The position numbers were made by a program, and so were the translations under genes. From Acidobacteriota bacterium (lineage in GTDB: Bacteria > Acidobacteriota > Thermoanaerobaculia > UBA5066), in assembly GCA_030278895.1 (NCBI GenBank), contig JARXKK010000002.1, positions 36,512-81,521 on the forward strand: a stretch of 45,010 nucleotides of DNA, read 5' to 3'. Positions 1 to 45,010 of the stretch are shown piece by piece; position 1 is the stretch's first letter, and each line of letters starts with the position of its first letter. The notes beneath the pieces were generated by a model. That model had not been told where the DNA came from. It did not search any database and worked only from the letters and a program-made list of their open reading frames with translations.

Positions 1-2
1 CG

Positions 3-1706
3 ATGTCCCGCGCGCGCTTCGCGGCCGCCCTCGCGGCTCTGGCCTTTATCGCCCTCGCGGGCGCCGAGCGGGCGCGTTTCGACCTCTGGACGACTTCGGA
101 CGAACCCGCACACCTCACCTCGGCGCGCGAGTGGCGCCACGGCCCGGGCATGGTCTCGAATTTCGAGCACCCCGTCCTGATGAAGCTCCTCGCCGGGACC
201 TTTCTCCCGCGCGAGAAGCCCGCGATGGAGATCGACGAGACGCGGGCGGGCCGCGCGCCCATGCCCTTCCTTTTCGCGTGCCTCGCCCTCGTGACGGGAC
301 TCCTGGGACGCGCGCTCGCCGGAAATGCCGCCGGCCTCGCCGCCGCGGCGCTCGTCGCGATCGAACCGACGCTGCGCGGCCACGGCACGCTCGTTCAGAG
401 CGACGTTCTCGTCACATTCTTCCTCGTCGCGGCAGCGCTCGCGCTGGAGTCAGCGGCACGCCGAGGAACTCGAACAATGCTGATCGCGAGCGGCGTTCTC
501 TATGGCTTCGCGATGGCGTCAAAATATTCGGCATTCCCCTTTCTCGCCGTTTTCGCCGTCGTCGCGATCGTCCGGCTTTCGGAAAGCACCAGCCGCCCTC
601 TTCACCTTCTAAGAAATTCTCTTCGGATCGTTCCTTCCGTGCTGGCATTTCTCGTGGGGCCGGCCCTCGTCACCCTCTTTCTCGTCCAATTCCTCGCGTT
701 CGCGGGCACGGGCGACGACGCATTCCGAGAGGGCCTCCGCGCCACGTTTCAGGGCCTGCCGCAGGAGCGTGCGGTGCTTGGCCTCGCGCGCACCTTCCCG
801 AAGTGGATCGCCGGATACGGCGCCGGACTGCTCTTCGTGCAGGGCGTTGCGGGCCCGGGGGAGCGTTTCAACTACTTCCTGGGTGAGATCTCCGGCAAGG
901 GACACGCGCTCTACTTCCCTGTCGCCCTCGGCATCAAGCTGACGACAGCGGCCGTCCTCGCGTTCCTCGCGGCACTCCTCGCCGCCGCCATCGGCCTCTT
1001 CCGCGGCGCCCGGCTTCGACGCCTCATCGTCGCCCGCGCATGGCTCCCGGCGGCGCTCGGTGGCGCGTATCTCGCCGCGGCCTGCTCCTCGAACGTGAAC
1101 ATCGGCGTACGGCATGCGCTGCCTGCCGTGCCGTTCCTCCTCGTCGCGGCAGCGGCCGCCGGCCGGACACTCCTGGCCCGGCGCCCCCGCGTGATGCGCG
1201 CGGCGCTCCTGGGCGTCGTCCTCCTCGCCGCCGGAGAGTCCGCCCTCCGCCTGGGACGCGAGATCTCGTTCGGCAACCTCCTCGCAGGAGGCCCCGCCGG
1301 TGTTCCCGCCGTCCTCTCCGACTCGAACGTGGATTGGGGCCAGGAGCAGGGACGGGTCTTCGCGCGCGTCCGGCGCGGGGACTTGGGGAGAGTGGGCATC
1401 GCGTCGCTCATCGTCGACGAGTCCGGCGCGCGAGCCGTCGGAATCGCAGGCCAGGTCATGACACCGGACGCACCGGTCGACACCGTCTTCTTCTCGCGTT
1501 TCCTATGGGACACGGCCGCCGCCATCGAGAAGAACACCGAATCCTGGCCGAAATTCGTGTGGCTCCGGGGCTGGCTGCCGCCCCTGCGCCACGGACTCGA
1601 GGCGCGCGCCGTCTCGGTCGAGCCCTTCGGCGACGCCCAGCTCCTGCTGCGTCTCCGCGCGCCCGCTACGGCTGCCCCGTCCTCATCGCCCGCACCCACG
1701 AGGTGA
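3..1706 (+). CDS. PMT/ArnT-like membrane glycosyltransferase (GT39/GT83 type)
   Basis: Polytopic membrane protein, 567 aa, with a hydrophobic N-terminal helix and roughly ten further hydrophobic segments. The first periplasmic loop carries the acidic TSDEPAH motif followed by FEHPVLMKLLAG, the layout of dolichyl- or polyprenyl-phosphate-sugar-dependent mannosyltransferases. The SDSNVDWGQEQGR string in the C-terminal part is typical of this bacterial subgroup. Such enzymes move a sugar from a lipid carrier to a periplasmic acceptor; the acceptor cannot be read from sequence. The ATG lies two bases from the window edge; the N-terminus looks natural, but an upstream extension cannot be excluded. 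Its 3' end overlaps the convergent next gene by 41 bases. Confidence 0.8.
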   Translation: MSRARFAAALAALAFIALAGAERARFDLWTTSDEPAHLTSAREWRHGPGMVSNFEHPVLMKLLAGTFLPREKPAMEIDETRAGRAPMPFLFACLALVTGLLGRALAGNAAGLAAAALVAIEPTLRGHGTLVQSDVLVTFFLVAAALALESAARRGTRTMLIASGVLYGFAMASKYSAFPFLAVFAVVAIVRLSESTSRPLHLLRNSLRIVPSVLAFLVGPALVTLFLVQFLAFAGTGDDAFREGLRATFQGLPQERAVLGLARTFPKWIAGYGAGLLFVQGVAGPGERFNYFLGEISGKGHALYFPVALGIKLTTAAVLAFLAALLAAAIGLFRGARLRRLIVARAWLPAALGGAYLAAACSSNVNIGVRHALPAVPFLLVAAAAAGRTLLARRPRVMRAALLGVVLLAAGESALRLGREISFGNLLAGGPAGVPAVLSDSNVDWGQEQGRVFARVRRGDLGRVGIASLIVDESGARAVGIAGQVMTPDAPVDTVFFSRFLWDTAAAIEKNTESWPKFVWLRGWLPPLRHGLEARAVSVEPFGDAQLLLRLRAPATAAPSSSPAPTR

Positions 1707-3642
1707 GTGTCCAGCCCCGGCGGCGCGCGGCATCCAGGCTTCGCGCGAAACCCTCGCGCTGAGGCTCGGGAATGCACGAGAAGTCGCCCGGGGGCTCCGC
1801 CATCGAACGCACGAAGAGGATCCACGGGTGGCAGGCAAGTGAGGTCGAAGACAAAGAAAGAGACGAGATTTGCTTAGAAAGTGAAGAGAGCCTTGCGGCG
1901 TCTCCCCGCGCCGAGAGGCGCTCGGCTTCGGCCACGAGCGCGGCCACGCGAGGGTCACTCGAAGAATCCGAGGCCCGGTCTTTCGTTTTCAGAATCTCTT
2001 CTCCGAGCGCCCGGACCCGCGCGTAGTCCTTCACGTCGATCGCGCGCACGGTCTGGTCCCGTGTCGCCTCATCCCAGGGATCGGGGAATTTCTCTTTTCC
2101 TTCAAAGAACTTTTCTCTTCCCCACCCGATGCGAACCGGCCGCAGCGCGAGGAGCAGCGCGGGAGCCGGTTCTCCGGGCAGGACGGGTCTGAAGGGAGGC
2201 TCGAGGCCAGGAAGCCCCCCGGAAGCAAGCGACTTCGCGACGTCGCCCCGCAATTTCATCCTGAGCAACGACGCGTGAACGCGGATCGGCGACCACTCGG
2301 GTGTCAGGGAGAGATGATGCGGCGCCGTGGCGCGCAGGATTCCATCCGCTCCGCGTTCGATCTCGTACTCCGTCCCCTTCGCTCTCGTTTCCAGGATCGG
2401 CTGCGGCGGCACGACGTCCGACAAAGCGTAGACGGCGGGAAACGGCACGAGGGCGCCGAGCAGGTTGACTCCGAAGCCGAGAACGAGACCGAACGCGCAC
2501 GCGACGCGGGCCGAGCGGCCGGACAACGAGCAGGCCAGGCCCGCGAGGAGCACGAACGGCGGAAGCGCGGGCAGGAGCAGCCGCGGTCCCCATCCGGCCT
2601 GACCGTCCCAGGCCCACCACGCGGAACACGCGACGAGCAGCGAGAGGCCCGAGACGCAGGACCCGAGAGCGAGCCGCGCGTCCCGCCGAACGAGAGCGAC
2701 GAAGCCCCATGGCGCGAGAAGAACGATCGGCGCGTACCAGAAGAGCCCCTTGTTCGGAAATACCGTGAGGCGGAGAAGACCGGAAAGGAACGGATAGGAA
2801 AATGTCTCTCCCGAATACCCACCGAAGAGTTTTCCGAATCGGGCGAATTCCAAGAGGCACCACAAAAGAAGAATTCCTGCGAATGAAAAGAGCAGCCGCC
2901 ACGGCAGCGCGTAGGACCCGAATGGCGGCCCCGCGCCGCGCCGGCTCCTGTCTCTTTTCCTACCTTCTAAGAAGTCTCTCTCTTCTCTCCTTCCGAACAG
3001 CACGCAAACGAGAAGCGGGGCGACCGCGATGAGCAACAACGTCTTCGTCAGAATCGCGAGGCCCGCGGCGACTCCCGCGACGACCTGCCAGCGCCGCGAG
3101 CCCGGAGCGCCCCGCAGCTCGACGACCGCGAGCAGAAGGAGTGCGAGACAACACGCCTGCAGCGGCTCGCCATAGTCGCTCGCCGCGTACCCCCAGAGCG
3201 GCGTCGCGAGGACGAGGCCCGCGCCGGAAGCCGCGGCCCAGGCCGGCGCCGCGCCGAGAAGGAGCAGCGCCCGGGTCGTGGCCCAGGCCGCGACGACGAG
3301 GCACGCGATCGGCACGAGGACGAAGACGGGAGCGGACGGGGCGGACGGAGCGGCCGCACGGATGAGGCGCGTCACGACCCCCGGAACCGCCTCGGCGAGA
3401 GAAAGGCCCATCCCGTAACGCGACACGGCATCGCCCCCGGCACGCCGCGGCGCATTGACGAAGTCGCGCGAGATGCCGATTTCGAAAAACCGCGAGACGG
3501 CAGCCGACGCCGAGAGCATCTCCTTCCCGTCGGGGATGAGGCCGAACGCGCGCGTGTCGACGGTCGCGAGGAGGACCGCGAGCACGAGGACCGCGGTCCA
3601 CAGGGCCGCGCGCGCCCCGGTCCGCCGTGCGACTTCGCTCAT
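1666..3642 (-). CDS. Polytopic membrane protein, glycosyltransferase-like, with soluble C-terminal tail
   Basis: 658 aa with about ten hydrophobic helices in the first 420 residues and a hydrophilic C-terminal part. It is clearly paralogous to the 661-aa protein at 29545-31530: both have RxGGDAVSxYGMG near residue 70, PNKGLF in the middle and WWAWDGxxGWGPR in the last membrane block. These features are common in acidobacterial proteins annotated as glycosyltransferase-family membrane proteins. No catalytic motif can be assigned with certainty, so the activity is inferred. It is convergent with the upstream glycosyltransferase and overlaps its end. It carries several AT-rich patches with TTCTTAGAA/TTCAAAGAA cores and rare TTA codons. 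Confidence 0.65.
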   Translation of the reverse strand: MSEVARRTGARAALWTAVLVLAVLLATVDTRAFGLIPDGKEMLSASAAVSRFFEIGISRDFVNAPRRAGGDAVSRYGMGLSLAEAVPGVVTRLIRAAAPSAPSAPVFVLVPIACLVVAAWATTRALLLLGAAPAWAAASGAGLVLATPLWGYAASDYGEPLQACCLALLLLAVVELRGAPGSRRWQVVAGVAAGLAILTKTLLLIAVAPLLVCVLFGRREERDFLEGRKRDRSRRGAGPPFGSYALPWRLLFSFAGILLLWCLLEFARFGKLFGGYSGETFSYPFLSGLLRLTVFPNKGLFWYAPIVLLAPWGFVALVRRDARLALGSCVSGLSLLVACSAWWAWDGQAGWGPRLLLPALPPFVLLAGLACSLSGRSARVACAFGLVLGFGVNLLGALVPFPAVYALSDVVPPQPILETRAKGTEYEIERGADGILRATAPHHLSLTPEWSPIRVHASLLRMKLRGDVAKSLASGGLPGLEPPFRPVLPGEPAPALLLALRPVRIGWGREKFFEGKEKFPDPWDEATRDQTVRAIDVKDYARVRALGEEILKTKDRASDSSSDPRVAALVAEAERLSARGDAARLSSLSKQISSLSLSSTSLACHPWILFVRSMAEPPGDFSCIPEPQREGFARSLDAARRRGWTLTSWVRAMRTGQP

Positions 3643-3666
3643 GCCCGGATTATGGGAGGTCGGGCC

Positions 3667-5532
3667 TCAAGCGGCTCGCGAGAAAGCGGCGAGCACGGAC
3701 CTGGTTTCGGCGCGGCCGGTTCGCCAGTACCGTCTCCAGCGCGGAATCGCGTCCGCGAGAACGAGGAGGACGGACACCATCATCACGGCGGTGAGCCCGG
3801 AGTTGAGCCAGCCCTTGAAGACCTCGGCCGGGCCGATCGCCTTCGTCATCGGCAGAAAGATGTCCCGGATCGACAGCGCGCCGCCCGCGAGCGTCGTCGT
3901 CCCGAGGAACGCCAGCGGCGCGATCGTGACCCACGCGTAGCGCGCGCGGCCCTCGTTCACGAGAACGCTCGTCGCGACCGTGAGCGCGACGACCGCGAGG
4001 AGCTGGTTCGCGACACCGAACATGGGCCAGAGGGACTGGATCGATCCCGTGAAGATGAAGAAACTCCAGCCGCCGACGATAAGGGCGGTCGCGAAGACGC
4101 TGCCGGGCAGCCAGTCCGGCCTGGCCATGCGCGGGACCGCGCGCCCGAGGAGCTCCTGCAGGAGGAACCGGCCGATGCGCGTCCCCGTGTCGATCGTCGT
4201 GAGGACGAAGAGCGCCTCGAACATGATGACGAAGTGGTAGAAGTAGCTCATGAAGCTCTTCGCGCCCGGCAGGTCGCCGAAGATCTGCGCGATTCCGACG
4301 GCGAGCGAAACGCCGCCGCCCGTGCGGCCCGCGAGGCGCGGCTCTCCCACGAGCACGGCCAGCTCCGACAGGCGGCCGCCGTCGAGGCTCATCTTCGCGG
4401 CGAGCGCCTGAAACGCCTGGGGCGAGAGGTTGATGCGGAAGTAGTCAACCGGGAACAGCGAGGACGCGGCGACGAGCGCCGTCACCCCGACGAGGCTCTC
4501 CATGAGCATCGCGCCGTACCCGATGGCCCGCGCGTGGCTCTCTTTGTCGAGCATCTTCGAGGTCGTGCCGGACGACACGAGCGCGTGGAAGCCCGAGATG
4601 GCTCCGCAGGCGATCGTGATGAAGACGAACGGAAACAGAGCGCCCGGCACGAGCGGACCTCCGCCGGATGCGAACACGCTGACGGCCGGGGCTTTCATTT
4701 CGGGACGGACGATGAAGACGGTCAGGACGATGAGCGCGATCGTCCCGACCTTCATGTAGCTCGACAGATAGTCGCGGGGGCAGAGGAGCATCCAGACCGG
4801 CAGGACCGACGCGAGAAAGCCGTACACCGCGATCGCCACCGTGAGCGACGTTTCCGAAAGCGTGAACACGTGCGCCATTCCCGCCCACGGATGGCCGGGG
4901 GCGAAGAGTCCGCCGAGGACGACGCACGCCATCAGAAGGGAAACGCCGAGCGCCGAGGCCTCGCCCACCCGGCCCGGGCGGATCCGGTACATGTAGAGGC
5001 CCATGAGGAGCGCGATCGGGATCGACGCCGCAATCGCGAACGTCCCCCACGCGCTCTCGGCGAGCGCCTTCACGACGATGAAGCCGAGAACCGCGAGAGC
5101 GACTACGACGATGAAGAGGATCGCGATCATCGCGATGACGCCGCTCGCGGGGCTGATCTCATCGCGCGCGATCTCCGCGAGGGAACGCCCGCCCCGGCGG
5201 ACCGAAGCGCCGAGGATGACGAAATCCTGAACGGCCCCCGCCAGGCAGACGCCGAACACGAGCCAGAGGAGGCCGGGCAGCCACCCGAACTGAGCCGCGA
5301 GAACGGGCCCGATGAGCGGACCAGCTCCCGAGATCGCCGCGAAGTGGTGCCCCCACAGGACCCACCGGTTTGTCGGGTGGAAGTTCTGGCCGTCGCGACG
5401 CGTGTGCGCGGGCGTGGGCCTCGCGTCGTCCAGGGCGACGACCTTCCGCGCGAGAAAGCCGCTGTAATAGCGGTAGAAGATCGCGTAAACACCCAGCGCG
5501 CCGAGGAGCAGCCAGAAGGCGTTGACCGTCAT
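3667..5532 (-). CDS. cstA: Carbon starvation protein CstA (peptide/pyruvate transporter family)
   Basis: 621-aa transporter with about 16 hydrophobic segments. The hallmark GHHFAAISGAGPLIGPVLAAQ follows HPTNRWVLWGHH, as in CstA/BtsT proteins, which take up peptides or pyruvate at the inner membrane under carbon limitation. The ORF track starts at 5712, but the first 60 residues there are arginine/proline-rich shadow sequence overlapping the neighbour; MTVNAFWLLLGALGVYAIFYR at 5532 is the natural N-terminus. It is somewhat shorter than E. coli CstA (about 700 aa). It lies downstream of the exported protein at 5574-6206 on the same strand with a 41-base gap, so co-transcription is possible. Confidence 0.93.
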   Translation of the reverse strand: MTVNAFWLLLGALGVYAIFYRYYSGFLARKVVALDDARPTPAHTRRDGQNFHPTNRWVLWGHHFAAISGAGPLIGPVLAAQFGWLPGLLWLVFGVCLAGAVQDFVILGASVRRGGRSLAEIARDEISPASGVIAMIAILFIVVVALAVLGFIVVKALAESAWGTFAIAASIPIALLMGLYMYRIRPGRVGEASALGVSLLMACVVLGGLFAPGHPWAGMAHVFTLSETSLTVAIAVYGFLASVLPVWMLLCPRDYLSSYMKVGTIALIVLTVFIVRPEMKAPAVSVFASGGGPLVPGALFPFVFITIACGAISGFHALVSSGTTSKMLDKESHARAIGYGAMLMESLVGVTALVAASSLFPVDYFRINLSPQAFQALAAKMSLDGGRLSELAVLVGEPRLAGRTGGGVSLAVGIAQIFGDLPGAKSFMSYFYHFVIMFEALFVLTTIDTGTRIGRFLLQELLGRAVPRMARPDWLPGSVFATALIVGGWSFFIFTGSIQSLWPMFGVANQLLAVVALTVATSVLVNEGRARYAWVTIAPLAFLGTTTLAGGALSIRDIFLPMTKAIGPAEVFKGWLNSGLTAVMMVSVLLVLADAIPRWRRYWRTGRAETRSVLAAFSRAA

Positions 5533-5573
5533 CGCGCCCCGAGAATAGAACGCCAGCCAGCCCGGAGGGCTGC

Positions 5574-6206
5574 CTACTTCAAGCGCTCGAGGTCCCCTTC
5601 GATTCCGAGCGCGAGCGGCAGGCGAACCCGGGCGACCTTGTTCTCCATGACGAGCGTGTAGATCCCGGGTTCGAAACGTCCTTTCGGAGACTCGAAAAAG
5701 AGGTCGCCCCACGCAAGCGTTTCGTGGTTCACCGTGACGCGATCGAACACGATCTGTTCCCCCGGCACGGCGAAAAAGCCGAGCCTCTCCTCGCGCGTGC
5801 GGCCGGAAAAGTAACCCCCGAGCGGATCGCGCTGGACGCGCGCCTCATTGAGCATCCGGCGGAGGTCCGGAAGTCCCTGAGCCATCTTCTTCTGGCTGGG
5901 CAGGGGAACCCGCGTGCCGTCGGGCAGCATGAGCGACACGTCCTCGCGGAAGATCTCGACGGGCGTGTATCCCGCCGCGGACAGGCAGGTCTCGAGGAGG
6001 ATCCACCGGCTGTCGAGGTGCAGCTGCGCATGCTTGTAGCCCACGACGACCTGGAGCGTGTCGTCCCTGAATCGGACCACGGTGCGACCCAGCTTCTTCA
6101 CGTTCGCCGAATCGGGGTCGGCCGCCCGGATTCCGGCCGCGACGACGCAGGAAAGTGCGGCCAGAGCCCACCAGGCCGAAACGGGCCGGCGCGAGAGAAA
6201 ACTCAT
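5574..6206 (-). CDS. Exported protein of unknown function
   Basis: 210 aa from ATG 6206, which follows a strong purine-rich ribosome site (GGAAGGAGGAGGGAG). The N-terminus (MSFLSRRPVSAWWALAALSCVVAAGIRA) is a clear Sec signal peptide, so the mature protein should be periplasmic. The rest is soluble, rich in beta-type sequence (VVRFRDDTLQVVVGYKHAQLHLDSRWILLE), with one Cys in the mature part. I do not recognise a family. The ORF track extends 36 codons further upstream, but those overlap the divergent intergenic region and precede the signal peptide. It may be co-transcribed with cstA. Confidence 0.7.
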   Translation of the reverse strand: MSFLSRRPVSAWWALAALSCVVAAGIRAADPDSANVKKLGRTVVRFRDDTLQVVVGYKHAQLHLDSRWILLETCLSAAGYTPVEIFREDVSLMLPDGTRVPLPSQKKMAQGLPDLRRMLNEARVQRDPLGGYFSGRTREERLGFFAVPGEQIVFDRVTVNHETLAWGDLFFESPKGRFEPGIYTLVMENKVARVRLPLALGIEGDLERLK

Positions 6207-6312
6207 TAGCCCCTCCCTCCTCCTTCCTCCCTCTTGCATGGAGCATACCGTCGGGAAGACACCTTTTTCGGACGCCGCCTCGAGCCGTGCGGGGAGTAGG
6301 ATTGCTCTCGAC

Positions 6313-6759
6313 ATGCAAGGGGCCTCACTTGCCGGAGCCTGGAAGCTGCTCGTCTTCGAATTCCGCTCCGGGGGACAGGTCGTGTTTCCGTTCGGGACGA
6401 ACTACGCAGGCCTCTGTCTTTACGACACGACCGGCAACATGTCGATGCAGATCATGCGCGGGGATCGCCCTCGCTTCGGCGTCAACGACCAGCAGACCGG
6501 CACGCCGGACGAAGTCGCAGCCGCCTTTACCGGGTGTTACTCGTACTTCGGCACGTACGTGGTCGACGAAATCCACGGGGTCGTCGTCCACCACGTCTCG
6601 CAGTCCCTCTTCCCGAACTGGATCGGCACGGACCTCGTCCGCTTCTTCCGGATCTCCGGCGACCGCCTCATCGTGAGCGCGCCGACGGTTCAGGTGCGCG
6701 GCCATCTCATGGATGCGATGCTCGTCTGGGAACGCCTTCGCCCGGTCGAGGGAAGCTGA
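6313..6759 (+). CDS. Lipocalin-like domain protein
   Basis: 148 aa from ATG 6313. The whole protein matches the lipocalin_5 pattern: LAGAWKL at the N-terminus, a GLCLYDTTGNMSMQIMRGDRPRF block, YFGTYVVDE, LFPNWIGTDLVRFF and a terminal LVWERL. This family is an eight-stranded barrel that presumably binds a small hydrophobic ligand; no ligand is known from sequence. There is no signal peptide, so it is probably cytosolic. The S53 peptidase begins three bases after its stop, so the two form an operon. A longer start (ATG 6238) is possible but would add non-conserved residues. Confidence 0.75.
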   Translation: MQGASLAGAWKLLVFEFRSGGQVVFPFGTNYAGLCLYDTTGNMSMQIMRGDRPRFGVNDQQTGTPDEVAAAFTGCYSYFGTYVVDEIHGVVVHHVSQSLFPNWIGTDLVRFFRISGDRLIVSAPTVQVRGHLMDAMLVWERLRPVEGS

Positions 6760-6762
6760 CGG

Positions 6763-8424
6763 ATGCAGCGGTTCGTTCTCCCCCGCCACGTCTCCCGGCG
6801 GCTGCCTCTCGCGCGCCGGACGGGTCCGTGTCCGGCCGGCGAAGAAATCCGCTTCACGGTCCTCTTGCACGCGAAGGACGTCCGTATGCTCCGCGACGCC
6901 GCCCGCGCCGTCGCGGACCCGAAGAGCGCCGTGTACGGGCGCCATCTCTCGCCCGACGAGGTGCGCGCCCTCGTCGCGCCCGGCTACCAGGATCTCGACG
7001 CCGTTCTTTCCTTCCTCCGCGATGCCGGGCTCACGGTGGACGGAGTCGCCGGCGCCCGCACCGCCGTCCAGGCCCACGGCCCGGCCGAAAAAGTGGCGCG
7101 CGCGTTCGACATCCCCCTCGGCGAGTACGAGCTGCCGCGGTCACTGTCACCGCTCCGCCGGCGGGCCATCGCGACCGAGCGGGATCCTTCCATACCGGCC
7201 TCTCTCGCGGCCGTGATCCGCGGTATCGCGGGGCTCAACACGCTCCCGGCGGCCCGCCGCTTCCCGCCGATCCTCGCACCGACACGCTCGAAGGTCCCCC
7301 GCCGAGGTCCCGCCGCGGCGCGCGGCCCGGCGGGCGGCTACACGCCGGAAGAAATCCGGGTGGCCTACGACCTTCCGGAGCCGGGCACGACAGGTGCCCG
7401 AGGCGAGCGCGTGGCGATCCTCGAGTTCGGGGGAGGCTTCTCGAGCCGCGACTTCGGGGCCTTTTGCCAGCACTACGGGCTTCCCGAGGGCGACGTGACC
7501 GATGTGTCCGTGTCCGGCGCAAGGAACGACTACCGCGGGAAGACGGGAGACGCCGACATCGAGGTCGCCCTCGACATGGACTGGGTGCGCGGCACCGCGC
7601 CCGACGCGGACCTCGACCTGTGGTGGGTGCCGAACATGGACGCCGGCTGGGTGGATTTCCTGAACGCACTCCTCGACGCGCCGGACGCGCGCCGCCCGTC
7701 GATCGTCTCGATCTCGTGGGGCATGCCCGAAGACGGTTTCTCGACGTCCCGCCGTTACGACCAGACCCGCCAGCTCTTCCTCTCCTGCGCGCTTCTCGGC
7801 ATCACGTTCGTCTGTGCCTCAGGCGACGCGGGAGCCGGCGACGTGCTCGAAGGCAGCGTCGCGTTCGACGGCCAGCGTCACGTGGACTTCCCGAGCGTCG
7901 TCCCGGAGGTCACCGCAGTCGGAGGCACGAAGCTGGTGCCGAGCGGCGGCTCCTTCGCCGAGACCGCCTGGAACGACGGCCCGGATCGCGGGGCGACGGG
8001 CGGCGGGTTTTCCCGGTTCGTCGCCGTGCCCGCATGGCAGAAGCCGGCCCTCGCGGGAATTCGCGGCGTGACGGGCCGCGGGATCCCCGACGTGGCGGCC
8101 GTCGCGTCACCCGACCCCGGACTCTCGGTCTTCGTGAGAAACAAGTGGACCGCCGCCGGCGGGACGAGCGTTGCCGCGCCGATCTGGGCCGGGATCCTCG
8201 CGCGCGTCAACGCCGCGCGCGTCGCGGCGGGTCGTCCGCGCCTCGGCGCCGCGAACGCCGCCCTCTACGCGGCGGCCCGGGGGGCCTCGCCTTTTCGGGA
8301 CGTCACACGGGGCGACAACTCCTATGCGGGCGTCGCGGGCTACCGGGCGGGAAAGGGCTGGGACCCCGTCACGGGTCTCGGCTCGGCCCGTGTGGGTTCT
8401 CTCGTGAAGAAGCTCCTCGGTTGA
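6763..8424 (+). CDS. S53 family serine-carboxyl peptidase (sedolisin/kumamolisin type)
   Basis: 553 aa with the full two-part layout of S53 proteases. Residues about 25-165 are the pro-kumamolisin activation domain (YGRHLSPDEVRALV). The catalytic domain from about 190 carries Glu267 and Asp271 in DADIEVALDMD, the oxyanion Asp355 in ASGDAGAG, and Ser469 in GGTSVAAP. The C-terminal DVTRGDNSYAGVAGYRAGKGWDPVTGLG block is the calcium-binding end of the family. These endopeptidases usually work at acid pH, often extracellularly, after self-removal of the propeptide. No obvious signal peptide precedes the pro-domain. It is expressed with the lipocalin-like gene immediately upstream. Confidence 0.95.
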   Translation: MQRFVLPRHVSRRLPLARRTGPCPAGEEIRFTVLLHAKDVRMLRDAARAVADPKSAVYGRHLSPDEVRALVAPGYQDLDAVLSFLRDAGLTVDGVAGARTAVQAHGPAEKVARAFDIPLGEYELPRSLSPLRRRAIATERDPSIPASLAAVIRGIAGLNTLPAARRFPPILAPTRSKVPRRGPAAARGPAGGYTPEEIRVAYDLPEPGTTGARGERVAILEFGGGFSSRDFGAFCQHYGLPEGDVTDVSVSGARNDYRGKTGDADIEVALDMDWVRGTAPDADLDLWWVPNMDAGWVDFLNALLDAPDARRPSIVSISWGMPEDGFSTSRRYDQTRQLFLSCALLGITFVCASGDAGAGDVLEGSVAFDGQRHVDFPSVVPEVTAVGGTKLVPSGGSFAETAWNDGPDRGATGGGFSRFVAVPAWQKPALAGIRGVTGRGIPDVAAVASPDPGLSVFVRNKWTAAGGTSVAAPIWAGILARVNAARVAAGRPRLGAANAALYAAARGASPFRDVTRGDNSYAGVAGYRAGKGWDPVTGLGSARVGSLVKKLLG

Positions 8425-8442
8425 CGTAAGGGAGAAGTCGCG

Positions 8443-9105
8443 ATGTTCATCGGCCACGCCGCCGTCGGGTTTGCCTCGAAAGCGGCCGCGCCCCGCGCAT
8501 CGCTCGGGGTCCTCCTCGCGGCGCCCTTCCTTCTCGACCTCCTCTGGCCGGTGTTCCTTCTGACGGGAGTGGAGAGCGCCAGCATCGAGCCCGGCAACAC
8601 GGCGTTCACGCCGATCGCCTTCGACAGCTACCCGTGGTCGCACAGCCTCCTCATGGCCCTCCTCTGGGGCGCGCTCTTCGGCTTTCTGGTTCACATGGTG
8701 TCGCGCAGCGTCACGGCGGGCGCCGTCGCGGCGCTCGGCGTCGTAAGCCACTGGATCTGCGACGCCGTCGTCCACCGTCCCGACCTTCCGCTGTCGCCCA
8801 ACGGGACGATCTTCGTCGGAATGGGGCTGTGGAACTCACGCGCCGGAACGCTCGCCGTCGAGCTGCCGCTCTTCGCGCTCGGCGTCTGGCTCTACCTGCG
8901 GACGACGAAACCGAAGGATGCGATCGGCCGATGGGCGCTCGCGGGGCTGATCGCGTTCTTCCTGCTCGCGTATGCCGGGGCGGCCTTCGGCCCGCCTCCG
9001 CCGAACATGACGGTCGTCGCGTGGTCGGGACTCGCCGGGCTGATCCTTATTCCATGGGCGGTGTGGGTCGACCGGCACCGGAACCTGGTGGACGAAGAGA
9101 CCTAG
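8443..9105 (+). CDS. YdjM-like membrane-bound metal-dependent hydrolase family protein
   Basis: 220 aa with five to six hydrophobic helices. The histidine and aspartate pattern (MFIGHAAVGF, LLDLLWP, YPWSHSLL, SHWICDAVVHRPDLPL) resembles the LexA-regulated YdjM/DUF457 group of inner-membrane proteins, thought to coordinate a metal, although no substrate is established. An AAGGGAGAAG ribosome site precedes ATG 8443. It lies 18 bases after the S53 peptidase and may end that operon. Its stop codon overlaps the convergent phosphoesterase gene by four bases. Confidence 0.7.
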   Translation: MFIGHAAVGFASKAAAPRASLGVLLAAPFLLDLLWPVFLLTGVESASIEPGNTAFTPIAFDSYPWSHSLLMALLWGALFGFLVHMVSRSVTAGAVAALGVVSHWICDAVVHRPDLPLSPNGTIFVGMGLWNSRAGTLAVELPLFALGVWLYLRTTKPKDAIGRWALAGLIAFFLLAYAGAAFGPPPPNMTVVAWSGLAGLILIPWAVWVDRHRNLVDEET

Positions 9106-11597
9106 GGCTTGTCGCCCCGCGGCGCGACGAGCGGAACGCGAACGAAGGCGGCGTTCACCGGAGCGGGCATTTCGGAGTCCGCGCCCCGCACGCTCTTCCA
9201 GACCGCCTCGTTGAGCTCGAGGTCGGGAGCCGCGTCCTCCTTCGTGAAATCCCACGTTCCGACGAGGGCCTGCATGGGCGCGCCGTCCGCGTTCATCTCG
9301 TAGAACGGAATCTTCGTCTCGCGATGGACGAAGGGCGCGGGATCGGGCGCGTCCGAGAAGGCAGCCGTCATCGGGGTCGCGGACGCGTCGTGCTGCGAAA
9401 GGGGCGGCAGGCCTAGAATCAGCTCCATCGTCCGGAGCATCGACACCGTCGAGTACATCGTCGAGTCGACGAAGCCCGCGCGGCGCGTGTACGGCGAGAT
9501 CACGAGGCCGACGGTTCGGTGGGCGTCGACGTGGTCCGACCCGTTCTGCGCGTCGTCCTCGATCACGAAGATCGCGGTTTCCTTCCAGAAGGGTGAGTGC
9601 GAGATCGCCTCGACGAGGCGCCCAAGCGCGACGTCGTTCTCGGCGACCATCGCGCGCGGCGTGCGCTCGCCCTTCTTCGTCCCCGCCGTGTGGTCGCCTC
9701 CGAGCCGCACGATCGTGAGGCGCGGCATCTCCTTCGCCTTCACGAAGCCGCGGAATTCCTTGAGGAAGACGTCGACGCGCGCATTGTCGAGGATTTCGAG
9801 GTCGAAGCCGGGATAGAAGGGGCACGTGTTGTCCTTCAGCGCGCCTTCCATCCCCGTCTCGAGGGTCAGCTTCGTCGGCGTCATCTCGGCGGAGACGCCG
9901 ACGAACTCCCCGTAGTTGCGCAAGGTCAGCCCCGCGCGTGCGGCGGCATCCCAGAGATAACCGTTCGTCGGGAAAGCGTTCGGGTCGTTTCCCTCGAACA
10001 GGTAATCGAAGCCCTTGCCGCCGTAATTCGGCGGCCAGATCTTCTCGACGAAATCCGTCGCATAGGCCCCCATCGACCAGTTATGACCGTCCGCCGAGAC
10101 CTCGGCGTCGCAGTAGAGGTTGTCGAGGAGGACGAACTCCTCGGCGAGCGCGTGGGCGTTCGGCGTCACGTCGCGGCCGAAGAGGACGAGCGCGGGGTCG
10201 CCGTTCCCCTGCGTCAGGTCGCCGAGGACCTGGTCGTACGTTCGGTTCTCGCGAATGACGTAGACGACGCGCTTGATCGGCGAGGCGCCGCCCGGCGCCG
10301 CCGGGACGACGGCCGAAGCCTTGACGGGGGCGGCGCCGCGCGCCCCGGGACGCCGGTTCGCGTAAGCGCGCGCCGTGAGGGCCGTGAGCGCCTTCGGCGA
10401 CGGGGCCTCGATCCGCGAGACAGAGCCCGGGATCGTGCGTGTCTTCTTCCAGGGCTTCCCGTCGCCCTTCTTCGTGGGGTCGGGTCCGCCGACCGCGTTC
10501 GACCACGACCACCCACCTTTCGCGTTCGCGACCCAGAGCGTCTTCCCGTCCGAGGAGAGCGCGAGCGCGGCCGGATACCAGCCGCTCGGGACGAAGCCCT
10601 TTGTCCGCGCCGCGCGCGGATCGCCGCCCACGTCCAGGACGGCAACCGCGTCGTCGTCGGCGTTCGCGACGAAGAGCGTCTTCCCGTCCGGCGAGAGGGC
10701 GACCGCGTTCGGCGTGGATCCGTCCGGCAGCGCGTCGGCCGAGGGCGTGCCGGGGCCGTCCGGACCGAGCGCGACGGAGATCTGGCGCACCACCGTCCGC
10801 GACGCCACGTCCACGGCAGCGACGAGGTTCCGGTTCGACTGGGCGACGAAGAGCGTCTTCCCATCCGGCGAGAACACGAGGGCCGACGGATGATCGGCGG
10901 TCTTCACGGTCGCGACGACCGAGCCCTTGACGGCATCGACGAGCGACACGGACGCCGCGCCCCAGTTCGCGACGGCGAGAAGGCTCCCCTCAGGCGAGAG
11001 GACCGGCCGGTAAGGATGGACCCCGACGGGAACGGACGCCGCGACCGTGCGCGACGCGAGATCGATCCTCACGATGTCGTTCAGGAACAGTCGCGCGACC
11101 CAGAGGCTCTTCCCGTCCGCGGTCACCGCGAGACCGGACGGCGTCGCGTCGAGCTTGGCCGGTTCGTCGTCCCTCCGGAGCGGAAGCGGGTCCTCCGGAA
11201 CGAAGCGGTCGCTCTCGAGCCGGTAGACGAGGACGTTCTTCCCACCCGCCCCCGCAAGATAGACCCGCGAGCCGTCCGGAGACACCGCGAGGCCCAGCCA
11301 GGACTTTTTCACGGGCTCCTTCGCGAGCGACTTTCCCGTCGCCGCATCGAGTAGGTGGAGCGACTGGTCGTCCGCGCCCATGCAGGCGACGACGACGCGC
11401 TTGCCGTCGGGCGTGAGGGCGAGGGCGAAGGGATAGGGGGCGACCTCGGTCTGTGTCCCCGTGGGCGTCAGGAGCCGGCCGTTCGGGAGGAGCATTTCGC
11501 CCGTCGAGAGCTTTCCGGGGACGAGACGGTCGGAGGCCGCGACGGAGAAGGCAAAAGCGAGGGTGACGAGGGGGAACAGACGGACGGCTCGGCGCAT
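9102..11597 (-). CDS. Secreted YVTN beta-propeller / phosphoesterase fusion protein
   Basis: 831 aa. A signal peptide (MRRAVRLFPLVTLAFAFSVAAS) leads into YncE/YVTN beta-propeller repeats to about residue 390, each with an SPDGKTLFVAN-type strand. The C-terminal half is a phosphoesterase of the phospholipase C/acid phosphatase group: it begins VVYVIRENRTYDQVLGDL, contains a LGGDHTAG segment and ends in the SPYTRRAGFVDSTMYSTVSMLRTMELILGL block. The expected location is the periplasm or cell surface. The propeller may bind a partner or polymer while the C-terminal domain hydrolyses phosphate esters; the substrate is unknown. It is transcribed divergently from lpdA. Confidence 0.85.
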   Translation of the reverse strand: MRRAVRLFPLVTLAFAFSVAASDRLVPGKLSTGEMLLPNGRLLTPTGTQTEVAPYPFALALTPDGKRVVVACMGADDQSLHLLDAATGKSLAKEPVKKSWLGLAVSPDGSRVYLAGAGGKNVLVYRLESDRFVPEDPLPLRRDDEPAKLDATPSGLAVTADGKSLWVARLFLNDIVRIDLASRTVAASVPVGVHPYRPVLSPEGSLLAVANWGAASVSLVDAVKGSVVATVKTADHPSALVFSPDGKTLFVAQSNRNLVAAVDVASRTVVRQISVALGPDGPGTPSADALPDGSTPNAVALSPDGKTLFVANADDDAVAVLDVGGDPRAARTKGFVPSGWYPAALALSSDGKTLWVANAKGGWSWSNAVGGPDPTKKGDGKPWKKTRTIPGSVSRIEAPSPKALTALTARAYANRRPGARGAAPVKASAVVPAAPGGASPIKRVVYVIRENRTYDQVLGDLTQGNGDPALVLFGRDVTPNAHALAEEFVLLDNLYCDAEVSADGHNWSMGAYATDFVEKIWPPNYGGKGFDYLFEGNDPNAFPTNGYLWDAAARAGLTLRNYGEFVGVSAEMTPTKLTLETGMEGALKDNTCPFYPGFDLEILDNARVDVFLKEFRGFVKAKEMPRLTIVRLGGDHTAGTKKGERTPRAMVAENDVALGRLVEAISHSPFWKETAIFVIEDDAQNGSDHVDAHRTVGLVISPYTRRAGFVDSTMYSTVSMLRTMELILGLPPLSQHDASATPMTAAFSDAPDPAPFVHRETKIPFYEMNADGAPMQALVGTWDFTKEDAAPDLELNEAVWKSVRGADSEMPAPVNAAFVRVPLVAPRGDKP

Positions 11598-11722
11598 GGA
11601 CCGAGACTATCGCGGAATAGGAGGGCTCAGGAGCGAGATGCCGGTTTCGTGCTTCGCTAAGATCATCGTCACCGTGGAGATCGTGCTGTTTGCCGTGTCG
11701 CCTTCGGCTGACGTCCCGCGGC

Positions 11723-11728
11723 TATAAT
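11723..11728 (+). promoter_or_regulatory. Candidate -10 box for lpdA
   Basis: A perfect TATAAT stands in the 199-base divergent region, 68 bases before the lpdA start. No convincing TTGACA-like -35 lies 16-18 bases upstream, so this is only a partial promoter match. Nothing else recognisable was found in this intergenic region. Confidence 0.4.
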
Positions 11729-11796
11729 CTTCGGTTGTCCGGCGCGCGCCTGCCCGGCGCGCCGCCTCGTCCAACCGGCATCCCTCAAGGAGACCC

Positions 11797-13227
11797 GTGA
11801 GCGCCAATCCCTCCCCTTCGTACGACCTCGTCGTGATCGGCTCAGGCCCCGGAGGCTACGTCGCCGCCATCCGGGCTTCCCAACTCGGCCTCAGGACGGC
11901 CGTCGTCGAGAAAGACGCAAGGGTTCCCAGCGTCGGGCTCGGCGGCACGTGCCTTCACCGCGGCTGCATTCCCACGAAGGCGATGCTCAAGTCCGCGTCG
12001 CTCTTCGACGAAGCGAGGAACCACGCCGCGGACTTCGGCGTCCGCGTCGCCGGCGTCGAGCTCGACTATCCGGCCGTCGTGAAGTTTCGTGACAAGGTCG
12101 TCTTCAAGGGGGCCAAGGGCGTCGAGTACCTCATGAAGAAGAACAAGGTCGACGTCCTCGCGGGCTTCGGACGCCTCGTCTCGCCGACGCAGGTCGCCGT
12201 GAAGGGCGATGACGGCGAGACGATCCTGAACACGAAGAACATTCTCATCGCGACGGGCTCGGTCCCCCGCGATCTCCCGTTCCTCAAGGCGGACGGCCAG
12301 GGCGTTCTGAATTCGGATCACATTCTGAAGTCGCAGGCGATCCCGAAGTCGCTCCTCGTCATCGGCTCCGGCGCCGTGGGCTCGGAGTTCGCGTCCTGTT
12401 TCTCGCGCTACGGCACGAAGACCGTTCTCGTCGAGGTCCTCCCCCGCATCCTGCCGGTGGAAGACGAAGAGATTTCGAAAGAGGTCGAGCGCCTCTTCAA
12501 GAAGCGCGGCATCGAGGTACGCACGAAGACAGGCGTCGAGTCCGTCACGCCGAACGGCGACGGCTCCGTCACCGTCAAGGCGAAGGGACCAGACGGGGGG
12601 CCGCTGTCGTGGTCCGTCGAGAAGGTGCTCCTCGCGGTCGGCCGCAAGCCGGTGACCGAGGGACTCGGGCTCGAGGCTCTCGGCGTCGCGACCGAGCGCG
12701 GCTACGTGAAGGTGGATGCGCACCAGCGGACGAACGTCCCGGGTGTCTGGGCGATCGGCGACGCCACGCCCACGATCTGGCTCGCCCACGTCGCGTCCGC
12801 CGAAGGCATCGTGGCCGCCGAGACGATGGCGGGCGCCCCGACCTTCCCGGTCAACCGCGACCAAGTCCCGGGCTGCACGTACTGCGATCCGGAGGTCGCG
12901 TCGATCGGCCTCACGGAAGCCAAGGCGAAAGAGCGCGGCTACGTCGTGAAGACAGGCAAATTCAACTTCGGCGTCCTCGCCAAGACGATGATGGAGCACA
13001 CGCAGGACGGCTTCGTGAAGATCGTCTCCGACGCGAAGTACGACGAGATCCTCGGCGTCCATATCGTCGGTCCCCATGCGACCGAGCTCATCGCCGAGGC
13101 CGGCGCGCTCCTTCGGCTCGAGGCGACCACCGAAGAGATGATCCGCACGATCCATGCGCACCCGACGCTCTCGGAGGCGCTCCACGAGGCTGCGGAGGCC
13201 GTCCACGGCCACAACATCCACGGGTAG
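11797..13227 (+). CDS. lpdA: Dihydrolipoyl dehydrogenase (E3)
   Basis: 476 aa, the usual length. The FAD-binding VIGSGPGGYVAAIRA motif is followed by the redox-active disulfide in GGTCLHRGCIPTK (Cys52 and Cys57). The NAD-binding VIGSGAVGSEFAS lies near residue 190 and the dimer-interface HPTLSEALHEAAEAVHG supplies the catalytic His-Glu pair. It reoxidises lipoyl groups on 2-oxoacid dehydrogenase or glycine-cleavage complexes in the cytosol, making NADH. The start is GTG 11797, five bases after AAGGAG. No E1 or E2 gene is in the window, so the complex it serves cannot be read from context. Confidence 0.96.
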   Translation: MSANPSPSYDLVVIGSGPGGYVAAIRASQLGLRTAVVEKDARVPSVGLGGTCLHRGCIPTKAMLKSASLFDEARNHAADFGVRVAGVELDYPAVVKFRDKVVFKGAKGVEYLMKKNKVDVLAGFGRLVSPTQVAVKGDDGETILNTKNILIATGSVPRDLPFLKADGQGVLNSDHILKSQAIPKSLLVIGSGAVGSEFASCFSRYGTKTVLVEVLPRILPVEDEEISKEVERLFKKRGIEVRTKTGVESVTPNGDGSVTVKAKGPDGGPLSWSVEKVLLAVGRKPVTEGLGLEALGVATERGYVKVDAHQRTNVPGVWAIGDATPTIWLAHVASAEGIVAAETMAGAPTFPVNRDQVPGCTYCDPEVASIGLTEAKAKERGYVVKTGKFNFGVLAKTMMEHTQDGFVKIVSDAKYDEILGVHIVGPHATELIAEAGALLRLEATTEEMIRTIHAHPTLSEALHEAAEAVHGHNIHG

Positions 13228-13281
13228 GCGCCTCGCCGGGGTCGTCCTCGGAGTCTCTATCGTCTGGAGCAAATGCATCAC

Positions 13282-13309
13282 TTGACGCCCGGGCAAACCT
13301 CTCTTACAT
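13282..13309 (+). promoter_or_regulatory. Promoter of the apbE-porin-FMN-binding operon
   Basis: TTGACG (13282-13287) and TTACAT (13304-13309) are separated by 16 bases and resemble sigma-70 -35 and -10 boxes. The predicted transcript start falls inside the adjacent inverted repeat, leaving a very short leader before ATG 13332. Confidence 0.5.
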
Positions 13310-13330
13310 TGCGACTGAGACTGAGTCGCA
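13310..13330 (+). promoter_or_regulatory. Fur-like operator overlapping the transcription start
   Basis: TGCGACTGAGACTGAGTCGCA has 7-base perfect inverted arms (TGCGACT/AGTCGCA). It can also be read as tandem hexamers TGCGAC-TGAGAC-TGAGTC, the architecture of ferric-uptake-regulator boxes. It sits directly between the -10 box and the first codon of the operon, an ideal position for repression. Fur-family identity is inferred from resemblance to the TGCGAATGAGAATCATTCGCA type of site; no fur gene is in the window. Confidence 0.45.
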
Positions 13331-13331
13331 C

Positions 13332-14339
13332 ATGCCGATCGAAACACTTACTCGCCACCTCGCCGCCATGGGAACCGTTTTTTCCCTCGCGGTGGCCGCC
13401 CCGTCACGCGACGCCGCCCTCGTGGCGAGTGAACAGGCGGTGCGCGCCGTCGAGGCGGCCGAGAGTCTTCTCTCGACATGGCGGGACGACACTCCCCTCG
13501 CCCGGCTGAACGCGGCGACGCCCGGCGATTCCCACGAGATACCAGCCCCGCTCTTCGTATTGCTGAAGAGAGTCTTTGAATGGGAAAAGGCGACCGGCGG
13601 AGCTTTCGACCCGGCCGTGGGTCCGCTCGTGACGGCGTGGGGATTGCGCTCGGGCGGCCGCATTCCTGACGGCGCGGAGCTGCGACGGGCGCGCGACGCG
13701 GCGAGCCCTGGCCTCTTCACCTTTGAAGAATCCACTCTCCGAATCTCCCGTCTCGACCCCGCCGCCCGCATCGACGAAGGCGCCTGGGGCAAGGGCTGGG
13801 CTCTCGACCGGGCGGCTGAGGCCGCGCGCGCCGCGGGGGCCACGGCAGTCGTTCTCGATCTCGGCGGCCAGATCCTCTCGTCCGGAGAGGAGACCTCCGT
13901 CGCCGTCGCGCATCCGCGTGACCGCGCGCGCACGGTCGCGACGATCCGGCTGAAGAACGCCTCGGCCTCGACGTCCGGCAACTCCGAGCGCGGCCTCGCC
14001 GTCGACGGGCGCCGCGTCGGCCACATCCTCGACCCGCGCACAGGCGAGCCCGCCCCCGATTTCGGTTCGGTGACCGTCGTCGCGAAGGACGGGCTCACGG
14101 CCGACGTCCTCTCGACGGCGTTTTTCGTCCTCGGGCCCGAAGAAGGCATGGCCTTGTCCTCGCGCCTTCGTGCAAGCGGTGTGGCTCACGAAACGCTGTT
14201 TTGCTTTGAAGGTGAAGACGGGCGGGATCTGCGGGCGTCGATGTCGCCCGGGATGAGGCTCCTCGTCAAGCCTCCGACGCGGGGCGCGCCTCTTCCTCTT
14301 ACTCATTCAAAGAAATCCCCTGAAGGAGTTCACCCATGA
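13332..14339 (+). CDS. apbE: FAD:protein FMN transferase (ApbE family)
   Basis: 335 aa from ATG 13332. Family motifs appear in order: AAMGTVFSLAV near the N-terminus, GAWGKGWALDRAAE, VVLDLGGQILSSGE, TSGNSERGLAVDGRRVGHILDPRTGEPA and TADVLSTAFFVLGPEEGM, which forms the Mg/FAD site. ApbE proteins split FAD and attach FMN to a Thr/Ser of acceptor proteins carrying an SGAT-like motif; an FMN-binding-domain protein with such a motif is encoded two genes downstream. Unlike the usual periplasmic lipoprotein form, no signal peptide or lipobox is visible and none exists upstream in frame. The last four bases overlap the porin start (ATGA). Confidence 0.92.
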   Translation: MPIETLTRHLAAMGTVFSLAVAAPSRDAALVASEQAVRAVEAAESLLSTWRDDTPLARLNAATPGDSHEIPAPLFVLLKRVFEWEKATGGAFDPAVGPLVTAWGLRSGGRIPDGAELRRARDAASPGLFTFEESTLRISRLDPAARIDEGAWGKGWALDRAAEAARAAGATAVVLDLGGQILSSGEETSVAVAHPRDRARTVATIRLKNASASTSGNSERGLAVDGRRVGHILDPRTGEPAPDFGSVTVVAKDGLTADVLSTAFFVLGPEEGMALSSRLRASGVAHETLFCFEGEDGRDLRASMSPGMRLLVKPPTRGAPLPLTHSKKSPEGVHP

Positions 14340-15712
14340 TTCGACCCTGCCCGACGCGCGGCGCCGCCGCGGCATTCAGTCTTTCTTTCTTTCTAAGCAG
14401 CTTTTTCTTCTCGTCTCCCCTTCTCGCCGACGAGCCGCCGAAGGCGTCCGACCCGGCCGCGGAGCAGCGGCTGAAGGACCTCGAGCAGAAGCTCGACGTC
14501 CTCACGAAGGAGATCGAGGCGATACGGCTCGGCGAGGCGCCCTCCGCGGCTCCGGCGCTCACGCTCGGCGGGGCTCCCGCGCTTGCCCTCGACTCGGCTT
14601 CGCATTACGGCCTCGGCCCTGCCGCGGCGCGCGTCTATGCGCGAAAGGGCGTTTCGATCGGCGGGTACGGCGAGGCTCTCTACCAGAGCTTCGCATCGTC
14701 GAAGCAAAATGGAACACCGTCCGGCCGCACGGACACGATCGATCTTTCTCGCGCCGTGTTCTACTTCGGCTACAAGTTCGACGACCACTTCGTCTTCAAC
14801 TCCGAGGTCGAGTTCGCGCACGCCGTCGCCGCGTCCGACAAGGCGGGCGAGGTCGAGATCGAATTCGCCTACGTCGACTGGCTGAGCCCGTCGAGGGCCT
14901 TCCGCGCGCGAGCAGGTCTCTTGCTCGTCCCGATGGGCTTCCTCAACGAGCTGCACGAGCCGCCCACGTTCTTCGGCGCGCGCCGCAACACCGTCGAGAC
15001 GCTCATCCTGCCTTCCACGTGGCGGGAGCTCGGCTTCGGCGGCTACGGGGACGCGGGCCCGCTCGCGTACCGCCTCTTCCTCGTGAATGGCCTCAACTCC
15101 GGGGGGTACTCGGCCGAGGGAATCCGCGAGGGCCGGCAGGAGGGCTCGCTCGCGAAGGCGCGCGACTTCGCCCTGACGGGCCGCCTCGACTTCGTCGGAG
15201 TGAACGGCCTCGTGGCGGGCGCATCGTTCTTCACGGGCTGCTCGGGTCAGGGGCGGACAACGACATTCGGCGAGACCGTCTGCGGCCGCACCACCGTCTG
15301 GGATCTTCACGCGGACTTCCGCTGGCGCGGGCTCTCGCTTCGGGCGCTCGTCGCCGGTTCGACGATCGGGGATACGGCAGCGATCAACGAGCTGAACGGC
15401 TTTTCAGGCGAGGAGGGCGTCGGGAGCCGCCAGCGCGGCTGGTACGCCGAGGCCGGGTTCGACGTCCTGACACTCGTCTCGCGCACGAAGCTCTCGCTCA
15501 CGCCCTTCGCGCGATACGAGGAGTGGGACACCCAGCGCGCGGTCCCCGACGGCTTCTCCCGAAACCCCGCGAACGACGCGCGCCAGTGGACCGCCGGGGT
15601 CGTCTTCAAGCCCATCCCGCAAGTCGTGCTCAAATTAGACGGTCAGTGGCGGAAGAACGCGGCGAGGAATGGCGTGAACCAGGTCAACGTCGCGATGGGG
15701 TACGAGTTCTGA
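14336..15712 (+). CDS. Outer-membrane beta-barrel porin
   Basis: 458 aa. A hydrophobic signal peptide (FSLSFFLSSFFFSSPLLA) is followed by a short coiled coil (AAEQRLKDLEQKLDVLTKEIEAIRLG), then a long beta-rich region of alternating aromatic and charged strands. The protein ends VNVAMGYEF, with the terminal Phe required for BAM recognition. It resembles phosphate-selective/OprO-type or carbohydrate porins that have an N-terminal coiled coil. As the second gene of the flavin operon, it may admit the electron acceptor, metal complex or flavin used by the periplasmic partner; that link is inferred only from operon structure. Confidence 0.82.
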   Translation: MIRPCPTRGAAAAFSLSFFLSSFFFSSPLLADEPPKASDPAAEQRLKDLEQKLDVLTKEIEAIRLGEAPSAAPALTLGGAPALALDSASHYGLGPAAARVYARKGVSIGGYGEALYQSFASSKQNGTPSGRTDTIDLSRAVFYFGYKFDDHFVFNSEVEFAHAVAASDKAGEVEIEFAYVDWLSPSRAFRARAGLLLVPMGFLNELHEPPTFFGARRNTVETLILPSTWRELGFGGYGDAGPLAYRLFLVNGLNSGGYSAEGIREGRQEGSLAKARDFALTGRLDFVGVNGLVAGASFFTGCSGQGRTTTFGETVCGRTTVWDLHADFRWRGLSLRALVAGSTIGDTAAINELNGFSGEEGVGSRQRGWYAEAGFDVLTLVSRTKLSLTPFARYEEWDTQRAVPDGFSRNPANDARQWTAGVVFKPIPQVVLKLDGQWRKNAARNGVNQVNVAMGYEF

Positions 15713-16242
15713 GGCGCGTCTTCACTGCCGCCCTCCTCGCCGTCTCGTCCCTCGGCGCCGCGAAGAGCTTCCTCACGCAGGAGGAGGCTCTGCGTCTCGC
15801 GTTCCCGAAGGGCGCGGTCGTGACGCGCAAGACGGCCTTCCTGTCGGAAGCCGATCGCGCGGAGGTCGCGCGCCGCTCCGGCGGCGCGCCGCCGCCCGGA
15901 CTCGTCGCGTATTACGTCGCTTCGGTGGACGGCAATCCGGCTGGCACCGCATATTTCGACACACACGTCGTGCGCACGCTCCCCGAGACGATTCTCGTCG
16001 CGGTGGATCCGAAGGGCGCCATCTCGAGAATCGAGGTTCTCTCGTTCTCCGAGCCCGAGGAGTACCTCCCCCGCGGAGCCTGGTACGGCCAGTTCCCCGG
16101 CAAGGCGCTGAGCGACGAACTCTCCGAGAATAAGGGTGTCCGCCCGGTGACGGGTGCGACGATCACGGTGCGCGTCACGGTCGAGGCGGCGCGGCGCGTG
16201 CTCGCGCTGGACGCGTTCCTCAAAGAGAAATCCCGCCGATGA
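15709..16242 (+). CDS. Exported FMN-binding domain protein (NqrC/RnfG-type domain)
   Basis: About 177 aa. The sequence from MRRVFTAALLAVSSLGAAKS is a good signal peptide, but the only codon giving that N-terminus is CTG 15709, whose last two bases form the porin's TGA (CTGA overlap); the nearest in-frame GTG lies inside the porin gene. The FMN_bind pattern is visible: YFDTHVVRTLPETILVAVDPKGAISRIEVLSFSEPEEY, then GQFPGK and RPVTGATITVRVTVEAARR. Thr151 of TGAT is the likely FMN attachment site for the ApbE encoded by the same operon, though the usual Asp three residues before the TGA(T) is Arg here. It is expected to act as a periplasmic one- or two-electron carrier. Confidence 0.8.
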   Translation: MRRVFTAALLAVSSLGAAKSFLTQEEALRLAFPKGAVVTRKTAFLSEADRAEVARRSGGAPPPGLVAYYVASVDGNPAGTAYFDTHVVRTLPETILVAVDPKGAISRIEVLSFSEPEEYLPRGAWYGQFPGKALSDELSENKGVRPVTGATITVRVTVEAARRVLALDAFLKEKSRR

Positions 16243-16673
16243 AGCGCTGGGCCGTCGTCCTGAACCACCTCGCGTGCCTTCTGGTCGGGCTCTCGGGCGT
16301 CGCGTACGGAGTCATGAAGTACTTCATGGCCGGCTCGGACCCCGATTCGCGCGCCGGTCACCCGTGGCAGCAGCCGATGCTCAAGCTCCACGTCCTCGCG
16401 GCGCCGTTTCTCGTCTTCGCGCTCGGCCTCGTCTTCAGCGGTCACGCGCTCAAGCGCCTTCAGGCCGGCGAGGACCCGGGCCGCGCCAGTGGAACCGGCC
16501 TCCTCGCGTTCGCGACCCCCCTCGTCCTCACGGGCCCCTTGATCCAGGTCTTCACGGGCGACGCCGCGCGGCAGTGGACCGGGTGGATCCACGCCGCGCT
16601 CGGCGCCGTCTACGTTCTCGCTTACGCCGCGCACCTCCTCAAGAAGGCCCCCGCGGACGGCGAGGCGGGTTAG
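16239..16673 (+). CDS. Small four-helix membrane protein, likely cytochrome b-like
   Basis: 144 aa with four hydrophobic helices and no Cys. Histidines sit at matching depths in helix 2 (His51 and His69) and helix 4 (His118 and His132), with a further His10 in helix 1. This is the spacing expected for two b hemes in a four-helix bundle such as DUF4405 or cytochrome b561-like proteins. It overlaps the FMN-binding protein gene by four bases (ATGA) and could pass quinol electrons to that flavoprotein. Heme binding is inferred from the His pattern, not from a family match I can name with certainty. It converges with the slipin gene, overlapping by four bases. Confidence 0.65.
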   Translation: MKRWAVVLNHLACLLVGLSGVAYGVMKYFMAGSDPDSRAGHPWQQPMLKLHVLAAPFLVFALGLVFSGHALKRLQAGEDPGRASGTGLLAFATPLVLTGPLIQVFTGDAARQWTGWIHAALGAVYVLAYAAHLLKKAPADGEAG

Positions 16674-17662
16674 CCGGCCTTCGGCGTGTTGCCCTGCTGG
16701 GCGAGGGCCGTCATGCCCGAGAGCCCACCGAGGCCCATCGTCTCGACGGCGCTGGACGGCACGATGACCATCGCTCCCTTTTCCTTGATGGCCTCGTAGA
16801 GCATGTTCATCGCGCGGAGGTGGAGCGCGAGCGGATGGTCCTTGTAAGCATCCCCGGCCTCGACGAACCGCGCCGAGATCTCGGTCTCCGCCGTGCCGAG
16901 GATGATCCGGGCCTGGCGCTCGCGTTCGGCCTGCGCCTGGCGCGACATCGCGTCCTCGAGGTCGGGAGGGATCTTCACGTCACGGATCTCGACGGACTGC
17001 ACGGTGATGCCCCAGGGGTTCGTCTTCTCGTCGAGGATCGTCTGAAGCTGCTTCCCGAGTCGCTCGCGCTCCGTGATCATCTCGGCGAGCATGTGGCGGC
17101 CAATCGTCTCGCGGAGCGCGGTCTGCGCCGAGAGCGCGACCGCGTCGAGGTAGTCCGCGACCTCGAGGACCGATTTCTGCGCGTCCCAGACGGTCCAGAA
17201 GACGATCGCGTCCACGTTGACGGGCACGGTGTCCTTCGTGAGCGCCGACTCCGCCGAAACGTCCGTCACGCGCACACGTTGGTCCACGAGCTGCGTGATC
17301 TGATCGATGATGGGGATCAGGGCGAAGAACCCCGGTCCCTTGAGGCCCTGGAACTTCCCGAAGCGCAGGACGACGGCACGCTCCCACTGATTCGCGACCT
17401 TGAGCGCGAAGAGCAAGTAAACGCCGAGGACGATCCCGCCGACGAACCATGCGGGAGACTGCGTCGCGACGCCCGCGGCGATTCCGGCGAGGAGCGAGAG
17501 GAAGAAGGCAAGGAAGCTCACCCCGTTCACGTACCGCCGGGCCTGAACGTCCTGCTCACTCTTCCGCTGCCGGCGCTCGGACGGCGTCGAACGGCGCGAC
17601 TCCGCGGCCGCCCGCGCCTCCTGAATCTTCTCGGTGAGCCGGGGAAAGATCACTGGGTTCAT
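16670..17662 (-). CDS. Slipin-type SPFH/band 7 membrane protein
   Basis: 330 aa from ATG 17662, preceded by AGGAGG. Residues about 40-85 hold two hydrophobic helices forming a membrane hairpin; then comes the SPFH core (ALKVANQWERAVVLRFGKFQGLKGPGFFALIPIIDQITQLVDQRVRVTDV) and an Ala/Glu/Arg-rich helix (MSRQAQAERERQARIILGTAETE). Slipins assemble into membrane-associated cages and are often paired with NfeD; no NfeD gene is adjacent. The gene lies four bases after the GntR regulator, so the pair is an operon under that regulator. The ORF track's first 72 residues are out-of-gene sequence overlapping the regulator. Confidence 0.92.
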   Translation of the reverse strand: MNPVIFPRLTEKIQEARAAAESRRSTPSERRQRKSEQDVQARRYVNGVSFLAFFLSLLAGIAAGVATQSPAWFVGGIVLGVYLLFALKVANQWERAVVLRFGKFQGLKGPGFFALIPIIDQITQLVDQRVRVTDVSAESALTKDTVPVNVDAIVFWTVWDAQKSVLEVADYLDAVALSAQTALRETIGRHMLAEMITERERLGKQLQTILDEKTNPWGITVQSVEIRDVKIPPDLEDAMSRQAQAERERQARIILGTAETEISARFVEAGDAYKDHPLALHLRAMNMLYEAIKEKGAMVIVPSSAVETMGLGGLSGMTALAQQGNTPKAG

Positions 17663-17666
17663 GGCA

Positions 17667-18062
17667 TTACCTCCTGCCGGCCTCTTCGGTGCGCTCGAGA
17701 AGGGCTTCGGCAAACTCGTCGGACGTGAATCCCTGCGCGGTCGCGAGGGACAGGAACTGATCCACGAGACGCTCGAGGGCCTTCCGGCGCTCAGCGGTCT
17801 TTCTCTCCGCCTTGCGATGCGCCACGAACGTGCCCGTCCCCTGCTGCGTCTCGACGATGCCGCGGATCTCCATTTCACGGTAAGCCCGCGCGATCGTGTT
17901 GAGGTTCACGGAGAGGTCCACGGCCAGCTGGCGGACCGTGGGGAGCTGGACGCCGGGTTTCAGACGCCCGTCCGCTACCGCGAGAAGGACCTGGTCGATG
18001 ACCTGCCGGTAGAACGGCACCCCGGACGCCGTATCAAGCCGGAAGGGAACGCTCGTCTCCAT
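17667..18062 (-). CDS. GntR-family regulator, YtrA subfamily
   Basis: 131 aa. The winged helix-turn-helix (PFYRQVIDQVLLAVADGRLKPGVQLPTVRQLAVDLSVNLNTIARAYREMEIRGIVETQQGTGTFV) fills residues 15-82, followed by only a short helical tail. That short dimerisation tail is the mark of the YtrA subgroup, which usually represses its own operon and typically controls ABC transporters. Here the partner gene is a slipin. A 20-base palindrome lies eight bases before the start codon, between its probable -35 and -10 boxes, which points to autorepression. No effector-binding domain is present. Confidence 0.92.
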   Translation of the reverse strand: METSVPFRLDTASGVPFYRQVIDQVLLAVADGRLKPGVQLPTVRQLAVDLSVNLNTIARAYREMEIRGIVETQQGTGTFVAHRKAERKTAERRKALERLVDQFLSLATAQGFTSDEFAEALLERTEEAGRR

Positions 18063-18068
18063 GTCCCT

Positions 18069-18097
18069 AATGTACTAGTTGACTAGTACAATATCAA
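18069..18097 (-). promoter_or_regulatory. Promoter of the GntR-slipin operon
   Basis: On the minus strand TTGATA (18097-18092) and TACATT (18074-18069) are 17 bases apart, a fair sigma-70 match. The palindrome at 18071-18090 covers most of the spacer and part of the -10 box. Confidence 0.55.
18071..18090. promoter_or_regulatory. GntR operator, near-perfect palindrome
   Basis: TGTACTAGT-TG-ACTAGTACA has two 9-base arms that are exact inverted copies around a 2-base centre. Its position across the promoter spacer of the GntR gene is what YtrA-type autorepressors use. Confidence 0.75.
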
Positions 18098-18103
18098 GGC
18101 GAT

Positions 18104-18505
18104 TCAGGCGACGTCGGCGAGAGTCGTCTTCTCGAGCTTCGTGGAGACGAAGTCCCGGATCTCCTTGAACACCTTCAGGAGCCTCTTCTCGCGTTCCACG
18201 GGCGTCGACTCGTAGAAATACGTGCTGACCGAATCCGTAGGCGCGAGGGCCCCGTCGAGCAGGCGGACGACCTCTGCCAGCGTGATCTTCGAGGCAGGGC
18301 GCCCGAGCCGGTAGCCCCCGTGCGGCCCCTTCCGGCTCCTCACGAGGCCCGCCCGTTTGAGCGCCATCAGGAGCTGCTCGAGGAACTTCGCGGGCAGCCC
18401 CTGGGCCTCCGCAATGGCGGAAACCGCGACGTACCCCTCGCCCTTCGCGCGGGCGAGGTGGACGAGCGCGAGGAGGGCGTATTCGCTGCGGCGGGTGAGC
18501 TTCAC
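18104..18505 (-). CDS. Rrf2-family transcriptional regulator (cysteine-free)
   Basis: 133 aa from GTG 18505, which gives the classic Rrf2 N-terminus MKLTRRSEYALLALVHLA; the ORF track's ATG start adds 35 residues read across the promoter. The winged helix includes VSAIAEAQGLPAKFLEQLLMALKRAGLVRSRKGPHGGYRLGRP, the standard Rrf2 DNA-recognition block. The loop that carries the Fe-S cysteines in IscR/NsrR has none here, and the whole protein lacks Cys, so it is not a cluster sensor. That resembles CymR, the sulfur-metabolism repressor. It is divergent from a sulfate uptake operon with an IscR-like operator in between, so control of sulfate transport is the likely role. Confidence 0.88.
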   Translation of the reverse strand: MKLTRRSEYALLALVHLARAKGEGYVAVSAIAEAQGLPAKFLEQLLMALKRAGLVRSRKGPHGGYRLGRPASKITLAEVVRLLDGALAPTDSVSTYFYESTPVEREKRLLKVFKEIRDFVSTKLEKTTLADVA

Positions 18506-18529
18506 GAGTTGATTGTCCTCCCTCGGATA

Positions 18530-18554
18530 ATACTTGACTAGACTAGTGGGATAA
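18530..18554. promoter_or_regulatory. Rrf2/IscR-type operator between regulator and sulfate operon
   Basis: ATACTTGACTAGACTAGTGGGATAA has the interrupted dyad layout of IscR type-1 sites (ATA-x3-GACT-x5-AGT-x3-TA). It covers the -35 region of the sulfate operon promoter and also a TATTAT -10-like box of the Rrf2 gene on the minus strand, so one bound dimer could repress both. Confidence 0.6.
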
Positions 18555-18561
18555 GTAACAT
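18534..18561 (+). promoter_or_regulatory. Promoter of the sulfate ABC transporter operon
   Basis: TTGACT (18534-18539) and TAACAT (18556-18561), spaced by 16 bases, lie about 42 bases before the first codon of the substrate-binding protein. The -35 is inside the Rrf2-type operator. Confidence 0.5.
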
Positions 18562-18603
18562 AAAGGAAGCGAAGAAGAAGATTCTCATAGAAGGTAATAG
18601 GGC

Positions 18604-19587
18604 ATGGCACCGTCCGGTCTGCTTCTCCTGACGTTCATCCTCGCGTCGCCTCCCGCGGCGCTTCTGAACGTCTCCTACGACCCGACGCGCGAGCTTTACG
18701 ACGAGATCAACACCGCGTTTCGTCGTTCGTGGGAACCGACCCACGGCCCGCTTGCGATCCGCCAGTCGCACGGCGGCTCGGGAAAGCAGGCCCGCGCGGT
18801 CATCGACGGGCTCGAGGCCGACGTGGTGACGCTCGCCCTCGCGGGCGACATCGACGCGATCGCCGACAGGAGCGGCCTTCTCCCGGCCGCGTGGCAATCC
18901 CGGCTGCCGCAGAACAGCGCCCCGTACACGTCCACGATCGTTCTCGTCGTCCGCAAGGGCAACCCGAAGAAGATCCGCGACTGGGAGGACCTCGGAAGGC
19001 CAGGCGTCGCCGTCATCACGCCGAATCCGAAGACCTCGGGCGGAGCGCGCTGGAACCACCTCGCGGCGTGGGGCTGGGCGCTTCGCCGGCCCGGCGGGAA
19101 CGAGGCGGCTGCGCGCGATTTCATGACCCGCTTCTACAAAAACGTCCCGGTCCTCGATGCCGGTGCCCGCGGGTCGACCGTGACATTTGCGGAGCGGGGC
19201 CTCGGAGACGTCCTCGTCGCATGGGAGAACGAGGCCCTGCTCCTGACGAGGGGGATCGGCAAGGGCAGATTCGAGATCGTCGTCCCGTCCGCCAGCATCC
19301 TCGCCGAGCCGCCGGTCGCCCTCGTCGACAGGAACGCCGACAAGCACGGGACGCGCGCGGCGGCTCAGGCCTACCTGGAATTTCTCTATACGGACGAGGG
19401 GCAGACGATCGTCGCGAAACACTACTACCGCCCACGTGCCGCGGGCGTCCTCGCCCGCCACGCCATGGAATTCCCGAAGATCTCGCTCTTCACGATCGAC
19501 GAGGTCTTCGGCGGCTGGAAAAAGGCTCAGAGAGCCCACTTCGAGGACGGCGGCATCTTCGATCAGCTCGCCGTGCCAGCCAGATGA
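18604..19587 (+). CDS. Sulfate/thiosulfate ABC transporter, periplasmic binding protein
   Basis: 327 aa. A short signal peptide ([14 protein letters not shown]) precedes [20 protein letters not shown], the signature opening of Sbp/CysP proteins. Ligand-site segments [26 protein letters not shown] and [19 protein letters not shown] are intact, as is the C-terminal [28 protein letters not shown]. It captures sulfate or thiosulfate and delivers it to the membrane permease. Sbp and CysP cannot be separated here, so no symbol is given. It is the first gene of a three-gene operon joined by ATGA overlaps. Confidence 0.94.
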
Positions 19588-21263
19588 GCGGCGCCACCCG
19601 CCGCCACGGCGTCCTCCCCGGATTCGGGCCGGCCCTCTCGCTGGCGAGCCTCTACGTGGGACTCGTCGTCGTCCTGCCGCTCGCGGCCCTCGCCCTGCGC
19701 GCCACGAGCCTGACGGGGCCGGACTTCGTCCGCATCGTCACCGCGCCCCGGGCACTCGCCGCCTACAAGCTGAGCTTTGGCGCCGCCTTCCTCGCCGCGC
19801 TCCTGAACGCCGTCTTCGGGCTCCTCGTCGCGTGGGTCCTCGCGCGCTACCGCTTCCGCGGCCGTGCGCTCCTCGACGCGTTCGTGGACTTCCCGTTCGC
19901 GCTTCCGACGGCGGTCGCCGGACTCACGCTGACGGCGCTCTATTCGGGCCAGGGCTGGATCGGGCGGTTCCTCGAGCCGCACGGGCTCAAGGTCGCATTC
20001 GCGCCCGCGGGCGTCGTCCTCGCGCTCACGTTCGTCGGCCTGCCGTTCGTCGTGCGCGCCGTCCAGCCCGTCCTTCAGGACCTCGACCCCGAGCTCGAGG
20101 AGGCCGCCGGCGTCCTCGGAGCCTCGCGCCTGCAGGCGTTCCTCCGCGTCGTCTTCCCAAACCTTCTTCCGCCGCTCCTCACGGGCTTCACGCTCGCGTT
20201 CGCGCGCGCGCTGGGGGAGTACGGCTCGATCGTCTTCATCTCCGGGAACCTCCCGATGAAGACCGAGATCGCGCCGCTCCTGATCGTGACGAAGCTCGAG
20301 CAGTTCGACGAGGCCGGCGCCACGGCGATCGCCGTCGTCCTCCTCCTCGCCTCGTTCGCGCTCGTCTTCGCCGCCAACACACTCCAGCGTTGGACGCGGC
20401 GGCTCGCCGGCGCCTCCGCGATGACCGCGAGCCGAGGTTTCCGCCCCGCGCCGACGCTCCTCGAACGGCCGGCCGTTCGAAGGGGCCTCATCGCAGCCGC
20501 GATGGCATTCCTCGGGCTCTTCGTCTTCCTCCCGCTCGGGTCCGTCTTCGCGCAGGCTCTCCGCAAAGGCCCGGCGGCCTATTGCGCTGCCATCACGGAG
20601 CCGAACGCCCTCGCCGCGATCCGGCTCACGCTCCTGACGGCCGCGCTCGTCGTGCCGTTCCACCTCGTGTTCGGCCTCGCCACGGCCTGGCTCGTCGCGA
20701 AGTTCCGCTTCCGCGGCAAGCCCCTCCTCGTGACACTCGTGGACCTTCCGTTCGCGGTCTCCCCCGTGATCGGCGGCCTCGCCCTCGTCCTGCTCTTCGG
20801 GCGGCGAGGCCTCCTCGGGCCCTTTCTCGCGGCGCACGATTGGAAGGTGATCTACGCGGTGCCGGGAATCGTCCTCGCGACGATCTTCGTGACCTTCCCG
20901 TTCGTGACGCGCGAGGTCCTCGCGGTCCTGGAAGCGCAGGGCAACGACGAGGAGGAGGCCGCGCTCACGCTCGGTGCCGGCGGGTGGCAGACGTTCTTCC
21001 GCGTGACGCTTCCGAAGGTGCGCTGGGGGCTCCTCTACGGCGTCGTCCTGTGCAACGCGCGGGCGATGGGAGAATTCGGCGCCGTGTCGGTCGTGTCGGG
21101 TCACATTCGCGGCTTGACGAACACGATTCCGCTCCACGCGGAGATCCTCTACAACGAGTACGACCTCGCCGGCGCGTTCGCCGTCGCGTCGCTCCTGACG
21201 TTCCTCGCGCTCGTGACGCTCGGCGTCCGAAAGCTCGAAGAAGCGCGGGAGGCCGCGCGATGA
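19584..21263 (+). CDS. Fused sulfate ABC permease (CysT-CysW in one ORF)
   Basis: 559 aa holding two complete permease units. Residues 1-275 match CysT, with its EAA loop [30 protein letters not shown] and the [12 protein letters not shown] segment. Residues 290-559 match CysW, with [30 protein letters not shown] and the terminal [21 protein letters not shown]. Each unit has about six membrane helices. There is no stop between them; an internal ATG (codon 280, AMTASRG) marks where a separate cysW start would lie. In most bacteria these are two genes, so this is a fusion unless a base error removed a stop. Overlaps of four bases link it to both neighbours. Confidence 0.9.
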
Positions 21264-21997
21264 GCGTCGAGGTCAGGAACCTCGCGCGGCGCTTCACGGA
21301 CGACGGCCCGCCCGCCGTGGCCGACGTGTCGTTCACGGCGCCAACCGGCGCGATCACGGCCGTGCTCGGCCCCTCGGGCGCGGGGAAATCGACGGTCCTC
21401 CGGATCATCGCGGGCCTCGAGGAGCCCGACGGGGGCCGCGTCCTCCTCTCGGGCGAGGACGTCACGGAGACCTCCGTCCAGAAGCGCGGCGTCGGCTTCG
21501 TCTTCCAGGGCTACGCGCTCTTCGGGCACCTCTCGGTTCGCGAGAACGTCGTCTTCGGCCCGCGCGTCCGTGGCGTCCCCCGAAAGAAAGCCCTGGCGCT
21601 CGCGAACGAGCTTCTCCACCGCGTGCAGCTCGACGGCCTCGGCGACCGACGCCCCTCGGAGCTCTCGGGCGGCCAGCGGCAGCGTGTCGCGTTCGCGCGC
21701 GCCCTCGCGGTCAGCCCGCGCGTCCTCCTCCTCGACGAGCCGTTCGGCGCCCTCGACGCCGGCGTGCGGCTCGAGCTCGGCGAGTGGCTGCTCAGGTTGC
21801 ACGACGAAACCGGCCTCACGACGCTCCTCGTCACGCACGACCAACCCGAAGCGTTCGCGCTCGCCGGGCACGTCGTCGTGCTTCTCGACGGCACGGTCGC
21901 TCAGGCCGGCACGCCCGGGGAGCTGCGCGCGCATCCGAAAGGCGAGCGCCTCGCGTCCTTCCTCCGTGTCGTGAGGCGCCAGCCCGCCGCCTCCTGA
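21260..21997 (+). CDS. cysA: Sulfate ABC transporter ATP-binding protein, short form
   Basis: 245 aa. Walker [10 protein letters not shown] (37-45), Q-loop FVFQGYALF, signature LSGGQRQR (135-142), Walker B LLLDEP (156-161) and switch His193 are all present, so it should hydrolyse [24 protein letters not shown] is typical of CysA. The protein ends soon after the nucleotide-binding domain, about 100 residues shorter than the usual CysA, so the C-terminal regulatory/TOBE domain is absent. As the last gene of the operon it supplies both copies of the ATPase for the fused permease. Confidence 0.93.
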
Positions 21998-22041
21998 CGC
22001 GAATCCCCGAACCAGTTACGCTTCCCCCCGGGGAGGCGCAG

Positions 22042-24696
22042 ATGGCACAGGCCGGACCGCTCGATCCGGAGTCCCTTCGCCTTGAAGAGGACCGTTCCCG
22101 GAAGGCGAACTGGAAACGCTGGGGGCCTTACCTCTCCGAAAGGCAGTGGGGAACCGTCCGCGAGGACTACAGCCCCGACGGATCGGCCTGGACGTACTTC
22201 CCCCACGACGCCGCGCCTTCTCGCGCCTACCGCTGGGGCGAGGACGGCATCGCCGGAATCGGTGACCGCCACGGCAGCCTCTGCTTCGCGCTCGCGTTCT
22301 GGAACGGGAAGGATCCGATCCTCAAGGAGCGCCTCTTCGGCCTCACGGGTCCGGAGGGGAATCACGGCGAGGACGTCAAGGAGTACTACTTCTATCTCGA
22401 CTCGACGCCGACGCACTCGTACATGCGGATGCTCTACAAGTACCCGCAGGCCGAGTTCCCCTATGCGAAGCTGCGCGAGGAGAGCGCCCGACGCGGCAGG
22501 CAGGAACCGGAATACGAGCTCCTCGACACGGGCGTGTTCCACGAAGATCGCTACTTCGACATCTTCGTCACGTACGCGAAGGCCGCTCCCGAGGACATCC
22601 TCGTCGAGATCGAAATCGTGAACCGGGGCCCCGATGCGGCCCCGATTCACGTTCTCCCGACGCTCTGGTTCCGCAACACCTGGTCGTGGGGCCTCGAGAC
22701 CCGAAAGCCGCGCGTCAGAAAAGCCGAGGGGCCCCGGGGAGCCGCGGCGGTCTCGATCACGCATCTCGCGTACGGCGACCGGACGCTCTATGCCGAAGGC
22801 CGGCCCGATCTCCTCTTCACCGAGAACGAGACGAACAAGCGGCGTCTCTTCAACGCCGACAACGACGGGCCTTACGTGAAGGACGCCTTCCACGACCGCG
22901 TCGTCCGCGGCGTCACCGGTGCCGTGAATCCGGAAGGCTTCGGGACCAAGGCCGCCGCGTGGTACCGCGTGGACGCGCCGGCGGGCAGCTCGCAGAAGAT
23001 TCGGCTGCGCCTCGCCGATTCAAACTGTGAGGAAGCGTTTGGAGCCGGTTTCGACGCGATCCTCGCCGCGCGCCACGGCGAGGCGGACGCCTTCTACGCG
23101 GACGTGATTCCGAGAGACATCTCGGACGACGCGAAGAGCGTCATGCGCCAGTCGTTCGGAGGGCTGCTCTGGAGCAAGCAGTATTACGGCTTCGAGATCG
23201 CCCGCTGGCTGAAGGGTGATCCGGACCAGCCGCCGCCGCCGGCGGAACGAAAGCACGGCCGCGATTCCGAGTGGGGCCATCTCTTCAACGCTGACGTCAT
23301 CTCGATGCCCGACAAGTGGGAGTACCCATGGTACGCGGCCTGGGATCTTGCCTTCCACACGGTCCCGATCGCGCTCGTGGATCCCGACTTCGCCAAGCAG
23401 CAGCTCATCCTGCTGCTTCGCGAGTGGTACATGCATCCGAACGGCCAGCTTCCCGCCTACGAGTGGAAGTTCTCGGACGTGAACCCGCCGGTGCATGCGT
23501 GGGCCGCGTGGCGCGTTTACAAGATCGACGCGAAGCGCTCCGGCAAGCCCGACCGCAAGTTCCTCGAGCGCGTCTTCCACAAGCTGCTCCTGAACTTCAC
23601 GTGGTGGGTAAACCGCAAGGACGAGGAGGGTCGCAACGTCTTCCAGGGCGGCTTTCTGGGCCTCGACAACATCGGCGTCTTCGACCGCAGCGCTCCCCTG
23701 CCAACCGGCGGCCATCTCGAGCAATCCGACGGCACGAGCTGGATGGGCATGTACTGCCTGAACATGCTCGCGATCGCCCTCGAGCTCTCGCGTGAGGACT
23801 CCGCCTACGAAGACGTCGCCTCGAAGTTCTTCGAGCACTTCGTCTACATCGCGCGCGCGATGAACGACCTGGGAGGCGAAGGCATCGAGCTCTGGGACCA
23901 GCAGGACGGTTTCTACTACGACGTCCTGCATCTCCCGGGAGGTGACCGATTCCCGGTGCGCGTGCGCTCCATGGTCGGGCTCATCCCGCTTTTCGCCGTC
24001 GAGACGCTCGAACCCGAGGTCGTGGACCGTCTGCCCGGCTTCAAGCGCCGGATGCAGTGGTTCATCGACAACCGCCCGGATTTCGCGAGCCACGTCGAGA
24101 CGATCTCGACGGACGAGGGCCCGCGCCGCTTTCTCTCGCTCGTGAACCGCCACCGTCTCAAGTCCGTGTGCGGGTACCTTCTCGACCCCGAGGAATTTCT
24201 CTCGGACTTCGGCATCCGCGCCCTCTCGCGGCATCACAAGGCGCACCCCTACGTCCTCGACGTCAAGGGCATCGAGCACCGCGTGGGTTATGAGCCGGCG
24301 GAATCGTCCACCGGGCTCTTCGGCGGCAACTCGAACTGGCGCGGGCCGATCTGGTTCCCGGTGAACTACCTCATCATCGAGTCTCTCCAGAAGTTCCATC
24401 ACTTCCTCGGCGATTCCTACACGGTCGAGCTGCCCGCCGGGTCCGGGAACCACACCACGCTCTGGAACGTCGCGGGCGAGCTCTCGAGGCGCCTCACGCG
24501 GATCTTCCTTCGCGACGAGAGCGGCCGTCGCCCGGTCTACGGCGGCACCGAGATCTTCCAGACCGATCCCCACTGGCGCGACTACGTCCTCTTCTACGAG
24601 TACTTTCACGGGGACGTTGGGGCGGGAATCGGCGCCAGCCATCAGACGGGATGGACCGGCCTCGTCGCCAAGCTGCTTCAGCAGAGCGGCGAATGA
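22042..24696 (+). CDS. GH63-like glucosidase (MGH1-type domain)
   Basis: 884 aa from ATG 22042 (GGGGAGG upstream); the ORF track's earlier start runs through cysA. The N-terminal part is a beta-sandwich ([23 protein letters not shown]). The rest is an (alpha/alpha)6 barrel with [37 protein letters not shown] and [30 protein letters not shown], typical of bacterial relatives of mannosyl-oligosaccharide glucosidase. It probably hydrolyses alpha-glucosides; the exact substrate is unknown. No signal peptide is present, so it should be cytosolic. It overlaps the debranching enzyme gene by four bases, suggesting joint work on glycogen-type or trehalose-type glucans. Confidence 0.85.
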
Positions 24697-26696
24697 CCTC
24701 CGGGAGAGGCGAGCCCGACAGGCGCGAGTGGCTCGAGACGAACGGCCTCGGCGGCTACGCGATGTCCACGGTCACCGGCGAAAACACGCGCCGGTATCAC
24801 GGCCTCCTCGTCGCCGCGACGAAGCCTCCCGTCGGCCGTGTGGTCATCCTCTCGAAGCTCGAGGAGACACTCGTCGTGAACGGCCGGCGGATGGACCTGT
24901 CGACGAACCGCTTCCCCGGCGTCACGCACCCGGAAGGCTTCCGTTTCATTTCGAGCTTTCGGAGCGACCCGTTCCCGACGTTCACGTGGGACGTGGACGG
25001 CATCACCCTCGAGAAGGAAGTCTTCATGCCCCACGGCGAGAACACCGTATGCGTCACGTGGCGACTCGTGAAGAGCGGAAATGTCGGGAAGGAAGCCGGG
25101 CCGATCCGCCTCGAGGTGCGTCCGCTCGTCGCGTTCCGCGACGCACACGCGCTGACGCACGAGAATGCGGAGCTCGACAGGACGGTCTCGATCGAAGAGG
25201 GCAGGGTCAGAATTGCGCCATACAAGAGTCTTCCTGGACTCACCTTCGCGCACGACGGAACTGCCGAAAGGGCCGGAGACTGGTACAGATTCTTCGAATA
25301 TCAGGAAGAGCGGGCGCGCGGCTTCGACGACCAGGAAGACCTCTGGAACCCATTTTCGCTTTCGTTCTCATTCACCTTCGAAGAAATCCCCGGTGGCCCC
25401 GCGGCGCGCGGCGCGGCGACGGTGATTGCCTCCACCTCCCCCCGCTCCATTTCCGATATTCACCTTCTAAGAGGATCCGAGTTGTCGCGAAGAGAGCAGA
25501 TCACCCGGCGCGCGCAGGCCGATCCCATCCGAAGCAAACTCTTCCTCTCGGCGGATCAATTCCTGGCGGTCCGGGGAAACCTGACGACCGTCATCGCCGG
25601 CTATCCATGGTTCTCGGATTGGGGCCGGGACACGATGATCGCGCTGCCCGGCCTCACGCTCTCGACGGGCCGGCCCGGCGTCGCCCGGGAGATCCTCCTT
25701 GCGTTTTCGCTGCACGTCAGCGAGGGAATGCTCCCGAACCGGTTCCCGGACGCCGGAGGGGAGCCGGAATACAACACCGTCGACGCGACGCTCTGGTATT
25801 TCGAGGCCGCGCGCCAGTACGTGGAGGCGACCGGCGACCTCACCTTTCTTCGCGACGCGCTCTTTCCCGTTCTCTCGGACATCGTCGCATGGCACGAGCG
25901 CGGGACGCGCTTCGGCATCCGGGTGGACGCCGACGGCCTCCTCGAATGGCACGCGGGGGGCGAGGCCCTCACCTGGATGGACGCGCGCGTCGGAGGACGT
26001 CCCGTCACCCCGCGCCAGGGAAAACCAGTCGAGATTCAGGCGCTCTGGTTCAACGCGCTCTGCACGATGCGGGACTTTTCGAGAAGACTCGAAGAGGGAA
26101 GTTCTGAGAAAGGGTTCGAGGAGCGTGCAGCGATCTGTCGGTCCCACTTTCTAAGAATCTTTCCGGATGAACCCGGAGGGGGACTTGTCGATTGCGTGGA
26201 CGGCACGTTCCGCGACCGCTCCATCCGCCCAAATCAGATCTTCGCCGTCAGCCTTCACCATTCGATGGTCCCGACGGCGCTCGCACAGCGCGTCCTCGCG
26301 ACCGTCGAAGAGCATCTCCTGACGCCCTACGGCCTCCGCTCCCTCTCGCCGAACGACCCCGCCTACCGCGGGCGCTACGAGGGCGGCCCCGAGGAACGCG
26401 ATTCGGCCTACCACCAGGGCACCGTGTGGCCCTGGCTGATCGGCGCCTGGGCGACCGCCTGGCGCCGCATGAACGGCGGAGCACCGGAGACCGAAGCAGC
26501 ACTGTGTGGGCGCCTCGCTCCGCTCACGGACTTCCTGCTTGGCGACGGTCTGGGCCAGCTTCCGGAGATCTTCGACGGCGACGCACCTCACCGCCCGCGC
26601 GGGTGCATCGCGCAGGCCTGGAGCGTCGCCGAGGTCCTGCGCGTCGCGGGGCCCGCGGCAGACGAGGCCAAGGAAAAGAAGGGCCGAGCGGAATAG
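24693..26696 (+). CDS. Amylo-alpha-1,6-glucosidase (glycogen debranching enzyme)
   Basis: 667 aa from ATG 24693. The N-terminal domain starts with [31 protein letters not shown], the unmistakable opening of the archaeal/bacterial GDE family (GH133-type). The C-terminal (alpha/alpha)6 barrel has [39 protein letters not shown] and [18 protein letters not shown], which include the expected acidic catalytic residues. It cleaves alpha-1,6 branch points of glycogen-like polymers in the cytosol. The central part contains three short AT-rich stretches, two with TTCTAAG cores, that differ from the surrounding codon use. Confidence 0.93.
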
Positions 26697-26719
26697 GTCC
26701 GGGGCGATCCGGCATTCAA

Positions 26720-26734
26720 GGTCATCTCATGACC
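26720..26734. promoter_or_regulatory. Inverted repeat upstream of the RiPP cluster
   Basis: GGTCAT-CTC-ATGACC is a perfect 6-base inverted repeat with a 3-base centre, in the 157-base gap before the Cys-rich precursor. A TTGACT at 26751 could be a -35 box, but no good -10 follows. It could be an operator; the regulator is unknown. Confidence 0.3.
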
Positions 26735-26853
26735 ACTGATCCGCACGGCCTTGACTCTTGAATCCGAAAAGACCGATCCTGCGATGGATTCTCGTTCTCG
26801 AACATCGTCCCGGCACCGAAAGCCGGCACAAACGAAACCCAAAAGGAGGCACC

Positions 26854-27240
26854 ATGAATCGTCGTCAGTTCGCCAGCACCCTCGGAGCTGCCGTCGCCGG
26901 CATCGTCGCCGGCAAGACCCTGCTCGGCCAGGCAACTCCGGCCCCGGACAAGAGCAAGGACCACATGTGCGCCGGCAAGAACGACTGTTCGGGCCAGGGC
27001 GGCTGCAGCACGCCGGACAACGGGTGCGCGGGTCAGAACAAGTGCAAGGGCAAGGGCGGCTGCGCGTCGGCCTCCATGCGCCACGATTGCTCGGGCAAGA
27101 ACGCGTGCAAGGGCCAGGGCGGCTGCGGCACGAAGGACCACAAGTGTGCGGGATTGAACGACTGCAAGAGCCAGGGCGGCTGCGCCGTCCCCATGAAGAA
27201 GAAGAAGGCTGCTAAAGCGGCCGCACCGAAGGTCAGCTGA
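26854..27240 (+). CDS. Cys-rich bufferin-like RiPP precursor with twin-arginine leader
   Basis: 128 aa from ATG 26854, nine bases after AAAAGGAGG; the ORF track's 26758 start adds 32 residues across the promoter. The leader MNRRQFASTLGAAVAGIVAG has the RRxF-hydrophobic layout of a Tat signal. The core, residues 39-110, is four repeats of C(A/S)GxNxC(K/S)xxGGC, each with Cys spaced C-x5-C-x5-C, 12 Cys in total; a Lys/Ala tail follows. A DUF692/MNIO gene and a DUF2063 gene follow directly, the context of bufferins, whose cysteines are oxidised to metal-binding heterocycles. The core does not look like the DUF2282 BufA1 type, so this may be another subclass. Copper or other metal sequestration is inferred. 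Confidence 0.88.
   Translation: MNRRQFASTLGAAVAGIVAGKTLLGQATPAPDKSKDHMCAGKNDCSGQGGCSTPDNGCAGQNKCKGKGGCASASMRHDCSGKNACKGQGGCGTKDHKCAGLNDCKSQGGCAVPMKKKKAAKAAAPKVS
26968..27183 (+). repeat. Four tandem Cys-triplet repeats in the precursor
   Basis: Four 39-base units encode C-x5-C-x5-C blocks (Cys39/45/51, 58/64/70, 79/85/91, 98/104/110), separated by 18-24 base spacers. The second half of each unit keeps an almost constant DNA string, (G/A)GC(C/A)AGGGCGGCTGC, which suggests growth by unequal duplication. Confidence 0.9.
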
Positions 27241-27251
27241 AGTCTTTTCCG

Positions 27252-28124
27252 ATGGGAGACCGTTTCGGACTGCCCGATCTCGGCGTGGGGGTCGGGCTCC
27301 GCACGGTCCACTTCGGGTACATCCTTTCGAAGGAGCCCGACGTGGACTTCTTCGAAGCCATCACGGAGAACTTTCTCGACACCGGCGGCCGGCCGCGCTA
27401 CATCCTCGACCGTGTCGCCGCGCGCTACCCCGTCGTTCTCCACGGCGTCTCGATGTCGATCGGCGGGACCGACCCCCTCGACCTCGGCTATCTCGCGAAG
27501 GTGAAGGCCCTCGCGGCGCGCGTCAAGGCTCGATGGGTTTCGGACCACCTCTGCTTCACGGGAGTGTCCGGCCGGAATACGCACGACCTTCTGCCCATTC
27601 CGTATACCGAGGAAACGCTGCGCCACGTCGCCCAACGTGTCCGAAGGGTCTCGGAAGTACTCGAACGACCGCTCGTCCTCGAGAATCCTTCCTCGTACCT
27701 GGAGTTCAGGTCCTCCACGATGTCCGAGGCCGTGTTTTTCGCGCGGCTCCTGAAGGACGCCGACTGCGGAATGCTTCTCGACGTGAACAACGTGTATGTG
27801 AGCTCCGTCAACCACGGCTTCGACCCTTACGCCTACCTCGACGCGCTGCCGGCCGACCGCGTCGTGCAGTACCACCTCGCGGGACACACCGACAAGGGGA
27901 CGCACCTCCTCGACACGCATAGCGCGCGCATGAAGAAGGACGTCTGGGCGCTTTACGCGCACGCGATCGCCCGCACCGGGCCGCGCGCCACGCTCTACGA
28001 ATGGGACGAGGAGATCCCCGCTTTCGGGGCCGTTCATCGCGAGGCAAAAAAGGCGTTGAGGTACCGGCCGCCGCTCGAACGCGCGAGGCCGGTCGAGACG
28101 CCGCGCCGGATCGCCCGTGGCTGA
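27252..28124 (+). CDS. bufB: DUF692 multinuclear non-heme iron oxidative enzyme (MNIO), BufB-like
   Basis: 290 aa TIM-barrel enzyme. It shows the family chain of metal ligands: VVLHGVSMSIG (His64), VSDHL (Asp98/His99), HDLLPIPYT, LENPSSYL (Glu144/Asn145), LLDVNNVYVSS (Asp177), YHLAGH (His208/His212), LLDTH (Asp221/His223) and LYEWD (Glu250/Asp252). MNIO enzymes use two or three irons and O2 to oxidise cysteines of precursor peptides, in bufferins to thiooxazoles. It starts 11 bases after the Cys-rich precursor and overlaps the DUF2063 partner by eight bases, so substrate and helper are encoded in the same operon. Confidence 0.95.
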   Translation: MGDRFGLPDLGVGVGLRTVHFGYILSKEPDVDFFEAITENFLDTGGRPRYILDRVAARYPVVLHGVSMSIGGTDPLDLGYLAKVKALAARVKARWVSDHLCFTGVSGRNTHDLLPIPYTEETLRHVAQRVRRVSEVLERPLVLENPSSYLEFRSSTMSEAVFFARLLKDADCGMLLDVNNVYVSSVNHGFDPYAYLDALPADRVVQYHLAGHTDKGTHLLDTHSARMKKDVWALYAHAIARTGPRATLYEWDEEIPAFGAVHREAKKALRYRPPLERARPVETPRRIARG

Positions 28125-28932
28125 GCTGCCGCGCCTCGAACGCTGGATGCAGGCCGTCATCGTGCATCCCGGCAGCGTCGCGGAGGCCGTGCGCGCCCGC
28201 TCTGCGACGCGGCACCTGCAGGTTTCCGACGCGCGCCGCGCGCTTCTGCCCTCGAGGACGATGGCGCCGCTCGAACGGCTCGCAATCTACCAGGGGATGT
28301 ACCCGCTCCGGATGCACGAGGCTCTCGCCGCCGACTATCCCGGCCTCGCGGCGTTCCTCGGACACGAGCGCTTCTCCGATTTCGTCCTCTCGTACGTGGC
28401 TGTCCATCCCTCGCGCAGCTACACGTTCGCGCACCTGGGCCATCGCGTGCCCGAGTTCCTCCGGAAGACACGCCGTTTCGCCCCCACGGCTTTTCTCGCC
28501 GACCTCGCGCGGCTCGAACGGGCGATGACCGAGGTATTCGAGGTCGACGAGGAGCAGGCCGGGCCGCCGCCGTCTCCTCCCCGGCACGTCGCGACGGACT
28601 GGGCGTCGCGACGGTTTGCCGTGAGCCCGACCCTGCGGTTGCTTTCCTTCCGGTACGCCGTCGGGCCGGCTCTCGATGCGTTGAAGTCCGGGAAGAGGCC
28701 GGCCACGCGTCCGCGAGCATCGTGGACCGCCGTGCATCGGCGCCGCTACTCGGTTTACCGGGTGGAGCTCCGGCGCGAGGAGTTCCTGCTTCTCGGGGCT
28801 CTCACGAAGGGGCGGCCGCTGGGAGCCGCGCTCCGGGAAGCCGCCCGAAGGAACGGCAAGCCTCTCTCGCCCGCGGCCGTCACGCGCGCCTTTCGCACCT
28901 TCACGGCGGAAAGGCTGATCGGCGAAGGTTGA
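28117..28932 (+). CDS. bufC: DUF2063 partner protein, BufC-like
   Basis: 271 aa from GTG 28117, overlapping bufB by eight bases. Residues 1-105 form the DUF2063 helical domain (LERLAIYQGMYPLRMHEALAADYPGLAAFLGHERFSDFVLSYVAVHPSRSYTFAHLGHRVPEFL), annotated as DNA-binding but in these clusters acting as the RiPP-recognition partner that presents the precursor to the MNIO enzyme. The C-terminal part (about 140-271) has beta and winged-helix-like sequence, matching the two-domain form of BufC proteins. No transporter gene follows, consistent with export of the product by its own leader. Confidence 0.88.
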   Translation: MAELPRLERWMQAVIVHPGSVAEAVRARSATRHLQVSDARRALLPSRTMAPLERLAIYQGMYPLRMHEALAADYPGLAAFLGHERFSDFVLSYVAVHPSRSYTFAHLGHRVPEFLRKTRRFAPTAFLADLARLERAMTEVFEVDEEQAGPPPSPPRHVATDWASRRFAVSPTLRLLSFRYAVGPALDALKSGKRPATRPRASWTAVHRRRYSVYRVELRREEFLLLGALTKGRPLGAALREAARRNGKPLSPAAVTRAFRTFTAERLIGEG

Positions 28933-28953
28933 GGGCGAAGGCCGCCACGTCGC

Positions 28954-29514
28954 TCACTTCTTCGCCCCGGCACTGGCGCTCTTCGCGAGATCGAGAAAAC
29001 GCTTCCTTCCCGTCTTCAGAAACTCGACGGCGGCTCCCCGGCCCTCCCAGCCTTCGAGCGTCACGTTGGCGGCGAGATTCGGGCGCGACACGACGAGAGT
29101 CGGAAACCCGCGGAGGCCGTACCGATCCGCGAGCATGAGCATCTCCGGCGCATTCTTGCCTGTCTCGCGCGCGCGGTCCTGGACGACGATCGGGACGTAG
29201 TCCTTCTCGACCTGCGCCGCGACGTCCGGATTCGCGAACACCTGCTGCTCGAGCAGGTGGCACGGGCCGCACCATTCCGCCGTGAAGAAGTAGAGCGCGG
29301 GCTTGCCGCTCTTCTTCGCTTCGGCCTCGCCGGCAGAAATCGCGCGCCACTTGATCGCGGTTCTGGCGGGCGAAACCTTCGCCGCCGCGCTCTTCGGGGG
29401 GGCGGCCTTCGCGGCCGCCGCGGCCGTCGCGTCCGCGCGCGACACGGACGAGGCGACCAGGAATGCCGCCGCGAGACCGGCGGCACTCGCGTGAAGAAAA
29501 CGAAAAACACGCAT
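28954..29514 (-). CDS. Periplasmic thioredoxin-fold protein
   Basis: 186 aa. A signal peptide (FRFLHASAAGLAAAFLVASSVSRA) and an Ala/Lys/Pro linker lead to a thioredoxin domain (about 55-175) with LYFFTAEWCGPCHLLEQQVF; the redox pair is Cys82 and Cys85. The cis-proline loop is GFPTLVV. The CGPC motif suggests a reducing thioredoxin rather than a DsbA-type oxidant. It converges on the bufferin-like cluster with only 21 bases between stops, so it could act on the exported cysteine-rich peptide, but the opposite orientation means no shared transcript. Confidence 0.85.
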   Translation of the reverse strand: MRVFRFLHASAAGLAAAFLVASSVSRADATAAAAAKAAPPKSAAAKVSPARTAIKWRAISAGEAEAKKSGKPALYFFTAEWCGPCHLLEQQVFANPDVAAQVEKDYVPIVVQDRARETGKNAPEMLMLADRYGLRGFPTLVVSRPNLAANVTLEGWEGRGAAVEFLKTGRKRFLDLAKSASAGAKK

Positions 29515-29544
29515 CGGCGCGATCTTAGCAGCGGTCGAAACGGG

Positions 29545-31530
29545 TCAACGGGCCGCCGGGTCTAGCCGGACAGGGGCGTCCGGGACCTCCGCGAGGAAGG
29601 CGCGAAGCCCCCGGGGCCACTCGGCCGGCGGGTGCTCGAGCGCCTGCCGGAGCGTGGGGGTGCGGATCCCGCGCGCCGCCTCGGAGAGAAGCGCGGCGGC
29701 CGCCGTGTCGGACCCCTCGTCCCGGGCCGCGAGAGCCCGAACGAGTGAGAGAACGGGGGCTGCCCGCACGCGCTCGGGAAGCGAGTCGAGGAAGGCGCGG
29801 TATTCGTCGCCCCGCCCCGCGAGGCGAAGCGCTTCGGCGCGAAGGGCCGCCGTGTAGGCGGAGGGCGAGAGCGCGAAGAGCCTCCCGGCGAGACGCGCCG
29901 CGCGTTCCGGATTCCCGATGTCGAGGTTGCGCATCGTCTGGTCCGCGAGGCCCGCGATCCAGGCGGTGTTGTACGTGCCGGGTCGCTCGCCCCGAGGATG
30001 ATCAAAGCCCATGAAGAGGTGGGGCCAGCGAAACGCAGACGCGAGATAGAGAACGAGCGGAGTTTGCGTCGTGATCTGCGGCGATGCCGCCGCGAGTCTG
30101 GGCACGGCGTCCGGGCTCGTCGTGAGCCACGGAGGCTGGGACAGGCGGGCGCGGCGCGCGTCTTCGTCGCCGTCCGCCATTCGGATTGCGAGAAGAAACG
30201 GCTGCACACGCAGCGGCGAGAACGCGGGATCGGATGCCGCGGGAACGTATCGGGGCAGAAACCACGCGCCGTCGCGACTCTCGGGCGGCCGGAAAGACGG
30301 TGGATATTCCTCGTAAAGCGACTGCGAGACGCGCGCAAGCCCGGTTGAGGACACGTAGTAAAACGACGCCGCCTCGGCCTGGAACGTGCCGAGTCCATTC
30401 ACGAAGACGCCGAGAACGACGAGGACCACGCCGGCCGCGCGCCGGGCCGGCGTCACCACGACCGTCCCCGCCGCGGCTGCGAGAAGCGGCACGAGCGGAA
30501 CGAGAAAGCGGGGACCCCATCCTCCGCTCCCGTCCCACGCCCACCAGCTCGCATAGAGGGCGAGAAACGCGACGAAGAGGAGGAGCGTCGAAGAGGCGGC
30601 GACGCGCGCCTCCGGACGGCGCAGGAGTGAGACGAGTCCGGCGAAGGCGAGGAGGCCGAGCGGGAAGAACAGGAAAAGCCCCTTGTTCGGGCCGACGAGG
30701 AGCCGCCACGCGCCGTCGAGGGGAGGATGTGAGAACCGCTGGCCGCGCGCATACGAGGAGAATGGCCGCCCGAACCGCACGACCTCGAAGACGAGCATCA
30801 GCGCGACCGGCACCGCGGCTCCCGCCGCGGCGGCGCACCAGGTCCGGAGCCGCCCGCGGGACGGCGGCCACGGTCCGGCGAGAAGGGGCAGCAGCGGCAG
30901 GGGGAAAAAAAGCAGGTTCGCGACCTTCGTGAGAACGAGCCAGCCCGCAGCGAATCCAGCGGCGGAGGCGAGGCACACGGCCGCGCGGCCTTCCGCCCGA
31001 ACGGCGCGGACCGCGAACGTCGTCGCGAAGACCAGGCAGGCCGCCTGCAGAGGCTCCGTGAATCCGCACGCCGTGTACGGCCAGAGGGGCGAGCCGAGGG
31101 CCGTCCCGAAGACGGCGAGGCTCTGCCCGAAGGCTCCGGCGCCGAGCGTTCTCGCGAGGAGGCCCGCCCCGCCGGCTGCCGCCGCCACGAGCAGAACCTG
31201 CAGGAGGGCGAAGAGCGTCTGTGACGTGCGCGCGCCGAAGCGCGCTTCCCACGGACCCGCGGCCAGCGCGAAGGGCACTTCGAGAAGCGGCAGGCCCATG
31301 CCGTAAGGCGACACGGCGTCGCCGCCCGGCCTCGGGATCGCAAACGTCTGCCCGCGCGCGGTCCCGAGCTCGAAGGTCTCGGCGATCGAAATCGCCGTGT
31401 AGAGCATCTGCTGCTCGTCCGTCACGGTCCCGAACGTTCGCTCCTCGGCCGTGCCCGCGAGGAGGACGAACGCGGCGACGACCGAGAACCCGAGCGCGCG
31501 GCCGTCGCGCTTCAGGGCTGCCCGTGCCAT
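29545..31530 (-). CDS. Polytopic membrane protein, glycosyltransferase-like (paralogue of 1666-3642)
   Basis: 661 aa with about eleven hydrophobic helices and a soluble C-terminal tail of about 220 residues that includes a TPR-like helical stretch (AARLAGRLFALSPSAYTAALRAEALRLAGRGDEY). It shares RPGGDAVSPYGMGLPL, GPNKGLF and YASWWAWDGSGGWGPRFLVPL with the protein at 1666-3642, so the two are paralogues. The family is usually annotated as glycosyltransferase or dolichyl-phosphate-mannose-type; the activity is unproven. Its start codon overlaps the end of the LOG gene by 19 bases, so the two are probably co-transcribed. Confidence 0.65.
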   Translation of the reverse strand: MARAALKRDGRALGFSVVAAFVLLAGTAEERTFGTVTDEQQMLYTAISIAETFELGTARGQTFAIPRPGGDAVSPYGMGLPLLEVPFALAAGPWEARFGARTSQTLFALLQVLLVAAAAGGAGLLARTLGAGAFGQSLAVFGTALGSPLWPYTACGFTEPLQAACLVFATTFAVRAVRAEGRAAVCLASAAGFAAGWLVLTKVANLLFFPLPLLPLLAGPWPPSRGRLRTWCAAAAGAAVPVALMLVFEVVRFGRPFSSYARGQRFSHPPLDGAWRLLVGPNKGLFLFFPLGLLAFAGLVSLLRRPEARVAASSTLLLFVAFLALYASWWAWDGSGGWGPRFLVPLVPLLAAAAGTVVVTPARRAAGVVLVVLGVFVNGLGTFQAEAASFYYVSSTGLARVSQSLYEEYPPSFRPPESRDGAWFLPRYVPAASDPAFSPLRVQPFLLAIRMADGDEDARRARLSQPPWLTTSPDAVPRLAAASPQITTQTPLVLYLASAFRWPHLFMGFDHPRGERPGTYNTAWIAGLADQTMRNLDIGNPERAARLAGRLFALSPSAYTAALRAEALRLAGRGDEYRAFLDSLPERVRAAPVLSLVRALAARDEGSDTAAAALLSEAARGIRTPTLRQALEHPPAEWPRGLRAFLAEVPDAPVRLDPAAR

Positions 31531-32105
31531 CGAGCCGCCTGAGGCCGGCCACCGCCGTCGAGGGCCCGCCGGACCGCGGCCATCGGCTCCGTCTCCACGG
31601 TGAAGTACTCGGCGCCGTCCCGCGCGAACCCCTGGTCCGCGACGTGCTTGAGGGCGGCGAGAAGCGGGTCGAAGCAGCCCGACCCATTGAAGAGGACGAT
31701 CGGCCGCTCATGATGGCCGAGCTGGCGCCACGTGACGATCTCGAAGAACTCGTCCAGCGTTCCAAAGCCGCCCGCGAGCGTGAGGAAGCCGCTGGCCAGC
31801 TCCGCCATCCGGGCCTTTCGCTCGTGCATCGTCGCGACGATCTCGAGCCGCGTGAGCCCGCCGTGCGCGACCTCCTTCGCCGCGAGGCCCGCCGGAATCA
31901 CGCCGTAGACGGGGGCGCCCTCTTCGAGCGCGGCGTCCGCCAGGATGCCCATGAGCCCGACGCGCCCGCCGCCGTACACGAGTCCCGCTCCGGCGCGGGC
32001 GATCGCGCGCCCGATCGCGGCGGCGCCTTCCGCGTGCACCGGAGAAAGGCCCGGCCGCGCGCCGCAGAAAACCGTGAGGAGGGGCCGGTCGAACGTCATC
32101 GTCAT
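31512..32105 (-). CDS. LOG family protein (nucleotide 5'-monophosphate phosphoribohydrolase)
   Basis: 197 aa from ATG 32105 (ATG 32099 is equally possible). The Rossmann-type N-terminus VFCGARPGLSPVHAEGAAAIGRAIARAGAGLVYGGGRVGLMG is followed by MHERKARM and AGGFGTLDEFFE, the form here of the PGGxGTxxE catalytic motif, with Pro replaced by Ala. LOG enzymes hydrolyse the N-glycosidic bond of cytokinin-type or purine nucleotide monophosphates; most bacterial members have a housekeeping nucleotide role. The ORF track's longer start runs into the divergent Nudix gene. Confidence 0.92.
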   Translation of the reverse strand: MTMTFDRPLLTVFCGARPGLSPVHAEGAAAIGRAIARAGAGLVYGGGRVGLMGILADAALEEGAPVYGVIPAGLAAKEVAHGGLTRLEIVATMHERKARMAELASGFLTLAGGFGTLDEFFEIVTWRQLGHHERPIVLFNGSGCFDPLLAALKHVADQGFARDGAEYFTVETEPMAAVRRALDGGGRPQAARWHGQP

Positions 32106-32149
32106 GCCGGAATGATGCCCGATCCAGCCGCGTGCGGTAAGGTCGCGGC

Positions 32150-32731
32150 ATGACGGCTTCCGGCCCCTCCGACCCGGCGCGGGCGGCTCTCTCTCTCGCC
32201 CTCCGCAGGCATGCCCCGATCGACGCGGAAGAAGCCGAAGACAAGAACGCCATCCTAAGCCTCGTCGAGACGGAGCCCGCGTGCTTCTCACGGCACACGT
32301 TCGCGCCCGGGCACGTCACCGGCAGCGCCTTCATCGTCTGCCCGGGGACGAGCCTCGTCCTGCTGCACCACCACCGGCGCCTGGACGCCTGGCTGCAGAT
32401 GGGCGGCCATGATGAGGGCGAGCACGATCCCCGCGCGACCGCGCTCCGGGAGGCGGCGGAGGAATCGGGGCTTCCCGACCTCGCGTTCCTGGTCGACGAG
32501 ATCCTCGACCTCGACGTCCATTCGATCCCCGCCGGCAAGGGCGAGCCTCCTCACCTTCACCACGACGTGCGTTACGCGCTCGCGACCCGGGAGCCCGGGG
32601 CCATCCACCGCGACGCCGCCGAGTCCATCGACCTCAAGTGGTTCACGCTCGCCGAGGCCGCCGAGAAGATGAACGAGCCCGGCGGCCGCCGCGCTCTCAC
32701 CCGGATAGCGGCGCTGCTCGCGGAACGCTGA
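32150..32731 (+). CDS. Nudix hydrolase
   Basis: 193 aa. The Nudix region reads WLQMGGHDEGEHDPRATALREAAEESGL; the REAAEESGL half is canonical, and the GGH-D-G front half matches the WLQPGGHxDG subgroup often found in actinobacteria and acidobacteria. HVTGSAFIVCPGTSLVLLHHHRRLDAWLQ forms the preceding strands. It should hydrolyse a nucleoside-diphosphate-linked compound using Mg2+; the substrate is unknown. It is divergent from LOG (44 bases) and converges with the acyl-CoA synthetase with a 3-base gap. Confidence 0.9.
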   Translation: MTASGPSDPARAALSLALRRHAPIDAEEAEDKNAILSLVETEPACFSRHTFAPGHVTGSAFIVCPGTSLVLLHHHRRLDAWLQMGGHDEGEHDPRATALREAAEESGLPDLAFLVDEILDLDVHSIPAGKGEPPHLHHDVRYALATREPGAIHRDAAESIDLKWFTLAEAAEKMNEPGGRRALTRIAALLAER

Positions 32732-32734
32732 CGG

Positions 32735-34597
32735 TCAGGCCCCGGCCGGCCCGGCTTCGGGCGCGCCCTCTGCGCTTTCCGCGTCCCGGTACATCTGTTC
32801 GATGACGTCCCGGTATTTCTCGGCGATGACGCGGCGCTTGATCTTCATGGTGGGCGTCAGCTCGCCGCCTTCGATCGTGAAGTCGTCCGTGAGGAGCCGG
32901 AAGGCCCGGATCTGGCGTTCGTGCGGCTCGTCTCCGTTCAGGATGTCGATCGCCTGCCGGACGAGCGAAAGCGTCTTCGGGTCGTTGACGAGCTCGCTCT
33001 GATCGCGATACGTCACGCCTGAGGCACGGGCCCAGCTCTCGAGCTTCTCGAAGTTCGGGACGATGAGGGCCGAGAGGAACTTCTGGCGGTCGCCGATGAG
33101 CACGGCCGACGAGACGTACCGCACCGATTTCAGCGCGGCCTCGATCGGCGCCGGCGCGATGTTCTTGCCGTACGCGTTGATCAGGATTTCCTTCTTGCGG
33201 TCCGTAATCGTCAGAAAGCCCTCCGCGTCGAAGGAGCCGACGTCCCCGGTCCGGAACCACCCGTCGTCGTCGAAGACCTTCGCCGTTTCCTCGCTCTTGC
33301 GCCAGTAGCCGCCGTCCATGACGTTCGGCCCTTTGGCAAGCACCTCGCCGTCCGCGGCGAGCCGCAGCGTGACGCCCGGGATCGCGCGCCCGACCGTGCC
33401 GAGACGCCATTCGCCGGGACGATTGCAGGCGAGGACGGGACTCGTCTCCGTGAGACCGTAGCCTTCGTAGACTTCCACGCCGGCGCCGAGAAAGAAGGCC
33501 GCCACGTCCCTCGAAAGAGGCGCGCCCCCCGAAATGGCGAAGCGGAAACGGCCCCCGAGGCGGGCCTTGATCTTCCCGAAGACGAGCCGATCGGCGAGCG
33601 CGTACCGCAGCCGGAGAAAGACCCCCGGCTCCTTCCCCGCGTCGAGAATCGCGAGGCGCCGGGCGCCCGTCCGTACGCCCCAGGAAAAGATCGCGCGCCG
33701 GAGAGCGGGAGCCTTGTCCACTGCAACCTGCACTCGCGTGAGCATTTTCTCGTAGACGCGCGGCACGGCGGCGAAGCAATGGGGCCTGATCTCGGCGAAG
33801 TTCTCCGAGAGCTTGTCGATCGACTCCGCGTACGTGATGGTCGCGGCCCGGGAAAAGAAGAGATAGTCGACCATCCGCTCGAACACGTGCGAAAGGGGCA
33901 GGAAGGAAAGCGCCACCGTGTCGTCGGGGACGTCGAAGAGCGCGGAGCACGCCGCGACGTTCGACACGAAGTTCTTGTGCGTGAGAACGGCGCCCTTGGG
34001 CTCTCCCGTCGTGCCGGACGTGTAGATCATGGTCGCGAGATCGCCCGGAAGGACGGCCGACGCGCGCTCCTCGAAGGCTCCCGGGTCGACGCGCAGCGCC
34101 GCGAGACCCTTCTGGACGACGGTCTCGAAGGGCGTGGCCTTTCCCCCGCTCCACGCCACGTGGTCGAGGAGGATCACGTGTTTGAGCTCGGGGCATCGGT
34201 CGCGCACGTCCACGACCTTCTGAAGCTCGATCGCGTTCGAGACGAAGATGACCCTGGCGAGGGAGTCGCGCAGGATGTATTCGACCTGCGGCGCGAGGTA
34301 GCTCGTGTAGATCGGCACGGTCAGCGCGCCGAGCGAGAGCGCCGCGAAGTCCGCCATCGGCCATTCGGGCCGGTTCTCGGAAAGGATCGCGACCCGGTCC
34401 TCCCGGTCGACCCCGAGGAGCGCGAGTCCGAGCGCCAGACCCTGCGTGCGCTCGCCGAATTCCGCCGCCGAGAGGGGTGTCCAGGCCCCGCCGATCTTCG
34501 AAACGAGCAGCTCCGCCTTCCCGCTGGAAGCTGCGAAGCGGAAGTAGTCGAGGAGAGTCTGGGCAGGAAGAGGTTCGCGCACGATCGTCCTCGCCAT
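32735..34597 (-). CDS. Long-chain fatty-acid-CoA ligase (AMP-forming)
   Basis: 620 aa. The AMP-binding motif YTSGTTGEPKGAVLTHKNFVSN lies near residue 190, followed by LSFLPLSHVFERMVDYLFF, VYEGYGLTETSPVLACNRP and the hinge GDVGSFDAEGFLTITDRKKEILINAYGKNIAPAPIE. This is the FadD15/long-chain acyl-CoA synthetase pattern common in actinobacteria and acidobacteria. It activates free fatty acids to acyl-CoA for degradation or lipid synthesis at the inner membrane face. It is transcribed alone and divergently from the PAS protein; no other fatty-acid gene is adjacent. Confidence 0.95.
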   Translation of the reverse strand: MARTIVREPLPAQTLLDYFRFAASSGKAELLVSKIGGAWTPLSAAEFGERTQGLALGLALLGVDREDRVAILSENRPEWPMADFAALSLGALTVPIYTSYLAPQVEYILRDSLARVIFVSNAIELQKVVDVRDRCPELKHVILLDHVAWSGGKATPFETVVQKGLAALRVDPGAFEERASAVLPGDLATMIYTSGTTGEPKGAVLTHKNFVSNVAACSALFDVPDDTVALSFLPLSHVFERMVDYLFFSRAATITYAESIDKLSENFAEIRPHCFAAVPRVYEKMLTRVQVAVDKAPALRRAIFSWGVRTGARRLAILDAGKEPGVFLRLRYALADRLVFGKIKARLGGRFRFAISGGAPLSRDVAAFFLGAGVEVYEGYGLTETSPVLACNRPGEWRLGTVGRAIPGVTLRLAADGEVLAKGPNVMDGGYWRKSEETAKVFDDDGWFRTGDVGSFDAEGFLTITDRKKEILINAYGKNIAPAPIEAALKSVRYVSSAVLIGDRQKFLSALIVPNFEKLESWARASGVTYRDQSELVNDPKTLSLVRQAIDILNGDEPHERQIRAFRLLTDDFTIEGGELTPTMKIKRRVIAEKYRDVIEQMYRDAESAEGAPEAGPAGA

Positions 34598-34644
34598 TAT
34601 GCTGCAGAGGACCGTCCCCCCGCCGCGAGAGTTATCATCGTCTC

Positions 34645-35238
34645 TTGGATCAAGCGCTTCTCGACGTCGTCGCGGACCCCATCTTCGTCAAGGATCGGCA
34701 CCACCGTCTCGTGCAGATGAACGAGGCCTTCTGCCGGTTCATGGGGTCGACCCGCGAGAAACTGCTGGGACAGACGGGACTCGAGCTCGTCACACCCGAG
34801 GAGGCCGCGGTCTTCGTCGCGAAGGACGACGAAGTCCTTCAGACCGGTCGGGAGAGCGTCAGCGAGGAAGAGGCGACGTTCGGGGACGGGCGCTCCCTCG
34901 TCGTCGTGACGCGCAAGACGCTCTACGTGAACGAGAAGGGAGAGCGCTTCGTCGTCGGCGTCATCCGCGACATTACCGAGCGCAAGCGTGCCGACAAAGA
35001 GCGAGAGAGGCTCGTCGAGGACCTCCGGAAAGCCCTTGCGGAAGTCCGCACGCTTCAGGAGTACCTTCCGATCTGTTCGTACTGCCGAAAGGTCCGCGAC
35101 GACAAGAACTACTGGACACAGATCGAAATCTACGTCACGGAACACACCGGTTCGATGTTCAGCCACGGGATCTGTCCCGAGTGCTACGCGAAGGTCGTGC
35201 AGCCGCAGCTCGACGGGATCCAGCGGCCGTCTCCCTAG
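34645..35238 (+). CDS. PAS-domain protein with C-terminal CxxC...CxxC tail
   Basis: About 197 aa from TTG 34645, the first in-frame start that gives a whole PAS domain (LLDVVADPIFVKDRHHRLVQMNEAFCRFMG to VGVIRDITERKRADKE). A coiled coil at about 112-140 leads to LPICSYCRKVRDDKNYWTQIEIYVTEHTGSMFSHGICPECYAKV, with Cys144/147 and Cys177/180 as a probable metal or redox site. This tail ends many PAS/response-regulator proteins that lack a kinase domain. No output domain is encoded, so it probably signals through partner contacts. The ORF track start at 34477 lies inside the divergent ligase gene. It could also start at ATG 34717, which would trim the PAS domain. Confidence 0.75.
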   Translation: MDQALLDVVADPIFVKDRHHRLVQMNEAFCRFMGSTREKLLGQTGLELVTPEEAAVFVAKDDEVLQTGRESVSEEEATFGDGRSLVVVTRKTLYVNEKGERFVVGVIRDITERKRADKERERLVEDLRKALAEVRTLQEYLPICSYCRKVRDDKNYWTQIEIYVTEHTGSMFSHGICPECYAKVVQPQLDGIQRPSP

Positions 35239-35239
35239 C

Positions 35240-36442
35240 TCAAACGGCGCGCACGGAAATCGACAGCACGTCCGCGCAGCCGCGGATCTCCTCGAGCACC
35301 CCTGTCGGCGGCGCCGATCCGACCTGGATGCGCGCACAGGCCGCCTCGGCACCCGCGAAGACGACGTTCTCCGTCTTTTCGACGTTGATTCCGGCCGCGC
35401 TGAGCACGCCGAAAACGTGAGCGAGCACGCCGATCCGGTCGCGATGGCGGACGGACAGGACGTGCGTCGCCGGCGTGCGGCTCGCGAGGTTGACCGCGTT
35501 CGGCACTTCACCGCTCGACGCGAACGCCGCGACGATACGGACGGTTTCGGCGGCGATCGCGCTCTGCGCCTGGTCCGTCGATGCGCCGACGTGGTGCGTC
35601 CCGATGACGCCCGGGTTCTTCACGATGTCGTCCTCGAACGTCCCGGTGCCTCCGGCGGGCTCCTTCTCGAAGACGTCGAGGCCCGCCCGGATGCCGCGTT
35701 CCGTGACCGCCTTTCGAAGCGCCGCCGCGTCCACGACTTCGCCGCGGCTCGTGTTCACGAAAAACGCGCCCGGTTTCATGGCCTCGAAGAAACGGACGTC
35801 GAGCATGCCCGCCGTCTCCTTCGTGAGCGCGCAATGCACGGTCACGACGTCGGACGCGGCCGCGAGCGCGTGGACCGAGTCGGCGCGGGCGACGCCGAGC
35901 CGGGACGCGAGGTCATCGTCCAGCGAGCGGCTCCAGGCGACGACAGGCATTCCGAACGCGCGCGCGCGCCCGACGACCTCGAGACCGATCGCCCCCAGCC
36001 CGACGACGCCGAGCGTGCGGCCCGCGAGGCCCCTGGCCTTTCCATACAGCGCCTTGTTCCAGATTCCCGCGCTGAGGTCGTTGGCCTGTTCCACGAGCCT
36101 TCGGTCGAGGGCGAGAATCAGGCCCCACGTCAGCTCGGCCACGGCGATCGCGTTCTTTCCCGGGCAGTTCGAGACCGCAATCGCGCGCGCCGAAGCGGCC
36201 CCGAGGTCGATCGTGTTCACGCCGGCACCCGCGCGCACGACGAGAGCGAGCCCGGAGGCGACTTCGATCTCGGGAGCCCCGACCTTCGTGCCCCGCACCA
36301 CGAGCACCTCTGCACCCGTTTCGGCGAGGCGCGCGCCGAGCGCCGCGCCCTCCAGCTTCGGCTCGTAGAGGACCTCGCAGCCGAGAGCGGCGAGGCCGTC
36401 GAGCCCGGACTTTTCGAACGCGTCGGCGACGAGAACCTTCAT
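35240..36442 (-). CDS. serA: D-3-phosphoglycerate dehydrogenase with ACT domain
   Basis: 400 aa from ATG 36442; the ORF track's start at 37138 lies in the next gene. The NAD site is GVVGLGAIG (residues 146-153) and the catalytic Arg233 (NTSRG), Glu261 (DVFEKEP) and His284 (THHVGAST) are in place. RAGAGVNTID and SNCPGKNAIAVAELT are typical of the serine-pathway enzyme. Residues from about 325 form an ACT domain (VLSVRHRDRIGVLAHVFGVLSAAGINVEKTENVVF), the usual site of feedback control by serine. It lies eight bases after the DUF1015 gene, a pairing found in several phyla. Confidence 0.93.
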   Translation of the reverse strand: MKVLVADAFEKSGLDGLAALGCEVLYEPKLEGAALGARLAETGAEVLVVRGTKVGAPEIEVASGLALVVRAGAGVNTIDLGAASARAIAVSNCPGKNAIAVAELTWGLILALDRRLVEQANDLSAGIWNKALYGKARGLAGRTLGVVGLGAIGLEVVGRARAFGMPVVAWSRSLDDDLASRLGVARADSVHALAAASDVVTVHCALTKETAGMLDVRFFEAMKPGAFFVNTSRGEVVDAAALRKAVTERGIRAGLDVFEKEPAGGTGTFEDDIVKNPGVIGTHHVGASTDQAQSAIAAETVRIVAAFASSGEVPNAVNLASRTPATHVLSVRHRDRIGVLAHVFGVLSAAGINVEKTENVVFAGAEAACARIQVGSAPPTGVLEEIRGCADVLSISVRAV

Positions 36443-36450
36443 ACGGGACT

Positions 36451-37686
36451 TCAGAACCGATGCACGAAGAGGCCCGAACGCAGCTTCGGTTCGAACCACG
36501 TGGACTTCGGCGGCATCGTGGCGCCGGCGTCGGCGATCGCCATGACGTCGGAGATCTGCGTCGGGTACATCGCGAAGGCAACCGCCCCGCGACCCGAGCG
36601 AACGCGGTCCTCCAGCTCCCCCGTGCCGCGAATCCCGCCGACGAAGTCGATGCGCGGGTCCGTCCGCGGATCGCCGATGCCGAGGACCGGCCCGAGAAGC
36701 CGGTCCTGGAGGATCGACACGTCGAGACCGGCGACCGGATCCGCGCCTGAGACCGGCTCGAGAGGGGTCAGGGTCTGCCAACTCTCTTCGAAAAACATGG
36801 AGAACGTCCCGCGGCGGCGCGGCTCGGGCGCTTCGGCGGGCGCCAGCGCGAATCTCCCTCTTACCCCTTCTAAGAAATCCTCTCTTCTCTTTCCCCCTAA
36901 ATCCTTCACGACTCTGTTGTACGGAAGGATCGCGAGCTGGCGATCGGGAAAAATCGTCGCGGGAAACCAGTTGACAGGATGGTCGTCGGGCAGCCCGCCG
37001 GCGCCTGCACGCTCGCGCACAGCGGCGCGCGCGCGCGAGGCCGAGGCGCAGCGGTGGTGGCCGTCCGCCACGTAAAGAAACGGGACCGCCGCGAAGGACG
37101 CCAGCAGAAACGCGACATCCCCCTCCGGGACGAGCCACAGTGTGTGTCGAACCTCATCGGGCGCCTCGAAGTCGAACTCGGGCGTTCCCGCCGACATGGA
37201 CGCGACGCGCGCGTCGATCGCGTCCACGGCGCGATACGTGAGGAACACGGGCTCGGCGTGGGCGGACTGCGCGAGCAGGTGGGCCACCCGGTCGTCTTCC
37301 TTGTCGCGCCGCGTCTTCTCGTGCTTGCGGATGACGTCCGAGTCGTAGTCGTCGACCGAGCAGGCCGCGACGAGGCCGTCCTGCGCGCGCCCCTTCCACG
37401 TCTGCCGGTACACGAGGAGCCGCGGCACGGGATCGCCGACGAGCGTGCCGTCCGCGTAAAAGCGATCGAGGTTCTCGCGGCCTTTTGCGTAGACCTCGGG
37501 CGCGTGAATGTCCGTGTCTTCGGAGAGGTCGATCTCCGGACGACAGACGTGCAGGAAGGACTGCCCGTTGCCCGCCGCGAGCGCGCGGGCCTCCCCGGTG
37601 TCCACGACGTCGTAGGGGACGGAAGCGACGCGCGACGCGAGCGCGCGGGGGGGGCGGCCGGACGGGAACGGACGGAGGCGTGCCAT
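36451..37686 (-). CDS. DUF1015 family protein
   Basis: 411 aa from ATG 37686. DUF1015 features are RPFPSGRPPRALASRVASVPYDVVDTGEARALA at the N-terminus, IRKHEKTRRDKEDDR in the first third, and ADGHHRCASASRARAAV in the middle. The HEKT and HHR segments suggest a kinase- or hydrolase-like phosphate site. In other genomes this family sits next to serA, and a serine-kinase role has been described for some members; whether that holds here is inference. Translation is probably coupled to serA downstream. Near the start the gene contains a run of eight C and later an AT-rich patch with a TTCTTAGAA core. Confidence 0.85.
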   Translation of the reverse strand: MARLRPFPSGRPPRALASRVASVPYDVVDTGEARALAAGNGQSFLHVCRPEIDLSEDTDIHAPEVYAKGRENLDRFYADGTLVGDPVPRLLVYRQTWKGRAQDGLVAACSVDDYDSDVIRKHEKTRRDKEDDRVAHLLAQSAHAEPVFLTYRAVDAIDARVASMSAGTPEFDFEAPDEVRHTLWLVPEGDVAFLLASFAAVPFLYVADGHHRCASASRARAAVRERAGAGGLPDDHPVNWFPATIFPDRQLAILPYNRVVKDLGGKRREDFLEGVRGRFALAPAEAPEPRRRGTFSMFFEESWQTLTPLEPVSGADPVAGLDVSILQDRLLGPVLGIGDPRTDPRIDFVGGIRGTGELEDRVRSGRGAVAFAMYPTQISDVMAIADAGATMPPKSTWFEPKLRSGLFVHRF

Positions 37687-37777
37687 GCGCGAAGTATCCC
37701 TCACGAGGGGGTCCGGCGCATGTCGCCGTGCTAGACTTTTCCCATCGATCGGACCCTCGCTGAAAGGAAATTCGGGG

Positions 37778-38041
37778 ATGAAACTCTACGTCGGCAACCT
37801 CTCGTATGGTGTGAACGATTCCTCCCTCCGGGCGCTCTTCGAACCCCATGGCGCCGTCGAGACGGCCACCGTGGTCGCGGACCGCGAGTCGGGCCGCTCC
37901 AAGGGCTTCGGCTTCGTCGAAATGAGCGATGCGGACGCCCAGAAGGCGATCCAGGCGCTCAACGGCTCGCAGCACGACGGCCGGACCATTCGCGTGAACG
38001 AGGCCCGTCCGAAGACCGACGACGCCCGCGGCCCCCGCTGA
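37778..38041 (+). CDS. RRM-domain RNA-binding protein
   Basis: 87 aa from ATG 37778, after AAAGGAAA. A single RNA-recognition motif fills the protein: RNP2 is KLYVGNLSY at the N-terminus and RNP1 is SKGFGFVEM near residue 45. Bacterial members of this type often have cold-shock or translation roles and a Gly-rich tail, which is nearly absent here. It is divergent from DUF1015 and five bases before the amidohydrolase start, so read-through into that gene is likely. Confidence 0.95.
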   Translation: MKLYVGNLSYGVNDSSLRALFEPHGAVETATVVADRESGRSKGFGFVEMSDADAQKAIQALNGSQHDGRTIRVNEARPKTDDARGPR

Positions 38042-38046
38042 CCTCG

Positions 38047-39771
38047 ATGCGGGCGGGCGGCAGCGAAGCCCTCGCCACGACTCGTCTTTTCGGGGCTGCG
38101 ATCCTGCCGATCGCGGCCCTTCTCTTTTTCGTGGGAGCCGCTCCCTCCGGGGACGACCTCGTGTTCACGGGCGGCCGCGTCGTGGACGGCACCGGCGCCG
38201 CGGGCTTCCGCGCGGACGTCGCCGTCCGGGGCGGCGTCATCGCCGCCGTCGGCGAACTCGCGCCGGACCGGATCGCCCGCGCGCGGCGCCGGATCGACGC
38301 GACCGGGCTCGTCGTCTCGCCCGGATTCATCGACCTCCTCGGCCAGTCCGAATACAACGCCCTCGTGGACCGGCGCGCGGCGTCGAAGATCACGCAGGGG
38401 ATCACGACGGAAGTCACCGGCGAAGGCGAGTCGATCGCTCCTCTCGACGAGACGCTCAAGAAGAGCAACGAAGACACGTACCGCCACTACGGCCTCACGC
38501 CCGACTGGTCGAGCCTTCTCACTTATTTCATGCGCTTCCGGCGGACGCCGCCCACGATCAACCTCGGCACGTTCGTGGGACTCGGCGGACTCCGGCGGAT
38601 GGTCGTCGGAATGGAAGACAGGCGCGCCGGAGCCAGCGAGGTCGAGAGCATGAAGGCGCTCGTCGCGCAGGCCATGACGGACGGCGCGCTCGGAGTCTCG
38701 ACGTCGCTCCAGTACGTTCCGGACCTCTACAACTCCACCGAGGAGATCATCGCCTGCGCGAAGGTCGCGGCGTCCCGCGGGGGTGTGTACTTCACGCACC
38801 AGCGCTCGGAGGGGAACCGCATCGACGCATCGCTCGCCGAGGTCTTCCGGATCGCCCGCGAGGCGAAGATCGCGGCGAACGTCTGGCACATCAAGGCGGC
38901 CTACCGCCGCAACTGGGGCACGATGCCGAAGATTCTCGCCGCGTTCGCCGCGGCGCGGGCCACGGGCCTCGACGTCGCGGCGAACCAGTACCCGTGGAAC
39001 GCCGCGTCGAACGGGCTCGACGCCTGCCTTCCTCCCTGGGCGCGCGAAGGCGGCCGCGAGCGGCTCCTCGCGAGGCTGCGCGACCCCGCGGCCCGGGCGC
39101 GCATCCGCAGCGAGATGGCCGAAGACACGCCGGGCTGGGAGAACCAGTGGTACGGCTCGGGCGGCGGCTCCGGCGTCATGCTCTCGGCCGTTCTCAACGC
39201 CGATCTGAAAAAGTACGAGGGGGGCACGCTGGAGGAGATCGGCGCCCTCATGAAAAAGGACCCCCGCGACGCTCTCATGGACATCGTCCTTCAGGACCGC
39301 GCGAACTCCTTTTGCATTCTCTTCATGATGAGCGAGGAGGACGTCCGGACGGCTCTCAAGGACCCGACCGTCGCCTTCTGCACGGACTCCGGCGCCGCCG
39401 CCACCGACGGGATCTTCTCGGAGGAAAAATCCCATCCCCGTGCCTGGGGATCGACCGCCCGCATCCTCGGCACGTATGTGCGCGACGAGAAGCTCCTGAG
39501 CCTGGAAGAGGCCGTTCGGAAGATGACGTCCCTGCCGGCCGCGAGGGCAGGACTCAAGGACCGCGGGACGCTGAGGGTCGGGCTGCATGCCGACGTCGTC
39601 GCGTTCGATCCCGCCCGCGTGAAGGCCGTCTCGACGTACGCCGACCCGCTCCACTACTCACAGGGAATCCCCTACGTCGCCGTGAACGGCCGGCTCGTCG
39701 TGGACGACGGGAAGATCACGGCCGAAAGGCCCGGCCAGCCGCTCCTCGGACCCGGCGTCGCAAAACGCTGA
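38047..39771 (+). CDS. Exported amidohydrolase, N-acyl-D-amino-acid deacylase-like, lacking the HxH motif
   Basis: 574 aa. A signal peptide (LFGAAILPIAALLFFVGAAPS) leads to the amidohydrolase front strand LVFTGGRVVDGTGAAGFRADVAVRGGVIAAVG. Where D-aminoacylases have PGFIDxHxH, this protein has SPGFIDLLGQSEYN, so two metal ligands are missing; the GNCG cysteine is also replaced (VTGEGES). The later histidines in YFTHQRSEG and NVWHIKA and the Asp in CTDSG are kept, so a single-metal site may remain. It is expected in the periplasm. It may hydrolyse N-acyl-D-amino acids or peptide-like substrates; the loss of ligands makes even catalysis uncertain. Confidence 0.85.
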   Translation: MRAGGSEALATTRLFGAAILPIAALLFFVGAAPSGDDLVFTGGRVVDGTGAAGFRADVAVRGGVIAAVGELAPDRIARARRRIDATGLVVSPGFIDLLGQSEYNALVDRRAASKITQGITTEVTGEGESIAPLDETLKKSNEDTYRHYGLTPDWSSLLTYFMRFRRTPPTINLGTFVGLGGLRRMVVGMEDRRAGASEVESMKALVAQAMTDGALGVSTSLQYVPDLYNSTEEIIACAKVAASRGGVYFTHQRSEGNRIDASLAEVFRIAREAKIAANVWHIKAAYRRNWGTMPKILAAFAAARATGLDVAANQYPWNAASNGLDACLPPWAREGGRERLLARLRDPAARARIRSEMAEDTPGWENQWYGSGGGSGVMLSAVLNADLKKYEGGTLEEIGALMKKDPRDALMDIVLQDRANSFCILFMMSEEDVRTALKDPTVAFCTDSGAAATDGIFSEEKSHPRAWGSTARILGTYVRDEKLLSLEEAVRKMTSLPAARAGLKDRGTLRVGLHADVVAFDPARVKAVSTYADPLHYSQGIPYVAVNGRLVVDDGKITAERPGQPLLGPGVAKR

Positions 39772-39795
39772 CGACGGCCCGCCGGGCGCAACTTT

Positions 39796-40716
39796 TCAGG
39801 GCGCGGCGACCATGGCGCTCGCCCGAGGGGCCGCGGCGAGCGCCTTCCGCCACTTCCCGAGAAGATCGACGACGTTGTCGCTGATCCTGAGGAGGTTCTC
39901 GCGGCTGGAGCCGCCGAGGTGCGGCGTCATGAGGACGTTCGGGGCGGAGAGGAGCGGGCTGTTCGGGTCGGGCGGGTCGCTCAGGAAGACGTCGGTCGCA
40001 TAGGCGCGCACCTTCCCGGACGCGAGCGCCTGCGCGAGATCCGGCTCTACCACGATCGAGCCGCGGGCCGTATTCACGAGAATGACGCCGTCCTTCATCT
40101 TCGCGATCGTGTGCTCGTTCACGAGGCCGCGGGTCTCGGCCGTGGCCGGGACGTGGAAGCTGATGAAATCGGCGCGCAGGAAGAGCTCGTCGAGGTCGTC
40201 CACGAGCTCGGCGAGGGCGTGGTTCGCGATCTGCGGGTCGTAGGCGAGGACTTTCATCCCGAAGGCCTGTGCCCGCCGCGCGACCTCCGTCCCGATCAGG
40301 CCGGCGCCGACGAGGCCGAGCGTCTTGCCGTAGAGCTCCGTGCGCTTGAGCTCCTTCTTGAGAAAGCGCCCCTGCTTGAGGCCGGTGTGTCCCTCGACGA
40401 GGCGGTTCGGGACGGCGAGGAGGAGCGCCATCGTGAGCTCCGCCACGGCGACCGAAGAGGCGCGCGGCGTGTTCTTGACGTCGATCCCGCGCTCGCGGCA
40501 GGCCTGGATGTCCACGTTGTCGAGGCCGACTCCGCCCCGAATCACGAGCTTGAGGTTCGGCGCGCCGTTCAAGAACTCACGCGTCACTTTCGTCTTCGAG
40601 CGCACGAGGACGACTTGGGCGTCTTTGAGATGGGACGCGTCCGTGAGCACCTCACCGAACGGGGCAAGCCGGCCGGGAAGAGACTCGTCAAAGGCGTCGG
40701 CAATCAGGATCTTCAT
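39796..40716 (-). CDS. D-2-hydroxyacid dehydrogenase (phosphoglycerate dehydrogenase-like, no ACT domain)
   Basis: 306 aa from ATG 40716, after GAGGAGGA. The NAD-binding LVGAGLIGTEVARRAQAFG and VIRGGVGLDNVDIQACRERGIDVKNTPRASS are typical of the family. Catalytic Arg218 (NTARG) and His266 (TPHLGGSS) are present, but the usual Glu of DVFxxEP is Asp247 (DVFLSDPP). It lacks the ACT domain of the SerA encoded 3.4 kb away, so it is either an unregulated phosphoglycerate dehydrogenase or acts on another 2-hydroxyacid. It follows the ABC exporter on the same strand with a 67-base gap. Confidence 0.88.
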   Translation of the reverse strand: MKILIADAFDESLPGRLAPFGEVLTDASHLKDAQVVLVRSKTKVTREFLNGAPNLKLVIRGGVGLDNVDIQACRERGIDVKNTPRASSVAVAELTMALLLAVPNRLVEGHTGLKQGRFLKKELKRTELYGKTLGLVGAGLIGTEVARRAQAFGMKVLAYDPQIANHALAELVDDLDELFLRADFISFHVPATAETRGLVNEHTIAKMKDGVILVNTARGSIVVEPDLAQALASGKVRAYATDVFLSDPPDPNSPLLSAPNVLMTPHLGGSSRENLLRISDNVVDLLGKWRKALAAAPRASAMVAAP

Positions 40717-40783
40717 GAGCGTCCTCCTCACGTGCTCCCGAAAATTAGCGCGCGGGAGGGTGTTCCGGCATGAGCCAGACGAA

Positions 40784-42703
40784 TCATGCGAGGAAGGAAA
40801 TCGGGGCCTCTTCGTCCTTGTCTTCCTCGTCTCCGGGCTCCCGGGGGGGCTTGTCGTCGCCCTCCCCCGGCGCGAGGAACAGGTTGCTCTCGAGGCCGTG
40901 CTGCTTCGTGTACATCTCGTAGTACCGGCCGCGAGCCGCGTAGAGCGTCTCGTGCGTTCCGCGCTCGGTGATGAGCCCGGCCTCGACCACGAGGATCTGG
41001 TGGGACCGCCGGATCGTGGAGAGGCGGTGCGCGATGACGAACGTCGTGCGCCCTTTCATCAGGAACGACAGGCCTTCCTGGATGAGCGCCTCGGACTCCG
41101 AGTCGAGGCTGGACGTCGCCTCGTCGAGGATGAGGATCCGCGGGTCGGCGAGGATCGCGCGCGCGATCGAGACGCGCTGGCGCTGCCCGCCCGACAGCTT
41201 CACTCCGCGCTCGCCCACGATCGTGTCGTACTTCTTCTCGAAGCCCTCGGCGAACTCGTCCACGCGCGCGATCCGGCACGCGCGGAGAATTTCTTCCTCG
41301 CCCGCCTCGGGGCGCGAGAACGAGACGTTGTCACGGATCGTCCCGTCGAAGAGGAACGTCTCCTGCAGGACGACGCCGAGCGCCGAGCGATACGAATCGA
41401 GGCGCACCGTGGCGAGATCCACGCCGTCGACGCGCGCGATGCCGCCCGTCGGGACGTGGAAGGCCGCGACGAGGCCGATGATCGTCGACTTGCCCGAGCC
41501 CGAGGGCCCGACGAGGGCCGTGACGGTGCCCGGCGGCGCGTGGAAGGAGATCCCGTGGAGGACCTCCTTGCCCTCCTCGTACGCGAACTTCACGTCCTCG
41601 AACGCGATGTCGCCCAAGATCGCGGGAAGGACCACCGTGCGGCGCGGGTCGGCGTCCTCCGGCTTCTCGGCCAGGATCTCGCGCGTCCTCTCGAGGCCGG
41701 CGAGCGCCTCCGTGAGCTGCGTTCCGATCGCGACGATCTGGAAGATCGGCGCCACGAGGAAGCCCATGAAAAGCGTGTACGTGAAGAATCCGCCGAGCGT
41801 GAGCGTGCCCGCGAGAATCTGGCGCGCCCCCACGTACATGACGACGGCGCCCACGATGCCGAGCATCACGGTCGACGAGAGGCTCATGACGCTCGTCGAG
41901 GTGAGCGTCTTCAGGACGTTGTCCAGCAGGCGCTGAACGCCGGCGGCGAAGACGCCCTCCTCCCGTTCCTCGGCGTGGTAACCCTTGACGACGCGCACGC
42001 CTCCGAGCGACTCCGTGAGGCGCGCCGTGACCTCGGCGTTGATCTTTCCGCGCTCGCGGAAGATCGGCCGGATCGTGCCGAAGGCCCGGTTCAGGACGAC
42101 GCCGAAGCCCACGAGAAACGCGAACGCGAGAAGCGTCATCGTCGCGCTGATCTTGAAGAGGACGACGAGCGCGATGGCTGCGGTGAGGAGTCCGCCCACG
42201 AACTCGACGAGGCCGGTGCCGATGAGGTTCCGCACGCCTTCGACGTCCGACATGATTCTGGACACGAGGGCGCCGGTCTTGTTCGCGTCGAAGAACGTGA
42301 CGGGCAGGCGCCCGATGTGCGCCTGCACCTTCCGCCGGAGCTCCGCGATGAGGCGCTGGGCGGCCTTCGAGAGGACCTGCGTGAGCGAGAACGACGTGAT
42401 GCCCTGGATGATCGTCGCCGTCACCACCGCGGCGAGGAGCGGCAGGAGCATGTCCATCCGCTTCTTGCCGATGACGTCGTCGATCAGGAATTTCGTGGAC
42501 GCGGGCAGAACGAGGCCCGACACGCGGTTGATCGCCATGAGGACGAAGCCGAGCGCGAGGATCCCCTTGCGCGGCGCGACGAGCGCCTTGATGTCCGGCA
42601 GAAGCGCTCTCAGGCGCTCGGATTTCGGGAGCTTCGGCTTGTCTTCCCGGATCCTCCGCCCCGATCTCTCGGGGTTCGGAAGCGCTCCCATCGGGTTCTT
42701 CAC
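40784..42703 (-). CDS. ABC exporter, fused permease-ATPase (MsbA/multidrug type)
   Basis: 639 aa from GTG 42703, which overlaps the TGA of the preceding gene (GTGA); ATG 42691 is the alternative. Six membrane helices fill about residues 40-330. The ATPase follows with Walker A VGPSGSGKSTIIGLV, signature [16 protein letters not shown], Walker B ILILDEATSSLD and the IAHRLSTIR switch. It forms a homodimer that exports lipids, peptides or drugs; the VKGYHAEEREE coupling region is typical of MsbA relatives. The acidic C-terminal tail (GEGDDKPPREPGDEEDKDEE) is unusual. Translational coupling to the saccharopine-dehydrogenase-like gene suggests a shared function. Confidence 0.9.
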   Translation of the reverse strand: MKNPMGALPNPERSGRRIREDKPKLPKSERLRALLPDIKALVAPRKGILALGFVLMAINRVSGLVLPASTKFLIDDVIGKKRMDMLLPLLAAVVTATIIQGITSFSLTQVLSKAAQRLIAELRRKVQAHIGRLPVTFFDANKTGALVSRIMSDVEGVRNLIGTGLVEFVGGLLTAAIALVVLFKISATMTLLAFAFLVGFGVVLNRAFGTIRPIFRERGKINAEVTARLTESLGGVRVVKGYHAEEREEGVFAAGVQRLLDNVLKTLTSTSVMSLSSTVMLGIVGAVVMYVGARQILAGTLTLGGFFTYTLFMGFLVAPIFQIVAIGTQLTEALAGLERTREILAEKPEDADPRRTVVLPAILGDIAFEDVKFAYEEGKEVLHGISFHAPPGTVTALVGPSGSGKSTIIGLVAAFHVPTGGIARVDGVDLATVRLDSYRSALGVVLQETFLFDGTIRDNVSFSRPEAGEEEILRACRIARVDEFAEGFEKKYDTIVGERGVKLSGGQRQRVSIARAILADPRILILDEATSSLDSESEALIQEGLSFLMKGRTTFVIAHRLSTIRRSHQILVVEAGLITERGTHETLYAARGRYYEMYTKQHGLESNLFLAPGEGDDKPPREPGDEEDKDEEAPISFLA

Positions 42704-43851
42704 GGCGGCCACGGGTCCTCCTGGGATTCGGAGAACGCGACGCCCCGCGCGGCGAGGCCATCGACGAAGGCCGCGAAGAGGCCGGGCCGCGCTCCGAGCA
42801 GCTCCAGCGGAAACACGCCAGGCTCGCGAAATGTTCCCGCCGCAAGGAGCTGCGCCGCGATGACGCACGGGAATCCCGTCGTGCGCGCCATGGACGTGGC
42901 GCCTGTCTTCGCGTCCGTCCGGTCGAAGAGGCCGTGCACGAGGCGCGCCGGTCTCCCGGCCCGCGACCCCTTCGACTCAACGCGCAGCACGGTGAATTCC
43001 TCCTCGCCCTCGGGCCTCTTCCACATCGGAAAGAGGAGAGCCTCCGCGACCGCGCGCGGAGACACGCGGACCCCGCCGGCCTCCACGGGCACGTCGCCGA
43101 AAAACCCGGCGTCGCGGAGGAGGCGCATCTTCTCGGCGTGACCCGGCCAGCGCAGCGTCTCCTCGCGCAGATTCCGCGCCTTGACGGTCGTGAGCACCGT
43201 GCGGAGGCCGTCCGTCAGGAATCCCTCGAGCGTGCCGACGCCGGGCACCTCGAAGCGCGTCACGTCCGACAGAGCGGGCCGCGTGAGGACCTTGCCGTCT
43301 TCGACGAGGCGGGAGGGCCGCGTGTATTCCTCGATGACGTCCGTTGGCGAGAACACCGCGCGGTATTCCCACGGCTGCGAGCGCAGGAACGGGAGCCCGC
43401 CGACGGAGATGACGATGGAGTCGAGGGCGTCGGCGTCGAACCACGCCGCGGCGCGCCCGCAGCCGAGATTCGAGAGCCCCGGCGAGACGCCGCAGTCCAC
43501 GATTGCCGGGACGCCTTTCTCCTTCGCGAGGGCGTCCAGCGCCAGGGGATCCTCCGGAGCGAACGAGATGTCGGCCAGCGGCTTCCGGGCCTCGATCACG
43601 GTCTTCAGCATCGCGTGCCCGAGGAATCCGGGCACCGCGCCCACCACGACGTCGGCGGGCGCGACCGCCGCGGCGATCGACGATTGCTTCGCGAAATCGA
43701 GCCGGGCCGTGGCGACGCGCGGCAGGCCCGCGAGCGCCCCGAGAGCATCCTCCGAGCGATCGCAGACGAGGACGTCCCATCCGTCGGCCGCAAGTGTGCG
43801 GGCGATGAGAGAGCCGACGAGGCCAGCACCGAGGACGGTCGCGCGCGTCAT
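42700..43851 (-). CDS. Saccharopine dehydrogenase-like NAD(P)-dependent oxidoreductase
   Basis: 383 aa. The Rossmann start MTRATVLGAGLVGSLIARTLAADGWDVLVCDRS is followed by IVDCGVSPGLSNLGCG, the characteristic strand of the saccharopine dehydrogenase family, and by WEYRAVFSPTDVIEEYTRPSR. Family members reduce or oxidise imines from amino-acid semialdehydes (lysine, carboxynorspermidine and similar). No lysine-pathway gene is nearby, so the substrate is open. It is first in a pair with the ABC exporter (4-base overlap). Confidence 0.88.
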   Translation of the reverse strand: MTRATVLGAGLVGSLIARTLAADGWDVLVCDRSEDALGALAGLPRVATARLDFAKQSSIAAAVAPADVVVGAVPGFLGHAMLKTVIEARKPLADISFAPEDPLALDALAKEKGVPAIVDCGVSPGLSNLGCGRAAAWFDADALDSIVISVGGLPFLRSQPWEYRAVFSPTDVIEEYTRPSRLVEDGKVLTRPALSDVTRFEVPGVGTLEGFLTDGLRTVLTTVKARNLREETLRWPGHAEKMRLLRDAGFFGDVPVEAGGVRVSPRAVAEALLFPMWKRPEGEEEFTVLRVESKGSRAGRPARLVHGLFDRTDAKTGATSMARTTGFPCVIAAQLLAAGTFREPGVFPLELLGARPGLFAAFVDGLAARGVAFSESQEDPWPP

Positions 43852-43872
43852 GGAACAGGGATTATGGATCCC

Positions 43873-45010
43873 TCACCAGAACGTGCTGATCTCGTCGTCT
43901 GATCTCGAGGGCGGGAGATCGACGAGGCGCGGATCGTTGCGGCGGAGACCGAGCCCCCACAGGCGCCGCTCCCAGCCCGCCGCGAGACGGGCCTTCGCCG
44001 CATACGGCAGCATGTCCACGCGATAGGTGAAGAGAACCCACGGACACGATTCAGGGTCGAGTCTGGGGACTTCCGCCATCCAAGTGCCTTTTCGTGCGCC
44101 TTCGCGGAAGAGCGAGTCGATGTACCAATCGCGCGTGCAGGGCGGCAGGAAGTAGGCCATTCCCGACGGGTCGAATATTCGATCGGAAGGAGACGCCATC
44201 CGGCGCAGCAGGCGGAGGGCGTCGACCTCGGGCTCTCGCGGGGCGGCCAGCGACGCCCAGTAGGCCTCCCCGACCGGATGGTGTGCCACGAAAGTCTGCA
44301 CGCAGATCGCCGCCGCCACCGCCGCGAGCGCCGCAAATCGCCCTCGGCCGCGCGCCCAGACCGGGAGGCGGCGCGCGATCAGGATCGCGGCGAAGGGTGC
44401 AGGCAGCGCCAACATGTAGGGCCACGGCATTGGGTGCACGAACGGAAACCCGAGGGTGACGACGAGAAAAAGGAGAGCCCAGACGTCCGGGTCCTCGCGC
44501 CACCCGCGCGGCCGGAGCCGCGCCAGATCGAGCGTCACCCCGAGGACAGCGGCGAGGGCGGCCAGCCAGAACGCGAGATCGCGGACGAAAGTCACTCCCA
44601 TGGAAGACTGCCAGGGCCAGAGACGCGATTCCACCGACACGCCGAGCCGCGAGAACACCGAGACAGTCGCGAAAACGTCTGGAAGGATTCCCAAGGATCC
44701 GGCGAGCACGATCCACGCCGCAGCCACGCCCGCCGCGCCGAAAAGCAGCCGCGCGAGCCTCCGCCGGTCGCCGCCGGCTCGCGCGACGCCGAACGCGAGC
44801 ACGGCTCCGCCGAGGAGGAGCCCCTTGACGTGGTGGGACGCGACGAAGGCGGCGACACCACCGAGCAGAGCGAAGTCCGACGTGCGCGCGCGCACGAGGA
44901 GACCGAACGCGACGAGGAGTCCCACGAGAATCGCGGCGTCGTACCGGAACTCGACGCCGTGCGCGACGAACGCGTACGAAAGGAGAGTGAGGGAGACCGC
45001 GGCGGCGGCC
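43873..45010 (-). CDS. Polytopic membrane protein, 5' part beyond window (glycosyltransferase-like)
   Basis: The reading frame stays open to the last base of the window, so at least 379 codons are present and the N-terminus is missing; the GTG used in the ORF track is internal. The visible part has about eight hydrophobic helices starting LTLLSYAFVAHGVEFRYDAAILVGLLVAFG, a motif common in mannosyltransferase-like membrane proteins, and a soluble C-terminal part with DRIFDPSGMAYFLPPCTRDWYIDSL. The activity is inferred only from general resemblance. It is 21 bases from the saccharopine-dehydrogenase-like gene, on the same strand. Confidence 0.65.
   Translation of the reverse strand, partial: AAAAVSLTLLSYAFVAHGVEFRYDAAILVGLLVAFGLLVRARTSDFALLGGVAAFVASHHVKGLLLGGAVLAFGVARAGGDRRRLARLLFGAAGVAAAWIVLAGSLGILPDVFATVSVFSRLGVSVESRLWPWQSSMGVTFVRDLAFWLAALAAVLGVTLDLARLRPRGWREDPDVWALLFLVVTLGFPFVHPMPWPYMLALPAPFAAILIARRLPVWARGRGRFAALAAVAAAICVQTFVAHHPVGEAYWASLAAPREPEVDALRLLRRMASPSDRIFDPSGMAYFLPPCTRDWYIDSLFREGARKGTWMAEVPRLDPESCPWVLFTYRVDMLPYAAKARLAAGWERRLWGLGLRRNDPRLVDLPPSRSDDEISTFW

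Follow-up and report, generated by a model that had tools for sequence, protein, structure and literature searches.

What is the role of a compact operon that encodes a flavin transferase, an outer-membrane barrel, a candidate flavoprotein and a small membrane protein? The question is raised by four genes in a 45,010-nucleotide stretch of DNA, hereafter the window, from an Acidobacteriota bacterium (GenBank assembly GCA_030278895.1, contig JARXKK010000002.1). A sequence-only reading had described the genes as an extracytosolic flavin electron-transfer system. The set is real and conserved, but that description missed a connection with iron, seen in a Fur box and in the iron genes that neighbour related loci. 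We consider it likely that the block is a Fur-repressed, assimilatory system for periplasmic iron reduction.

The operon and its four products

The genes span positions 13332-16673. All are open, lie on one strand and are linked by three 4-base overlaps, as the earlier description held. The junctions are ATGA at 14336 (apbE and porin), CTGA at 15709 (porin and FMN_bind) and ATGA at 16239 (FMN_bind and the four-helix gene).

The first gene (13332..14339, + strand) is certainly apbE, encoding FAD:protein FMN transferase. The product matches PF02424 (E=1.9e-61) with a score of 208.4 bits against a curated cut-off of 25.6, and ApbE-type relatives in the PDB match it down to 4e-52. Alignment with PDB 1vrm shows that the ADxLST and TSG...HxxDP motifs are kept, with T214, S215, H231, D234, D258 and T262 invariant. 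Read from the ATG at 13332, the protein has no obvious signal peptide, unlike several of its relatives; hydrophobic leaders can be read by eye in the ApbE proteins of four loci (L041-L044).

The third gene (15709..16242, + strand) encodes a secreted protein with an RnfG-like FMN_bind domain (PF04205, E=9.7e-7; 29.8 bits against a cut-off of 22). PF04205 is matched by 16 of 16 relatives, and RnfG structures match the protein at 5.3e-5. The rare CTG start codon is likely to be genuine because a congener carries TTG at the same site, again overlapping the porin stop codon. The motif TGATIT (16150..16167, + strand) can be aligned with the site at which RnfG is flavinylated, and Thr153 (16165-16167) is the predicted point of FMN attachment. 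The GA[TS]x[TS] core is kept in nearly all relatives; the Sphingomonas protein has GGTLS. In the window's genome, the assembly of which is ~92% complete, there is a single ApbE and one FMN_bind protein above the cut-off, namely the block member. Hence, since each is the only one in the genome by these measures, the two are very likely an enzyme and its substrate.

The last gene (16239..16673, + strand) encodes a protein of 144 amino acids with four membrane helices, predicted to be a diheme b cytochrome. Helix 2 carries an HX17H motif (H51/H69, 18 residues apart) and helix 4 an HX13H motif (H118/H132, 14 apart). The codons are at 16389-16391 (His51), 16443-16445 (His69), 16590-16592 (His118) and 16632-16634 (His132). 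The paired histidines had been picked out from the window alone, and the comparison with relatives bears them out; both motifs are invariant in all aligned relatives, including 20 of 20 loci sampled phylum-wide and the versions on five proteobacterial plasmids. The alpha- and beta-proteobacterial versions thus keep the same four histidines as those of Acidobacteriota. Because the four are invariant in every relative checked, the protein probably represents a diheme b cytochrome of minimal size. A basic loop joins helices 2 and 3, which suggests a position towards the periplasm for His51 and His118 and towards the cytosol for His69 and His132. We infer that His51-His118 and His69-His132 would pair to hold two stacked b hemes.

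Database searches did not assign this protein to a described family. Alone, it has no meaningful Pfam match, a PDB sequence search returned nothing meaningful, and no relatives were found in viral contigs. Matches to PepSY, MsrQ, NapH, DsbD or NqrB Pfam domains are absent from all four block proteins. We considered membership of DUF4405 (PF14358) and rejected it. The four central histidines expected of that family are present as H51, H69, H118 and H132, and helices 3-4 with HX13H weakly resemble the DUF4405 unit, below the cut-off. However, the family requires six helices where this protein has four, the window protein has no match, and its best-scoring relative reaches 18.9 bits against 26.7. 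In hhalign comparisons with DUF4405 and cytochrome b proteins of the phylum the match probability was at most 34%, with negative controls at or below ~1%. An AlphaFold model built from a two-sequence alignment is poor (pLDDT 58) and displays only the four helices. A homologous cytochrome, 85% identical, is encoded by a close relative on PLZI01000124 (isolate palsa_351).

The second gene (14336..15712, + strand) encodes an outer-membrane porin-like beta-barrel with an N-terminal coiled coil and a C-terminus ending ...GYEF. The proposal that it is an outer-membrane channel holds at the level of the family: BBP2 is matched by 5 of 14 members (best 1.6e-4), Porin_O_P matches are also found, and the annotation of a distant homologue reads 'porin'. 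The window protein alone has no meaningful Pfam match. The AlphaFold model, again from a two-sequence alignment, is unusable (pLDDT 29).

Distribution of the block

We searched for the block in other genomes, and it is present in many. The four-helix protein is encoded in 21 of 61 genomes (the window's own and its relatives). At all 21 class-level loci the porin, FMN_bind and cytochrome genes are contiguous and in the same order, down to ~35% identity. Directly upstream, apbE is found in the window and in 9 of 20 wider class-level loci; in one genus, g18, none of the ten loci has an adjacent apbE, and one further locus ends at a contig edge. Of 396 genomes from across the Acidobacteriota, 100, belonging to 54 of 210 genera, encode the cytochrome, as a single copy in all but one genome, which has two. 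Among twenty loci chosen to cover many families, the porin-FMN_bind-cytochrome set is found in 17 and apbE adjoins it in 16, upstream in some cases and downstream in others. Such recurrence across the phylum indicates that the operon arrangement is not due to chance.

Outside Acidobacteriota, where the evidence consists of plasmid records, the block is carried by plasmids of Ideonella dechloratans, Bradyrhizobium, Methylocystis and two sphingomonads. The porin, FMN_bind and cytochrome proteins of Ideonella are supported as homologues by profile comparison. In the Sphingomonas version a DUF6662 barrel replaces the porin, and the Novosphingobium block has no porin match.

A promoter Fur box and neighbouring iron genes

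The DNA upstream of apbE contains a Fur box, TGCGACTGAGACTGAGTCGCA (13310..13330), that the earlier description does not mention. The box is palindromic at 18 of 21 positions and has the inner 15-mer TGAGACTGAGTCGCA. It abuts the apbE start and overlaps the end of a σ70-like promoter (13282..13310, + strand) comprising TTGACG (13282-13287), a 17-nucleotide spacer and TACATT (13305-13310). A scan for consensus promoters found 1 such site with 0.1 expected. Judged by eye, two related loci (L026 and L027) have a similar promoter layout directly before the box. From its sequence, we expect the box at 13310-13330 to be bound by Fur.

Boxes of the window type occur once per genome in G002, G003, G015 and G026, each time at the block operon. 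A locus from another family (L042) has a textbook Fur box, TGAGAATTATTCTCA, at its operon. Among the 20 independent phylum loci, canonical Fur boxes are found upstream of the operon in 12. Scoring was limited to three canonical consensus forms, with sites matching at least 12/14 positions, and the loci had been picked for family spread beforehand. The 12.5 kb upstream of the operons contained 13 sites and the remaining 267 kb a single one (P=4e-17). This value is generous, since the outside DNA is mostly coding and the loci share ancestry, but the contrast is still large. Upstream of the Ideonella, Novosphingobium and Sphingomonas operons there are Fur-like boxes as well, though weaker ones (11/14 each).

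Genes adjoining the block in relatives, from several families, also point to iron. A Fur gene is next to it in L041 and L044, and Fur (PF01475) is encoded at the block in G002, G015 and G026. The FTR1 gene adjoins it in L029 and L031, and FeoB with FeoA/iron-dependent repressor in L044. Directly beside the window's own block there is no iron transporter or fur gene; FeoB is encoded in its genome. Within the class, FeoB is found in 25 of 26 block carriers and 70 of 94 other genomes, counts that are uncorrected for relatedness. The promoter's Fur box and the Fur, FeoB/FeoA and FTR1 genes that adjoin the block in relatives together indicate iron as the likely substrate.

Other regulators of the Fur family can also read boxes of the window type; the PerR, Mur and Zur types recognise boxes like those of Fur. 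The block could then be a periplasmic reductase linked to copper, manganese or peroxide. The Ideonella block adjoins a CCP/MauG-type diheme peroxidase, and the Methylocystis block is beside multicopper oxidases and a ferritin-like gene, as such a role would allow. Many of the boxes are nevertheless of the iron-Fur type, for example TGAGAATGATTCTCA and TGAAAATGATTTTCA, and the neighbours include FeoB, FeoA and FTR1. We regard this alternative as unlikely. A search for a link between the four-gene set and the copper-starvation genes pcuABCDE found none, and that identity was rejected.

No Fur box was found at the ten g18 loci, and the one g18 genome tested does not encode Fur. The g18 promoters inspected have a common TTGACAAATAGGACYAA...ATCCACTAT element; our guess is that another iron sensor may bind it.

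The candidate iron-reduction route and related systems

A path from membrane heme to covalent FMN is plausible and the most natural reading of the sequences, given the invariant membrane histidines, the GATxT-type motif and the sole ApbE and above-cut-off FMN_bind proteins. We infer a route that includes heme binding, FMN attachment, an electron donor, a membrane topology and iron reduction, as follows. When iron is scarce, Fur would leave the box at 13310-13330 and the four products would be made together. Small ferric species or chelates would reach the periplasm through the porin-like barrel. ApbE would attach FMN to Thr153 of the FMN_bind protein. With its two b hemes, the four-helix protein would span the inner membrane and deliver electrons to the bound FMN, the quinol pool being their probable source. 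The flavoprotein would then turn Fe(III) into Fe(II), which could enter the cell via FeoB or, in some relatives, perhaps via the FTR1 permease.

Two further alternatives concern the use to which reduction is put. The block might release iron reductively from ferric siderophores, in the manner of FoxB/FsrB, rather than act on inorganic or weakly chelated iron. Such release has been proposed for PepSY-type clusters (PMC8238504), and a TonB receptor is encoded near the Ideonella block. In the loci read, however, what recurs as the outer-membrane partner is a small barrel, porin-like or of another kind, rather than a TonB receptor; this favours small ferric species and makes siderophore release quite improbable. 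Dissimilatory or extracellular respiration, in which the chain would send respiratory electrons through the porin to Fe(III) outside the cell or to a different acceptor, is very unlikely: the porin belongs to the block in most loci and a flavin could pass electrons on, but Fur control argues against it, repression under iron sufficiency being the wrong logic for respiring iron, uptake genes are the neighbours in relatives, and reading the four window proteins found no CXXCH motif, so that they include no multiheme cytochrome of the Mtr/PCC type.

There is a very small chance of a flavin version of a porin-cytochrome conduit, in which the FMN_bind protein would dock on the porin and the two would move electrons, and not only iron, across the outer membrane. 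Ferric iron would then be reduced outside the cell, the barrel would also import the Fe(II), and the very small transmembrane diheme cytochrome would act as the wire of the inner membrane.

Reduction of iron in the periplasm, the reading that we prefer, has parallels among described systems. ApbE clusters have been described with membrane partners of the NapH, MsrQ, PepSY, DsbD and NQR/RNF types, several of them tied to iron, and clusters of the PepSY type are repressed by Fur (Meheust et al. 2021, PMC8238504). Iron-responsive, Fur-regulated genes of Caulobacter include DUF2271, DUF4198 and ApbE (PMC3751524). Our literature search found no paper on the exact four-gene set; the supplementary cluster lists of PMC8238504 may hold it unnamed. 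The main texts of PMC8238504 and PMC11334425 mention neither porins nor Acidobacteria. Hence, the earlier statement that the set belongs to no standard named system stands for this exact combination in the literature found, but not for the wider class of Fur-repressed ApbE iron-reductase clusters, which is published (PMC8238504, PMC3751524).

As predicted here, the block would have much in common with the Caulobacter PepSY/DUF2271/DUF4198/ApbE cluster (CC_3059-3063): ApbE, a flavinylated periplasmic protein, a predicted membrane electron-transfer partner, an envelope transporter and Fur control. It differs in that the candidate flavin carrier is FMN_bind rather than DUF2271, the membrane partner is the HX17H/HX13H four-helix protein rather than PepSY, and there is no DUF4198. 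MsrQ-like/FMN_bind/ApbE clusters (PMC8238504) combine ApbE and FMN_bind with a b-heme membrane protein, as the block is predicted to do, some alongside iron transporters, but MsrQ-like proteins have six helices (PF01794) and the block cytochrome has no such Pfam match. The flavinylation-associated DUF4405 cytochromes described by Huang et al. 2024 (PMC11334425) share the four membrane histidines and the association with apbE; they have six helices, whereas the block protein has four and scores below the cut-off. In P19/FTR1 clusters (PMC8238504) FMN_bind is also found near the FTR1 iron permease, but no core membrane component for electron transfer is reported for these P19/FMN_bind clusters. 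By eye, no P19 gene was noticed in the loci read. The block thus resembles the ApbE-linked iron systems of the PepSY/DUF2271, MsrQ and P19 types but differs from them in its predicted membrane cytochrome and in having a porin of its own. It would give Acidobacteriota, an abundant soil phylum, a named and likely route of iron acquisition. Its cytochrome would represent a compact family of four-helix proteins, probably diheme, that went unrecognised by the Pfam and NCBIfam models in this analysis.

Plasmid-borne copies in Bradyrhizobium, Methylocystis, Ideonella and the sphingomonads make the system testable in laboratory-friendly bacteria. Two envelope iron reductases are relevant here: Bradyrhizobium FsrB (COG3182, FoxB-like; PMC10760861), which feeds FeoAB but is of the FoxB type for siderophores, and FrcB, a diheme ferric reductase as cited in PMC10760861. 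According to the same paper, Bradyrhizobium japonicum must also possess a reductase for inorganic iron, the identity of which is unknown. If the strain carries the block, the block is a candidate for that inorganic ferric iron reductase.

A second Fur-like box

A second, slightly altered copy of the Fur-like box, TGCGACTGATTCTCAGTCGCT, was found at L047:1501-1521 (G000:C99:6114-6134). An outer-membrane barrel gene of the PF13557 family, which starts 15 bp past the end of the box, is possibly a further member of the operon's regulon.

Plasmid relatives of the porin

The Ideonella dechloratans plasmid carries the betaproteobacterial version of the block. Here, a gene encoding a CCP/MauG-type diheme peroxidase (PF03150; L103:4460-5665) lies ahead of the porin gene, and a Fur-like box is positioned ~40 bp ahead of the peroxidase gene. 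On a Parabacteroides distasonis plasmid (L104:5872-9851), genes for an imelysin-family protein and a di-heme oxidoreductase come after a distant porin homologue. This neighbourhood is a possible further iron link for the porin family.

Promoters of the g18 operons

The Fur box was absent upstream of the porin gene in operons of genus g18 (L030 and L032-L040), and no Fur protein was found in G049, the g18 genome tested. A TTGACAAATAGGACYAA...ATCCACTAT-like element is common to the five g18 promoters that were read ahead of the porin gene. This element is reminiscent of an IscR/Rrf2-type site.

Other genes in the window

An ABC transporter cluster that encodes a binding protein, two permeases and an ATPase, and reads as sulfate-type, is overlapped at its start by the gene for an Rrf2-type regulator (18104-18610, minus strand); together they span 18104-21997. 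Elsewhere, a single protein (9102-11597, minus strand) combines a lactonase-like beta-propeller (PF10282) with a phosphoesterase domain (PF04185).
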